From: Photorhabdus heterorhabditis | Lineage (GTDB): Bacteria; Pseudomonadota; Gammaproteobacteria; Enterobacterales; Enterobacteriaceae | Reading direction: 5' to 3' | Assembly: GCF_018448905.1 (NCBI RefSeq) | Contig: NZ_RCWA01000008.1 | Span: 1 to 64,000 of the forward strand | DNA length: 64,000 nucleotides | In this document: in pieces, positions 1 to 64,000 of the stretch | How positions within the stretch are numbered: the stretch's first letter is position 1 | Layout: every line of letters begins with the position of its first letter | Made by a program: the position numbers and the translations under genes | Notes under the pieces: model-generated | Seen by the model: the letters and a program-made list of their open reading frames with translations, nothing else | The model's database searches: none | What the model was told of the DNA's origin: nothing

Positions 1-48
1 ACGCCCGGTGTGAACGGAAGGCATCAGTTGTCGTAGGAATGTGGTCAT
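1..48 (-). CDS. Possible 5' end of a gene running off the left edge
   Basis: An ATG at 48-46 opens a minus-strand frame that stays open for all 16 codons to the window edge (begins MTTFLRQLMPSV). No convincing Shine-Dalgarno sequence precedes it, and I do not recognise the product. It has the same direction as the export operon at 201-3470 and could be its next gene, but 150 bases and a hairpin separate them. It may equally be a chance frame. Confidence 0.2.
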   Translation of the reverse strand, partial: MTTFLRQLMPSVHTGR

Positions 49-112
49 AATAGAAGTTCTGAATTTGGAATGGGAACCAAGATATTAACTGATAAGGGAT
101 AACTTTTGCGAC

Positions 113-133
113 ACCCTCGCACTGGGCGAGGGT
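113..133. terminator. GC-rich hairpin after the export operon
   Basis: A perfect 8-bp stem (ACCCTCGC / GCGAGGGT) encloses a 5-nt loop. It lies about 70 nt past the stop of the last permease gene. On the minus strand it is not followed by a clean U tract, so it may be a weak or Rho-assisted terminator, or a leader hairpin for whatever lies to the left. Confidence 0.35.
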
Positions 134-200
134 TTACGGCGTTTTTCGCTAAGCGATATTTCAATGGAATTGAATCAGATTACAAAGGAAGCATAAACCA

Positions 201-1349
201 TCACTTAAACATCCTGCGCAAATAATAAGTTATTCTCCTGAATCCACCATTACGCACCCTCCCGATCAGAATCCCCAGCAACGTATAAACCACGCCAAGG
301 ATCAGCATCATGGCAATATCTCCCAATACATTCTGTAATGGCAGCCCCATTTGGTTAACACCTGCAATCGCTTTTGTCGCCCAAGTAGACGGTAAAGCAA
401 AAGAGATTGCCCTTACCCAATCAGGCATTGCCTGTACCGGCCAAATGGTGCCGGAAATATAGAATACCGGCGTTGTAAGAAGAGAGAGCGTTAAATAGAT
501 CATTTCTACGCTGCGCATACATTCTGTCACCAGTTTCCCCAATCCAAACACCGACAACATAAACAGGAAAGTCAGCATTAATAACAGAGGAATAGACGCT
601 TCCTGACGGTATCCCAATACCCACGGCCAAAGAACAAAAAATATGATGGAGAGAAAAAGCCAGATGGGTAATAGCGCCGATAATGCCCCTAAATAGACGG
701 GTAATGGTGGTTTACCTTTCGGCGTACTACGCATCGTAATACTAACCCGCACACAAGATATCAGCAAGGAGTGTTGCAACAACATCACCAACAAACCAGG
801 AAAGGTAATTGCAGCAAAGCTAACACCTGGGTTGAACAACCCAACAGTTTCACTACGAATTGGCATCAGTAATAGCTTTACCTGTTCAGGACTGAAACCA
901 TATTTCAGTAGTAATTTGCTGTTATATTCACTCAGCAATTGCCGGTGGGCTGAGGTCAACTCTTGTTGAATTTGTCCATTGGCAAGACGGCTTGTTGCAT
1001 CTCCATAAATCGGGAAGGTGATATTTTTTCCAGTAAGGATATTTTTCTCCAGATCCGCCGGTATGATGATGATCGCAAAAATTTCACGTAATAGCAGATC
1101 GCGACGGGCATCCGCCAGATTGTCATAGCTGTAGGCAGCAATTTTAGCCGTGGAATTAAGCTGACGTATCAGAGCACGACTGGCGAAGCTGTGATCCTGA
1201 TCGATCACGGCAACGGGTAGATCCCATACTGTTGGCCGAACATACACCAAACTCATCAGACACAGGGAAGCCAGCATCAACATCCACATAGGTTTTTCCA
1301 GCATTCCCATTAACACCCGGCGAAAAGTCTGCCAATACATCCGCATCAT
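201..1349 (-). CDS. ABC-2 type transporter permease (distal gene of the operon)
   Basis: The 382-residue protein has the YhhJ/YbhR-type ABC-2 permease layout. One N-terminal membrane segment (about residues 18-38) is followed by a large periplasmic domain to about residue 175, then five or six hydrophobic segments (about 175-375). It should form the membrane channel of an inner-membrane exporter working with an HlyD-type adaptor. Its start overlaps the stop of the upstream permease gene by 4 bases (ATGA), so the two are translationally coupled. The two permeases are diverged paralogues of equal length and presumably heterodimerise. No nucleotide-binding subunit is encoded beside them. The substrate cannot be read from the sequence; drugs or other hydrophobic compounds are typical of the family. 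Confidence 0.85.
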   Translation of the reverse strand: MMRMYWQTFRRVLMGMLEKPMWMLMLASLCLMSLVYVRPTVWDLPVAVIDQDHSFASRALIRQLNSTAKIAAYSYDNLADARRDLLLREIFAIIIIPADLEKNILTGKNITFPIYGDATSRLANGQIQQELTSAHRQLLSEYNSKLLLKYGFSPEQVKLLLMPIRSETVGLFNPGVSFAAITFPGLLVMLLQHSLLISCVRVSITMRSTPKGKPPLPVYLGALSALLPIWLFLSIIFFVLWPWVLGYRQEASIPLLLMLTFLFMLSVFGLGKLVTECMRSVEMIYLTLSLLTTPVFYISGTIWPVQAMPDWVRAISFALPSTWATKAIAGVNQMGLPLQNVLGDIAMMLILGVVYTLLGILIGRVRNGGFRRITYYLRRMFK

Positions 1350-2494
1350 TCACCACCTTGTGGCAGTCTAAGCCGTTTCAATAACCGGTTACGCACTAGC
1401 AGGGAACAAACGAGCGGATAAATCAGTAACGAAGCACAAACAGATAAAATACCCAGTAAAGAAACCTCACGCAGAAAAATATCAAACATTGCATTCAAGG
1501 CGTGGGTCAAAGGCTCAAGATTGGCAATTATCCTCGCCGGCAATATCATTGATAATTCGGGTACTGACATACCTGAAAAGGTCATCGCGATACTTACCAG
1601 CACCCCAATCAGGCTATAAGCTGTCAATGCGCTATTGGTGAAAGTAAATAGCAACAGACCAATACTTTGAGCGGCAATCACATAGAAGAAACCTACTATC
1701 ACCATATATATTGGATTACCATTCACTTTTGCATCAAATACTCCAATCAGCGCCGCCAGTTCTACAATTAACAACAGAGTAAAAAACAGGGTATAAGGCG
1801 CCAGTTTTCCCAACAAGGCGAAGGTAAACGGTTTCATTGTCATCAGCGTACTGCTACGGGCCATACTGTAAATCGTACAAGTCACAACAAAAAGCTGTAA
1901 CAAATGGATAGTGGCCGCAAACTGCTGATAATAAATGTAACTACCACTGGCATTGAAAAGACTGTCATAAGCGAGTGTGACATTGGCTAACGGAGGTAAC
2001 TGGCGCCCCATCTCCGCTGCCAGTACGGAACGGTATTTCGCATTAATCTCCGCCATTACTCCACTGAAATCCTGAATAGAATAACTTCCGGCACCATAAA
2101 ACAATGCGTTGTAATACATACGAACTGTTGGCTGGTACCCCTGGAGAGCATCAGCCTCAAAATCATTCGGGATATAAAGCAGAGAGTAATCCTTAGCGTT
2201 GCCAAGCCGTTCAAGAGATTCATGCAATCCACCATCGTAGGATTTAATCTGCGCATGAGAAGCGGCATCTAGGTTACGGATCAAACTACGTGACAATGGA
2301 CTATGATCATTATCTACCACCGATACTGGCAAATTGAGCAACGTCCCTTCTGAGAAATTAGCGCTGATCAGCACAAATAGCATCAAAGGGAATAGCCAGC
2401 TTAGCCAGTGAAAAACCGGACTAAGGATCGTAGCCCGAATCTCTTGACTAAAAGCGCGTTCGAAACTACGCCATGCAACTTTGCTTCGCATCAA
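1346..2494 (-). CDS. ABC-2 type transporter permease (proximal gene)
   Basis: This 382-residue ABC-2 permease is the middle gene of the three-gene operon, 4 nt after the HlyD-family gene and overlapping the next permease by 4 nt. It has an N-terminal membrane anchor (about residues 30-48), a long extracytoplasmic region containing a VVDNDHSPLSRSL stretch typical of the YhhJ/YbhS group, and a C-terminal block of about five membrane helices. The tight spacing makes a single complex with both neighbours very likely. The ATPase that would power transport is not in the window. E. coli counterparts have it in the same operon (rbbA in yhiI-rbbA-yhhJ, ybhF in ybhGFSR). Confidence 0.85.
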   Translation of the reverse strand: MMRSKVAWRSFERAFSQEIRATILSPVFHWLSWLFPLMLFVLISANFSEGTLLNLPVSVVDNDHSPLSRSLIRNLDAASHAQIKSYDGGLHESLERLGNAKDYSLLYIPNDFEADALQGYQPTVRMYYNALFYGAGSYSIQDFSGVMAEINAKYRSVLAAEMGRQLPPLANVTLAYDSLFNASGSYIYYQQFAATIHLLQLFVVTCTIYSMARSSTLMTMKPFTFALLGKLAPYTLFFTLLLIVELAALIGVFDAKVNGNPIYMVIVGFFYVIAAQSIGLLLFTFTNSALTAYSLIGVLVSIAMTFSGMSVPELSMILPARIIANLEPLTHALNAMFDIFLREVSLLGILSVCASLLIYPLVCSLLVRNRLLKRLRLPQGGE

Positions 2495-2498
2495 TCAC

Positions 2499-3470
2499 CT
2501 ATTCATCCCAACGCCACAAGGCACTCATGCCAGGACGCAAACCTTCAATAGGCTGTACGGGATACAAGCGAACTTCAAAAGTTCTTAAATCGAAATCACC
2601 AGTCGCACGAGTTGCTCGTTTGGTCGCATAATCTCCCATCGAGGAGATATAACGAACTTCTGCTTCAATCTCTTTATCTCCCAACGCCGGAACACGAAGT
2701 TTGAATTTATCCCCTTTATGTACTTTTGCCAGAATATCTTCCCGCAGGTTATAAACAAAATAAGCTTCTGGTACACGGACTAACGTCACCAGCGGGCTGT
2801 TGGCATTAAATAATTCACCCACTTCTGCCGGAATCGGCCCAACTTCACCCTCGACTGGCGCTTTAACCTGTAAATCATCCTTCTGGGTTTGTAACTCAAT
2901 GAGTTGCTGTTCAGCCTGACGCAGAGCCGCCGCATATTTCTGGCGTAGCTCAATCCTGTCACCATGCACACCTTCATCTAACGCGGCTTTTGCTCCCTGC
3001 ATTTTTTGATAGGCAACATCCCTGTTTCTGCGGGCGTTATCCAGTTCATTTGGTGAAACGTAGCCTTTAGATGCGATGTTCTGGATACGGTTATATTCAC
3101 GTATCGCATTATCATATTCAGCCTGAGCTTGCGCTAAAACCGCCTCCAAATTTCGAATACTTTCTTCACGCGTACCATGCAAAGATTGCTCTAACTGGGC
3201 CTTAGCCTGATCACGGACAGCTTCCAATGAAGCGACTTGAGCCAGTAACTCAGGGCTTTCAAGTGTGATCAGGAGCTGACCGATTTTAACATCATCTCCC
3301 CGCTCGACATGACGTTCAATCACCCGGCCCTTGGCTTTGGATGCCACAATCACTTCCGGCGCATCAACTTCACCTTGCAACAACAAATATTGGTTATGAG
3401 AACGAAATAACACAGCCATTGCTGTGAGCAGAATAACCAGTAAGATCGTAAAAAGTGTTCTTTTTTTCAT
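2499..3470 (-). CDS. HlyD-family periplasmic adaptor (membrane fusion protein)
   Basis: The 323-residue protein has an N-terminal signal anchor (about residues 5-22), a lipoyl/barrel-sandwich half-motif near 40-75 (EVIVASKAKGRVIE and a VKIGQLLITLESPELL stretch), a long charged coiled coil (about 75-200), the returning lipoyl half (VKAPVEGEVGPI, about 202-213) and a C-terminal beta-barrel. This is the YhiI/YbhG-type adaptor that links an inner-membrane pump to a TolC-like outer-membrane channel. It is the first gene of the minus-strand operon with the two ABC-2 permeases and is divergent from btsS, with a 234-bp AT-rich shared promoter region between. Confidence 0.9.
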   Translation of the reverse strand: MKKRTLFTILLVILLTAMAVLFRSHNQYLLLQGEVDAPEVIVASKAKGRVIERHVERGDDVKIGQLLITLESPELLAQVASLEAVRDQAKAQLEQSLHGTREESIRNLEAVLAQAQAEYDNAIREYNRIQNIASKGYVSPNELDNARRNRDVAYQKMQGAKAALDEGVHGDRIELRQKYAAALRQAEQQLIELQTQKDDLQVKAPVEGEVGPIPAEVGELFNANSPLVTLVRVPEAYFVYNLREDILAKVHKGDKFKLRVPALGDKEIEAEVRYISSMGDYATKRATRATGDFDLRTFEVRLYPVQPIEGLRPGMSALWRWDE

Positions 3471-3704
3471 TATGTCTTACACACCCAAAATTGCTCAATC
3501 TGAAACTAATAGCATCTTCACATTATTCTATAGAAAATTTCTTATATATTTGTGCGTATAATTACTGGCAGAAAGAATAAGTCTTTATAATAGTGTAGTG
3601 GTTTATGATTCTTGTCAAATATTGCTCTACTTAAACCAAATTGTTAATAATATCATTAACGATTTCTGTAAACTGGTAGCACTAACAATCTTCCCAGAAA
3701 GCCT

Positions 3705-5390
3705 ATGTACGAATTTAACCTCGTGTTGTTATTACTACAGCAGATGTGTGTCTATTTAGTCATTGCCTGGCTGCTAAGTAAAACACCCCTATTTATTCCA
3801 CTCTTACAAGTCACGGTGCGCTTACCTCACAAGTTATTATGCTACGTCATTTTTTCCATTTTCTGCATTATGGGAACTTACTTTGGTCTACACGTAGGTG
3901 ATTCAATCGCCAATACCCGTGCTATTGGTGCTGTCCTTGGCGGACTGTTAGGCGGGCCAGGCGTTGGCGCGCTGGTTGGGTTAACAGGTGGGCTACACCG
4001 TTATTCTCTTGGTGGGATGACTGCTTTCAGCTGTATGATATCAACAATTGTTGAAGGTTTGATCGGTGGGGTCATTCACAGTTACCTAATAAGGCGTGGT
4101 CAAATAAATCGGCTGATTAATCCCTGGACCGCCGCTGTCGTAACGTTTTGTGCTGAAATGATACAAATGGGAATTTTACTCTTACTTGCCCGTCCATACA
4201 GTGAAGCATTAGCGTTAGTCAAAAATATCGCCGCCCCAATGATGGTCACCAATAGTATCGGCTCAGCAATGTTCATACGTATTCTGCTCGACCGGCGCGC
4301 TATATTTGAAAAGTATACCAGTGCATTTTCTGCTCAGGCACTGAAAATTGCTGTCTATACTGAAGGTATTCTGCGGAAAGGATTTAATGAAAATAACAGT
4401 ATGCGAGTAGCAAAAGTTATTTATCAGCAATTGGAAATTAGCGCAGTTGCCATTACAGATAGGGAAAAACTGCTGGCATTTATTGGTATCGGTTCAGATC
4501 ACCATCTTCCCGGAACACCTATTGCCTCAGCGCTATCCCGTCGGGCAATTGAAAATAACGAAGTAGTTTATGCCGACGGCAATGAAATACCTTACCGCTG
4601 TTCAATCAACCCAACCTGCAAACTAGGCTCTACCTTGGTCATTCCACTACGGGGAGAAAATCAACAAGTGATCGGAACGATTAAACTTTACGAAGCTAAA
4701 AATCGTCTGTTCAGCTCAATCAACCGAACTCTAGGAGAAGGTATTGCCAGCCTACTATCTGCCCAAATCCTCGCCGGACAATATGAACGGAATAAACAAT
4801 CACTTCTCCAATCAGAAATTAAGTTGCTTCACGCGCAAGTGAACCCTCACTTTTTATTCAATGCCCTAAATACACTGCAAGCCGTGATCCGCCGGGACAG
4901 TCATCAAGCCGGTCAGTTAGTTCAATATCTCTCAACCTTCTTCCGTAAGAATTTGAAACGATCGGAAAAAATTGTCAGCCTGACTGATGAAATAGAACAT
5001 GTGAATGCTTACTTACAAATTGAGAAAGCTCGATTTCGTGATCATCTGCAAATACATATTGAACTGCCGGATGCTCTACTTCACGCCAAACTACCGGCTT
5101 TTTCTCTCCAGCCGATAGTAGAAAATGCCATCAAACACGGCACATCACAATTGCTGGAAACCGGCAGAATTACTATTCGTGCTCATCAGCAGGATCAATT
5201 GCTGATACTGGAAGTGGAAGATAATGCGGGTCTTTATAAACCCGCTTCCATAGGGGATGGATTAGGCATGAGTTTGGTAGATAAACGGCTGCGACTTCGC
5301 TATGGTGAAAATTATGGAGTGCAAATAGATTGCCAGCCAGAACAATCTACCCGCGTAATTTTATGCTTACCACTAGAATACAGAGGCTGA
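3705..5390 (+). CDS. btsS: Pyruvate-responsive sensor histidine kinase BtsS (YehU)
   Basis: Membrane-bound LytS-type histidine kinase, the high-affinity pyruvate sensor of the BtsSR system. The 561 residues equal the E. coli length, and long stretches of sequence agree. Residues 1-200 hold the 5TM-Lyt sensor with several membrane segments; about 225-355 is a GAF domain; the His_kinase motif NPHFLFN includes the phospho-acceptor His382; a HATPase domain follows (about 450-555, with an N box VENAIKHG and a G box GLGMSLVDKR). The response regulator starts about 15 nt downstream, so the two are co-transcribed. The start is the ATG giving MYEFNLVLLLLQQM, collinear with E. coli. The Shine-Dalgarno sequence is weak (AGAAAG). 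Confidence 0.97.
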   Translation: MYEFNLVLLLLQQMCVYLVIAWLLSKTPLFIPLLQVTVRLPHKLLCYVIFSIFCIMGTYFGLHVGDSIANTRAIGAVLGGLLGGPGVGALVGLTGGLHRYSLGGMTAFSCMISTIVEGLIGGVIHSYLIRRGQINRLINPWTAAVVTFCAEMIQMGILLLLARPYSEALALVKNIAAPMMVTNSIGSAMFIRILLDRRAIFEKYTSAFSAQALKIAVYTEGILRKGFNENNSMRVAKVIYQQLEISAVAITDREKLLAFIGIGSDHHLPGTPIASALSRRAIENNEVVYADGNEIPYRCSINPTCKLGSTLVIPLRGENQQVIGTIKLYEAKNRLFSSINRTLGEGIASLLSAQILAGQYERNKQSLLQSEIKLLHAQVNPHFLFNALNTLQAVIRRDSHQAGQLVQYLSTFFRKNLKRSEKIVSLTDEIEHVNAYLQIEKARFRDHLQIHIELPDALLHAKLPAFSLQPIVENAIKHGTSQLLETGRITIRAHQQDQLLILEVEDNAGLYKPASIGDGLGMSLVDKRLRLRYGENYGVQIDCQPEQSTRVILCLPLEYRG

Positions 5391-5405
5391 TCAAACTGTG
5401 TGAAT

Positions 5406-6122
5406 ATGAATATATTAATTGTTGATGACGAACCGCTAGCGCGAGAGAATCTGCGTTGTTTGCTAGAAGAAGAGCAAGATATCCAAATTATTGGCGAATG
5501 CCCCAACGCCATTGAAGCTATTGGTGCCATCCATCGTCTAAAGCCAGATGTTGTGTTTTTGGATATCCAGATGCCACGTATTACCGGATTAGAAATGGTT
5601 GGGATGCTCGATCCAGAACATCGTCCCAATATTGTTTTCCTGACGGCATTTGATGAATACGCAATACAGGCGTTTGAAGAGCACGCATTCGATTATTTGT
5701 TAAAACCACTGGAAAAAAACCGGCTGACCAAAACCTTACAACGATTACGCCAAGGGTATCAGAAACAGGATATTTCAGTACTAAAAGCCGAAGAGCCTTT
5801 GAAATATATTCCATGCACAGGACACAGCAGAATCTGGCTTGTTCAACTGGATGAAATACTTTATGTCACCTCCCGCCCAAGCGGAGTCTATGTTATGTGT
5901 ACCAGCGGACAAGAAGGATTTACTGAACTGACTCTTCGCACACTGGAGACCCGTACTCCACTGATGAGAAATCATCGTCAATATTTGGTCAATATGTCCC
6001 ATCTGCGTGAAATCCTGTTTGGTGATAATGGACAAGCTGAACTGGTGTTACGTAATGGTAAAACTATTCCTGTTAGTCGCCGCTATTTGAAACCGCTCAA
6101 AGAAGCGTTAGGGTTGAAGTAA
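5406..6122 (+). CDS. btsR: LytTR response regulator BtsR (YehT)
   Basis: DNA-binding partner of BtsS. The receiver domain spans residues 1-115, with acidic pocket D7-D8, phospho-acceptor D53 ([10 protein letters not shown]) and K103-type LLKP. A LytTR domain fills about 135-238 ([22 protein letters not shown]). I chose the ATG at 5406 ([10 protein letters not shown]) because it lines up best with the E. coli start. An in-frame GTG at 5400 would add two residues and sits better relative to the AGAGG at 5382-5386. In E. coli, BtsR activates the pyruvate importer gene btsT; here a transporter of that same superfamily follows directly, behind repeats that match the BtsR motif. Confidence 0.95.
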
Positions 6123-6124
6123 TG

Positions 6125-6140
6125 CGTGATATTCATCACA
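6125..6140. promoter_or_regulatory. Candidate CRP-cAMP site upstream of the CstA-family gene
   Basis: CGTGA-N6-TCACA is one mismatch from the core TGTGA-N6-TCACA. It begins 3 nt after the btsR stop codon and about 160 nt before the transporter start. Both cstA and btsT of E. coli are CRP-dependent, which makes the site plausible. The position relative to a start site is not known. Confidence 0.5.
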
Positions 6141-6142
6141 TT

Positions 6143-6185
6143 TTTAGCAGGTTAGTGAATTTTTGCCGACCACTTACCTGCTAAA
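6143..6185. repeat. Inverted repeat between btsR and the transporter
   Basis: TTTAGCAGGT (6143-6152) and ACCTGCTAAA (6176-6185) are perfect complements. Inner bases extend pairing to 15 bp with one mismatch around a 13-nt loop. No U tract follows, so it is not an ordinary terminator. The right arm overlaps the first BtsR repeat, so the hairpin may be a processing site or an accidental partner of the operator. Confidence 0.5.
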
Positions 6186-6217
6186 TCTAACCACTTAACT
6201 CGCCATATAACCACTCA
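6169..6217 (+). promoter_or_regulatory. Three direct repeats matching the BtsR operator motif
   Basis: ACCACTTA (6169-6176), ACCACTTA (6190-6197) and ACCACTCA (6210-6217) are spaced by 13 and 12 nt. The BtsR (YehT) motif described for E. coli btsT, as I recall it, is two ACC(G/A)CT(C/T)A repeats with a 13-nt linker, so the first two match exactly and a third repeat continues the array. The repeats lie 80-130 nt upstream of the transporter start codon, just after btsR. Confidence 0.75.
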
Positions 6218-6298
6218 CACACTCACACCCCTATTAGCTTTCTTTACCTGTGACAAGATAGGCGTAAAAACTTATCGATCTCACTCAGGAGAAAAGAA

Positions 6299-8101
6299 AT
6301 GCAACACGCTCTCACATTTATTATTGCGACGTTGTGTATCCTGGTTATCTGCTACCGCTTGTACGGTGTATTTTTCGTTAAAAAAGTACTGAAAGCTGAT
6401 GACAGTGAAGTTACACCTTCGCATTTACTGGAAGATGGCAAAAATTATGTACCCACAAAGAAATGGGTCAATTTCGGCAGCCACTTCGCTGCAATTGCGG
6501 CGGCAGGTCCGTTGGTCGGCCCCGTATTAGCAGCTCAGTACGGTTATCTGCCCAGCATGTTATGGCTATTAATCGGCTGTGTCATTGGCGGTGCGGTACA
6601 TGATACCGTTATTCTGTTCGCTTCAATGAAACATAGCGGCAAATCTCTGTCAGAAGTTACCAAAGCAGAGCTTGGCCCGATCGCTGGCTGGTGTACCGGT
6701 CTTGCTATGTTGTTCATTATCACTATCACTATGTCAGGTCTTTGCATGGTGGTAGTTCACGCTCTAGAACGTAACCCCTGGGGTACATTTGCAGTACTTA
6801 TGACCATTCCGGTAGCGATTGGTGTCGGTCTTTGGGAACGCTTTACCGGTAATATGCGGGGTGCAACCTGGGTAGGTATTATCACCATTATGGTATGCGT
6901 GATCGCCGGTCCTTACATTCAGACATCCGCTTTCGGTGAATGGTTAAGTCTGCGTACATCAACCGTCAGCATGGCATTACCAATCTACGCATTCTTTGCA
7001 ACTGCTCTGCCAGTATGGATGCTACTGACTCCACGAGGCTATCTTTCCAGCTTTATGAAAATCGGTGTATTCGGTGCGTTGGTTATAGGTGTGATCTTTA
7101 TTAACCCAGAGATACAATTCCCAGCAGTCACTGAATTTATTCATGGCAATGGCCCTGTACTGGCAGGTCCAGTATGGCCGTTTATCTCTATCACTATCGC
7201 TTGTGGTGCAATTTCTGGTTTCCACGCATTTATCGGCTCTGGTACAACGCCCAAACAGATCGATAAATGGAGTGATATCCTGCCAGTTGGCTTCGGTGCA
7301 ATGCTAGCAGAATGTGTCGTTGGTGTAATGGCACTGATCGCTGCCACTTCCCTGTATCCTGCTGACTACTTCGCGATTAATGCCTCTCCAGAAGTCTTTG
7401 CCACATTAGGTATGGATGTTGTCCACCTACCCGCACTGAGTCAGGAAATCGGCCTCGATCTGAATGGCCGTACGGGTGGTGCAGTAACGCTGGCAGTGGG
7501 TATGGCTGATATATTCACTCGTATTCCTTGGTTCAACCAGTTAACGTCCTACTTCTTCCAGTTCGTTGTCATGTTCGAAGCGGTATTTATCCTGACAGCT
7601 GTTGACTCTGGTACACGTGTTGCCCGTTACCTGCTACAAGATTTCCTAGGTGATATCTGGGCACCTCTGAAACGCATCGACTGGTTACCAGGTTCCATTG
7701 GTTGCAGTATTGTCGCCTGTTTACTGTGGGGCTACCTATTGAATTCCGGCGATATCAACTCAGTCTGGGCGCTATTCGGTGTATCCAATCAGCTAATGGC
7801 GTCTATCGGTTTGATGATTGGCGCAACAATTATTCTGCGCCTGTCTGAAAAACGCTGGTATATGCTGACTTGCCTGATACCACTTGCTTACCTGTACGTT
7901 ACCGTGAACTACGCTGCTTACTGGATGGTGAAACATGTTTACTTCAACTCCGCCGCAAAAGGTTTCAACATCTTCAACGGTACTATTTCCATTGTGATGG
8001 TTATCCTTGGCGCCGTAATTCTGGTTTCTTCTATTATGCAATGGCTGAAACTGTGGCGCACACGCAGCGTAAGCAATCCAGTTAAGGTACTAAGCAATTG
8101 A
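6299..8101 (+). CDS. CstA-family transporter, probable BtsSR-controlled pyruvate/peptide symporter
   Basis: The 600-residue polytopic membrane protein has about 15 hydrophobic segments. CstA hallmarks include NFGSHFAAIAAAGPLVGPVLAA near residue 60, ITIACGAISGFHAFIGSGTTPK near 300 and ILTAVDSGTRVARY near 430. E. coli CstA and BtsT are about 700-716 residues; this one lacks roughly 100 residues, mainly loops, and resembles the short CstA form. A good Shine-Dalgarno sequence (AGGAG at 6287-6291) sets the start. The CRP-like site, the BtsR repeats and adjacency to btsSR argue that it takes over the role of btsT (pyruvate uptake on sensing pyruvate). True substrate specificity cannot be read from sequence. 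Confidence 0.9.
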   Translation: MQHALTFIIATLCILVICYRLYGVFFVKKVLKADDSEVTPSHLLEDGKNYVPTKKWVNFGSHFAAIAAAGPLVGPVLAAQYGYLPSMLWLLIGCVIGGAVHDTVILFASMKHSGKSLSEVTKAELGPIAGWCTGLAMLFIITITMSGLCMVVVHALERNPWGTFAVLMTIPVAIGVGLWERFTGNMRGATWVGIITIMVCVIAGPYIQTSAFGEWLSLRTSTVSMALPIYAFFATALPVWMLLTPRGYLSSFMKIGVFGALVIGVIFINPEIQFPAVTEFIHGNGPVLAGPVWPFISITIACGAISGFHAFIGSGTTPKQIDKWSDILPVGFGAMLAECVVGVMALIAATSLYPADYFAINASPEVFATLGMDVVHLPALSQEIGLDLNGRTGGAVTLAVGMADIFTRIPWFNQLTSYFFQFVVMFEAVFILTAVDSGTRVARYLLQDFLGDIWAPLKRIDWLPGSIGCSIVACLLWGYLLNSGDINSVWALFGVSNQLMASIGLMIGATIILRLSEKRWYMLTCLIPLAYLYVTVNYAAYWMVKHVYFNSAAKGFNIFNGTISIVMVILGAVILVSSIMQWLKLWRTRSVSNPVKVLSN

Positions 8102-8117
8102 TCTATTCCATAGATCA

Positions 8118-8147
8118 AAAACGGCTCCTGTAAAAAGGAGCCGTTTT
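8118..8147. terminator. Bidirectional terminator between the CstA gene and deaD
   Basis: AAAACGGCTCC and GGAGCCGTTTT form an 11-bp stem with an 8-nt loop. The A and T flanks give a U tract on either strand. It sits between two convergent genes. Confidence 0.9.
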
Positions 8148-8167
8148 ATCACTTAAATATCAGTCAA

Positions 8168-10084
8168 TTACTGCGCGTTACTATTGCTATAACGGCGGCG
8201 TGGAGCAGCAGATGGACCATGGTCATCACTACGGCCACGGAAACTACTACGGCTTTGGCCTTCACCACCGCGACCTTCACCACTGCGGCGCTCGCCACTG
8301 AAGCGACGACCACCACCAAAGTTTTCACGATCACGGCGAGGGCCGTTACCGTTACCATTACCGTTATTACGACCACCACCACGACGCTCCCGGCGTTCAA
8401 ATGGCTGTGCATCACCCAATAACTGCATATTCATTGGCTTATTTAGAATGCGGGTACGGGTAAAGTGAGACAGCAAGTCGCCAGGCATACCTTTTGGTAG
8501 CTCAATAGTAGAGTGAGTTGCAAACAGTTTGATATTACCAATATAACGGCTACTGATATCACCCTCATTAGCAATCGCACCAACGATATGGCGAACTTCA
8601 ACACCATCATCACGGCCCACTTCAATACGGTACAACTCCATTTCACCAACATCACGGCGTTCACGACGAGGACGATCACCGCCACGTTCGCCACGATCAT
8701 CAAAGCTATTACGACGACGATCATCACGTTCGTTGAATTCACGGCGAGGACGACGAACCGGATCTGGTGGCAGAATCAACGGACGTTCACCCTGTGCCAT
8801 TTTCAATAATGCTGCCGCCAGCGTTTCTATATCCAGATCTTCCGCCGGTTGCAATTTAGACAATAGAATACGGTACTGGTCCAGATCGCTACTTTCCAAT
8901 TGCTGCTGTACATTAGCTGCAAATTTCTCCAAACGACGCTGACTCAACAACTCAGCATTTGGCAATTCAACTTCTGGAATAGTCAACTTCATTGTACGTT
9001 CAACGTTACGTAACAAGCGGCGTTCACGGTTTTCTACAAACAACAACGCACGACCAGCACGCCCCGCACGACCAGTACGACCAATACGGTGAACATAAGA
9101 TTCTGCATCCATTGGAATATCATAGTTAACAACCAAGCTGATACGTTCTACATCCAAGCCACGCGCAGCAACATCAGTTGCAATCAAAATATCCAAACGC
9201 CCATCTTTCAAGCGTTCCAGAGTCTGTTCACGCAGAGCCTGGTTCATGTCGCCGTTCAAGGCTGCGCTGTTGTAACCATTACGCTCCAGTGCTTCTGCCA
9301 CTTCCAGAGTTGCGTTTTTGGTACGCACGAAAATAATCGCAGCATCAAAATCTTCAGCCTCAAGGAAACGCACCAGTGCTTCATTTTTACGCATACCGTA
9401 AACAGACCAGTAACTCTGGCTGATATCAGGACGAGTAGTTACGCTAGCCTGAATACGCACTTCCTGCGGATCATTCATAAAACGGCGAGTAATACGGCGG
9501 ATAGCTTCTGGCATAGTTGCAGAGAACAACGCAGTTTGGTGCTCAGCCGGAATTTGACTCATGATGTTTTCAACATCTTCGATAAAGCCCATGCGCAGCA
9601 TTTCGTCAGCTTCATCCAAAACCAAGCCGCTCAGGTTAGACAGATCTAAAGTACCACGCTTCAGATGGTCCAAAAGACGACCTGGTGTACCCACAACAAT
9701 TTGTGGTCCCTGACGCAAAGCGCGTAATTGAACGTCATAACGTTGTCCACCATATAGTGCAACAACATTCACATTACGCATATGTTTAGAAAAATCTGCG
9801 CATGCTTCAGCTACCTGTACCGCCAGTTCACGGGTCGGTGCCAGCACAAGGATCTGCGGAGCTTTCAGCTCAGCATTAATGTTATGCAATAAGGGCAAGC
9901 TAAATGCTGCCGTTTTACCACTACCAGTCTGTGCCATACCCAGCACATCACGACCGTTTAATAAGTGAGGAATACATTGTTGCTGAATTGGAGATGGCTT
10001 TTCATAGCCAAGATCTTCCAGTGCAGAAAGAATAGGTGCTGATAAACCCAGATCAGCAAAAGAGATTTCAGTCTCAGTGGTCAT
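8168..10084 (-). CDS. deaD: Cold-shock DEAD-box RNA helicase DeaD/CsdA
   Basis: ATP-dependent RNA helicase for ribosome assembly and mRNA turnover at low temperature, acting in the cytoplasm. Helicase core: Q-motif region (FADLGL...), Walker A AQTGSGKT (51-58), PTREL, TPGR, DEAD (157-160), SAT (188-190), [12 protein letters not shown] DbpA-like RNA-binding domain follows ([23 protein letters not shown]). The C-terminal tail of about 70 residues is rich in Arg and Gly (RGG-type). I use the ATG giving [17 protein letters not shown] lies 9 nt upstream and the start matches E. coli. An upstream in-frame ATG would add five residues. The start lies inside the small yrbN frame, implying coupled translation. 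Confidence 0.97.
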
Positions 10085-10154
10085 GTAATGGTGCCTCATT
10101 AGTTATGGCGGCCAGTCTACATAACGCATCGAAAAGAATTTCGGTCATTTTCAT
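10074..10154 (-). CDS. yrbN: Small leader protein YrbN overlapping the deaD start
   Basis: A 26-codon minus-strand frame starts [17 protein letters not shown] and stops at 10074, 11 nt inside deaD in another frame. Length, position between nlpI and deaD, and the D-x-LCRLAAI core correspond to E. coli YrbN as I recall it (26 residues). The deaD Shine-Dalgarno sequence and start codon lie within its last codons, so ribosomes finishing yrbN could reinitiate on deaD. Its own ribosome site is poor. Function beyond a possible coupling role is unknown. Confidence 0.7.
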
Positions 10155-10257
10155 TTAAAATGTGAACTGGCTCAAAGTATGTAATTAAACGAACAAATAA
10201 GCCCTCATCGGTCAAGATGATGGACTTTGTTAATCGATCTCGAAAAATGTTCGTCAG

Positions 10258-11142
10258 CTATTGCTGGTCCGATTCTGATAGGTCGTCTTGTTCCTGGCCT
10301 AACAGCGCCAACTCCAACAATGCATAGCGGTGCTCAACAAAGTTATGTGCATTATTAGCTACCGTCAGCTTGAATAACGCAGATGCGCTATCCTTGTCCC
10401 CCAGACTTAGGTAATGTTTACCTAAATAGAAGTCAGTTTCACTGAGATGCTCAGCGAGCGAAGTGTTATCCGTTGCATTCTCTTTTAAGCGATCCATCAA
10501 TGTATATTCACTGATTTTACCTAAGTAGAATTCAACTATATTCCAGCCCCATTGCCCCCGGTTCGCTTTTTCGTAGTGTTGCGACAAATTTACCATCGCT
10601 CCTTTAGGATAAAATTCTTTTTCCACTAGGTACAACCACAACGAACGAAAAGGATCATTTGGATCGTCTTGATAAAACGCCTGCAGATCATCCTGCGCTA
10701 ACTTATACCGGCCACCGTAATACAACGCGATGCCGCGGTTCAGACGCGCGTAATTGTAAGTTGGATCAAGCTCTAATACAGAATCAAACGCTTCATAGGC
10801 GGCATCAAAATTGCCAGCCTGCGTAAAGTAAATCCCCAGATAATTAAAAATCTCTGGAATATTAGGGCGAATAGATAAGGCAATAGAAAAATCATTCCGT
10901 GCCAAAGCCCTCAGCCCGAGACTATCATACAGCACACCTCTCTCATATAAAAGCTGTGCGTACTCATCTTCTGTCAATGACCGACTCGCGAGAATCTGTT
11001 CCATACGAGCCAGAATAACTTCCTGCTGCAATGAAGGTTGTAACGGAATAGCAAAAACTTCGTTTTTACGCCAATCCTTGCTGCTGCATCCTGTTAAAAT
11101 AAGTATTGCTACAGCATAACACCAGCGCAGAAAAAAATTCAT
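10258..11142 (-). CDS. nlpI: Outer-membrane lipoprotein NlpI
   Basis: TPR-containing lipoprotein that scaffolds murein endopeptidases and presents MepS to the protease Prc. The 294 residues match the E. coli length. The lipobox LTGC places the lipidated cysteine at residue 19. Tetratricopeptide repeats fill about 60-165 (for example [20 protein letters not shown]) and helical repeats continue to about 280. It lies between pnp and deaD in the usual order on the same strand, and transcription from pnp probably reaches it. Confidence 0.97.
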
Positions 11143-11267
11143 TTCCTACTCCCGAAAGTCAGACATTGATAAGAATGACCTATCACCCATCTTGCATTTA
11201 TTGGGCCTCCTGCCCTCGAGTCTATTAAACGGCGCTTTTTTACAAGACACCGTTTATGACATCAAAT

Positions 11268-13397
11268 TTATTCTGCTGATTGTGGTACCTGTGATGCTTC
11301 CTCAACAGTTGTACCCGCTGTTGCTTCTTTAATGCTCAAACGAACACGGCCCTGGCGATCAACTTCTAGTACTTTAACTGATACTTCCTGACCTAGCTGC
11401 AAATAATCAGCCACTTTCTCAACACGTTTATCCGCAATCTGAGAAATATGTACCAGACCTTCTTTACCACCACCGATAGCAACAAATGCGCCGAAATCAA
11501 CGATACGGGTTACTTTACCAGCGTAAACACGCCCAACTTCAATCTCCGCAGTAATTTCTTCAATACGACTGATTGCATGTTTTGCTTTTTCGCCATCAGT
11601 TGCAGCAATCTTCACTGTTCCATCATCTTCGATTTCAATAGTAGTACCGGTTTCTTCAGTCAGCGCACGGATAACTGAGCCTCCTTTACCGATAACATCT
11701 TTGATCTTGTCAGGATTAATCTTGATAGTGTGAATGCGTGGTGCAAATTCAGAAATATCATTACGTGGGCAATGAATTGCCTGCTCCATTACACTCAGGA
11801 TATGCAAACGTGCACCTTTTGCTTGATTCAGAGCAACTTGCATAATTTCGCGAGTGATACCTTCAATTTTGATATCCATTTGCAGAGCACTAACACCTTC
11901 ACGGCTACCTGCTACTTTAAAGTCCATGTCTCCCAAATGATCTTCATCACCCAGAATGTCAGACAGAACAACAAAGTTATCCCCTTCTTTCACCAGCCCC
12001 ATTGCAATACCAGCAACAGCAGCTTTAATCGGTACACCTGCGTCCATCAGTGCAAGAGATGCACCACAAACAGATGCCATTGAAGATGAGCCGTTTGATT
12101 CAGTAATTTCAGAAACTACACGAACAGTATATGGGAATTCATTAGCTTTCGGCATGACTGCCAATACACCACGTTTAGCCAGACGGCCGTGACCAATTTC
12201 ACGACGTTTTGGCGAACCAATCATACCCGTCTCACCAACAGAGTATGGAGGGAAGTTATAGTGCAGCAGGAAGCGATCTGTGCGTTCACCCATCAGCTCA
12301 TCAATGATTTGTGCATCACGTTCTGTACCCAAAGTCGCAGTAACCAAAGCCTGAGTTTCACCACGAGTAAACAGTGCAGAACCGTGGGTACGAGGCAGAA
12401 CACCAGTACGTACGTCCAACGCACGAATCATATCCTTTTCACGACCATCAATACGTGGTTCACCACGTAAAACACGACTGCGAACAACATTTTTCTCTAA
12501 GCTACCCAAAATCTCATGGATTTCGGCTTCATCCAGAGTTTCATCCTGTTCCAACAATGCTGCTGAAACTTCATCTTTGATAGCATCAACTTGAGCATAA
12601 CGCTCTTGTTTCTCAGTGATACGATAAGCATCACCCAGACGGCTTTCTGCCAATGCGGCGACCCGATCATGTAATTCTTGGTTAACAGGTTCTGGTGCCC
12701 AATCCCATTTTTCTTTGCCCGCTTCCGCAACCAATGCATTAATGTTATCAATAACCACCTGTTGTTGATCATGACCAAACACCACCGCGCCCAGCATTTG
12801 CTCTTCAGTTAACAGATCCGCTTCAGATTCAACCATCAGTACAGCGCCAGCAGTACCTGAAACCACGAGATCCAAACGGCTATTTTTCAGCTCATCACTA
12901 GTTGGGTTCAGTATATATTGATCATTGATATAACCAACACGAGCAGCGCCAATTGGACCATTGAATGGAATACCAGAAAGTGCTAGTGCAGCAGAAGCAC
13001 CAATCATTGCAACAATATCAGGATTAACTTGTGGATTAACAGAAACAACAGTTGCTACAATCTGAACCTCGTTCAGGAAACCTTCTGGGAATAGAGGGCG
13101 CAGAGGACGATCAATCAAACGAGCTACCAGCGTTTCACCTTCTCCCGGGCGGCCTTCGCGACGGAAAAAACTACCTGGAATACGGCCAGCAGCGTAAGTA
13201 CGCTCCTGATAGTTAACAGTCAGTGGAAAGAAATCCTGACCAGCTTTTACTTTCTTCTGACCAACAACAGTTACGAATACAGCAGTGTCATCCATATTTA
13301 CCATAACAGCAGCTGTGGCCTGGCGAGCCATCATACCTGTTTCGATAGTAACGGTATGTTGACCATATTGAAATTTACGAACAATCGGACTCAGCAA
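11268..13397 (-). CDS. pnp: Polynucleotide phosphorylase
   Basis: 3'-to-5' phosphorolytic exoribonuclease, subunit of the RNA degradosome and a trimer in the cytoplasm. The 709 residues (E. coli 711) hold two RNase PH domains (about 10-145 and 310-540, with [12 protein letters not shown] and the catalytic-core stretch [10 protein letters not shown]), a KH domain with IGKGG (near 560) and an S1 domain (about 620-690, [16 protein letters not shown]). It follows rpsO on the same strand, with a terminator and an RNase III-type stem between, as in E. coli, where Pnp autoregulates after RNase III cleavage of this leader. Confidence 0.98.
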
Positions 13398-13472
13398 AAT
13401 AATATCCTTTCGTTAACATTGCCTTTTATATTCAGCAGGCAACAATGAATGATCTCTTCATGCCACATCCTC

Positions 13473-13518
13473 GCGACTAATGACAGCTCTTACTCCATTA
13501 AAAACTCTCATTAGCCGC
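13473..13518 (-). promoter_or_regulatory. pnp leader stem-loop (RNase III / autoregulation site)
   Basis: On the minus-strand transcript the arms GCGGCTAATGA (13518-13508) and TCATTAGTCGC (13483-13473) pair over 11 bp with a single G-U. It sits 76-121 nt upstream of the pnp start. Position and shape match the E. coli pnp leader duplex that RNase III cuts and Pnp then degrades to control its own synthesis. Confidence 0.7.
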
Positions 13519-13600
13519 GCGAACCTCTGTAACCGAAGAGCCTTACCAAAAACCACCATCAGCATTCTTATACTGTTACATAATGATGGCTTTTCAGAAG

Positions 13601-13626
13601 AAAAGGGGCCATATATGGCCCCTTTC
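13601..13626 (-). terminator. rpsO terminator/attenuator
   Basis: GGGGCCATATATGGCCCC (13605-13622) is a perfect 18-base palindrome, followed by TTTTC on the minus strand. It lies 18 nt after the rpsO stop and partly ends rpsO transcripts before pnp. Confidence 0.85.
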
Positions 13627-13643
13627 CGCTGAAACTTGCTTGA

Positions 13644-13913
13644 TTAGCGACGCAGGCCGAGACGCCCAATCAGCGCAGTGTAACTTGTTACATTTTTACG
13701 CTTCAGATAGTCCAGCAATTTGCGGCGCTGAGAAACCATGCGCAGCAGACCACGACGGCTGTGGTGATCTTTTTTATGCTCTGAGAAATGGCCCTGCAAG
13801 TGATTAATCTGCGCAGTCAGCAGAGCAACCTGTACTTCACTAGAACCACTGTCATTCGCATCACGACCAAATTCCGCAATAATTTGCGCTTTTGCTTCAG
13901 TACTTAGAGACAT
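13644..13913 (-). CDS. rpsO: Ribosomal protein S15
   Basis: Primary 16S rRNA-binding protein of the 30S central domain. The 89 residues equal the family length, starting [16 protein letters not shown], with the conserved [25 protein letters not shown] core. The frame extends 12 codons further upstream, but GGAG 10 nt before this ATG and homology fix the start. In E. coli, S15 represses its own mRNA through a pseudoknot in the leader. The about 100 nt upstream of this ATG (13914-14020) are GC-containing and could fold similarly, though I did not establish the pseudoknot. Confidence 0.98.
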
Positions 13914-14037
13914 ATTATAACTCCAAAAAAATATATAAATTAAAATCACGGGTGCCGATCTCTAATTCAGCCGCCCAACATATAGCTGCGCCATTCTACG
14001 CCGCAAATAAGTTAAGCGCAAGATGACCCCAAATACC

Positions 14038-14985
14038 CTAGTCCCTGATTTCAACAACCAAACGACGGGGAGCAACAAGCCCATCATCATTAATAGCAGC
14101 AATGCCGATGAATTTCCGCTCATCACCTTCAGTTACGCGTACCATACTTTCAACCAGTGCCAAAGATTTGGCACTTCGCACTGCTTGGCCTTGTTTAAAA
14201 TAAGACGCAACGACTGGAAGTAAATTAACTTCTGGAAAATGAGCAACTGCACTATCCATTGGCAATAACAATGGATCAATTAATTCGCCCACAGGTATTT
14301 CCCGATCTTCGGCCTGCTTTTGCAATTCATATAATTGCTCAAGTGTCACCATTCGATCATTTGGGTAATTCGCTACCTGCAAACGGCGTAAATAAATAAC
14401 GTGAGCACCACAACCTAATAACTCGCCTAAGTCATCAATAATGGTACGAATATAAGTTCCTTTCGAGCAGTGTATCTCCAATTCCAGCTCATCCTCTTCC
14501 CAACGGATAAACTGTAATTCATAAACCGTAATTGGCCGAGCTTCTCGTTCTACGTCAATACCCTGACGGGCATATTCATACAATGGTTTTCCCTGATGTT
14601 TCAGTGCAGAATACATGGAGGGAATTTGCATGGTATTACCACGGAATTTATTCAAAGCATCATCAAGCTGAGCTTGATCTAGCTGAATTGCTCTCTCACT
14701 AATGATCTGCCCATGTGAATCAGATGTGTCAGTTCGCTGACCAAGACGGGCCACTACCCGGTAACGCTTATCGGAATCAAGTAAGAACTGGGAGAATTTA
14801 GTCGCTTCACCGAGACAAACCGGTAGCATACCCGTTGCCAATGGGTCCAACGCACCAGTGTGGCCAGCTTTGCTGGCATTAAAAATACGTTTTACTTTTT
14901 GCAGTGCATCATTAGAAGAAATATCTTGCGGCTTATCCAGTAACAGCACACCATGTATATCACGACCGCGACGACGACGCCCCAT
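14038..14985 (-). CDS. truB: tRNA pseudouridine-55 synthase
   Basis: Isomerises U55 to pseudouridine in the T-loop of tRNAs. The 315 residues match the bacterial family, with the catalytic aspartate D47 in [12 protein letters not shown], the [10 protein letters not shown] strand and a C-terminal PUA domain (about 250-315). The start codon overlaps the last base of the rbfA stop, so it is read from the rbfA-infB transcript and coupled to it. No anomalies. Confidence 0.97.
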
Positions 14986-15395
14986 TAGTTCTCCTCTTTG
15001 CGATCCGCAGAAGCCCGACGTTGTTCATCATCCTTCACGACATTAGTAACCAGATTAGACATTCTCATCCCCTCTACCAAGGAATTGTCATAGGAAAATG
15101 TCAATTCCGGTACAACACGCAAACGCATTGCTTTACCCAACAGAGAACGTATAAAACCAGATGCTTCATTCAATGCCTTAATACCATTTTTCACCACATC
15201 AGAATCATGCTCTTCAGTTAGCACATTTAGAAAAGTGACGAAAACTTTGGCATAAGCTAAATCACGTGAAACTTCAACACCAGAAACAGTTGCCATACCG
15301 ATCCTTGGATCTTTTACTTCTCGCTGCAAAATGATGGCAATTTCTTTTTGCATTTCCTGTGCAACACGCTGAGTACGACTGAATTCTCTTGCCAT
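14985..15395 (-). CDS. rbfA: 30S ribosome-binding factor A
   Basis: KH-like cold-shock factor that matures the 5' end of 16S rRNA in late 30S assembly. The 136 residues start [16 protein letters not shown], collinear with E. coli (133). An open frame continues 10 codons upstream but lacks homology. Conserved [28 protein letters not shown] and the [11 protein letters not shown] region are visible. It lies 66 nt after infB and abuts truB. Confidence 0.97.
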
Positions 15396-15461
15396 TTTGT
15401 TGTATCTCCTGACATTGGGGGGCATAAGCCCCCCAACAATGAAATTAACCAGCGGTAGGAA

Positions 15462-18191
15462 TTAAGCGATAGAACGTTTCACTTCAATTATTTCAAATAC
15501 TTCTATCATGTCACCAACACGAACGTCATTGTAGTTCTTAACACCAATACCACATTCCATACCATTACGAACTTCGTTAACGTCATCCTTAAAGCGGCGC
15601 AGGGATTCCAGCTCACCTTCGTAGATTACCACGTTATCACGCAGTACGCGGATTGGGTTATTACGCTTAATAGTACCTTCAGTCACCATACAACCGGCTA
15701 TCGCACCGAATTTCGGTGACCTAAACACATCGCGAACTTCTGCTAAGCCCATGATCTGCTGTTTATATTCAGGTGACAACATACCACTCATCGCCTGTTT
15801 AACTTCATCAATCAGGCTATAGATGACAGAGTAATAACGCAGATCCAGGTTTTCATTTTCAACGACACGGCGCGCAGAAGCATCGGCCCGAACGTTGAAA
15901 CCTAGAATAATTGCATTAGAAGCAGCTGCCAGTGTTGCGTCAGTTTCTGTAATACCGCCTACACCAGAACCAATAATTTTTACTTTCACTTCATTAGTAG
16001 ACAGTTGTTCCAATGCTTCGCGAATTGCTTCACATGACCCCTGAACGTCAGATTTCAGAACGATATTCAGCTCAGAAACCTCACCTTCTTCCATGTTAGC
16101 AAACATGTTTTCCAGTTTAGATTTCTGTTGACGAGCCAGCTTAACTTCACGGAATTTACCCTGACGATACAGAGCCACTTCACGGGCTTTTTTCTCATCA
16201 CGTACAACGGTTGCTTCATCACCAGCCGCAGGTACGTTGGACAAACCAAGGATTTCCACTGGAATAGATGGACCCGCAGAAAATACTTCACGACCCAGTT
16301 CATCGCGCATTGCGCGAACTCGTCCATATTCAAAACCACAAAGTACGATATCGCCTTTGTTTAAAGTACCTTCTTGAACTAGTACTGTTGCAACTGGACC
16401 ACGACCTTTATCCAGGAATGATTCAATGACAACGCCGCTAGCCATACCAGAACGAACAGAGTTCAGTTCAAGAACTTCAGCCTGCAATAAGATTGCGTCT
16501 AGCAGCTCATCAATACCGATACCGGCTTTAGCAGATACATTGATAAACTGAGTTTCACCGCCCCACTCTTCAGGTTGAACACCATGCTGAGAAAGCTCGC
16601 TTTTCACACGATCTGGATCAGCTTCTGGTTTATCGATTTTGTTAACCGCAACAACCACAGGAACATTCGCGGCTTTTGCGTGCTGGATAGCTTCAATAGT
16701 CTGAGGCATCACACCATCATCAGCAGCAACAACCAGAACCACGATGTCAGTAGCTTTCGCACCACGTGCACGCATTGAAGTAAATGCAGCATGCCCCGGA
16801 GTATCTAAGAAAGTGATCATGCCGCTTTCAGTCTCAACATGGTAAGCACCGATATGCTGGGTAATCCCGCCGGCCTCACCAGAAGCAACCTTCGTAGAAC
16901 GAATGTAATCCAGAAGAGAAGTTTTACCGTGGTCAACATGACCCATGATGGTCACAACCGGTGCTCGAGGTTCAGCGACAGCTTCACCTGTATCACGATC
17001 GCTCATCAGCGCTTCTTCCAGCTCATTCTCACGACGCAGGATGACCTTATGGCCCATTTCTTCAGCAACCAGTTGTGCAGTTTCCTGATCAATCACCTGG
17101 TTGATAGTTGCCATTGCACCCATTTTCATCATGGCTTTGATGACCTGAGAACCTTTAACAGCCATTTTGTTAGCCAACTCAGCAACAGTAATCGTTTCAC
17201 CAATCACAACATCACGGTTAACAGCTGCTACAGGCTTGTTGAAACTCTGTTGTAATGTACTGGTTTTGCGCTGCTTGCCTTTTGTACGGCCAACTGCACG
17301 GGCTTCCTCGCGATCTGCTTTAGATTCTGAATGTTTATTATTTTTCTTCTGACGGGTAGTTTTACCACTACGGCTACGAGCACGACGATCGCCTTCAACT
17401 TTGGCATCGTTTTCATCCTCAGCAGCACGAGCATGGCGAGAGGTAGTCACATGATAATCATCGTTATCGCTGGAATCTGAATCACTTGACCATTTATCCT
17501 GATTCTCCTCAGCCATACGACGAGCTTCCTCAGCAACACGTTTAGCTTCCTCTTCTACCTTACGGCGCATCTCTTCTTCTGCTTTACGCTTAAGATCAGC
17601 AGCTTCTGCTTCGCGACGCGATTTTTCATTTTGAGCTGTTTTATCAGTCTGAGCTGGTTTTTGTCTATGTTCGGTATGTTGATTGGTCACTTTTTCATTT
17701 TCCGCTGCCTGGCGTTTAGCTTTTTCAGCTGCTTCACGTTTGGCGTTTTCTTCTGCCTCACGTTTAGCCTGATCATCAGCAAGTTTCCTTGCTGCTATTT
17801 CGGCTTCGCGTTGCACTTTTTCTTCTGCTTCACGCCGTGCTTGCTCTTCCGCTTCACGCTTCGCTTGTTCTTCCGCTTTAGCCTGTTCAATTGCATCGCG
17901 GTTCACATATGTGCGCTTTTTGCGGACCTCAACGGCTACCGGTTTGCTTTTACCATCGGTGCCTGAAACATTTAGTGTACTACGTGTTTTACGCTGTAAT
18001 GTTAGTTTATCGGGTTTACCAGCTGAACCACCTTGCTCACGATTCAAATGTGCCAGTAAAGCTTCTTTTTCTTTCTGAGAGACAAAATCAGCTTCGGTTT
18101 TTTTAATCCCTGCATCAGCAAATTGCTGTACCAGACGATCAACCGAAGTCTGGATCTCTTCTGCCAGTGATTTTACGGTTACATCTGTCAT
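15462..18191 (-). CDS. infB: Translation initiation factor IF-2
   Basis: GTPase that brings fMet-tRNA to the 30S subunit and promotes subunit joining. The 909 residues are slightly longer than E. coli IF2-alpha (890). It has an N-terminal IF2N domain (1-50), then a long low-complexity helical stretch of [18 protein letters not shown]-type repeats (about 105-230), a basic linker, a second IF2N (about 330-385), G1 GHVDHGKTS (near 415), G3 DTPGHAAF, G4 NKID, and domains II-IV ending EVKRSIA. E. coli makes shorter isoforms from internal starts; possible internal starts here were not resolved. It sits in the metY-rimP-nusA-infB-rbfA-truB operon. Confidence 0.98.
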
Positions 18192-18215
18192 GCTGTTCCT
18201 TCCTGCTACAGTTTA

Positions 18216-19745
<1,530 letters not shown>

Positions 19746-20198
19746 TTAAAAGTGGGGTACCAGGTTCGCTTTCTGGATGTTGCTCAGTGCGAACACTTCA
19801 TCTTTTCCATCCACCGTAACCGTGATCATTTCTCCGTCGACAGTTTTGATAATGCCCAGCCATTTCCGACGGTTTTGCATTGCTATACGTAAAACCAGAC
19901 TGACTTCCTCACCAATAAAACGCTGGTAATGTTCAGCAGTGAACAACGGGCGCTCCAAGCCAGGTGAAGAAATTTCCAGGTTATAAAGCACTGAGATAGG
20001 ATCTTCGACATCCAATACCGCACTGACCTGGTGGCTAACATCAGCACAATCATCAACAGTGATACCATTTTCACTATCAATATAGATCCGCAGTGTAGAA
20101 ACACGCGCACGAATAAACTCTAAGCCGACTAATTCAAAGCCTAAAGCTTCAACTGGTGCTGAAATCATCGCTGTTAATTTTTGTTCTAATGTGGACAA
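19746..20198 (-). CDS. rimP: Ribosome maturation factor RimP
   Basis: 30S assembly factor needed with S12. I choose the TTG start at 20198, which gives 150 residues beginning (M)[19 protein letters not shown] and matches the E. coli form. An in-frame GTG two codons upstream and a TTG four codons upstream are alternatives; all sit within a G-rich Shine-Dalgarno-like stretch. Conserved features: [29 protein letters not shown] and a C-terminal SH3-like domain ending KANLVPHF. First protein gene of the nusA operon, 18 nt after a terminator hairpin. Confidence 0.95.
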
Positions 20199-20215
20199 GC
20201 CCACCCCCAAGACAT

Positions 20216-20236
20216 AAAAAAAGGGCTTATTAGCCC
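20216..20236 (-). terminator. Terminator/attenuator immediately upstream of rimP
   Basis: On the minus strand GGGCT-AATA-AGCCC is followed by seven T residues and ends about 18 nt before the rimP start. Transcripts from metY must read through it to enter the nusA operon. A leader terminator here fits NusA autoregulation known in E. coli. Confidence 0.75.
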
Positions 20237-20254
20237 AGTAGTTCTGTTGTCAAA

Positions 20255-20280
20255 TAACAAAAAACCCCGAAATTCGGGGC
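20255..20280 (-). terminator. Intrinsic terminator downstream of metY
   Basis: On the minus strand a CCCCGAA/TTCGGGG 7-bp stem is followed by a T-rich tract (TTTTTTGTTATTT). It is the first of two consecutive terminators between the initiator tRNA gene and rimP. Confidence 0.85.
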
Positions 20281-20332
20281 TTTGTGCAACTGGACCCTGT
20301 TTGCTGCCAGCGGCTTCAACCACTCATTCCAC

Positions 20333-20394
20333 GCACCTTTCAAATCAGGACCAATATCTTAAATATTGCTGAATTATTTCATTTTAAAAGGTGC
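20333..20394. repeat. 62-bp imperfect inverted repeat 3' of metY
   Basis: Outer arms GCACCTTTCAAAT and ATTTTAAAAGGTGC pair over 13 positions with one mismatch. An inner CAATAT / ATATTG pair lies in the loop. It begins 15 nt past the tRNA CCA end on the transcript. I see no second copy in the window. It may be a tRNA 3' processing hairpin or a small mobile palindrome. Confidence 0.5.
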
Positions 20395-20408
20395 ATCTTA
20401 TTAAGAAG

Positions 20409-20485
<77 letters not shown>

Positions 20486-20543
20486 TTCGAAAACGTGGCA
20501 AATATTACGCTGATAACTGCGAAAACGCAAGCTATCTGAATAA

Positions 20544-20632
20544 TGGTACCGAGGACGGGACTTGAACCCGTAAGCCCTAGTGTGGGCACTACCACCTCAA
20601 GGTAGCGTGTCTACCAATTTCACCACCTCGGC
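20544..20632 (-). tRNA. leuU: tRNA-Leu (GAG)
   Basis: An 89-nt class II tRNA with a long variable arm (TGCCCACACTAGGGCTTA), anticodon GAG in CTTGAGG, T-loop GGTTCAAGTCC and encoded CCA. It matches E. coli leuU and its usual place between secG and metY. Confidence 0.97.
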
Positions 20633-20690
20633 ACTGACATGAGGCAATCTACCAACTGACAACCTCACCTTTAATTCTCTTCTGTGACGA

Positions 20691-21035
20691 TTACTGGGGA
20701 ATGTCACTATTTGGCGTTGCTGGCGCTGGCGCTGTCGGAATTTCTGTTGATTTCTCGACTTTAGCGGGCTCACCAATATTTTCCCACTTACTGCTTGTAC
20801 CAGTTTGATTGCTAGTCATATTACCAAGCACCAAACTAATAATGAAAAACAGAGTGGCAAAAATTGCGGTCATACGGGTCATGAAGTTACCTGAACCCGA
20901 CGAACCAAACAGTGTTGCAGATGCACCCGCACCGAAGGAAGCACCCATATCAGCACCTTTACCCTGCTGTAGCATAACCAAGGCAACCAGCCCGATAGCA
21001 ACTAGCAAGAAAACAATTAAAAGAGCTTCATACAT
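20691..21035 (-). CDS. secG: Protein-export membrane protein SecG
   Basis: Accessory subunit of the SecYEG translocon. The 114 residues start [15 protein letters not shown]; the frame runs 11 codons further upstream but homology sets this start. There are two membrane helices (3-22 and about 54-73), separated by the conserved cytoplasmic [19 protein letters not shown] loop, with a polar Thr/Ala/Pro-rich tail. The leuU and metY tRNA genes follow on the same strand. Confidence 0.97.
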
Positions 21036-21212
21036 ATGTTGTACCTGTATCCTCGTGGGGTTTACCACAATCTAGGTGGTTACCTTAATACTGCATCACC
21101 CACTCAAACAGGTTAACCGCCTGACTGAGTGGGTCTGAATACTAACCAAACCACACCTGATACGCAAGGTTAATTTCAATAATCAGAATCACTTGAAGAA
21201 AAAAACAACAAA

Positions 21213-22550
21213 TTAACCGGCATGTTTCACTGCATCAGCAATACGATGCGCCAGAGCGGTTACCTGCTCATTATCTTCACCTTCTACCATGACGCGAATC
21301 AATGGCTCAGTGCCAGACTTACGTAACAATACTCGTCCACAGCCATTTAATTCAGCTTCAACAGACTTGGTGACATTAATTACATTTTCTGATTGAAGTG
21401 GATCATGTGAACCGGAGAAACGAACATTCACCAACACCTGCGGTAAAAGTTTCATACCACTACACAAATCATGCAGGCTCATATGGTTGCGCACCATTGC
21501 GCTCAGAACCTGAAGGCCAGCAACAATACCATCACCTGTAGTGGTTTTATCAAGCAGGATAACATGACCAGAGTTTTCAGCGCCTAAACGCCAACCTTCT
21601 TCCTGTAGTTTTTCCAATACATAGCGGTCACCCACTTTAGTACGCAAGAATGGGATACCAAGCTGTTTCAATGCCAATTCCAATCCCATATTACTCATCA
21701 GCGTACCAACAACACCACCACGCAGTTGTCCCAGTCTCAATGCTTCACGAGCAATAATATAAAGGATCTGGTCGCCATCAACTTTCTGCCCTAAATGGTC
21801 AACCATAATAACGCGATCACCGTCACCATCGAATGCCAAACCAACGTCTGCTTTTTCCTCCACAACACGTTGCTGCAACAAACGAACATCGGTAGCGCCA
21901 CATTTTTCGTTAATATTAATACCGTTTGGCTCGCAGCCAATCGTCACAACGTTAGCCCCCAATTCTCTAAGTACATTTGGAGCAATGTGATAAGTAGCAC
22001 CATTAGCGCAATCAAGCACAACTTTCAATCCATTGAGACTTTGCTCACTCGGAAATGTGCCTTTACAGAATTCAATATAGCGACCTGCAGCATCGACAAT
22101 ACGGTTTGCACGTCCCAATTCAGCAGATTCTACACAAGTCAGTGGTTTTTCCATTTCAGCTTCAATAGCTTCTTCCACATCATCTGGCAGTTTTGTGCCG
22201 TCGATAGAGAAGAATTTAATACCATTATCGTAATAAGGGTTATGAGAAGCAGAGATAACAATGCCAGCTTCAGCGCGGAAAGTACGGGTCAGATAAGCAA
22301 CAGCAGGTGTTGGCATAGGACCTGTGAATGAAGCTGATAAACCGGCAGCTGCCAAACCCGCTTCTAAAGAAGACTCCAACATATAGCCAGAAATACGGGT
22401 ATCCTTACCGATAATGATCTTACGAGAACCATGACGGGCCAATACCTTACCTGCAGCCCAACCGAGCTTTAACACAAAATCCGGCGTAATCGGACTGTCA
22501 CCCACTTTGCCACGGATGCCATCAGTACCAAAATATTTACGGTTACTCAT
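21213..22550 (-). CDS. glmM: Phosphoglucosamine mutase
   Basis: Converts glucosamine-6-P to glucosamine-1-P for UDP-GlcNAc, and hence for peptidoglycan and LPS. The 445 residues match E. coli. The phospho-serine S102 lies in ISASHNP, the metal loop is [12 protein letters not shown] (about 240-250) and the sugar-binding loop is AENSGHVI. The frame is open upstream, but [14 protein letters not shown] is the conserved start. It overlaps the end of folP by 8 nt, so the two are translationally coupled. Confidence 0.97.
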
Positions 22551-23391
22551 AATTTTTCTCTTCCTTTGCTGAAAGTGTTGCTTCGACAATTCGCATTGCC
22601 TGCACAGTTTCTCTAACGTCATGTACCCGGATAATCTGCGCTCCTTGCATAGCAGCAATAACAGCACAGGCCACACTACCGGCAACCCTTTCTTGTGGCG
22701 GCACATTAAGCAACTGACCTATCATAGACTTACGAGACATTCCTGCTAGCACAGGCAAGCCAAATTGATGAAATTCGTTTAAATACGCCAATAATTGATA
22801 ATTATGTGTCAAGCTCTTACCAAAACCGAAGCCAGGATCAAGAATAAGTTTATTTTTTTCTATCCCTGCCGCAACACAACGTTCAATTTGTTTAGTAAAA
22901 AATTGTTTCACTTCACCCAATACGTTTTCATAATGTGGCGCATCCTGCATAGTCCGTGGCTGCCCCTTCATATGCATCAAACAAATAGGTAAGCCAGATT
23001 GAGCAGCGCTTTCTAAAGCACCAGGCTCTTGCAATGAACGAATATCATTAATCAAACAAGCGCCAGCTCTTGCCGATTCACTCATAACCAATGCTTTTGA
23101 TGTATCAACAGAAATCCAGATATCAAAGCGCTGAGCTAAAGCCTCAACAATCGGTACAACCCGATCTACTTCTTCCTGTTCACTGATTTCATCAGCGCCC
23201 GGACGGGTAGATTCTCCACCGATATCAATGATCGCAGCTCCTTCAGTAATCATCTCTTCCGCATGTCGTAAGGCCATATCAAAAGTATTGTAAGTACCAC
23301 CATCAGAAAATGAATCTGGAGTAACGTTCAAAATACCCATCACTTGTGGGCGAGAAAGATCGAGAACACTACCTCTGGCTATGAGTTGCAT
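22543..23391 (-). CDS. folP: Dihydropteroate synthase
   Basis: Condenses p-aminobenzoate with dihydropterin pyrophosphate in folate synthesis; the sulfonamide target. The 282 residues equal the E. coli length. Signatures [14 protein letters not shown] (near 20-33), [13 protein letters not shown] (near 54) and LDPGFGFGK are present. It lies between ftsH and glmM on the minus strand, behind a terminator-like hairpin, as in the E. coli ftsH-folP-glmM order. Confidence 0.97.
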
Positions 23392-23412
23392 GTTGGTCTG
23401 CCTTTAATGTCA

Positions 23413-23437
23413 AAACCCCAGGGCTTACCTGGGGTTT
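23413..23437 (-). terminator. Hairpin between ftsH and folP
   Basis: AAACCCCAGG and CCTGGGGTTT form a 10-bp stem with a 5-nt loop; the minus strand continues TTTTGAC. It should limit readthrough from ftsH into folP-glmM. Confidence 0.8.
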
Positions 23438-23467
23438 GATGAGTATATCTGCCAGACTCAGGAACAA

Positions 23468-25420
23468 TTACCGATCATTGTTTCCCGGCTTCCCTGGCTG
23501 TTCGCCACTTTGTACCGATGTATCGATATCACCAGTTGGTTTTACAGGCTGTGGCGGAGATGTATTATCTGCTGGACGGCTGTTATTGTTGCTACCATTA
23601 CCATTTTCCCATCCTGCTGGCGGTCGCACATTTGTACGATTCATTAAATCATCAATCTGAGGTGCATCAATAGTTTCATACTTCATCAATGCATCTTTCA
23701 TTGAATGCAGGATATCAAGGTTATCCATCAAAATCTGGCGGGCACGTTGATAATTATTATCGATAATTGCCTTAACTTCCTGATCAATCAAACGAGCTGT
23801 TTCATCAGACATATGTTTAGCTTTAGCAACTGAACGCCCAAGGAACACTTCACCTTCTTCTTCCGCATAGAGCAATGGGCCAAGCCTTTCCGAGAACCCC
23901 CACTGCGTCACCATATTTCGGGCGATTGACGTCGCTACTTTGATATCGTTAGATGCGCCAGTAGAAACATTGTCCGGACCGTAAATAATCTCTTCTGCCA
24001 GACGACCACCGTACAGAGTTGAAATCTGACTTTCCAGTTTCTGGCGGCTGGCACTAATCTGGTCACCTTCCGGTAGGAAGAAAGTCACGCCCAAAGCTCG
24101 GCCACGCGGAATAATGGTAACTTTATGAACAGGATCATGCTCAGGAACTAGACGACCGATAATTGCATGGCCTGCTTCATGATAAGCAGTTGATTCTTTT
24201 TGCTCTTCCGTCATCACCATGGAGCGGCGTTCTGCACCCATCATGATTTTGTCTTTCGCTTTTTCGAATTCAACCATAGACACCACACGTCTGTTGCCAC
24301 GGGCAGCAAACAGAGCAGCTTCATTCACCAGATTCGCCAAATCAGCACCAGAAAATCCTGGAGTACCACGTGCAATAACCGAAGCGTTAACATCAGTATC
24401 CAAAGGTACACGACGCATATGAACTTTTAAAATCTGCTCACGACCACGTACGTCTGGTAGGCCAACAACAACCTGACGGTCAAAACGGCCAGGACGCAGT
24501 AACGCTGGATCAAGGACATCAGGACGGTTGGTCGCAGCAATAACGATAATACCTTCGTTACCTTCAAAACCATCCATCTCAACCAGCATCTGGTTTAAAG
24601 TCTGCTCACGTTCATCATGACCACCACCCAAGCCAGCACCACGCTGGCGACCCACTGCATCAATCTCATCGATAAAAATGATACAAGGTGCAGCTTTCTT
24701 CGCCTGCTCAAACATATCACGAACACGGGATGCACCAACACCAACAAACATTTCAACAAAGTCAGAACCAGAGATTGTAAAGAATGGCACTTTCGCCTCA
24801 CCAGCAATTGCCTTTGCCAGTAAGGTCTTACCGGTACCCGGTGGCCCGACCATCAGAATACCTTTCGGAATTTTCCCACCCAATTTCTGGAAACGGCCTG
24901 GTTCACGTAAGTATTCCACCAGTTCACCAACTTCTTCTTTTGCTTCATCACAACCAGCAACATCAGCAAAAGTGGTTTTAATCTGGTCTTCTGTCAGCAT
25001 ACGGGCTTTGCTTTTACCAAATGACATCGCCCCCTTACCGCCACCGCCTTGCATCTGACGCATAAAGAAAATCCAGACCCCGATAAGCAGTAGCATCGGG
25101 AACCAAGAAATAAAAATAGAGGTTAGCAGGCTTGGTTCTTCGGGCGGCTCACCAACTACTTTTACATTCTTATTTAGCAAGGTGTCTAACAGCTTTTCAT
25201 CCTGCACTGGCAGGTAAGTGGTATATCTACTGTTATCTTTCTTACTAACATTAATCTCACGACCTGAGATACGAACTTCGCGCACCTGATCCTGGGCTAA
25301 CTCATTGATAAAGGTAGAGTAATCCACCCTACGACTATTGGAATCGCTGGGACCAAAACTCTGGAATAACGACATCAGCACAACTGCGATAACTAACCAG
25401 AGAATCAGGTTTTTCGCCAT
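23468..25420 (-). CDS. ftsH: ATP-dependent zinc metalloprotease FtsH
   Basis: Membrane-anchored AAA+ protease that degrades LpxC, sigma-32 and misassembled membrane proteins. The 650 residues from [16 protein letters not shown] (E. coli 644) hold two N-terminal membrane helices (about 5-24, 97-120) flanking a periplasmic domain, Walker A GPPGTGKT (near 195), Walker [12 protein letters not shown], second region of homology RPGRFDRQ, the zinc motif HEAGH (near 418), and a Gly/Asn/Pro-rich variable tail. A TTG three codons upstream (25429) is an alternative start. rlmE precedes it on the same strand, the usual pair. Confidence 0.97.
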
Positions 25421-25477
25421 GTCACTCAAGGGATTAACCTCATATTACAACTGTGTTAACAAATAGCATTCAGGGTA

Positions 25478-26107
25478 CTATAGTTTCCGCCCTGTCGCTA
25501 CAATGTATACTTCACGCGATCGTGCCCGCGAAGCGTCTGGCTTACGAATTTTCACATTCGTAAACAGGGAGCGAATTTCCCTCAGGTATTCATCAAAGCC
25601 TTCTCCCTGAAATACTTTGACGATGAAACTCCCCCCGGGGGCCAGCACATCACGACACATATCTAACGCCAATTCAACCAGATACATGGATCGAGGAATA
25701 TCGACCGCAGGTGTTCCGCTCATATTGGGTGCCATATCCGACATGACTACCTGGACTTTGTTATTACCAACTCGTTCAAGCAATGTTTTCAATACAAGTT
25801 CATCACGAAAATCACCCTGAAGGAAATCAACTCCAACAATTGGGTCCATCGGTAAAAGATCACAAGCAATGACCCGCCCATTCTCATTAATTTGACTCAC
25901 TGCGTACTGAGACCATCCACCAGGGGCTGCGCCTAAATCGACAACGGTCATGCCGGGCTTAAAAATTTTGTCACTTTGTTGAATTTCATCAAGTTTAAAC
26001 CAAGCGCGAGAACGCAGCCCTTTTTTCTGTGCCTGAAGAACATATTTATCACTAAAGTGTTCTTGTAACCAGCGACTGGAACTTGCCGAACGTTTTTTAT
26101 TGGCCAT
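25478..26107 (-). CDS. rlmE: 23S rRNA 2'-O-ribose U2552 methyltransferase
   Basis: SAM-dependent methyltransferase (FtsJ/RrmJ) acting on the A-loop of assembled 50S subunits. The 209 residues start [18 protein letters not shown]; the frame extends four codons further upstream. The SAM motif [13 protein letters not shown] and the catalytic K-D-K-E set (K of [10 protein letters not shown] of [13 protein letters not shown] of [11 protein letters not shown] of SREVYIVA) are all present. Divergent from yhbY and upstream of ftsH. Confidence 0.97.
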
Positions 26108-26244
26108 TGTCCTTTCCAACTATACTAATAAAGAGCCAGATATCTATTGCTCGACACACCAAAACCACAACACACTATTTATGGTGATAGATATGAGATG
26201 GCGGTAGAATGTCCCGTTTTCAATCCTAACTAAGCAAAAAAACA

Positions 26245-26538
26245 ATGACTCTTAACAAAAAACAAGTACAACACCTAAAAAGTCTCGCTCATCCGTTAAA
26301 ACCTGTCGTTATGATCGGTAACAACGGTCTGACTGAAGGCGTGTTAGCTGAAATTGAACAAACGCTGACACACCATGAGCTTATCAAAGTCAAAATCGCA
26401 GGCGAAGATCGTGAAATCAAAAGTTTGATCGCCGATGCAATTGTCCGCGAGACCGGCGCATATAATGTGCAAATTATCGGGAAAATTCTGGTTCTTTACC
26501 GCCAATCGGAAGAACGCAAAATTATTTTACCTAAATAA
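26245..26538 (+). CDS. yhbY: CRM-domain ribosome assembly protein YhbY
   Basis: The 97-residue RNA-binding protein is a single CRM domain associated with pre-50S particles. The family GxxG loop is GNNGLTEG (near residues 27-34), with the LAHPLKPVV start and the VIGKILVLYR end region. Length and sequence equal E. coli YhbY. Transcribed divergently from rlmE across 137 bp. Confidence 0.95.
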   Translation: MTLNKKQVQHLKSLAHPLKPVVMIGNNGLTEGVLAEIEQTLTHHELIKVKIAGEDREIKSLIADAIVRETGAYNVQIIGKILVLYRQSEERKIILPK

Positions 26539-26581
26539 TCAAATCACATTTATATAAAAATGCCATGCGCATTATTATGAT

Positions 26582-26607
26582 AAAAAAGGCCGAATCTGGC
26601 CTTTTTT
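26582..26607. terminator. Bidirectional terminator between yhbY and greA
   Basis: AAAAAAGGCC and GGCCTTTTTT around a 6-nt loop, between convergent genes. Confidence 0.9.
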
Positions 26608-26674
26608 ACTTTCTATACAATTCTAGTGTAACTTTACCTAACGGAAATCGACAGCAACAAGCTGATCCTGAAGT

Positions 26675-27151
26675 TTAAATATATTCAACTTTCAAGATTT
26701 CATATTCAACTTCACCACCAGGCGTCTTGATAGTCACAACGTCATCAACCTCTTTGCCAATCAGGCCACGAGCAATCGGTGAATTCACGGAAATTAAATT
26801 TTCTTTAATATCAGCCTCATCATCACCTACAATCCGGTAAGTCTGCTCTTCGTCAGTATTTACATTCAAAGCTGTAACTGTAGCACCAAAAATAACACGT
26901 CCAGTCTTGGGCATTTTTGTAACATCAATCACTTGTGCATTAGAAAGCTTAGCTTCAATTTCCTGGATACGACCTTCGCAGAAACCTTGTTGTTCACGAG
27001 CTGCATGATATTCAGCGTTTTCTTTCAGATCACCATGTTCACGCGCTTCAGCAATGTCTGAAATAATTTTTGGACGACGTACGTTTTTCAGATAATCTAA
27101 CTCTTCGCGCAACTTATCCGCGCCACGTACCGTCATTGGAATCTGTTTCAT
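26675..27151 (-). CDS. greA: Transcript cleavage factor GreA
   Basis: Rescues backtracked RNA polymerase by stimulating transcript cleavage through the secondary channel. The 158 residues match E. coli. The N-terminal antiparallel coiled coil (1-75) carries the acidic tip in [16 protein letters not shown]; the C-terminal FKBP-like domain follows (80-158). Divergent from dacB, as in E. coli. Confidence 0.97.
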
Positions 27152-27411
27152 TATATTAATCCTCTAAATCTTTCCTGAGCAAAAACCAAACATCATCCTG
27201 ATGTTTTCAGATAACAGCACAATGAGCACACCTTGTCGGGCGGGCTTCCAGACAATAAACAGTAATGTAAACCTCAGGATTACCCAGAGTTCACAATCAT
27301 TTCTACATATTAATGTGTCATTCTAACGTAGACTTGATGATGGGTCATCGTTTACTTTTCCCCACTTTGCACCTTAGTATTGTGGTATGTCCACATCCAC
27401 ATGTGAAATTT

Positions 27412-28860
27412 ATGTCCCTTTTTAAAATGGCCAGCAGATTAGTTTGCGTTACCACGCTGTATTTGACTATCACCAACGCAAATGCCACACCTGTTGAGGA
27501 ATATGCACAATATTTGCCTGACGGTACCAATCTGGCGTTAATCGCCCAAAAAGTTGGCGCCAATACACCGTTACTTGATTATCACGGCCAGCAAATGGCT
27601 CTACCAGCAAGTACTCTAAAAGTTGTCACGGCCCTTGCAGCATTATTGCAACTAGGCAAAGACTATCGCTTTATCACCACACTAGAAAGTAATGGCAAAA
27701 TTTCAAATGGTGTTTTAAAAGGGAATTTGACTGCTCGTTTTGTTGGAGATCCAACACTGACCCGTCAACAACTTCGCAATATGGTTACTGTTCTACAACA
27801 ATCTGGTGTGAAAAAAATTGACGGGGATCTTCTGATAGATGTTTCCGCTTTTGCCAGCCACGATAAAGCTCCCGGTTGGGTATGGAACGACATGACCCAA
27901 TGTTTCAGTGCTCCACCTGCTGCCGCAATTGTGGATCGAAATTGTTTTTCAGTTTCACTATATAGCGCGGAACGTCCCGGTGATACTGCATTTATCCGTG
28001 TCGCATCCTTTTATCCAGTGAATATGTTCAGTGAAGTTAAAACCCTAGCAAAAGGATCACCTGAAAGCCAGTACTGTGAGTTGGATGTGGTTCCCGGAGA
28101 ACTTAACCGTTTTACGCTAACCGGATGCCTTACCCAACGCAGTGAACCATTACCACTGGCTTTCGCTATTCAGAATGGTGCCAGTTATGCAGGGGCAATT
28201 CTCAAAAATGAACTGCAAATTGCAGGAATTGAAATAACAGGCAATCTCAAACGCCAAAGCTTACCAACTGAACCCGGTAAAGTCCTAGCTCTGAATCAAT
28301 CAGTACCATTACATGATCTGCTGAAAGTCATGCTGAAAAAATCTGACAATATGATCGCTGATACTGTATTCCGAACAATAGGCCAACAGCACTTTAATAT
28401 ACCAGGAACCTGGCGTTCAGGCTCTGATGCTGTGCGGCAAGTATTAAAACAAAAAGCCGGTATCGATTTGGGAAATACCGTTATGGTGGATGGTTCAGGA
28501 TTATCCCGCCATAATCTGATCACCCCAGCAACCATGATGGAAGTATTACAGTTTATTGCTCAACATGATCAAGAATTAGACTTTATTTCTATGCTGCCAT
28601 TAGCGGGTCATGACGGCACGCTGAGATATCGGGGAGGGTTAGATGAAGCAGGAGTAAATGGGAAAGTTTCAGCTAAGACCGGTGCCCTGCAAGGAGTTTA
28701 TAATCTCGCTGGCTTTATAACCACTGCCAATGACCAGAGAATTGCCTTCGTACAGTTTATTTCTGCCTATGCCGTACCACCAAAAGAATATCGTAACCGC
28801 CGAATTCCTCTAGTGAGATTTGAAAGCAGGCTATATAAAGATCTATACCAATACAACTAA
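27412..28860 (+). CDS. dacB: D-alanyl-D-alanine carboxypeptidase/endopeptidase PBP4
   Basis: Periplasmic low-molecular-mass PBP that trims and cleaves D-Ala-mDAP crosslinks. I take the ATG at 27412 (481 residues), which gives a signal peptide ending near NANA-TP. The frame is open 33 codons further upstream without signal character, and no good Shine-Dalgarno sequence settles the start. An ATG at 27427 is an alternative. Active-site motifs: S67-T-L-K70, SDN in KKSDNMIAD, and KTG in VSAKTGALQG. Cysteines in the middle domain (MTQCFSAP, DRNCFS, YCELD, GCL) match the E. coli enzyme. Confidence 0.95.
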   Translation: MSLFKMASRLVCVTTLYLTITNANATPVEEYAQYLPDGTNLALIAQKVGANTPLLDYHGQQMALPASTLKVVTALAALLQLGKDYRFITTLESNGKISNGVLKGNLTARFVGDPTLTRQQLRNMVTVLQQSGVKKIDGDLLIDVSAFASHDKAPGWVWNDMTQCFSAPPAAAIVDRNCFSVSLYSAERPGDTAFIRVASFYPVNMFSEVKTLAKGSPESQYCELDVVPGELNRFTLTGCLTQRSEPLPLAFAIQNGASYAGAILKNELQIAGIEITGNLKRQSLPTEPGKVLALNQSVPLHDLLKVMLKKSDNMIADTVFRTIGQQHFNIPGTWRSGSDAVRQVLKQKAGIDLGNTVMVDGSGLSRHNLITPATMMEVLQFIAQHDQELDFISMLPLAGHDGTLRYRGGLDEAGVNGKVSAKTGALQGVYNLAGFITTANDQRIAFVQFISAYAVPPKEYRNRRIPLVRFESRLYKDLYQYN

Positions 28861-28868
28861 TACAATGA

Positions 28869-28888
28869 GCGCCACAAACATGTGGCGC
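28869..28888. terminator. Hairpin between convergent dacB and obgE
   Basis: GCGCCACA-AACA-TGTGGCGC is a perfect 8-bp stem in the 56-bp gap between the two stop codons. It lacks a strong U tract on either side, so termination may be weak. Confidence 0.6.
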
Positions 28889-28916
28889 CCTTAACTATAA
28901 TGAAAGAAGGGAAGAA

Positions 28917-30203
<1,287 letters not shown>

Positions 30204-30204
30204 T

Positions 30205-30331
30205 TATACCCGTTATCTTTCAAGTTGCCTCTTTGTTGGCTGCACTCACTCACCCCGGTCACAGAGTTATCTATGCTCCCGGGAATTCGCTCCTTTGCCG
30301 TCGCGATGCATCTTGAAATCCATTAGGTATA
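30205..30331. repeat. ERIC element, copy 1
   Basis: A 127-bp imperfect palindrome bounded by TATACCC and GGTATA. It carries the ERIC core (CACTCACCCCGGTCAC and ATGCTCCCGGGAATTCG, equivalent to the ERIC2 and ERIC1R primer regions). It sits inside the rplU-rpmA/obgE gap where yhbE would be in E. coli. Nearly identical copies are at 49530 and 51964. Confidence 0.9.
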
Positions 30332-30344
30332 TAACTCGAAAAAC

Positions 30345-30614
<270 letters not shown>

Positions 30615-30621
30615 CTAAATC

Positions 30622-30930
30622 TTAAGCGATGCCAGTGATTTTAACATCAGTGAACCACTGACGGTGGCCCTGCTGCTTACGGCTGTGTTTACGGCGACGA
30701 AACTTAACAATTTTAATTTTCTCGCCGCGACCATGAGCAACCACTTCAGCTTTGATTTTAAAGCCTTCAACGACAGGAGCGCCGATTTTGATGTCATCAC
30801 CATTAGCGACCATCAGAACCTGGTCAAACTCAACAGTTTCACCCGTTGCGATGTCCAGCTTTTCCAGGCGAATTGTTTGACCTTCGCTGACTCGGTGTTG
30901 TTTACCACCACTTTGGAAAACCGCGTACAT
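30622..30930 (-). CDS. rplU: Ribosomal protein L21
   Basis: 50S protein binding 23S rRNA with L20. The 102 residues start [18 protein letters not shown] (E. coli 103); the frame is open 12 codons upstream without homology. The conserved [21 protein letters not shown] segment is present. Divergent from ispB across 250 bp. Confidence 0.98.
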
Positions 30931-31181
30931 ATTAACTCCGCTTTCCGCACGCCCCCTATATATCATTCCAGAGCGCGCTATAAATATTCATAATAGGGCG
31001 CGAATTCTACGCAAAAAAGCCCAAGAAGACAAGAGCAGAATTAGAGCAGAAGATAAAAAAACGTAGTTTCTGAATTGTCATTTATTTGAACTGTTTTTCG
31101 AGTACAATCAAGACACAGCGATAACTATTGTAATATTAATATGAACACAGCTCTGCATTAGAACCCATAGCCGAAAAAAAC

Positions 31182-32153
31182 ATGAATTTAGAATCTATTA
31201 TCAAGCTAACCGCTGATGATATGGCAGCGGTAAATGAAGCCATTCTTAGTCAGTTAAATTCTGACGTTACCCTTATAAATCAACTGGGCTACTACATAAT
31301 TAGTGGAGGAGGAAAGCGCATTCGCCCAATAATTGCCATTCTAGCTGGCAGAGCATTGGGTCACCAGGGTGATAAGCATATTACTGTTGCTGCATTAATT
31401 GAATTCATCCATACAGCTACCCTATTACATGATGATGTTGTGGACGAATCGGATATGCGACGCGGTAAAGCAACCGCCAATGCCACTTTTGGTAATGCGG
31501 CAAGTGTACTGGTTGGTGATTTTATATATACTCGTTCTTTCCAGATGATGACAGCCCTTGACTCTATGCGGGTTCTCAAATTGATGTCAGAAGCCACCAA
31601 TGTTATCGCTGAAGGTGAAGTTTTGCAGTTAATGAACTGCAATGACCCCAATATCTCCGAAGATGATTATATGCGGGTAATTTACAGTAAAACAGCTCGG
31701 CTATTTGAAGTTGCCGCTCACTCTTCTGCAATTCTTTCTAACGCCACACCAGAACAAGAAACCGCTTTACAAAATTACGGACGTTACTTAGGCACTGCAT
31801 TCCAGCTAATTGATGATTTACTTGATTATGATGCTGATAGCAATACATTAGGCAAAAATACCGGCGATGATCTTAATGAAGGTAAACCTACATTGCCATT
31901 ATTGCACGCTATGAATCATGGTAATCCAGAACAATCGGCACTTATTCGTGAAGCAATTGAAAAAGGTAATGGTCGCCATTTACTGGAAACCGTACTGACA
32001 ACAATGAAACAATGCGGCTCGCTGGAATACACCCGTAAACGAGCAGAGGAAGAAGCAGATAAAGCAATTGCTGCTTTGCAGGTGCTAGAAAGCTCCCCAT
32101 ACAAGCAAGCACTTGTGGGGTTAGCTCATATTGCTGTACAACGTCTTTCTTAA
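31182..32153 (+). CDS. ispB: Octaprenyl diphosphate synthase
   Basis: Chain-elongating trans-prenyltransferase that makes the side chain of ubiquinone-8 and menaquinone-8. The 323 residues equal E. coli. The first aspartate-rich motif is D84-D85-V-V-D88 (LLHDDVVDESDMRRGK), the second is QLIDDLLDYDAD (near 210), with GGGKRIRP near the N-terminus. It ends in a bidirectional terminator shared with the Mu-repressor-like gene. Confidence 0.97.
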   Translation: MNLESIIKLTADDMAAVNEAILSQLNSDVTLINQLGYYIISGGGKRIRPIIAILAGRALGHQGDKHITVAALIEFIHTATLLHDDVVDESDMRRGKATANATFGNAASVLVGDFIYTRSFQMMTALDSMRVLKLMSEATNVIAEGEVLQLMNCNDPNISEDDYMRVIYSKTARLFEVAAHSSAILSNATPEQETALQNYGRYLGTAFQLIDDLLDYDADSNTLGKNTGDDLNEGKPTLPLLHAMNHGNPEQSALIREAIEKGNGRHLLETVLTTMKQCGSLEYTRKRAEEEADKAIAALQVLESSPYKQALVGLAHIAVQRLS

Positions 32154-32164
32154 TTAATAATAAC

Positions 32165-32195
32165 AAAACCTGGAATTAATCTGACTCCAGGTTTT
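32165..32195. terminator. Bidirectional terminator after ispB
   Basis: AAAACCTGGA and TCCAGGTTTT pair perfectly. The stem overlaps the last codons of the convergent minus-strand gene. Confidence 0.85.
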
Positions 32196-32556
32196 TCTCT
32201 ATGTCTTCAACACCTACATCAATATAACCAATAAGTTTTGCCAGCCCTTCCCGCAGAATGAATTTCACAACTTTTTCGCGCTCAACTTTCGTCAGTTGAT
32301 AATAAGCCTCGACCCAAATTAAAAATGGGTCCTGCCTTTTATTTGTGTAATCAATAGTACTTTCCCCTACGGATAACACATTAAGTACATCTTCAGGCAA
32401 GCTGTTCATATGATATTCAAGAGCCTTGCCTTGAACACCCCGTTTACGTCTATATTCCCATCCTTCTCGTCTTGCCATCAGGTTTATCCCCTGTGGCGAA
32501 GAAGGAAGTCCGGCAATACCAACCAGCTCTTTAGCTGAGTACCATTCTTTTTTCAT
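32176..32556 (-). CDS. Mu-repressor-like DNA-binding protein (copy 2)
   Basis: The 126 residues from MKKEWYSAKELVGIAGLP carry an N-terminal Mu-type winged-helix domain, as in the phage Mu c repressor and MuA. The pattern W-x-S-x-KE, GLP-S-x-x-GI, REGWEYRRKRGVQGKALEY and a following LPE helix are visible. The C-terminal part (DPFLIWVEAYYQLTKVEREKVV, then a hydrophobic helix) resembles the oligomerisation region of Mu c. There is no transposase catalytic domain. It is the second gene of a tandem pair 77 nt after copy 1. The frame is open seven codons upstream. Confidence 0.75.
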   Translation of the reverse strand: MKKEWYSAKELVGIAGLPSSPQGINLMARREGWEYRRKRGVQGKALEYHMNSLPEDVLNVLSVGESTIDYTNKRQDPFLIWVEAYYQLTKVEREKVVKFILREGLAKLIGYIDVGVEDIEKNLESD

Positions 32557-32632
32557 ACTTTTCTTCTCACTTTGCACCGGGATAATGAAGAAGAAGCCAA
32601 GTTAGTTGGCATTTTTACTTTCCCAAAATAGG

Positions 32633-32980
32633 TCAAACAACAGAAAGTTTTTCTAAAAAGCTTCTGATCCCATCCCGTAAAATCATGGCTGTTACTGCCT
32701 GTTTCTCAGATTCTGACAACTGGTGGAACGCACCAACCCAAACCGATAACGGATCTTGCTTTTGCACCTGGTATTCAGAAGGTGATTCATGAAGTTCCAG
32801 TGCTGCGATAGTCTTTTCCGGAAAACAGGAATAGTGATACTCAACTGCTTTACCTTGTACGCCCCGTCTTTTCTGACGTATCCACTCTTCACGTTTTGCT
32901 CTGGCATTAATTCCTTGTGGTGATCCAGGTAACTCACCCACGCCGATTAATTCCTTGGCCGAATACCACTCTTTTTTCAT
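32633..32980 (-). CDS. Mu-repressor-like DNA-binding protein (copy 1)
   Basis: The 115-residue paralogue of the downstream gene starts MKKEWYSAKELIGVGELPGSPQGI, with the same Mu-type DNA-binding domain (REEWIRQKRRGVQGKAVEY) and C-terminal helices (DPLSVWVGAFHQLSESEKQAV). The pair arose by tandem duplication and has diverged mostly in the C-terminal half. It is transcribed away from sfsB, a Ner-like gene, across 185 bp of AT-rich DNA containing a symmetric pair of ATTTGGAAAT sites. Likely a transcription regulator; targets unknown. Confidence 0.75.
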   Translation of the reverse strand: MKKEWYSAKELIGVGELPGSPQGINARAKREEWIRQKRRGVQGKAVEYHYSCFPEKTIAALELHESPSEYQVQKQDPLSVWVGAFHQLSESEKQAVTAMILRDGIRSFLEKLSVV

Positions 32981-33032
32981 CGCGTTTCTCTATTTTTGTA
33001 ACCAAGTTCAAAAAAGAAGCTTTTAAGAAAAA

Positions 33033-33077
33033 ATTTGGAAATATTTTCAGAAAAATAATGCTATTTTATTTCCAAAT
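33033..33077. promoter_or_regulatory. Candidate operator pair between the Mu-like repressor and sfsB
   Basis: ATTTGGAAAT (33033-33042) and ATTTCCAAAT (33068-33077) are exact inverted copies separated by 25 bp. They lie in the divergent intergenic region. The arms are also short near-palindromes. A repressor/Ner operator is the natural reading, but binding is not shown. Confidence 0.4.
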
Positions 33078-33165
33078 AACAGGTTTAAGTTCGTTATTGC
33101 TCTCATGCAGACCCGTTATTTATACCACTAACATAGCATCAAATTTAATAAAAAAAGGATTAAAA

Positions 33166-33432
33166 ATGATTTCAAGGAAATCTGATTGGCATCCTGCTGA
33201 CATAATTGCAGCTTTACGCAAGCGGGGAACAACCTTAGCTGAAGTATCACGCAAGGCGGGGCTTAGCTCATCAACACTGGCTAATGCACTATCACGCCCA
33301 TGGCCAAAAGGGGAATGGATAATTGCGAATTATCTGGAAATACACCCCTCAGAGATTTGGCCGAGTCGTTATTTTGATCCAAACACTGGAGAATTATTAG
33401 AAAGGAAAACACGCGAACAAACAAATAATTAG
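33166..33432 (+). CDS. sfsB: Ner-like transcriptional regulator SfsB (Nlp)
   Basis: The 88-residue lambda-repressor-like HTH protein of the Ner family starts MISRKSDWHPADIIAALRK. The HTH spans about 18-50 (TTLAEVSRKAGLSSSTLANAL) and is followed by RPWPKGEWIIANYL and IWPSRYFDPNTGELLERK. It is close to E. coli SfsB, which lies next to ispB and complements maltose genes in crp mutants when overproduced. AAAAAAGGA precedes the ATG; a long upstream open frame has no homology. Its divergent neighbours are Mu-repressor-like, recreating the Mu c/ner arrangement. Confidence 0.9.
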   Translation: MISRKSDWHPADIIAALRKRGTTLAEVSRKAGLSSSTLANALSRPWPKGEWIIANYLEIHPSEIWPSRYFDPNTGELLERKTREQTNN

Positions 33433-33455
33433 CTAACGAATTATATTAGTTAAAT

Positions 33456-33490
33456 AAAAACCGCCGGTAATTGTCATACCAGCGGTTTTT
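33456..33490. terminator. Bidirectional terminator between sfsB and mdh
   Basis: AAAAACCGC and GCGGTTTTT pair outside an inner GGTA/TACC stem, between convergent genes. Confidence 0.9.
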
Positions 33491-33531
33491 ATTGTTTCAC
33501 GGATATATTTTTTATTTATAAAATATATTAA

Positions 33532-34470
33532 TTAGTTATTAATAAAATTTTCACCTAATTCTATATCTTTTCTCAATACATCCAACATATCTTCCAATGC
33601 TTTCTGTTCAAAATCGCTCAGCTTACCGATGTCCAAATGCTCTTCTACACCATTTTTGCCCAAGCGAACCGGCTGAGCGAAGAAACGGGCATACTTGCCA
33701 TCACCTTCAACGTAGGCACATTCCACAACATTACTTTCGCCTTGTAAGCCACGGACCAAAGAGAGGCCCAGACGAGCAGCAGCTTGTCCCATAGACAAAG
33801 TTGCAGATCCGCCACCTGCTTTAGCTTCAACAACTTCAGTACCTGCATTCTGAATACGCTTAGTCAGAGCGACCAACTCTTCATCAGTAAAATTCATACC
33901 AGGGATCTGAGACAACAGAGGAAGGATCGTCACACCAGAATGACCACCGATTACCGGCACTTCAATCTCCTGTGGCTTCTTACCTTTCAATTCAGCAACA
34001 AAAGTATTGGAGCGGATAACATCCAAGGTTGTTATACCAAACAGGCGGTTTTTATCATATACACCTGCTTTTTTCAGCACTTCAGCCGCAATAGCTACAG
34101 TTGTGTTAACTGGATTAGTAATGATACCAACCAATGCCTTCGGACAAGTTTTAGCCACTTGCTCTACCAGGTTACGAACGATACCCGCGTTAACATTAAA
34201 CAGATCTGAACGATCCATACCTGGTTTACGAGCAACACCTGCAGAAATCAACACAACATCCGCTCCTTCCAACGCTGGAGTAGCATCTTCACCTGCAAAA
34301 CCTTCAATTTTTACTTCCGTTGGAATGTGGCTCAGATCAACAGCCACCCCAGGGGTAACTGGAGCGATATCATATAAAGAGAGTTCTGAACCTGAAGGAA
34401 GCTGGGTTTTTAACAGAAGAGCAAGAGCCTGACCAATACCACCGGCTGCACCGAGAACTGCAACTTTCAT
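33532..34470 (-). CDS. mdh: Malate dehydrogenase
   Basis: NAD-dependent TCA-cycle enzyme interconverting malate and oxaloacetate. The 312 residues equal E. coli Mdh. The Rossmann GAAGGIGQ (7-14), substrate arginines in ARKPGMDR, catalytic Asp in TTLDVIRS and catalytic His in GGHSG (near 175) are present. Divergent from argR across 456 bp, the same pairing as in E. coli. Confidence 0.98.
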
Positions 34471-34865
34471 CCTGATACTCCTTAAATCGTTTATACTTTA
34501 AAATGCTGTGAATTCATCTGGTTACAAACCATAGATTACTACGTTTTGAAAAACAATCTATTAACAGCCAAATTGTGGACTTATGCTCTAATCATGGGAC
34601 GTCAAAGTCGCGGTATTCTAGGCAAAATGCTTATCTGTTAATGAGATAACGGACACTATTTTAAGAATTGCCCTTTGATTTTATGAAAAAATCGGTTAAA
34701 TACCTTACATCCAACAACAATACCAAACAACATCATTTGATTAACAATACATTCACCAGATAACCAACTGTAGAAAACAAATTCATCATATTCATATTTT
34801 GTGAATTTCTATTTATCATAAGACTAATTTATTCTTCATAACTTAAGTCTAACAATCATTTTGAT

Positions 34866-34899
34866 TGCATAAAAATTCACTAATATGCATAATGCAACT
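34866..34899. promoter_or_regulatory. ARG box(es) upstream of argR
   Basis: TGCATAAAAATTCA (34866-34879) fits the ARG-box pattern TGNATNNNNATNCA. A second half-match, TGCATAAT, begins at 34886, about one helical-phase step away (20 bp), with a poor right half. They lie 48-61 nt before the argR ATG, consistent with autorepression. The rest of the 34471-34926 gap is AT-rich; I see no gene in it. Confidence 0.6.
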
Positions 34900-34914
34900 T
34901 TCATAATTGATTGA

Positions 34915-35397
<483 letters not shown>

Positions 35398-35425
35398 ATG
35401 AACGCGCCAACATGGCGCGATTCAT
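35398..35425. terminator. Bidirectional terminator between argR and mpl
   Basis: ATGAACGCGCCA-ACA-TGGCGCGATTCAT forms a 12-bp stem with one bulge between convergent genes. TTTT follows on the plus strand. Confidence 0.85.
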
Positions 35426-35441
35426 TTTCCTGCTGCCATTT

Positions 35442-36812
35442 TCAGGATTGATAAGCTTTTTGACTCAACTTAGAGAGTAATTTTTCATGAATATCACCAA
35501 ACCCGCCATTGCTCATAACCAAAATATGATCCCCCTGCTGCGCCTTATCAACAATCATATGTACCAGTGAATCGATATCAGCACTCCAATACGCAGGCTG
35601 AACACAATGATCTGCAATTTCTGATACATGCCATTTAATATTCGCTGGCTGGAATAAGAACACTTCATCAGCACGTCCCAACGCTGGTGCGATCTCATTC
35701 TTACTTATCCCCATTTTCATCGTATTTGAACGCGGTTCCAGTACGGTAATAATACGGGCAGTTCCTCCAACCTTACTACGCAGGGCCTCGAGTGTTGCCA
35801 GAATTGCTGTCGGGTGATGGGCAAAATCGTCATAAACCGTAACGCCGTTTTCCTGACCACGTAGTTCAAGACGACGACGGGCATTAATAAAATCGCTCAA
35901 AGCACGACAAGCATCAATTGGTTGGACACCAACATGGTGTGCAGCTGCAATCGCAATCAGCCCATTACGCATATTATGTTCGCCAACTAACGACCAATTC
36001 ACCTCTCCGACAACTTCACCACAATAAAACACCTGATAATCGCTGCTGTCTGTACTTACCTTTTTTGCCTGCCAGTTACCGGTTTCACCCATCTGTTCCA
36101 ATTCGCTCCAGCACCCCATAGACAAAACCTGCTTCAGGTTAATATCGTTATCTGGGACAAAGATCTTGCCACTACCGGGAACGATCCTAACAAGATGATG
36201 GAACTGTTTTTGAATAGCAGCCAGATCTCCGAAAATATCTCCGTGATCGAATTCCAGGTTATTCATGATCAGAGTGCGTGGGCTGTAATGAACAAACTTA
36301 GATCGTTTATCGAAAAAAGCACTGTCATATTCATCGGCTTCTATGACGAAAAACGGGCTTTCCCCGATCTGAGCTGATGTTTCAAAATTACCCGGGACAC
36401 CGCCGATCAAAAAACCCGGTTTATAGCCACAAGCTTCCAAAATCCAAGCTAACATACCCGCAGTTGTTGTCTTGCCATGAGTACCTGCAACTGCCAGAAC
36501 CCAACGCTCTGGCAAAACATAGTCATGTAGCCATTGTGGGCCAGAAGTATAAGGAAGACCACGTTCCAACACAGCTTCTACACAAGGATTACCGCGGCTC
36601 ATAACATTACCGATGATGACCATATCTGGCGCAGGCTCCAACTGTGCCGGGTCATATCCCTGAATCAGACTAATCCCATATTTTTCCAGTAAGGTACTCA
36701 TTGGTGGATAAACATTGGCATCTGAACCCGTCACTTCATGGCCAAGAGAACGTGCCAGAATTGCCAGTCCACCCATAAAAGTGCCGCAGATACCAAGAAT
36801 ATGAATACGCAT
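35442..36812 (-). CDS. mpl: UDP-N-acetylmuramate:L-Ala-gamma-D-Glu-mDAP ligase
   Basis: Murein-recycling ligase that joins salvaged tripeptide to UDP-MurNAc. The 456 residues from MRIHILGICGTFMGGLA show the Mur ligase ATP loop GTHGKTT (110-116), the metal/substrate region EADEYDSAFFDKRSKF and YDDFAHHPTA. The upstream open frame (18 codons) is not conserved. Divergent from fbp across 165 bp, as in E. coli. Confidence 0.97.
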   Translation of the reverse strand: MRIHILGICGTFMGGLAILARSLGHEVTGSDANVYPPMSTLLEKYGISLIQGYDPAQLEPAPDMVIIGNVMSRGNPCVEAVLERGLPYTSGPQWLHDYVLPERWVLAVAGTHGKTTTAGMLAWILEACGYKPGFLIGGVPGNFETSAQIGESPFFVIEADEYDSAFFDKRSKFVHYSPRTLIMNNLEFDHGDIFGDLAAIQKQFHHLVRIVPGSGKIFVPDNDINLKQVLSMGCWSELEQMGETGNWQAKKVSTDSSDYQVFYCGEVVGEVNWSLVGEHNMRNGLIAIAAAHHVGVQPIDACRALSDFINARRRLELRGQENGVTVYDDFAHHPTAILATLEALRSKVGGTARIITVLEPRSNTMKMGISKNEIAPALGRADEVFLFQPANIKWHVSEIADHCVQPAYWSADIDSLVHMIVDKAQQGDHILVMSNGGFGDIHEKLLSKLSQKAYQS

Positions 36813-36977
36813 TGATTTCCCATTCCATAGCATGAAGTTAATCACTATTCTAACCATCAAAAGCAAGATAAGAAATGGAAGAGCCTATGAATCATCCCTT
36901 TCTTTGGCTAAACTGCCCGCGCAAGAGTGCAATGGACACTCAGAAACCACTATCAAATCACATTCAGGACTTTCGTC

Positions 36978-37982
36978 ATGAAAACATTAGGCGAATTCAT
37001 CGTCGAAAAGCAGCACGATTTTTCTCATGCCACAGGTGAACTCACTGCATTGCTTTCCGCTATTAAGCTCGGAGCAAAGATTATTCACCGTGATATCAAT
37101 AAAGCCGGTTTAGTGGATATCTTAGGAACCAGCGGCGTATCCAACGTCCAGGGTGAAGTGCAGATGAAGCTGGACCTGTATGCTAACGAAAAACTCAAAG
37201 CAGCACTAAAAGCACGCGGTGAAGTTGCCGGTATCGCTTCAGAGGAAGAAGACGATATCGTTATTTTTGAAGGCGACCGCGCTGAAAATGCAAAATATGT
37301 TGTTTTGATGGACCCACTAGATGGTTCTTCCAATATTGATGTAAACGTTTCCGTTGGTACTATCTTCTCTATCTATCGCCGTATTACACCTATCGGCAAA
37401 CCTGTTACTGAAGAAGATTTCCTGCAACCGGGTAACCGCCAAGTCGCAGCCGGATATGTTGTTTATGGCTCTTCAACTATGCTGGTCTATACAACTGGTT
37501 GCGGTGTGCATGCCTTTACTTACGATCCATCTCTTGGGGTATTTTGCTTGTCCCATGAAAAAGTACAGTTTCCGCCAAGAGGCAATATGTACTCCATCAA
37601 CGAAGGGAACTACATCAAATTCCCTATGGGGGTAAAGAAATACATCAAGTATTGCCAAGAACAGGATGAAGCGACTCAGCGTCCTTATACCACTCGTTAT
37701 ATCGGCTCATTGGTTGCTGATTTCCACCGCAATTTACTGAAAGGCGGCATCTACATCTATCCAAGTACCGCCAGCCACCCATCAGGAAAATTGCGCCTGC
37801 TGTATGAATGTAACCCAATGGCATTTCTGGCTGAACAAGCCGGAGGCAAAGCTAGTGATGGTGCCAACCGCATTCTGGATATTGTCCCATCCAAACTGCA
37901 TCAGCGCGTACCTTTCTTTGTTGGCAGTAAATCCATGGTAGAGAAAGCCGAAAGTTTTATGGCTGAATTTCCAGATGAATAA
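36978..37982 (+). CDS. fbp: Fructose-1,6-bisphosphatase class I
   Basis: Gluconeogenic phosphatase. The 334 residues start [22 protein letters not shown]; the upstream extension in frame is not homologous. Metal-binding EEED (near 87-90) and [10 protein letters not shown] (near 113-122) and the [20 protein letters not shown] region are intact. A long palindromic terminator follows. Confidence 0.97.
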
Positions 37983-37998
37983 TTTCATCTGGAAATGA

Positions 37999-38032
37999 AG
38001 AATTAAGAGGCGGAATTCCGCCTCTTAATTCT
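37999..38032. terminator. Perfect 34-bp palindromic terminator after fbp
   Basis: AGAATTAAGAGGCGGAA followed by its exact complement, 17 nt after the fbp stop. No loop bases are unpaired in the DNA palindrome; in RNA the innermost bases form the loop. Confidence 0.8.
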
Positions 38033-38130
38033 ATGCCAGTATCTTGAAAAAGAATTTCTACTTACAAACCCCAAACGAGAGTTTTTCTTCGGTAACTCTT
38101 CTCGCGAGAATTAGAAAACAGCTAACTTCT

Positions 38131-38310
38131 TGGAGCGTGCAAAAACATCTTGCCAAGAGAGAATTAGTAAATATTTTGTCAGAATGGCATGAACCAATAC
38201 ACCCGATACAAATAATTCGAACCAAAAGAAATCCAATACCTAGACGTATCTCAATGTTTTCAAATTTTCTTATAGAATATTTCCAATGTAGAATAAGTGA
38301 TTTTATATAA
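38131..38310 (+). pseudogene. C-terminal fragment of a LysR-type regulator
   Basis: About 59 codons ending at a stop at 38310 read SWSVQKHLAKRELVNILSEW, then EPIHPIQIIRTKRNPIPRRI and SMFSNFLIEYF. This is the typical end of a LysR substrate domain (x-HLAxGELVxxLxEWxPxxxPIxxxxxxxRxxPxRxxxFxxFLxEYF). The start of the frame (TTG at 38044) has no homology and no HTH is present, so this is a remnant. The rest of the gene is absent on either side. No other protein-coding signal is seen to 38771. Confidence 0.65.
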
Positions 38311-38565
38311 AATAAATTTCAACGAGTGATAATAATTTAATTGGAAATTTTTACCGAACAAGCAATAATATCATTTTGGAGATTATTACTGCCATAACAT
38401 ATCCATTATTTGGTAATGTAATGTGCAGTTCACTTTACTGGAATTAGTAATTCCATTATTAGTAAAATCGAATTCGTGATAATCAGATTGCTACCAAAAA
38501 CTTGATAATATCCTTCCACAAAGCAGTTATTCCCCCAGGCTGTAACTCCTACCTTTTCTACACAA

Positions 38566-38653
38566 ATTCCCTATCGAAAGATAGGGAATCAGATTGCTGA
38601 CAAAGCATTAACTAAAAAACAGCACCTTGTCAGCAATCTACAACGGGATTCCC
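38566..38653. other. Two hairpins with competing pairing in the fbp-ppa gap
   Basis: Hairpin A is ATTCCCTATC-GAAA-GATAGGGAAT (38566-38589), a perfect 10-bp stem with a GNRA tetraloop. Hairpin B is AGATTGCTGACAA (38591-38603) with TTGTCAGCAATCT (38627-38639), a perfect 13-bp stem. GGGAATC (38584-38590) can instead pair with GATTCCC (38647-38653), extending B and breaking A. It lies 119 nt before the ppa start. The remaining AT-rich gap 38311-38565 shows no gene. Confidence 0.5.
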
Positions 38654-38771
38654 TCACCTTTCTTATTTTGGAGATTTTTACAGATTAAGGCCATAGAGAT
38701 AGTGAGATTTCATCACTATTCTGGCTATAATAGCCTCTACTCCATTCTGGTTTGAAATAAAGGAAACTTTC

Positions 38772-39302
38772 ATGAGTCTGAACTTAGTACCGGCAGGGAA
38801 AGAACTGCCTGAAGACATTTACGTCATCATTGAGATCCCTGCAAACGCAGATCCAATTAAATATGAAGTTGATAAAGAATCTGGTGCATTGTTTGTAGAT
38901 CGTTTTATGTCTACCGCAATGTTCTATCCATGCAACTATGGTTACATCAACAACACTCTGTCTCTGGATGGAGATCCAGTTGATGTTCTGGTTCCAACTC
39001 CATACCCGCTGCAACCAGGTTCTGTGATCCGTTGCCGTCCGGTTGGCGTTCTGAAAATGACTGATGAATCAGGTGAAGATGCGAAACTGGTTGCGGTTCC
39101 ACACAGCAAATTGACCAAAGAATATGATCACATTAAAGATGTGAACGATCTGCCAGAATTGCTGCGCGCTCAGATCACTCACTTCTTTGAGCGCTACAAA
39201 GATCTGGAAAAAGGTAAGTGGGTTAAAGTTGACGGTTGGGATAATGTCGAAGCTGCTAAAGCAGAAATTATCTCCTCTTTCGAACGTGCTGCTAAGAAAT
39301 AA
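38772..39302 (+). CDS. ppa: Inorganic pyrophosphatase
   Basis: Cytoplasmic Mg-dependent family I pyrophosphatase that drives biosynthetic reactions by removing PPi. The 176 residues equal E. coli. The metal aspartates lie in [12 protein letters not shown] (near 66-77), with the KYEVDKESG and YNYGYINNT-type region [18 protein letters not shown] sits 8-14 nt before the ATG. A strong terminator follows. Confidence 0.98.
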
Positions 39303-39322
39303 TTTTTCTCTGCCTGCATAGT

Positions 39323-39361
39323 TAAAAACCTCTGCCAGAAGATCTCTGACAGAGGTTTTTA
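39323..39361. terminator. Bidirectional terminator between ppa and ytfP
   Basis: TAAAAACCTCTG and CAGAGGTTTTTA pair over 12 bp, with an internal loop that can pair further (CAGAAGATCTCTG). Confidence 0.9.
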
Positions 39362-39404
39362 ATATCACAGCCCCTTTACCTTCAGTATAAAAGGGAACCT
39401 CGCT

Positions 39405-39752
39405 TTACTCTTTTTCGTGGCGTTTCAGCCAATCGCCGCTTTTTATCCGTCGTAAACCCGCTACTGGAAACTGATAAAGATATATCCATGCACTGCCATA
39501 CGGAGTCTGAATCAATTCCCTTACATATTCCCGAGAATTATCTTTCAAATCATCTAACTCTGTCAGGATAGTAGAATTGATACGATATACCTCACACTCA
39601 ATACTCCCGTCACCACGGACTACCGCAGGATAATGCCCAAGGTCGTACAACTCATAGCCTTCCAGCTTATGATCCCCTAACCATTGAGCATCAGTCATCC
39701 AGTGATGATTGCCCTGTTTGCGCCGTAAGCTGCCATAAACAATAATTCGCAT
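39405..39752 (-). CDS. ytfP: Gamma-glutamylcyclotransferase-like protein YtfP
   Basis: The 115-residue protein of the GGCT/AIG2-like fold has the N-terminal phosphate-loop-like strand MRIIVYGSLRRKQGNHHWM and LGHYPAVVRGDGSIECEVY with a conserved glutamate. Reaction unproven for the bacterial family. It is the last gene of the tamA-tamB-ytfP operon, starting 2 nt after the tamB stop, as in E. coli. Confidence 0.93.
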   Translation of the reverse strand: MRIIVYGSLRRKQGNHHWMTDAQWLGDHKLEGYELYDLGHYPAVVRGDGSIECEVYRINSTILTELDDLKDNSREYVRELIQTPYGSAWIYLYQFPVAGLRRIKSGDWLKRHEKE

Positions 39753-39754
39753 TT

Positions 39755-42700
39755 TTAAAACTCAAACTGATAGAGCAAATCCAATGCCTGATCAATACCA
39801 GACATTGCTTCCAGATACAATCTAGGCATTAACCTATAGCGTAAGGTTAACGTTGCCAGCGAATCAAATATACCAACACCATACTTAACTTGCAGATCTT
39901 TTGTAATCCTTCCGCTAACAACCACCTGTGATTTATCGCCAGCCCCTTGTGTATCCAGTGCCAAATCGGAAACACCGAATGTTTCACCGATTTTACCCAC
40001 CAGCTGACCACTCTGTGCAATTCCTAAGCCTATCAATACTGCCCTCATTTGTGAGTCGTCAGAACCACTGTTCTCTAATCCTTCACCACGCAATAAGTAA
40101 GAAAGCACTTCCTGTTGTGATTTAACAGGTTCTGAAAAAATTGCCACTTTGGGTTTATCTGCCAGACCAGTCACTCTTACCCCAGCAATAACACCCCCAT
40201 CAGTTGACTCTGGGTTACGGATAGCCTCAATGTTAAGCAATGGCTGATCCGGTGGACCAGAGAACATAATCAGCCCTTTACGAACGATCAAATCCTGCCC
40301 ATAAGCATGAAAACGACCATCAAGAATATCAACTTGTCCATTCAAGCCCAGACCTTGCTTATCTTGAGCAACTTTCAGATCACCTTTAAGTTGAGCTTTG
40401 AGGCCAAAAGCACTGAAGCGAACATCCTCCCCTATGTGAATCGTCAAATTGCTTTGAATCGGAATGGATGTTTTTTTCTCTTCTAATGGCTGAAAATTCT
40501 CATTCAATATAACCTCATCCGATGAAGCTTCAACCGCCGATTCTGGTAATTCCTTAACTGTAATCAGCGCCCAAGGAATATCAACATTACCATCTAGTTT
40601 CAACAACTGAGGTGAAGCCTCAAATACCAGATCAGGGCTAACATCAATTTTTACCATTGGAGGAAAAGTTACCCTCAGCTTATTACCGTTAGCGGCAACT
40701 CTTGCATGCCATGTATCCAAATCATGCCAGTCAGCATCACCACTCAGGTTAAGTTGCCCTTTTGGAGTTTTGATAACCCCCTCAAGGGCAGAGCGCACTC
40801 CATCAAAATTCACCCCAAGTTGCCCTTGAGTAATATCAAATGGAATCCAATGACCCGAAGCTTGCAGTGAACTTAGAGCCAGTCGGCCAAACAGTAATGG
40901 ATTTTTGGCATTTCCCCCCAAGCGCAGATTAGCATTCAAATGACCTTCAGCTTTATCGCCTTTATCAAGGATTGGCTTAATCAATGCCAGTGAGATATCC
41001 TGAATACCTACATTGCCAGATAGTTTGCGGCGCCCTTCAAGATCTGCAATCTGTACGTCACCGTTAAACTGACCATTTCCCATGATTTTAAACAACCAAT
41101 CTAGCTCCGCGGTACCATTCTTCAAACCAGCCTTGAGTGTCAGTGTCTGGAAATCTACGGGTAATGCGACGCCATCGACCATCTGTTTAACCTGTACCTC
41201 GCTACCGCGCAGATTAACATTAGCTTGAGGCAATCCATGTCCCGCACTCCATTTAACATCTGCGTTACCACTAAATACGCCTTTCAGTTGTGTTTCAGGT
41301 CCCAGTAATGGTTGAATCATGGCGAGATCAAAACGTTCAAGAACAACAGATGCGCTGCCGTTAGTACCAGCTTCAATCGGTTTAGGTACGCAGAGTTGCG
41401 CATGTGGATTCAGCCAGCAATGAGTACCCACAGTCACTTTCTGCTGCGGGTTGAGGTAATCGATAATAATAGGTTTAGTTAAACGCCATTCTCCAACCGG
41501 AGTGTCAAAACGAGTATTATTGATATTACCTTTCCATCGTTGTTGCTTGCGATCAAAACTACCATTAAGTGCAAGCTGACCGGAAACAGGTGCCCCATCG
41601 ATCTTCAGCTGCAAATCATGCTGCTTTTCATTGCCTTTAGCATTCAGCGTTAGATTACGGATGATCAAGTCAACCTGTTTTAACTGACGGACATTGACAG
41701 CAAGATCACCCTGGATCTGCTCAGCAGAACGCACATTCCCTTTCACATTTACGCTATCAATGCGCAAATCTTGCCATTTCAATCCATTAGCATTCAGATC
41801 CGCCAAAAGCTGCGGTGCTTGCATACTACCACGTAGTTTCAGTGTTCCATTAACCACACCGCCAAGCCCCGGCAATAGACCATCCAGTCTCGGTGCATTG
41901 ATATTGCCATCAAGTTTCCATTGTTTGGACAACTGCCCCTGGAAATTCATTTTATTACGCCCCAAAGCCAGCTCAAACTGAGGAATATTCCACTGACCAG
42001 CAGCATTACCAGAAACCTTACCTCTGGCTTTTACCAAGTTCTGTTTTACATTGCCATCCAGTGTGATTTCCGGGATCTGGAGCTGCCAACTACCACCGTG
42101 CAAACTACCACGGGTAACAATTTTGCCATCTATTCTGGCAGGCCATTCCGGCCACTGTTTCGCAGTATTGATCCCAGAGAGTGTCAGCACCGTATTCCAA
42201 CTTACCGCTTTACTCCAATCTGCCACACCGGTTAATTCAGCCCTTCCCTGTAAAGCAGACAGACGTAAACGAGTCAACCTGAACTGTTCTTCATTACCTT
42301 TAGCATCCAGAACCAGTAATGCCGGTGGAATTTCATTACCTTTAATATCGGAGCGTAATGACAAATCATAACCACTAGCCTTACCATTCAACCGCATTTT
42401 TATACTATCAAGCTGATACTCAGGCTCTCCGGTTAAAGGCCAGCTAAATTGCTGGCTTTCAAGCGTTACACGCATCGGCAAACCTGCCCGAGCCAACTCT
42501 GCTTGAGCATCAAGTTTAGCACTGACAGGACCAGACAAATTTAGACCCAAGTTGAGTTGTTCCAGCAAGGCACCATCAAGCTTCAAATCAACTTTTTGCC
42601 CTTGTATCTCTTGCCGATTCAATTCACCTTTTATTGTCAATTTTACTGGCCATTGCTGTGCCAGAGTCGCTGAGCCATTAATAGCTAAAGAACCTTCCGG

Positions 42701-43528
42701 CGCATTAATATTCAGTTTATTGAGCTGAATCTGCTGCCCCTGATTGCTCAATTGCAGTAATAAGTCATTGATGGTGATATTGGTATCACTGATCAGCTGT
42801 AATTGTTTACCACTGATCTCTTCAACAGTAATATCCAGTGGAATAGGCACTTCCGGTAACTTTGCCAGCAACGGCTGAGAAAACAATTCTTTCAGGATTT
42901 CTCCCAGCGACTTTTCCGGTTCAACCTCCTGTTTGACTTTCTTTGCTGCTTCCGCAATTTTCAATTGTTCAGGGGTAGTTTTTGGCAATCCAACTAACAA
43001 CTTATTAATTTGAGTTGGCTTAAAAGTTAACACCTTTTGCTGCCACTGAGCCGCTGTTCTGAATTCATCAAGGGCAATCACCATATCATCTACGGTAACA
43101 GTGGCATTTTTAACAGATAGCAAATCAAGTGAAATCGGATACGGAGTCCTTAGCTCAGTCAGAGGTTCTGATTCTGGTGATGGTTCCTCCGAAACAGGAA
43201 ATTGTTTAGTGTTAATCGCAACTTTCACTCCTTCCGTCGTCAATGCATTAATACATAAATGACTGTTTTTCAAACAAGAAAGACGTAACGAAAGGTGGAA
43301 TTGATCCACATTGACATCAACACCGGGCACCTGATACCTAACTTCTTTCAGGGTTAAATCACGCCAACCACCACTAACGCTAGCTATATCCAGCCCCGGA
43401 ACCCAACGGGCAGCACTGTTAATCATAAAATGCAAGCCAGATTGCGTTCCTATCAACCCAGCCGCAGTAATGACCAACAGAGTAACCATCAGTAAAAAAG
43501 CAATACTGATCTTTTTAATCCATCTCAT
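39755..43528 (-). CDS. tamB: Translocation/assembly module inner-membrane subunit TamB
   Basis: Very long AsmA/DUF490-type protein spanning the periplasm. It pairs with TamA for outer-membrane protein insertion and is implicated in phospholipid transport to the outer membrane. The 1257 residues (E. coli 1259) comprise an N-terminal membrane anchor (about 7-26), repeated beta-strand grooves through most of the length, and the conserved C-terminal DUF490 region (about 900-1257, [24 protein letters not shown]) ending LLYQFEF. Its first codon overlaps the tamA stop by 4 nt. Confidence 0.97.
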
Positions 43529-45267
43529 AATTCAGATCCTAATCCAATATAAAACTGGATATCATGGGATTCTGAATCCCCTATTGGCTTGGCAAGATCA
43601 AACTTAATTGGCCCGACAGGAGAGGCCCAACGCACACCAATTCCTGCGCCGGTTTTGAAGTCACTGTTTTTAATATTATTGACTGCTTCACCTGTATCAA
43701 CAAAAACCGCGCTCCACCAATCACCCGTTACGTTATATTGATACTCAAGAGAACCCACTATCAACGCGGATGCCCCCGTTAATTTTCCTTTATCGTCTTT
43801 AGGAGAAATTTTCTGGTATTTGTAGCCACGAACACTGTGATCACCACCAGCAAAGAAACGTAAATCAGGTGGAACTTTCTGGAATTCATTAGTTTCTATC
43901 CAACCCAGATTACCTCGAACAACAAAGCGATGATTATCCCAGTAAGTTCTTATCCAAACGTTTTTCGCCTGTAATACCAAGAAATCCACATCAGAACCCC
44001 AAGTAGTATCAGAAATATCAATGGAATAGCGCTGACTATCGCCCCAAGAAGGCATCGTACCACCACGCTGACGGATACGGCTGACATTCACTCCCGGATA
44101 CAACAACATCGTGGTGTTAGTGACATCCGCCTGAGTAAAGTGGCTGAGACTCCAACGCAGATTGATTCCATACTGCCAGCCAGTAGAAAGATCCCAATTA
44201 CGAGAAAGATTCACCGTCGCAGTATCTGATACGGTATCGTTGAGATCCTTGCGTTTATAACCGGTCTGCAACGCATAATACTGCTCCAGAGGGTTCGCTT
44301 TTAGCGGCATTTTATAGCTGGCATCAATAATCTGTTCGGGTGCAGAAAGGTTGACGCTGGTGTTAAGGCTGTGTCCACGGGAATTAAGCCACGGTTTTGC
44401 CCATTTAGCCTTCACCCGTGGCCCCACATCTGAGCCATAGCCGCCCCCGAGTTCAACATAATTTCCGGAACGTGGTGTTAAGACCGCATCAAGAGGGAGA
44501 GTCCTATTACCACTTTTTCTGGCCGGAGCAAAATCAGGTGTCACTAGTGCCGAGTTAAACCAGCCGGTCTCTGCCAATCGCCGGTTCAGCTCTGCCAATT
44601 GCTCTGAGGTATAAAAATCCCCTTCTTTGAACGGAACTAAGTTACTCAGATAATCTTCGCGAATCTGTGAGCCTTGATAATGTACCGGACCAAAGCGATA
44701 ACGTTCCCCACTGTCAAAATCAAAATCCCAGAATGCCTCATGCCGCTCTTTAGAAACACCTAATTGGTTCTTCTTCATGACGGCGTCAAAGTAACCTTTT
44801 CTAATAGCAAGTCCAGTTAAAGAGCTTTTGAAGCTTTCATATTCACCATGATTAAGAATTGTCCCCTTTGTCGGACTTTTGCTTTTGACAAGTTTGGCAT
44901 AATCTCCATCTGTCTTAGCTCCACCTGCCAAAACAACATTAACACCGGCAATCCGTACAGGCTCACCCACGATGACTTTTGCTGTTAATACCGAACGAGT
45001 GGGAGGTTTATTTTCCTGATAGGTAAATTCAATGATAGGTTCATAATAACCAAGAGGGCGCAAACCTTCACGAATCGCTTTATCTACGCGAGAGCGGAAA
45101 CGACCATCAGCAGCAACTTCGTCAGTGCTGATAGTTGAAAGATGAACCCGAGCATTTTTTTCTAAATTGCCTGTTAATCCTTCCATTTTCAGGCGAAGAC
45201 TAGCACTATGAACGATGGGAGTTGCGACAGACACACAAAGAAAACATAAAACGGGGTATCTCGACAC
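43525..45267 (-). CDS. tamA: Outer-membrane assembly protein TamA
   Basis: Omp85-family barrel protein. The 580 residues (E. coli 577) hold a signal peptide (about 1-21, ending VHSAS), three POTRA domains (about 22-265) and a 16-strand barrel with the [10 protein letters not shown] insertion motif (L6 VRGYKY) and a C-terminal [11 protein letters not shown] strand. First gene of the tamA-tamB-ytfP operon. Divergent from msrA across 115 bp. Confidence 0.97.
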
Positions 45268-45382
45268 GCGAACTCCTAACCTGATCGGAATAATTTGACT
45301 ATAATGAAATTTATTTTGATTAAAGTTTATAATATATACAATCTATTAATATCTGAAAACCTAATAATTACGAGAGGGAATT

Positions 45383-46030
45383 TTGCCAACTTCAACTAAC
45401 AAGATCCAATCTGTTGATTCTCAACACATACTGTCAGGCAAAACAGAACCACTTAAGGTTTCACCAGGCCATATTGTCACCAATCATGCGATAAAACCTG
45501 TTCCAGAAAATATGGAAGTTGCCTATTTTGGTATGGGATGCTTCTGGGGCGTAGAGCGTCTATTCTGGCAGCAACCTGATATTTACACAACCTCCGTGGG
45601 TTATAGCGGTGGCACAACACCGAACCCAACTTATGAAGAAGTCTGTAGCGGTCTGACTGGACATGCTGAGGTTGTCAGAATTGTTTATGATCCGGCAACA
45701 AATAGTTATGAAAACCTATTAAAGCTTTTCTGGGAAAACCACGATCCGGCTCAGGGAATGCGCCAAGGCGGGGATATTGGTACTCAGTACCGCTCCGCAA
45801 TTTATACTGTGTCACCTCAACAACATGAACTGGCATTAGCTAGCCGTGAACGTTTCCAAAAGGCAATGCAACAGCAAGGAGATAACCGTGCTGTTACGAC
45901 AGAAATCACAGAAGCTGGGCCATTCTATTTTGCAGAAGACTATCACCAGCAATATCTGTTTAAAAATCCTGAAGGGTATTGTGGGTTAGGTGGTATTGGT
46001 GTTTGCTTGCCACAAATGGATAAAAACTAG
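45383..46030 (+). CDS. msrA: Peptide methionine-(S)-sulfoxide reductase MsrA
   Basis: Repairs oxidised methionine. The 215 residues (E. coli 212) have the catalytic C53 in [40 protein letters not shown], and resolving cysteines near the C-terminus ([13 protein letters not shown]). The start is a TTG at 45383 with GAGAGGGA 5-12 nt upstream; no in-frame ATG occurs before the conserved core. The N-terminal 40 residues are less conserved. Confidence 0.96.
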
Positions 46031-46126
46031 TCGATTTATTTAAGTTAATGTTATAATTATTACGATAACAAATAGTTTATCTCTGTATTTATTTCAACTT
46101 TTTGTTTTATACGATTTTTACTGTTT

Positions 46127-46193
46127 CCTCCGGTGTTCTTTCAATGACAATCTACTCTATCACCGGAGGTAAAACATGGATACTTTATGTTAA
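46127..46193 (+). promoter_or_regulatory. Shine-Dalgarno-masking hairpin and five-codon leader ORF before ytfL
   Basis: CCTCCGGTG (46127-46135) pairs perfectly with CACCGGAGG (46161-46169); the second arm contains the only strong ribosome site. That site is 6 nt from an ATG (46176) opening the mini-frame MDTLC-stop (46176-46193). The ytfL ATG (46187) lies inside the mini-frame in another phase, 17 nt from the same GGAGG. Folding would hide the site, and ytfL would depend on coupling to the leader ORF. Confidence 0.6.
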
Positions 46194-47509
46194 ATAGTCT
46201 ATTAGTGGTGTTTTTATTGTGTGCAATAAGCGCCTTTTTTTCGTTATCTGAAATTTCTCTTGCCGCCTCAAGGCGGATCAAATTAAAGCTGATGGCAGAT
46301 GAAGGTAATATCAACGCAGCTTATGTCCTCAAACTACAAGAAACGCCAGGAATGTTTTTCACTGTCGTACAAATCGGCTTAAACGCCGTTGCCATTCTGG
46401 CAGGTGTTGTCGGTGAATCTGCATTCTCTCCTTCACTAAAAGCTTTTTTCATTAAATTTATGAACCCAGAATGGGCAGAACAACTCGGCTTTATCTGTTC
46501 ATTTGCTATCGTGACAAGTCTGTTTATTTTACTTGCTGACCTGACACCAAAGCGTATTGGCATGATCAAACCAGAAGCTGTCGCAGTGAAAATCGTTAAC
46601 CCAATGCGTTTTTGCCTGGCAATTTGCCGCCCATTAGTCTGGCTGTTTAATGGCCTGGCTGATCTTATCTTTAAGATCTTTAAAATTCCGATGGCTCGAA
46701 ATGAAGACATCACATCTGATGATATTTTTGCTGTTGTAGAAGCAGGCGCAGTTGCGGGTATCCTTCGTAAACAAGAACATGAACTGATTGAAAACGTATT
46801 CGAGCTTGAATCTCGTACTGTTCCTTCGGCCATGACCTCACGAGAAAGTGTCATCTATTTTGATAAAAATGAAAGTGAAGAAAGTATCAAACAACAGGTT
46901 TCCACCCAACCCCATTCCAAATATCTGATATGTGATGGAGATATCGATCATGTTATTGGTTATGTGGATTCAAAAGACCTACTTAACCGTGTCCTAAGTG
47001 GTCAGAGCCTGAGCTTCAATAAAGGTGTCCAGATCCGCAATGCTCTAATCATTCCAGATACCCTGACGCTCTCAGATACACTAGAAAGTTTTAAAGCTGC
47101 TGGTGAAGATTTCGCTATCATCTTGAATGAATACGCACTGGTGATGGGTGTAATTACTCTCAATGATGTTATGACCACACTAATGGGCGATTTAGTTGGT
47201 CAGGGACAGGAAGAACAGATTATCGCCCGTGACGAGAATTCATGGCTAGTTGAAGGCGGCACACCTATTGATGATGTGCAACGGGTACTGGATATCGATG
47301 ATTTCCCTGACTCCAGCAACTACGAAACTATAGCGGGTTTTATGATGTTTCGGCTGCGAAAAATTCCAAAACGTACCGATTCTGTCAAGTTTGCTGGTTA
47401 TAAGTTTGAAGTTGTCGATATTGATAACTACAAAATCGATCAGCTATTAGTCACAAAAATCACAGATACATTAACCACAGCTCCAATACAAGAATCGCCC
47501 ATTCGGTGA
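46187..47509 (+). CDS. ytfL: CNNM/CBS-domain inner-membrane protein YtfL (PaeA)
   Basis: The 440 residues (E. coli 447) comprise a DUF21/CNNM membrane domain (about 1-185; ISLAASRRIKLK and ADLTPKRIG), a CBS pair (about 205-325) and a CorC/HlyC ion-transport-associated domain (about 345-425; NYETIAGFMMF, RKIPKRTDSV). E. coli YtfL has been reported as a cadaverine/putrescine exporter (PaeA); related proteins move divalent metals. Translation start MLNSLLVVFLLC agrees with E. coli, but it has no well-spaced Shine-Dalgarno sequence of its own. Confidence 0.95.
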   Translation: MLNSLLVVFLLCAISAFFSLSEISLAASRRIKLKLMADEGNINAAYVLKLQETPGMFFTVVQIGLNAVAILAGVVGESAFSPSLKAFFIKFMNPEWAEQLGFICSFAIVTSLFILLADLTPKRIGMIKPEAVAVKIVNPMRFCLAICRPLVWLFNGLADLIFKIFKIPMARNEDITSDDIFAVVEAGAVAGILRKQEHELIENVFELESRTVPSAMTSRESVIYFDKNESEESIKQQVSTQPHSKYLICDGDIDHVIGYVDSKDLLNRVLSGQSLSFNKGVQIRNALIIPDTLTLSDTLESFKAAGEDFAIILNEYALVMGVITLNDVMTTLMGDLVGQGQEEQIIARDENSWLVEGGTPIDDVQRVLDIDDFPDSSNYETIAGFMMFRLRKIPKRTDSVKFAGYKFEVVDIDNYKIDQLLVTKITDTLTTAPIQESPIR

Positions 47510-47523
47510 TAATCAATAAGTAA

Positions 47524-47549
47524 AAACGGTTCATCTATCTAAACCGTTT
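47524..47549. terminator. Terminator after ytfL
   Basis: AAACGGTT and AACCGTTT pair over 8 bp with a 10-nt loop, followed by AATATTTCT, 15 nt past the stop. Confidence 0.7.
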
Positions 47550-47565
47550 AATATTTCTATATTAA

Positions 47566-47586
47566 GCGCCACTTAATTTGTGGCGC
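47566..47586. terminator. Second hairpin in the ytfL-ytfK gap
   Basis: GCGCCAC-TTAATTT-GTGGCGC is a perfect 7-bp GC-rich stem between convergent genes. On the minus strand it is followed by TTAATATAG, so it may serve ytfK. Confidence 0.6.
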
Positions 47587-47625
47587 GGATTATTCAGTAT
47601 GCTATTGCTCGGCTTTTCTCGTTAT

Positions 47626-47832
47626 CTATCCTATTTCGGCCTGCAAACGTAACACCTGCTGATTAACTTCGCTCATCACACTAAAATGGCGCTTATCTCT
47701 CACCTTCGGTGGTAAAATTTTACCGCAGTCGAACTCAAAAGCCCCCATATCTTTAATGTATAAACGTCCACGGAACAAGGTTTTAACATAGAGAGCAATT
47801 TTCAGTGGGTTATATTGGTGAAAAATTTTCAT
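47626..47832 (-). CDS. ytfK: Stringent-response modulator YtfK
   Basis: The 68-residue protein starts [20 protein letters not shown], the same length as E. coli YtfK and similar throughout ([37 protein letters not shown]). E. coli YtfK binds SpoT and favours (p)ppGpp accumulation under phosphate or fatty-acid limitation. The frame continues 21 codons upstream, but homology places the start here. Divergent from ytfJ across 289 bp. Confidence 0.93.
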
Positions 47833-48121
47833 CTCTGCTTTTTTCCTCTTAATGCTTCTTACGGTTACATTTGGTGAACCAATTACATACACCACACCGT
47901 TATGTAGAATAATAGACTGAATTTATCGAATTTTGTTCCTCCTATTTTGAGTTTTACTCACTGAATTTACATAAAATGACAGATATTTAGATATACATAA
48001 CTATGTAACTTTATGTCTTACTTAATGTTAAAAAATTGATCTTCTTTAAAGGGATAAATCCATTAATAACCGCTATGCTAAAAACCCGTGCATCGTCACA
48101 TTAACCTACAAAGGAAAAATT

Positions 48122-48676
48122 ATGATAAAGAATTTCATGTTATATGCTGCGCTACTTTGCTCTCCCACTTTAGCATTCGCTCACAACATTTCCCTGGAAC
48201 AACAAGTTCCTGCGGTCAGTATTTCTGATAAAGGAGAATTGCTACTCAATAATAACAAGTTTAGCTACCAAAATTGGGATAGTGAAAAACTGATTGGAAA
48301 AGTGAGAGTCATACAACATATTGCAGGTCGCAGTGCAGCTAAAGAGATGAATGCTCCATTGATAGAAGAGATAAAACATGCTGATTTTCCAAAGGAAAAA
48401 TATCAAACAACCACTATCATCAATACTAATGATGCAATATTCGGTACTGGGCCATTTGTCCGTAGCAGTATTGAAGACAGTAAAAGAGAGTTTCCATGGT
48501 CCCAATTTATCGCTGATAGCAATGGCGTAGCCAAAAAATTATGGCAGTTGGAGCCTAAAAGTTCTGCCATTATTGTCCTGGATAAAAACGGCGTAGCGAA
48601 GTTTGCCAAAGAAGGGGCATTAAGTGGTAGCGAAGTCAAACACGTCATTGAATTAGTTCGTAAAGAATTACAATAA
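48122..48676 (+). CDS. ytfJ: Periplasmic thioredoxin-fold protein YtfJ
   Basis: The 184 residues equal E. coli YtfJ. A signal peptide (1-20, ending LAFA-H) targets it to the periplasm. The mature part has a thioredoxin-like fold (VRVIQHIAGRSAAKEMN, TTTIINTNDAIFGTG, SSAIIVLDKNGVAKFAKEGAL) but no CXXC redox motif. Function unknown. AAAGGAAA precedes the ATG. Confidence 0.94.
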   Translation: MIKNFMLYAALLCSPTLAFAHNISLEQQVPAVSISDKGELLLNNNKFSYQNWDSEKLIGKVRVIQHIAGRSAAKEMNAPLIEEIKHADFPKEKYQTTTIINTNDAIFGTGPFVRSSIEDSKREFPWSQFIADSNGVAKKLWQLEPKSSAIIVLDKNGVAKFAKEGALSGSEVKHVIELVRKELQ

Positions 48677-48683
48677 AAACATT

Positions 48684-48733
48684 CGTGGTGATAACGACGT
48701 GCAGATACGTTTCGATTTGCAATTATCACCACG
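48684..48733. terminator. Long-stem hairpin after ytfJ
   Basis: CGTGGTGATAA (48684-48694) and TTATCACCACG (48723-48733) pair perfectly around a 28-nt loop, between convergent ytfJ and cysQ. ATCTTTA follows. Confidence 0.7.
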
Positions 48734-48757
48734 ATCTTTACTAAAAAACCGCCGCAG

Positions 48758-49501
48758 CTAAAAAATTGTTACTCTAAATCCCGGATTCAAAAATGATTCA
48801 CGAGGCGTATAATCCAGAGTTTGGCCTTTCCAGTTTGTCACATGAGCACCAGCAGCAATTGCTACAGCATGGCCCGCCGCGGTATCCCAGATATGAGTTG
48901 GTCCAAAGCGAGGATAAAGTTGTGCCTTTCCTTCGGCCACCAAGCAGAATTTCAATGAAGAACCAACAGAAACCGTCTGATGTTCACCTAACTGATTGAG
49001 ATAATCTTCCAATTCTGTATCCCTATGAGAGCGGCTAACAACCACCATCGGGGGATTGGCATCACGAATTTTAATCGGTAGCCACTGACCACCACCGGTT
49101 TTTTTCCATGCCTGCCGCCCCAGCCCTGAATAAAGGGTATCCCGCACAGGAGCATATACCACCCCCATCACCGGGATTCCCTCATCAATCAAAGCAATAT
49201 TAACCGTGAACTCACCATTACGATTAATAAACTCCTTAGTCCCATCCAGAGGGTCAACTAACCAATAACGCTTCCAATAACGCCTTTCTTCCCAAGCAGG
49301 CGGCTCTTCTTCCGACAACAGCGGAATTTCCGGTGCAATGAGGGATAATCCAGCTTTAATTATTTTATGAGCCGCAATATCAGCCACAGTAACCGGTGAA
49401 TCATCCTGCTTATGCTCAACTTTCAAAGGATGTTCATCCTGATAAATTGTCATAATAGCCGCGCCAGCTTCCCGGGCCAGTTGGCAGATTTGTTCTAGCA
49501 T
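48758..49501 (-). CDS. cysQ: 3'(2'),5'-bisphosphate nucleotidase CysQ
   Basis: Hydrolyses 3'-phosphoadenosine 5'-phosphate (PAP) from sulfate assimilation. The 247 residues (E. coli 246) start [13 protein letters not shown]; a second ATG one codon upstream is equivalent. Li-sensitive phosphatase motifs: [28 protein letters not shown] (metal site) and [17 protein letters not shown]. An ERIC element lies immediately upstream, so its promoter is in or beyond that element. Confidence 0.96.
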
Positions 49502-49529
49502 CATACACCTCTGCGGTTAGTTATCATTT

Positions 49530-49655
49530 TATACCCGTTATCTTTCAAGTTGCCCTTTGTTGGCTGCACTCACTCACCCCAGTCACAGAGTTATCTATGC
49601 TCCCGGAGATTCGCTCCCTTGCTGTCGCGATCCATCTTGAAATCCATAAGGTATA
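49530..49655. repeat. ERIC element, copy 2
   Basis: A 126-bp palindromic element bounded by TATACCC and GGTATA. It is near-identical to the copy at 30205 and in the same orientation in the window. It lies between cysQ and the fklB terminator, 29 nt upstream of cysQ. Confidence 0.9.
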
Positions 49656-49715
49656 GACTATATTACTGATTGAGCTTTTCTGGAATTGTAAGAATTTTAT
49701 TACCATCATCAAAAC

Positions 49716-49737
49716 AAAAACAGCCGGATATACCGGC
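49716..49737 (-). terminator. fklB terminator
   Basis: On the minus strand GCCGG-TATAT-CCGGC is followed by TGTTTTTGTTTT, 29 nt past the fklB stop. Confidence 0.85.
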
Positions 49738-49765
49738 CATTTTTAAGTCATATTCCTGGATAAAA

Positions 49766-50386
49766 TTATAGAATATCCAGTAACTCCACTTCAAAAATCA
49801 GCGCGCTGTATGGAGGAATCGATGCACCAGCACCATTCTCACCATAAGCCAAATTATGTGGGATATAAAGTTCCCATTTAGAACCAACAGGCATCAAGGT
49901 TAATGCTTCGATCCATCCGGCAATCACACCATTTACTGGAAATTCAGCAGGTTCACCACGTTGAATTGAACTGTCGAACACAGTGCCATCAATTAAGCGG
50001 CCAGTATAATGAACACGTACATGGTCAGTACGGGCAGGAATTGCACCATCACCCTGTTTCAGTACAGAGAACTGCAAACCAGATTCTGTCGTACTTATAC
50101 CATCACGCTGAGCGTTTTCTGCCAGAAACTTCTGACCCTCTTCTGCCATAGCCTGCTGACGTTCACGGCGCACACCATCCGCACGTTCATGCATTTCACG
50201 TAAAGCACGATGCAGTGTTTCAACTGGCACCGCTGGAGACTGACTTTCCAACGCATCACATAACCCTGCTAACAGTGCTTCCGGCTCCAGACCTTGCAGG
50301 CCAGATTCCAATAATTGCTGACCAACTTGCAAGCCAACCCCATAACTTGCTTGTGCTTCGATAGAGTCAAAAGAAAGTTTTGCCAT
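49766..50386 (-). CDS. fklB: FKBP-type peptidyl-prolyl isomerase FklB (FKBP22)
   Basis: Cytoplasmic proline isomerase. The 206 residues equal E. coli FKBP22. The N-terminal helical dimerisation domain (1-95, [18 protein letters not shown]) and C-terminal FKBP fold (about 100-206; [56 protein letters not shown]) are intact. The 324-bp gap upstream (50387-50710) shows no further gene; only AT-rich sequence leading to the LuxR gene. Confidence 0.97.
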
Positions 50387-50710
50387 GAAAATACCTGTGA
50401 TTAAATCAAATTAGGCTTGCAAGCATAGCAGTGCTATGTAACAGGGTAAACTGTAGATATCATCAGAGGGAAATATTCAAGCCACGATTTTTCACTCTCT
50501 GGAGGTAGAACAAAGGATTACGGTAGTTTTTTCACTAAAAAATATAGAGTTCAATTAAGAATATTGCTCAAGATTAGCGTCTTTACTTCTTAAAATTTCA
50601 ATATAAATACTCTCTTTAAAAATATTTTTACTTATAATTGATTATATGAATAAAATATTACTGATATAAAATTAGTTTTATTGAAAATATTGTTTAATGG
50701 GAGAAATCTT

Positions 50711-51421
50711 ATGAATACTTTATTTAATGAAGCCTTATTGGAAATTCAGAAGACCAAAACCATACCAGAATTAGAAGATAAGGTACTAAATGCTATAAAT
50801 TATCTTGACTTTGAATTCTACTCAATTTATCAAGAAGAAAAATACCCATTCACGACAAAAAAATATGTTCTAATAACCAATTTAAACACAGAATCCATGG
50901 GTGGTTATAATAGAAATGACCATCATGACAGTGATCAACTAATGAATGGTGATTTTATTTTCTCTATCCCTTCAATTTGTAATGATAAAACATCAGAGCA
51001 TACTGATTTCATGATTAAAAAAACCAATCAAAATGAGATTAGAAACAGTATTTCAATTAAAATCAAAGGCTACCATGGAGAAAGATCAATTTTTTCAGTG
51101 TCCAGAAAAGAAGGCGCTATCTCCCACAATGAAATACTTAACAAAGCAGGAATGTTAGGAATATTAGCGAATGAATGCATAAAAACGTTTAATAACTTAA
51201 AAAATAAAAAGGATAAGATAATCGTTCCAACACTGTCCACAAGAGAAGTCGAAGTAATAAGATGGACTTGCGAAGGAAAAACATCTGCTGAAATAGCCAA
51301 TATACTGGATATATCAACAAGAACAGTTAATTTCCACATTAATAATGTTATGGAAAAATTAGTTGTCCCCAACAAAGTTGCTGCGGTTGCCAAAGCAATA
51401 GCGTATAACCTGATTATATAA
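50711..51421 (+). CDS. LuxR solo with PluR-like signal-binding pocket
   Basis: The 236 residues start MNTLFNEALLEIQ; GGGAGA precedes the ATG. The N-terminal autoinducer-type domain (about 15-160) has IRNSISIKIKGYHGE, matching the end of AHL-binding sheets. The C-terminal LuxR HTH is at about 173-230 (LSTREVEVIRWTCEGKTSAEIA). No LuxI is in the window. Aligning to TraR by spacing, the six ligand positions W57/Y61/D70/P71/W85/G113 become S62/Y66/D75/Q76/C90/S113. AHL receptors read WYDPWG; Photorhabdus PluR, a photopyrone receptor, reads TYDQCS. So the ligand is probably not an AHL. Convergent to the decayed genes that follow. Confidence 0.88.
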   Translation: MNTLFNEALLEIQKTKTIPELEDKVLNAINYLDFEFYSIYQEEKYPFTTKKYVLITNLNTESMGGYNRNDHHDSDQLMNGDFIFSIPSICNDKTSEHTDFMIKKTNQNEIRNSISIKIKGYHGERSIFSVSRKEGAISHNEILNKAGMLGILANECIKTFNNLKNKKDKIIVPTLSTREVEVIRWTCEGKTSAEIANILDISTRTVNFHINNVMEKLVVPNKVAAVAKAIAYNLII

Positions 51422-51457
51422 TAATTATAACCAAATTGAGGCTCTAATCAGATGGAA

Positions 51458-51880
51458 CTATGAAATATAGTTCGCCAAAATGCTTTGACAACCATCATTA
51501 ATCTCATTCACCAGGGATTCACATTTGATATATTCATCATTAATATGCACACAAATATAATCACAGAAATCATTATTACTCTTAAGTATTTATTAAGTGT
51601 ATGAATTCTTATCCAAATTAATTTTCATTGCAATTATTTCATAATCTAAATGATCAACCAAAATTTCCTACAAAAATTTGATTGCCGCCACGCTGCGTAA
51701 CCGATTGAGCAAAAACAACAGGAATTTTACTTCTACCTTTGACAGCCACGACACCAAGATTTCCCCGACCGCAGTTAGGTTTAATCATCACACCATACGG
51801 AACAAAATCATAAAACTCTTCCAACTACTGAACTTCATTAAAGATAAAAATGAAGCACTATTGGTCGAGGTATACACTAT
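51458..51880 (-). pseudogene. Frame-broken remnant, possibly a metallopeptidase
   Basis: Minus-strand coding signal continues through at least three shifted frames. One (51824-51654, 56 codons) includes PYGVMIKPNCGRGNLGVVAV and IPVVFAQSVTQRGGNQIFVG. The next (51667-51593) reads EILVDHLDYEIIAMKINL. The third (51589-51458) reads NDFCDYICVHINDEYIKCES and ends ILANYIS. A weaker fourth lies upstream to about 51880. The H-x-x-DEYI-x-x-x-SLV ending resembles the last zinc-ligand region of M20-type peptidases, but the family call is tentative. Frame changes and internal stops show it is dead. The rest of the gap to 52155 holds an ERIC element. Confidence 0.5.
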
Positions 51881-51963
51881 ACAAGCACAGTAAACATAAT
51901 AATTTTATGAAAATTCTGTGTATCATTAGTATTACCTCAACCTTATTATCTATCCCATTAAGC

Positions 51964-52090
51964 TATACCCTTCATCCTTCAAGTTACTGCTTTGTTGGCT
52001 GCGTTCACTTACCCCGGTCACAAAGTTATCTATGCTCCCGGGGATTCGTTCCCTTGCCGTCGCGATCCATCTTGAAATCCATAGGGTATA
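51964..52090. repeat. ERIC element, copy 3
   Basis: A 127-bp ERIC palindrome from TATACCC to GGTATA, same orientation as copies 1 and 2. It lies 66 nt from the 3' end of the carbamoyltransferase gene and next to the broken 5' side of the decayed gene at 51458-51880. Confidence 0.9.
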
Positions 52091-52155
52091 ACAAATAATT
52101 CTCTAATTAACTGAACCAATTACGCCTGCTGGGATAGACTTTTACCACTAAAAAA

Positions 52156-53853
52156 TTAATGAATAGATTTAATCAAATAATTGCCCAGAACTAAATAATC
52201 AATATTTGTTTTCATGAAAGTTTTAATAGCATCATCAGGAGAACAAACGATTGGTTCACTATCGTTATAAGAGGTATTCAGCAACATAGGAACACCTGTT
52301 TTCCGATAAAATTCTTCAATCAACTGAGCATAACCTGAATTTGACCCGCTATCTACAACCTGAACTCTAGCAGTACCATCCTCATGAACGACTGCCGGAA
52401 TTTGCAATGCTTTATCTACTTTAGCATCCATCGCCAACAGCATATATTTTGCAGCTTCAGGTAATTCTTTCCGAACATGGAACCAATCAGCCACATGCTG
52501 ACGTAGTACGCTAGGCGCAAACGGTCTGAACATTTCACGATGTTTAACTTTACGATTCATCAAATCCCGAATATCTTTATTTCTCGGATCTGCCAACAAA
52601 CTACGATTACCAAGCGCTCGCGGCCCAAACTCCATTCTCCCCTGGAACCAGCCAACCACATTATTTTCAGCCAATAAACCTGCCACTACTTCATAAATAT
52701 TCTCTTCATATGTCCACTCCAAACCATAGGCTTTCAAACTACGCTGGTAATCATCTTCACTATATTCAAGCCCCCAATATGTGTGAGTCAAAGGATAACG
52801 TTGATTATTTCCAAGAATCTGATGCCAAATAAATAATGCGGCACCTGTAGCAGTCCCTGCATCATGTGCGGCAGGCTGAACAAAGATATCTTCGATATCC
52901 AATTCCTCATATAATCGTTTATTCGTTATGCAATTTAATGCAACACCACCCGCAAGACAGAGTTTATTCGTTGCTGTTTCCTGCAAATAATGACGAGCCA
53001 TATTTAAAACTATCTCATCAGTTATTTGCTGAAGAGATGCAGCAATATCATAGTATTCCTGTGCAACTTCTCCACCAGGCACTCTTTTCTCAATACCAAA
53101 CAGGGATTCTAATTTAGAAAATTCTTCGATGCGGAAATCAAGAATGGTGTGGTCGATAGTAAACTCGCCTTTCTCACCAACCTTAACTAATTGTCGAAAC
53201 GCCGGCATAAAACCTTCAGGTTTACCATAAGCGGACATTCCCATCACCTTACAAGCATCGTATACAGAGAAACCCAGAAATTCTGCCAATTTCTCCCACA
53301 TAAAACCGATTGAATTAGGATATTCAATGGTTTTAATTTTTTTCATGCTATTACCATCGCCCAGATATACCCCTGCGGTATTATCCTCTCCAACACCATC
53401 CAGTGATAATGTTAGCGCTTTATCAAATGGCGAAACAAAATAAGCAGATGCCGCATGGGCGGTGTGATGTGGAACCCAATGAAATTGACCACGAAATCCC
53501 ATTGATTGTAAAATCTCTGGCACTGAAGTGATTTTACGATAGAAAATTGATTCACCTGATTCACTTCCCCAGCTTCCTTCATTCGTTACTTCATCAATGA
53601 AGATTGACTTTCTTCGTTCTATCGGATCAATAGAATATCCGATATGGCTCACATCTTCCAAACTAATACCTGCAAAGTTTAATGCAACTTCAATGGAAGC
53701 TAATGGTAATTCATCTGGATTATCAATATTTGCTGGTTTACCGTGTTTCCTCCTATTCAATCGCTCCTCTTCAATAGCAAAAATAGTTTTTCCATCTTTT
53801 AATAAACAAACTGCTGATTCATGGTAAACAGAATTTATACCTAAAACATACAT
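52156..53853 (-). CDS. NodU/TobZ-family carbamoyltransferase
   Basis: The 565 residues are full length for the family (TobZ about 570). The N-terminal Kae1-like domain starts MYVLGINSVYHESAVCLLKDG, with metal-site histidines in VPHHTAHAASAYF (near 128-140) and DAGTATGAALF. LCLAGGVALNC and the YrdC-like C-terminal part with FGPRALGNRSLLADPR and MLLNTSYN follow. Such enzymes transfer a carbamoyl group from carbamoyl phosphate, via carbamoyl-AMP, to a hydroxyl or amine of a secondary metabolite. No frame damage. It is the last gene of the minus-strand island, after a gap with remnants. Acceptor unknown. Confidence 0.88.
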   Translation of the reverse strand: MYVLGINSVYHESAVCLLKDGKTIFAIEEERLNRRKHGKPANIDNPDELPLASIEVALNFAGISLEDVSHIGYSIDPIERRKSIFIDEVTNEGSWGSESGESIFYRKITSVPEILQSMGFRGQFHWVPHHTAHAASAYFVSPFDKALTLSLDGVGEDNTAGVYLGDGNSMKKIKTIEYPNSIGFMWEKLAEFLGFSVYDACKVMGMSAYGKPEGFMPAFRQLVKVGEKGEFTIDHTILDFRIEEFSKLESLFGIEKRVPGGEVAQEYYDIAASLQQITDEIVLNMARHYLQETATNKLCLAGGVALNCITNKRLYEELDIEDIFVQPAAHDAGTATGAALFIWHQILGNNQRYPLTHTYWGLEYSEDDYQRSLKAYGLEWTYEENIYEVVAGLLAENNVVGWFQGRMEFGPRALGNRSLLADPRNKDIRDLMNRKVKHREMFRPFAPSVLRQHVADWFHVRKELPEAAKYMLLAMDAKVDKALQIPAVVHEDGTARVQVVDSGSNSGYAQLIEEFYRKTGVPMLLNTSYNDSEPIVCSPDDAIKTFMKTNIDYLVLGNYLIKSIH

Positions 53854-54090
53854 GGCCTATTATCCTCATAGTTATTTTATCTTGAATATCAAGCAGCACA
53901 AGCTACCACCAATCGCTAAGAATTTAATCATATTGCATTTGACGAAATTGTAACCATAACGTTCAACATTTACAGAACAATCATGCATTAGAGTATGTTT
54001 ACCTATTGAAATGTTATTACATGAAAATAATTATTTGGCATCATATTATGACATTGATATTCTTCGTTCAAATGTTTCAGCAATATAATA

Positions 54091-54356
54091 TTAGTTTTCT
54101 TTAGTAAGTATTTCTGGGTAATAAATGACAGTGCACTCATCAATAAATTGAAATTCTATGACCATATAAAAAAACATTATCCTGAATATGCAACTAAGAT
54201 TTATCCCTCAGCTCTGGATACCCTTTTTTATTTATTACTTCTTTATATGATCCAAGACTATAACCCAATTTTTCCAAATAATCTATAGTACTGACTTTCA
54301 CCCTAACGATCAGCATACCGGAAACTACTGGCAAAAAATTTGTTATTAAGATTCAT
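54091..54356 (-). other. Gap with short minus-strand coding remnants
   Basis: The 511-bp gap between the carbamoyltransferase and the ArgG-like gene (53854-54364) has no intact gene. A frame down to 54194 (from ATG 54316, 40 codons; STIDYLEKLGYSLGSYKEVI) and another at 54165-54091 (24 codons; FQFIDECTVIYYPEIL) have protein-like composition but no recognisable family. They may be the ends of deleted pathway genes, or chance frames. Confidence 0.25.
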
Positions 54357-54364
54357 CAAAAAAT

Positions 54365-55555
54365 TCATCTCATTTTAGGTTTAGCGCTTTGTTTATTATA
54401 GATATTAAATTTCTTTTCAAATACCTCGGTATGATTTTGACTATATAACCCTCCCCGGTTATATATTGCTAGATTATGACCATAAATACGGGTCTTTGAA
54501 GTACGAAAGCAAACATTGACATACTTATAACCTAACTCAAGCGTAACCTCACCATTGACATTTTGGTTCATGCTATCAATAAAATGGTTTAAATGAGTTA
54601 ATAAAGGATTATACCAAAGGCCAGAATAAACTAGTTCACCCCATTTTTTATCGATTATCTCTTTAAACCAATTTTCGTTACAATTACTACAATAGCATTC
54701 CAAATCACGGTGAGCGGTAATTAAGATATGTGCAGCAGGTGATTGATAAATTGCACGTGTTTCCAAGCCAACAACACCATCTTCAACAATTTCAAAAATA
54801 CCAATTGATAGTCTTTTACCAATTTCATTTAATATTTCAATAATTTCATATAATGATTTTTTTTCACCATCAAGTGATATAGGTATACCATTCTCAAAAT
54901 CTAATGACAAAAATATTGGTTCAGTAGCTGATAGTGCACGCTCAAATAATTTCTCTTTGATATCTTCAGGAAGTAACATTTCTGAATTTTCCAACGGACT
55001 ACACTCGATACTGAATCCGCCTATATTTTCATGGATAGAATAAGGGTTATTACAATCAGATTCTTGAGGAATACCATACCGCATAGCATAATTATATACG
55101 ATATTTTCATCGTATTTAAACTCTCTCAATGCAGCAATAGGTATTTTATTCAGAATTTCTATATTCATATCTATTCTGACTTGATCATTACCACTGAATT
55201 GATGTGCAATATAATCAATATTAAGATCATTTGCCACTTCAACTGCCGCTTCAGCAATTGCTGATCGGGAAAGTTCAGTACTAAGAAAACAACCATTTTG
55301 ATAAGTAGCATTCGCTTTTATCGCTTTTGAAATAAAATTTTCAACATATTGTATTCTATAATCTTTATAAATAAATTTATCAGCACCCGCAACCATGCAC
55401 TCCAATTCAATGTCTTCAATATCCTCAATATCTCTTACTTTACCCTCATCAATATAAAGAGAAATCACCTCTTTAAATTCATACTTAAGACTTCTGATGA
55501 TAAGAGGATTGTAGCGGCGATTATAATAAATCACCAAAACACTATTAGAATTCAT
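54365..55555 (-). CDS. Argininosuccinate-synthase-like protein lacking the PP-loop
   Basis: The 396 residues align along the whole ArgG fold: FSGNDQVRIDMNI (ArgG GNDQVRFE), NPYSIHENIGGFSIEC (SPYSIDENLWGRSIEC), RAIYQSPAAHILITAHRDLE and WGELVYSGLWYNPL. In true ArgG the N-terminal strand ends in the ATP-binding AYSGGLDTS; here the same place reads IYYNRRYNP, so the SGGxDTS PP-loop is gone. It may no longer bind ATP canonically, may do a different reaction, or may be drifting. The start overlaps the end of the upstream SbnA-like gene by 11 nt, so they form an operon. It is not the housekeeping argG. Confidence 0.75.
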   Translation of the reverse strand: MNSNSVLVIYYNRRYNPLIIRSLKYEFKEVISLYIDEGKVRDIEDIEDIELECMVAGADKFIYKDYRIQYVENFISKAIKANATYQNGCFLSTELSRSAIAEAAVEVANDLNIDYIAHQFSGNDQVRIDMNIEILNKIPIAALREFKYDENIVYNYAMRYGIPQESDCNNPYSIHENIGGFSIECSPLENSEMLLPEDIKEKLFERALSATEPIFLSLDFENGIPISLDGEKKSLYEIIEILNEIGKRLSIGIFEIVEDGVVGLETRAIYQSPAAHILITAHRDLECYCSNCNENWFKEIIDKKWGELVYSGLWYNPLLTHLNHFIDSMNQNVNGEVTLELGYKYVNVCFRTSKTRIYGHNLAIYNRGGLYSQNHTEVFEKKFNIYNKQSAKPKMR

Positions 55556-56390
55556 TTAGCGAGTCCCCCTCTCTTATAATAATTTCTTCTAAGCCAGGCT
55601 CCATTGTGCTTTGCTGAATTAATTCTGAGAAATTACTTTCAGATAACCAGGCGTTGTTATAAATGGTGTCTATGTAACGTTCCCCACCATCAGGAATAAT
55701 GACAACAATATTATCTCCAGGATTAAAATCATCTAAAGGATCTAATGCAGCATAAACCGAACACGCTCCCGTTTCTCCAATCAAAATGCCTTCACTTCTA
55801 GCTAATTTTTTTGCCTTCCCGAATACATCAATATCTGCAACCTTTAAAGTAAAATCGATGTGATTGATATCGAGAATAGAAGGTGTAAATGGCAGCCCCG
55901 CTTCCTGTACCAAAAATTTTCCTTGTTCACCACCGAAAATAATAGATCCAACAGGTTCAACACCATAAATTCGCACTTGTGGGTTTTTCTCTTTCGAATA
56001 ACGGGAGACCCCAGTAAGCGTTCCACAACCTCCTGCCGTCGTAAAACAAGCTGCCAAATTATCACCAAAGGTTTCACACAACTCACGTCCTGTAGAGTGA
56101 TAATGTTCATCGGGATTAACCGGATTCTCAAATTGCATGGGACTGAACGCATTTGGATATGTTTTTACAATATTTTTGGCTAAATCTATAATATTTCTAC
56201 CTGTCTTCATACCCATTTTGTCTCTCATTTTCTGACTAATGTGAAAAATATACAACGATGACAAGGTATTTTTATTCTAAAATAAGCAAAGTACTTTTAT
56301 GTTTCATTAATAGATTAATTCATCAATGAAATTACCTACTTTAGAAATAATCCCATAAAATAATATCATTCCTATTATAAGTAATTTCAT
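55545..56390 (-). pseudogene. SbnA-like PLP synthase with internal deletion
   Basis: The 3' part (to 56264, about 239 codons) aligns with the C-terminal two thirds of SbnA-type cysteine-synthase homologues: HYHSTGRELCETFGD, CFTTAGGCGTLTG (phosphate loop), GVEPVGSIIFGG, GACSVYAALDPL, IIPDGGERYIDTIYNNAWL. The 5' end survives separately: ATG at 56390 reads MKLLIIGMILFYGIISKVGN, the family IxxxxGNTPL start, then runs to a stop at 56307. Roughly residues 22-110, including the PLP-binding lysine, are missing. So this first gene of the operon is inactive. SbnA makes an amino-acid precursor of 2,3-diaminopropionate. Confidence 0.75.
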
Positions 56391-56432
56391 TTATCTACGC
56401 TCTTATAAAATAATTAATTAACATAGATAATG

Positions 56433-56475
56433 ATTATAAATTCCCGCCCAGAAGTCTACTGTCAATATTGACAGT
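56433..56475 (-). promoter_or_regulatory. Lux-box-like palindrome and -10 element of the accessory operon
   Basis: ACTGTCAATATTGACAGT (56458-56475) is a perfect 18-bp palindrome with the CT-N12-AG pattern of LuxR-type boxes. On the minus strand, TATAAT (56438-56433) follows after 19 nt, placing the box centre near -41, where LuxR-class activators overlap the -35 region. The SbnA-like start codon is 43 nt past the -10 element. The rest of the AT-rich gap 56391-56972 has no gene that I can see. Confidence 0.65.
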
Positions 56476-56927
56476 TTAGTCTAAAAAACCATATAAGTCT
56501 TTAAAATTATTATTGGAATATAAAGATTATTAATTTTCTTATTTCTATATAATTATATAAAAATCGATTATTATAAAGATAATAGTAATAATCATATAAA
56601 AAAATATTACTAATTAATCTTATATAATAAGAATATAAATTATATTTTCAAGCAGGTAAATTAGAAAATATCCAGCAATAAATCCCCATATTACAATTGG
56701 ATTGGTAATACCATATTATTAGAGAAGGGAAAAATCAATTCAATTATTACCCACTAATCAACGGTTTTTTTACTAATACCAAGAAATAAAACGAACTAAA
56801 AGGTAAAACAATAGTAGAATACTCTGGAAAAAGCATAGGCAGAATAGCAATCAGATTTAACGGAAACTATCAGAGAAAATCTTATAGCCGAATAAGGTAA
56901 TATTGAATTGGCAAAACAAAAAACGCC

Positions 56928-56946
56928 AGCATTGCCAGCGTTTTTT
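56928..56946 (-). terminator. Terminator after rplI
   Basis: On the minus strand AAAAACGC and GCGTTTTTT pair around an 11-nt loop, 27 nt past the rplI stop; the 3' side is a run of T. Confidence 0.8.
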
Positions 56947-56972
56947 ACTTGTTTGCATCCGTTAATTAGATA

Positions 56973-57425
56973 TTAAGCTTCAGCAACAATGTTAACGTTC
57001 AGTTTCGCGAATACATCGCTGTGTACCTGGAAGTGAACTTCATGTTCACCAGTGGTACGCAGAACACCATTAGGCAAGCGAACTTCGCTTTTAGATACTT
57101 CAATACCTGCCGCAGTAACTGCATCAGCGATATCACGAGTACCAACAGAACCAAACAGTTTACCTTCGTCACCTGCTTTAGAAGCAATAGTAACAGAACC
57201 CAGCTCACTGATTTTCTCAGCGCGAGCTTCTGCTGCTGCCAGAACATCAGCCAGTTTAGCTTCTAGTTCAGCGCGGCGAGCTTCGAAGAATTCGATGTTT
57301 TTCTTAGTCGCAGGAACAGCTTTTCCCTGTGGTACTAAGTAGTTACGGGCATAGCCCGGTTTAACGTTAACTTGATCACCCAGGCTACCCAGGTTAGCTA
57401 CTTTATCAAGCAGAATAATTTGCAT
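56973..57425 (-). CDS. rplI: Ribosomal protein L9
   Basis: 50S protein with two globular RNA-binding domains joined by a long helix. The 150 residues (E. coli 149) start [19 protein letters not shown], with the conserved [19 protein letters not shown] and the connecting helix [25 protein letters not shown]. Last gene of rpsF-priB-rpsR-rplI. Confidence 0.98.
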
Positions 57426-57463
57426 TACCTTATCCTCTCAGAGTCGTTAATGGACTGTGCCGA

Positions 57464-58013
<550 letters not shown>

Positions 58014-58018
58014 AGTTA

Positions 58019-58414
58019 TTACTCTTCAGAATCCCCAGCTTCTTCAGCATCAACGCCGGCGTCTTCCAGAGAGTAATCGCGGCTGCGACGTTCATCTTTG
58101 GCTTTAACCATTGGAGATGCTTCAGTTACCGCGTGCTTAACGCGCATAATCATGCTGCGGATAACGGCATCGTTGAAGCGGAAGTTAGTTTCCAGCTCAT
58201 CAACCGCTTCCTGCGGAGCTTCAACGTTCATCAGAACGTAGTGGGCTTTGTGCAGTTTGTTGATTGGATAAGCCAGTTGACGGCGACCCCAGTCTTCCAG
58301 ACGGTGAATCTGACCTTGCGCGTTAGTGATAGTCGCACTGTAACGCTCGATCATGCCCGGAACCTGTTCGCTTTGGTCAGGATGGACCATAAAAACGATT
58401 TCGTAATGACGCAT
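58019..58414 (-). CDS. rpsF: Ribosomal protein S6
   Basis: 30S platform protein, partner of S18. The 131 residues start [25 protein letters not shown] and have the usual acidic Glu-rich tail ([10 protein letters not shown]), the part glutamylated by RimK in E. coli. First gene of the operon; the leader carries an S6:S18-type RNA motif. Confidence 0.98.
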
Positions 58415-58440
58415 TAGTATTGCTCCTTACGGATTATTCA

Positions 58441-58475
58441 GCCTCCTGTCAGGGTCAACCGCGGCCCGTGGAGGC
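58441..58475 (-). promoter_or_regulatory. Candidate S6:S18-binding leader motif of rpsF
   Basis: On the transcript GCCTCC (58475-58470) pairs with GGAGGC (58446-58441), with an inner GGG/CCC pair and an exposed CCG in the asymmetric loop. This matches the described rpsF leader element by which the S6:S18 complex represses its operon. It lies 27-61 nt before the rpsF ATG. Confidence 0.55.
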
Positions 58476-58570
58476 AAGGAACTTGTTTAAGTGCGGCTGA
58501 AAAATTGACGCGTAACTATACCCGCCTCGCATAAAAAACTCAAGGAGCGAACAACGCTTTATATTTTTCG

Positions 58571-59308
58571 TTACTGCGAACTACGCTGACGCATCGCTTC
58601 AAACAGGCAAACACCCGTTGCAACAGACACATTAAGGGATGAGACAGAACCCGCCATAGGAATACTAATCAATTCATCACAGTGTTCACGGGTCAAACGG
58701 CGCATACCTTCCCCTTCCGCCCCCATCACCAAAGCAATGGGGCCTGTTAGTTTGCTCTGATATAGCGTATGGTCAGCTTCCCCAGCTGTACCAACCACCC
58801 AAATATTATGTTCCTGCAACAAACGCAGAGTTCGGGCAAGATTAGTTACACGAACAAGTGGTACGCTCTCCGCAGCGCCACATGCCACCTTTTTCGCCGT
58901 AGCATTAAGCTGAGCGGAACGGTCTCGGGGAACAATAACCGCATGCACACCTGCCGCATCAGCACTACGCAAACAAGCGCCCAGATTATGTGGATCTGTC
59001 ACACCATCAAGCACCAGCAAAAAAGGCGTTTCCACCTGTGCCAGTAAATCTGGTAAGTCATTTTCCTGATATTGACACCCCGACTTCACTTTGGCGATAA
59101 TCCCCTGATGCACAGCACCTTCCGTTTGATTATCCAGCCACTGACGATTTGCCAATTGGACAACTATCCCAATGTTTTCCAGTTCATTAATCAGAGGCAT
59201 CAAACGACGATCTTCGCGCCCTTTCAGTACATAAACTTCTATAAAACGCTGAGGATCGCGCTCCAGTAAAGCTTTAACGGCATGAATACCGTAGATAATT
59301 TCACTCAT
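58571..59308 (-). CDS. rlmB: 23S rRNA 2'-O-ribose G2251 methyltransferase
   Basis: SPOUT-family methyltransferase modifying the P-loop of 23S rRNA. The 245 residues (E. coli 243) have an N-terminal L30e-like RNA-binding domain (1-75) and the knotted SPOUT domain with [32 protein letters not shown] and [22 protein letters not shown]. Directly downstream of rnr, as in E. coli. Confidence 0.97.
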
Positions 59309-59424
59309 AATCTTCTTATTTCACTGTTATACAGTACTGACTGATACTTTGAGCCTATCCATCAGGCTCTCTGTATTCAAGACACTAAAATATTCAGGCT
59401 ACCTCGGAAGGAATAGCCCTTTGA

Positions 59425-61866
59425 TTACTTCTCTGCACTTTTCTTAGCCCGTTTCGCTTTGAATTTAGAGGCAATTTTTTGTGTTTCGGCTGAAGGTTTT
59501 TTCTTATCTTTTTTCTTATTCCCTTTCGGCTTATCCGCAGGTTTCTTTTTACGGAAAGCACCATCAGGTTCAAAGCGAGTCTCTTTGCTATAACCACGCC
59601 CTTTCTTACCGTCCCTACGGCCAGGCTCTGCTTTTTTCAGCTTGTCACGCGTTGTTTTACCTGCATTCCGGGCTTTGCGGGTAGTGGAAAGCAATTTAAA
59701 ATCAATATTACGCTCATCCATATGGACAGCTTCCACTCGGATTTCAACTTCATCCCCCAACCGGTAAGTTTGACCAGAAGATTCACCAATTAAACGCTGC
59801 CCCACATTATCAAAGCGATAATAATCATTATGCAGTGTGGAAACATGTACTAAGCCGTCGATAAACAGATCATTCAAGCGAACAAAGAAGCCGAAGCCTG
59901 TCACACTGGTGATAATTCCGGTAAAAATATTGCCCACCTGATCCTGCATGAAATCACACTTAAGCCAATCAGCAACATCTCTCGTCGCTTCATCTGCACG
60001 GCGCTCAGTCATAGAACAGTGTTCGCCCAGTTGCAGCATATGCTCCACATCGCTATGCCATCCACCGGTTGCTGTTCCGCACTGCTCAACAATACCTTCC
60101 TGTTTTGCCAACAGATATTTTATCGCCCGATGCAGTACCAAATCAGGATAGCGTCGGATAGGTGAAGTAAAGTGCGCATAAGAGTTTAATGACAGGCCAA
60201 AGTGACCTCGATTTTCCGGGTCATAAATTGCCTGTTTCATTGAACGCAGCAACATGGTTTGCAGTAATTCACGATCGGGACGTTCCGCCACTTGATGCAT
60301 CAGTTGTGCATAATCCTTCGGCGTTGGCGTCATGCCACCCGGCAAAGTCAATCCCAATTCGCTAAAAACAGAACGCAGGTTAAGAATGCTTTCTTCTCTT
60401 GGTCGATCATGAATACGGTAAAGCACCGGTTCTCTGTTTTTCTCTACGAAACGCGCAGCAGCAATATTCGCCAGAATCATGCACTCTTCAATCAGTTTAT
60501 GCGCGTCATTGCGAACAACTGGTTCAATCCGCTCAATTCGGCGTTCAGCATTAAAGATAAACTTCGCCTCTTCCGATTCAAAAGAGATCGCACCACGCTG
60601 CTCCCGGGCACTTTCCAATGCCTGATAAAGTTCATGTAAGTGCTCAATATGCTGAACCAAAGGCTTATATTGCTCACGCAACTCTTCATCTCCCTGCAAC
60701 ATACGCCATACTTTGGTATATGTCAGGCGGGCATGAGAATTCATGACTGCTTCATAAAATTTATAAGATGACAATTTTCCTTGAGCTGAAACTGTCATCT
60801 CACACACCATACAAAGACGATCAACCTGTGGGTTCAACGAACAAAGGCCATTGGAAAGCACCTCTGGCAACATAGGAACAACCTGAGACGGGAAGTAAAC
60901 CGAGTTACTCCGGTTACAGGCTTCTGTATCCAATGCCGTTTGTGGGCGAACATAGTAACTGACATCAGCAATAGCAACCCATAAACGCCAACCACCGCTT
61001 CGCTTCCTCTCGCAATAAACGGCGTCATCAAAATCACGAGCATCTTCACCATCAATAGTCACCAATGGTAGAGCACGCAGATCAACACGGTCTTCTTTCG
61101 CAGATTCAGGCACCTGTTCATCCAGAGATGCCACCTGATTTTCCACTTGTGGTGGCCAATTGTGTGGAATTTCATGAGTACGCAAGGCAATTTCCACTGC
61201 CATATTCGTTCCCATGGTTTCACCCAACACTTCAACAATTTTACCAACCGCTTTTGTGCGGCGCGTTGGGCGTGCAGTTAATTCCACCACGACCACGTTC
61301 CCCATACGAGCACCACAACTCTCATCTCTCGGGATCAAGATATCGAAGCTCAAGCGACTGTCATCCGGTACGACAAACCCCATGTCAGAGTCAAGAAAAT
61401 AACGGCCAACAATCTGACTGGTCTTAGGTACCAATACACGAACAATACGCGCTTCACTGCGCCCTTTACGATCTGAAGGCAATGGCTGCGCCAATACGAC
61501 ATCACCATGAATAGCCATTTTCAACTGCTCAGCAGAAAGATAAAAATCGTCTTTGTATCCTTCCACCCTTAGGAAACCATAACCATCCCTGTGACCAATA
61601 ACGCTACCTTTTAATAAATCCAGTCTTTCTGGCAAGGCGTAACATTGACGGCGGGTGAAAACCAGTTGACCATCACGTTCCATTGCCCGCAAACGGCGAC
61701 GTAATGCTTCAAGATCCTCATCATTGGTCAGATTCAGCTCTTGTGCCAGTTCCTGGCGACTTACAGGTACAGCACATTTAGAGATAATGTCTAAGATGTA
61801 CTCACGGCTTGGAATAGGCGATTCATATTTTTCCGCTTCTCGTTTCTGAAAAGGATCTTGTGACAT
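59425..61866 (-). CDS. rnr: Exoribonuclease R
   Basis: Processive 3'-to-5' RNase able to digest structured RNA; acts in rRNA quality control and trans-translation. The 813 residues start [22 protein letters not shown] and equal E. coli. The layout is an HTH (about 20-85), cold-shock domains, RNB catalytic domain with [13 protein letters not shown] (near 275-287), S1 (about 640-725) and a lysine-rich tail of about 90 residues. The frame is open 17 codons upstream, overlapping nsrR, but homology starts here. Confidence 0.97.
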
Positions 61867-61913
61867 GGTAGTTGTTCCTCCGTTGTCATCAGCAAGCTGC
61901 TTACGCCATTTCT

Positions 61914-62339
61914 TCATTCGGTCAGAAGCAGCTTATAAAGGGGGATATTGCCTTCAACCATATCAGCTAAAGTATGCTTATCCAGTTCTTCTAAAAACTT
62001 CTCTATTGCCTGATTTAATACCATCTTCAGACGACATGCAGACGTAATATGGCAAGATTCCTGGCTACAGTTAACCAATGACAATGGTTCTAGCGCACGA
62101 ACTACATCACCAATTCTGATATCTTTTGCCGGTTTACCCAGACGAATGCCGCCGTTTTTACCACGGACAGCGTCCACTAATCCTAAATGGCTCAATTGGT
62201 TAATGATCTTTACCATGTGGTTACGAGAAACACCATAAACATCAGTAACTTCAGAAATACTGGTCATCTGGCTTTGCGGTAAAGCAGCCATATAAATTAG
62301 CGCGCGCAAGCCATAATCTGTAAAACTCGTTAACTGCAC
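61914..62339 (-). CDS. nsrR: Nitric-oxide-sensing repressor NsrR
   Basis: Rrf2-family Fe-S regulator that represses NO-detoxifying genes (hmp, ytfE class) until NO damages its cluster. The 141 residues equal E. coli. The winged-helix HTH is at about 25-60 ([23 protein letters not shown]), with cluster cysteines C91, C96 and C102. Upstream of rnr by 47 nt and likely co-transcribed with rnr-rlmB. Confidence 0.97.
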
Positions 62340-62483
62340 ATCAACCTCTGGATAATGAGATATAAGTTAATATATCCGAGAACAAACTGAAAAAATAAGT
62401 ATTTGTTCAAATTATATACCATGAATTGGCCAAAATTCTGTTGATCTTCTGGTAGTTAAGCAAAAAAGGCCATAATAAATAGC

Positions 62484-62507
62484 AAAAAACCGGGCTGAAA
62501 AGCCCGG
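62484..62507 (-). terminator. purA terminator
   Basis: CCGGGCT-GAAA-AGCCCGG is a 7-bp stem. On the minus strand it continues TTTTTTGC, 24 nt after the purA stop. Confidence 0.9.
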
Positions 62508-62530
62508 CTTTACCTAATTATCTCACATAA

Positions 62531-63862
<1,332 letters not shown>

Positions 63863-63933
63863 CTAACATCTCATTCCACACCTTTCAGTAATTTTTATCA
63901 CATCGGTTATCTTTGTTAACCACCTGACATGAC

Positions 63934-63956
63934 AAGGCCCGCCTAATGCGGGCCTT
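63934..63956 (-). terminator. Terminator upstream of purA
   Basis: AAGGCCCGC-CTAAT-GCGGGCCTT is a perfect 9-bp stem. It ends the transcript of the next minus-strand gene to the right. The 63842-63933 stretch should contain the purA promoter. Confidence 0.8.
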
Positions 63957-63977
63957 ACTTATAGATTCAAAAATCTA

Positions 63978-64000
63978 TCAGCGCTGAACTGCACGTTTTT
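63978..64000 (-). CDS. Possible last codons of the gene upstream of purA
   Basis: A minus-strand frame reads KRAVQR and stops at 63978, 22 nt before the terminator. By E. coli order this would be hflC or yjeT, but six codons cannot identify it. Confidence 0.2.

What the first reader, a model, noticed from the sequence alone, without database searches (positions are those of the whole stretch)
50711..56475. Decaying quorum-controlled pathway between fklB and rplI, possibly a relic of the pcf locus
A LuxR solo faces a minus-strand operon: SbnA-like synthase (deleted), ArgG-like protein (PP-loop lost), coding remnants, NodU-type carbamoyltransferase (intact), further remnants and an ERIC element. 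From memory, P. luminescens carries pluR next to pcfABCDEF, the clumping-factor operon, in the same general chromosomal area. The arrangement suggests this strain inherited that locus or a relative and is losing it while promoter and regulator remain.
Basis: partly seen in the sequence, partly recalled or inferred. Interest (0 to 1): 0.75.

Follow-up and report, generated by a model that had tools for sequence, protein, structure and literature searches.

The report
Broken Photorhabdus clumping-factor operon
One Photorhabdus genome carries a half-deleted copy of the signal-controlled operon that relatives use to make a clumping factor, yet one enzyme gene in the wreck still looks under natural selection, which makes it a natural knock-out worth a test.

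Summary
Window 50711-56475 is the pluR-pcfABCDEF locus (Photorhabdus clumping factor) at its usual place between fklB and rplI. All 12 other genus genomes examined, and a P. akhurstii locus, have pluR plus six full-length pcf genes there; only the window genome is broken. Lost: nearly all of pcfE, most of pcfF, and about 120 residues of pcfA including the PLP-lysine segment; pcfC is broken by two deletions and stops. pluR, pcfB and pcfD keep full-length frames. Two corrections: the absent ArgG 'PP-loop' is not decay (all 17 PcfB sequences aligned lack it), and the ERIC-like element sits at the same junction in 4 of 13 intact operons. New: on the window's branch pcfB and the rest of pcfA evolve under relaxed constraint (dN/dS 0.23 and 0.43; backgrounds 0.08 and 0.13), while pcfD, the carbamoyltransferase, stays constrained (0.04; background 0.06), and a candidate regulator box before pcfA is kept. 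Brenneria salicis holds another pcf relic, found by searching with pcfD and also keeping it. Most likely the clumping-factor pathway is dead in this genome; pcfD may have kept a use of its own, or been renewed by recombination.

The parts
49766..50386 (-). fklB, left flank of the locus
   Evidence: 88.9-93.9% DNA identity, present in all 12 fetched intervals
50711..51421 (+). pluR (LuxR-type receptor/regulator), 236 aa, frame intact; signal-pocket motif SYDQCS
   Evidence: Autoind_bind 27.2 bits, GerE 70.5 bits; 82% identity to the G007 copy; motif by alignment
51458..51649 (-). pcfF (ATP-grasp-like ligase), 3' remnant
   Evidence: residues 369-434 of 435; match with two TAA
51668..51824 (-). 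pcfF, middle remnant
   Evidence: residues 143-203 of 435; match with one TAG
51840..51966 (-). pcfE (MFS exporter), 5' remnant only
   Evidence: 67.9-71.8% DNA identity in the 5 of 6 relatives where this piece aligned on its own
51964..52091 (.). ERIC-like element, 127 bp, at the pcfE-pcfD junction; shared with 4 of 13 intact operons
52156..53853 (-). pcfD, NodU/TobZ-type carbamoyltransferase, 565 aa, intact frame, constrained on the window branch
   Evidence: 97% identity to P. asymbiotica; dN/dS 0.041
53868..54348 (-). pcfC (arginine-dihydrolase/DDAH-like), relic with two deletions (about 84 and 210 bp net against G002) and stops
   Evidence: residues 163-267 of 267 with three TAA; further piece at 54260-54348
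54365..55555 (-). pcfB (ArgG-like protein without PP-loop), full-length frame, relaxed constraint on the window branch
55545..56264 (-). pcfA (SbnA/cysteine-synthase-like), about 120 residues lost including the PLP-lysine segment
56459..56474 (.). palindrome CTGTCA-N4-TGACAG upstream of pcfA, candidate PluR box
   Evidence: one match in the 64-kb window and one in each of the 13 other Photorhabdus loci, upstream of pcfA; about 0.003 expected per 64 kb from base composition
56973..57425 (-). rplI, right flank
   Evidence: in 11 of the 12 fetched intervals; for the twelfth (G010) found at the end of L058, the longer locus of the same contig

Best explanation
The stretch is a degenerate pluR-pcfABCDEF locus. 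In relatives the LuxR-type receptor PluR/PauR senses a self-made signal and switches on pcfA-F, which lead to an unidentified clumping factor (published). Here several deletions have removed an exporter, most of a ligase and the cofactor-binding half of the first enzyme, and broken a hydrolase-like enzyme, so the pathway cannot run (inferred from the sequence). The receptor gene, a candidate receptor box before pcfA and the carbamoyltransferase gene pcfD remain. pcfB has a whole frame but is already drifting. pcfD alone of the enzyme genes shows no drift, so it was either kept by selection for a use outside the clumping pathway or refreshed by recombination from an intact relative.
For: Same place in 12 of 12 other genus genomes. 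In the window genome pcfF and pcfC matches lie only here; for pcfA the locus fragment is the best match and the others are much weaker relatives. Lesions in four of six genes. Against G002 the aligned pieces on either side of two joints overlap by 7 bases (pcfA) and 10 bases (pcfC), as in deletions between short repeats, but against G001 and G007 the pcfA joint shows no overlap. dN/dS on the window branch with gene-specific trees: pcfB 0.227, background 0.078 (LRT 18.5); pcfA retained part 0.431, background 0.126 (LRT 10.6); pluR 0.200, background 0.084 (LRT 3.7, borderline); pcfD 0.041, background 0.060 (LRT 1.1; a value of 0.2 rejected with LRT 24.6). Amino-acid changes at sites invariant in the 13 others set against synonymous changes at invariant codons: pcfD 6 and 12, pcfB 39 and 7, pcfA 19 and 5 (pcfB against pcfD p = 0.0001, pcfA against pcfD p = 0.004). 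Published: plu4565 mutants no longer make the clumping factor (PMC4486325, passage); plu4565 = pcfD is my inference from the plu4562 and pau4062-4068 numbering.
Against: The locus is a recombination mosaic: the window's pcfA groups with a second pcfA copy of G004, P. caribbeanensis (100% support), and the whole-length pcfB tree leaves the window outside its sister species (84%; its C-terminal part alone does not, 59%), so branch rates are not one simple history. pcfB still has an open frame. Only one genome of this species was available, a draft of 226 contigs; strain-level variation was not tested. pcfE was not searched as a protein genome-wide, and the DNA search scored 40 of 473 candidates. 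The control fklB also has a raised, non-significant window value (0.127, background 0.049, LRT 1.9). One paper passage holds that clumping is mainly due to phage tail fibres (PMC12502680), so loss of pcf need not mean loss of clumping.
Confidence: 0.9

Rival explanations
1. A shortened but working variant: the remaining genes (pluR, pcfA fragment, pcfB, pcfD) form a slimmed pathway that makes another product.
For: Three frames plus the regulator are open; the pcfA fragment is one open frame; the candidate box is kept. pcfD is constrained.
Against: The pcfA fragment lacks the cofactor-lysine segment. pcfB and pcfA show relaxed constraint on the window branch, with changes at otherwise invariant sites. 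None of the 13 other Photorhabdus loci compared has this form.
Confidence: 0.05
2. pcfD was simply renewed by homologous recombination from a relative with an intact operon, and has had no time to decay; it has no function of its own.
For: Mosaic signal: identity to P. asymbiotica (G002) is 94-98% in the five 200-bp bins of 52700-53699, 89-90% in the three of 52100-52699, and 81-87% across pcfB.
Against: The branch length of the first 384 pcfD codons (0.074) is like that of fklB (0.086), as vertical descent would give; the last 181 codons are as diverged (0.243) as pcfA (0.238) yet have dN/dS 0.022, rejecting 0.2 with LRT 19.4. Synonymous divergence to G002 is 0.27 for pcfD and 0.26 for fklB (rplI 0.15). 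A long branch made in a donor lineage before import would look the same, so this is not excluded.
Confidence: 0.4
3. Sequencing or assembly artefact.
For: Draft assembly of 226 contigs.
Against: The lesions lie inside one contig; the relic pieces are diverged (68-86% DNA identity, one 29-bp piece apart) and carry separate stops, which mis-assembly does not produce.
Confidence: 0.02

Closest known systems
pluR-pcfABCDEF of Photorhabdus laumondii/luminescens (PpyS/PluR photopyrone signalling)
   Same: Same position, gene order, regulator and box; against G007 (taken for a TTO1-like strain, recalled) pluR is 82% and pcfD 94% identical in protein
   Different: Operon broken; no full-length ppyS-like gene in the window genome; signal-pocket motif SYDQCS instead of TYDQCS
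pauR-pcfABCDEF of Photorhabdus asymbiotica (DarABC/PauR dialkylresorcinol signalling)
   Same: Sister lineage by fklB, pluR and pcfD trees; DarB-like gene in the window genome; no full-length ppyS-like gene in either
   Different: Operon intact there; motif TYDQYI there; window pcfA and pcfB are of more distant allelic origin
pcf-like locus of Brenneria salicis ATCC 15712 (L062)
   Same: Also a relic: the start of pcfA lies next to the end of pcfC, pcfB gone, pcfE frame broken; pcfD and LuxR gene open
   Different: Other joints, so an independent event; pcfF still whole; pairwise dN/dS of pcfD, pcfF and pluR much as between two intact Pectobacterium copies (no test made)

Membership tests
pluR-pcfABCDEF locus | Position between fklB and rplI, LuxR gene convergent with a six-gene operon | tested here: met
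   position and orientation shared with 12 of 12 other genus genomes
pluR-pcfABCDEF locus | LuxR-type receptor with Autoind_bind and GerE domains and Y66/D75/Q76 | tested here: met
pluR-pcfABCDEF locus | Six intact genes pcfA-F | tested here: not met
   only pcfB and pcfD have full-length frames
pluR-pcfABCDEF locus | Receptor-dependent promoter before pcfA | tested here: inconclusive
   conserved palindrome present; that PluR binds it was not tested, and the published site is not spelled out in the passage read (PMC5407808)
pluR-pcfABCDEF locus | Makes clumping factor | not testable with these tools
   needs culture
NodU/TobZ-type carbamoyltransferase superfamily (PcfD) | Carbam_trans_N and Carbam_trans_C domains over gathering score | tested here: met
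   176.9 and 229.9 bits; matches to solved novobiocin-, GdmN- and TobZ-type enzymes
NodU/TobZ-type carbamoyltransferase superfamily (PcfD) | HHxxHAxSAY, DGxGE and HDAGxA motifs (their active-site role is recalled, not from a call) | tested here: met
   H129, H130, H133, D152, D331 invariant in the 8 sequences aligned; these positions matched in solved chain 9s2t
Nodulation protein NodU proper | NCBIfam NodU equivalog cut-off (1000 bits) | tested here: not met
   164.2 bits
Argininosuccinate synthase (PcfB) | ATP-binding SGGxDT PP-loop (role recalled) | tested here: not met
   YNRxYNP in its place in all 14 Photorhabdus and the 3 outside sequences aligned
Argininosuccinate synthase (PcfB) | NCBIfam argG model TIGR00032 cut-off (268.2 bits) | tested here: inconclusive
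   G007 PcfB scores 284.1, over the cut-off; the window's scores 244.7, under it
SbnA-type 2,3-diaminopropionate synthase (pcfA fragment) | PLP-lysine segment (SIKDR; role recalled) | tested here: not met
   residues 37-156 of the intact protein are missing
SbnA-type 2,3-diaminopropionate synthase (pcfA) | NCBIfam SbnA cut-off (349.95 bits) | tested here: not met
   window fragment 144.1, intact G007 PcfA 293.6; so SbnA-like only

The most novel reading that the evidence does not exclude
PcfD has a job outside the clumping-factor pathway: a carbamoyltransferase kept by selection, perhaps still under the old quorum regulator, after the rest of its operon died, in Photorhabdus and perhaps independently in Brenneria. 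The clumping operon would then have been built around, or have lent out, a carbamoylation step with a life of its own.
Probability: 0.35. Interest if true: 0.5.

Novelty: new member of a known kind. Interest (0 to 1): 0.36.

Why it matters
The pcf operon is the published output of the PluR and PauR non-AHL signalling systems, tied in print to clumping and insect virulence and, by unpublished results cited there, to nematode re-association (passages), while its product was described as unknown (PMC4486325, passage). A species that has lost it is a natural knock-out: its biology shows what can be done without the factor. The contrast between a drifting pcfB and a constrained pcfD points to a testable second role for one enzyme.

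Tried and rejected
Rejected: 'PP-loop lost' as decay (all 17 PcfB sequences aligned lack it). Rejected: ERIC-like element as lesion (4 of 13 intact operons carry it at the same junction). Rejected: assembly artefact. Weakened: a simple vertical history of the locus; gene trees differ, so the first dN/dS run on one shared tree was repeated on gene-specific trees and on parts of pcfB and pcfD, with the same outcome. The branch test was made for 7 terminal branches (8 for pcfA with the second copy), without correction for many tests; values over 3.84 on other branches (pluR G002 8.1, pcfB G003 7.1, N-terminal pcfB G003 7.3; also pcfB G009 5.2) all go towards stronger constraint.

Led nowhere or weak: pcfB and pcfD profiles over 394 genomes drawn from the order gave only the window genome at the strict cut-offs used. 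The Brenneria comparison shows no clear relaxed constraint in pcfD, pcfF or pluR, so it neither helps nor hurts the pcfD idea; and that locus was found with pcfD as query, which favours loci that keep pcfD. DNA searches with whole pcf loci found matches in 2 of 25 genomes of the P. betavasculorum genus group and 2 of 30 of the X. szentirmaii genus group, the queries' own genomes included, none a remnant without pcfD: too few to count as a test. Eight paper searches showed no report of pcf decay or of a second role of this carbamoyltransferase in listings or in the passages read from eight papers; no paper was read whole.
Full report
What is there. The window lies on contig C8 of a 5.05-Mb draft genome of 226 contigs. 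P. heterorhabditis is a guess from memory. Between fklB (49766-50386) and rplI (56973-57425) lie a LuxR-type gene and, on the other strand, the remains of an operon.

Identity of the locus. A search of the 12 other genus genomes with the whole interval hits the same place in 12 of 12. Fetched intervals show, in all 12 and in a P. akhurstii locus (L056), a LuxR gene followed by six minus-strand genes: ATP-grasp-like ligase (23.8 bits, under Pfam's cut-off of 27), MFS exporter, NodU-type carbamoyltransferase, arginine-dihydrolase/DDAH-like protein, ArgG-like protein, SbnA/cysteine-synthase-like protein (for G007). fklB was found in 12 of 12 fetched intervals and rplI in 11; for G010 rplI appears at the end of L058, the longer locus of the same contig. 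Published passages give PluR = Plu4562, PauR = Pau4062 and pcfABCDEF = pau4068-pau4063 next to pauR (PMC4235431; PMC4683029), and state that plu4565, a carbamoyltransferase, is needed for the Photorhabdus clumping factor, whose structure was then unknown (PMC4486325). The numbering makes plu4565 pcfD (my inference). G007 is taken for a P. laumondii TTO1-like strain from size and layout (recalled).

How it is broken. Against relatives (six compared piece by piece): pcfF keeps its 3' end (51458-51649) and a middle piece (51668-51824), with stops; pcfE keeps only its 5' end (51840-51966); pcfC keeps its C-terminal part with three TAA stops plus a short piece, with two deletions of about 84 and 210 bp net against G002; pcfA has lost residues 37-156 of the intact protein, including the SIKDR segment that holds the PLP lysine in this fold (the lysine's role is recalled). 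Against G002 the pieces overlap by 7 and 10 bases at the pcfA joint and one pcfC joint, which fits deletion between short repeats; against G001 and G007 the pcfA joint shows no overlap. pluR, pcfB and pcfD have whole frames. No intact pcfA, pcfC or pcfF was found elsewhere in the genome, all first-look candidates being scored. The DNA search listed only ERIC-like copies outside the locus (57 matches) but scored 40 of 473 candidates; pcfE was not searched as a protein.

The ArgG-like protein has YNRxYNP where ArgG has its SGGxDT loop in all 14 Photorhabdus sequences and in Pectobacterium, Xenorhabdus and an Enterobacteriaceae MAG. The ERIC-like element at the pcfE-pcfD junction is also in 4 of 13 intact operons (G005, G007, G009, G010).

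Drift and constraint. A two-rate branch model (own script; branch lengths scaled from nucleotide trees, no correction for many tests) was first run on one shared tree. Gene trees then showed that the locus is a mosaic: the window's pcfA groups with a second pcfA copy in G004 (P. caribbeanensis) with 100% support, and the whole-length pcfB tree leaves the window outside its sister species with 84% (N-terminal part 91%, while the C-terminal part puts it next to them with 59%). The model was therefore rerun on gene-specific trees. Window-branch and background dN/dS: pcfB 0.227 and 0.078 (LRT 18.5); pcfA retained part 0.431 and 0.126 (LRT 10.6; 1.0 barely rejected, LRT 3.9); pluR 0.200 and 0.084 (LRT 3.7); fklB 0.127 and 0.049 (LRT 1.9); pcfD 0.041 and 0.060 (LRT 1.1). 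The second pcfA copy of G004 has 0.246 and 0.135 (LRT 1.8). For pcfD a value of 0.2 is rejected (LRT 24.6), in its first 384 codons (LRT 5.8) and its last 181 (LRT 19.4). Values over 3.84 on other branches (pluR G002 8.1, pcfB G003 7.1) go towards stronger constraint. Changes at sites invariant in the 13 others: pcfD 6 of 479, pcfB 39 of 300, pcfA 19 of 156, pluR 5 of 178, fklB 2 of 184. Set against synonymous changes at invariant codons (12, 7, 5, 5, 2), pcfB and pcfA differ from pcfD (p = 0.0001 and 0.004), pluR and fklB do not (0.44, 0.60). Synonymous divergence of pcfD to G002 (0.27) equals that of fklB (0.26; rplI 0.15), so recent import is not needed to explain it, but the mosaic means it is not excluded.

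Regulation. The window PluR has SYDQCS at the six signal-pocket positions; of the 13 others 8 have TYDQCS, 2 (G002, G003) TYDQYI, 2 NYDQCS and 1 TYDQYS. Published motifs are TYDQCS (PluR, photopyrones) and TYDQYI (PauR, dialkylresorcinols). A ppyS-like gene (taken from G007 as the likely plu4844; identity recalled) is full length in 5 of 13 genus genomes including G007 itself, not in the window genome. A DarB-like ketosynthase is present there (627 bits for the StlD/DarB model, over its cut-off; 508 for the DarB model, below its cut-off of 550). Which signal the receptor senses is open. A palindrome CTGTCA-N4-TGACAG upstream of pcfA occurs once in the window and once in each of the 13 other Photorhabdus loci; about 0.003 would be expected by chance in 64 kb from base composition. 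It is a candidate PluR box; the paper passage read says a site exists but does not spell it (PMC5407808). It is absent from the four loci outside the genus.

Outside the genus. A scan with PcfD found 16 loci: 12 Photorhabdus, and Brenneria salicis, Pectobacterium betavasculorum, an Enterobacteriaceae MAG and Xenorhabdus szentirmaii. Brenneria holds a relic: a match to the first 74 residues of pcfA lies next to one to the last 30 of pcfC, pcfB is gone (also genome-wide, apart from a weak 56.6-bit ArgG-like hit), pcfE is split between frames, pcfD, pcfF and the LuxR gene are whole. The MAG has lost most of pcfE. These loci were found with pcfD as query, so that all keep pcfD is partly built in.

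Reading. The clumping-factor pathway is dead in this genome (inferred, strong). Whether clumping itself is lost is not known; one passage ascribes clumping mainly to phage tail fibres (PMC12502680). Regulator and promoter may still act (inferred). pcfD is intact and constrained (shown by sequence); that it has its own use is one of two live explanations, the other being renewal by recombination.

Noticed in passing
L107:3453-4526 (-), with a pcfB remnant at about 2937-3452: P. caribbeanensis (G004) carries a second pcfA with a decayed pcfB fragment between a rep-like helicase gene and an ilvC-like gene (labels recalled from the sequence); the window's pcfA groups with this copy (100% support).
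   Followed up: partly
54365-55555 and alignment A1: PcfB is an ArgG relative in which an invariant YNRxYNP replaces the ATP-binding PP-loop while much of the rest is kept; its chemistry should differ from argininosuccinate synthesis.
   Followed up: partly
L062, whole locus: Brenneria salicis ATCC 15712 has a separate pcf relic with pcfA-C largely deleted and pcfE frame-broken.
   Followed up: partly
G000 and 12 genus genomes: A ppyS-like gene is patchy: full length in 5 of 13 genus genomes (G004, G007, G008, G011, G012); the other 8 show only weak 23-26% hits. A review passage calls ppyS adjacent to pluR (PMC10134790); in G007 the ppyS-like gene lies about 290 kb from pluR.
   Followed up: no
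49530-49655: A second ERIC-like copy lies on the far side of fklB, 88% identical to the one at 51964-52091.
   Followed up: no
L038:10548-11432 (-): In G007 a transposase-like 294-aa gene (label recalled) lies between pcfA and rplI, flanked by pieces of the ERIC-like element.
   Followed up: no
L064: The Enterobacteriaceae MAG has lost most of pcfE and holds an ERIC-like element at that place.
   Followed up: no
PluR positions 62 and 90: The signal-pocket motif varies more than the two published forms: SYDQCS (window), NYDQCS (G009, P. akhurstii), TYDQYS (G011, P. tasmaniensis).
   Followed up: no
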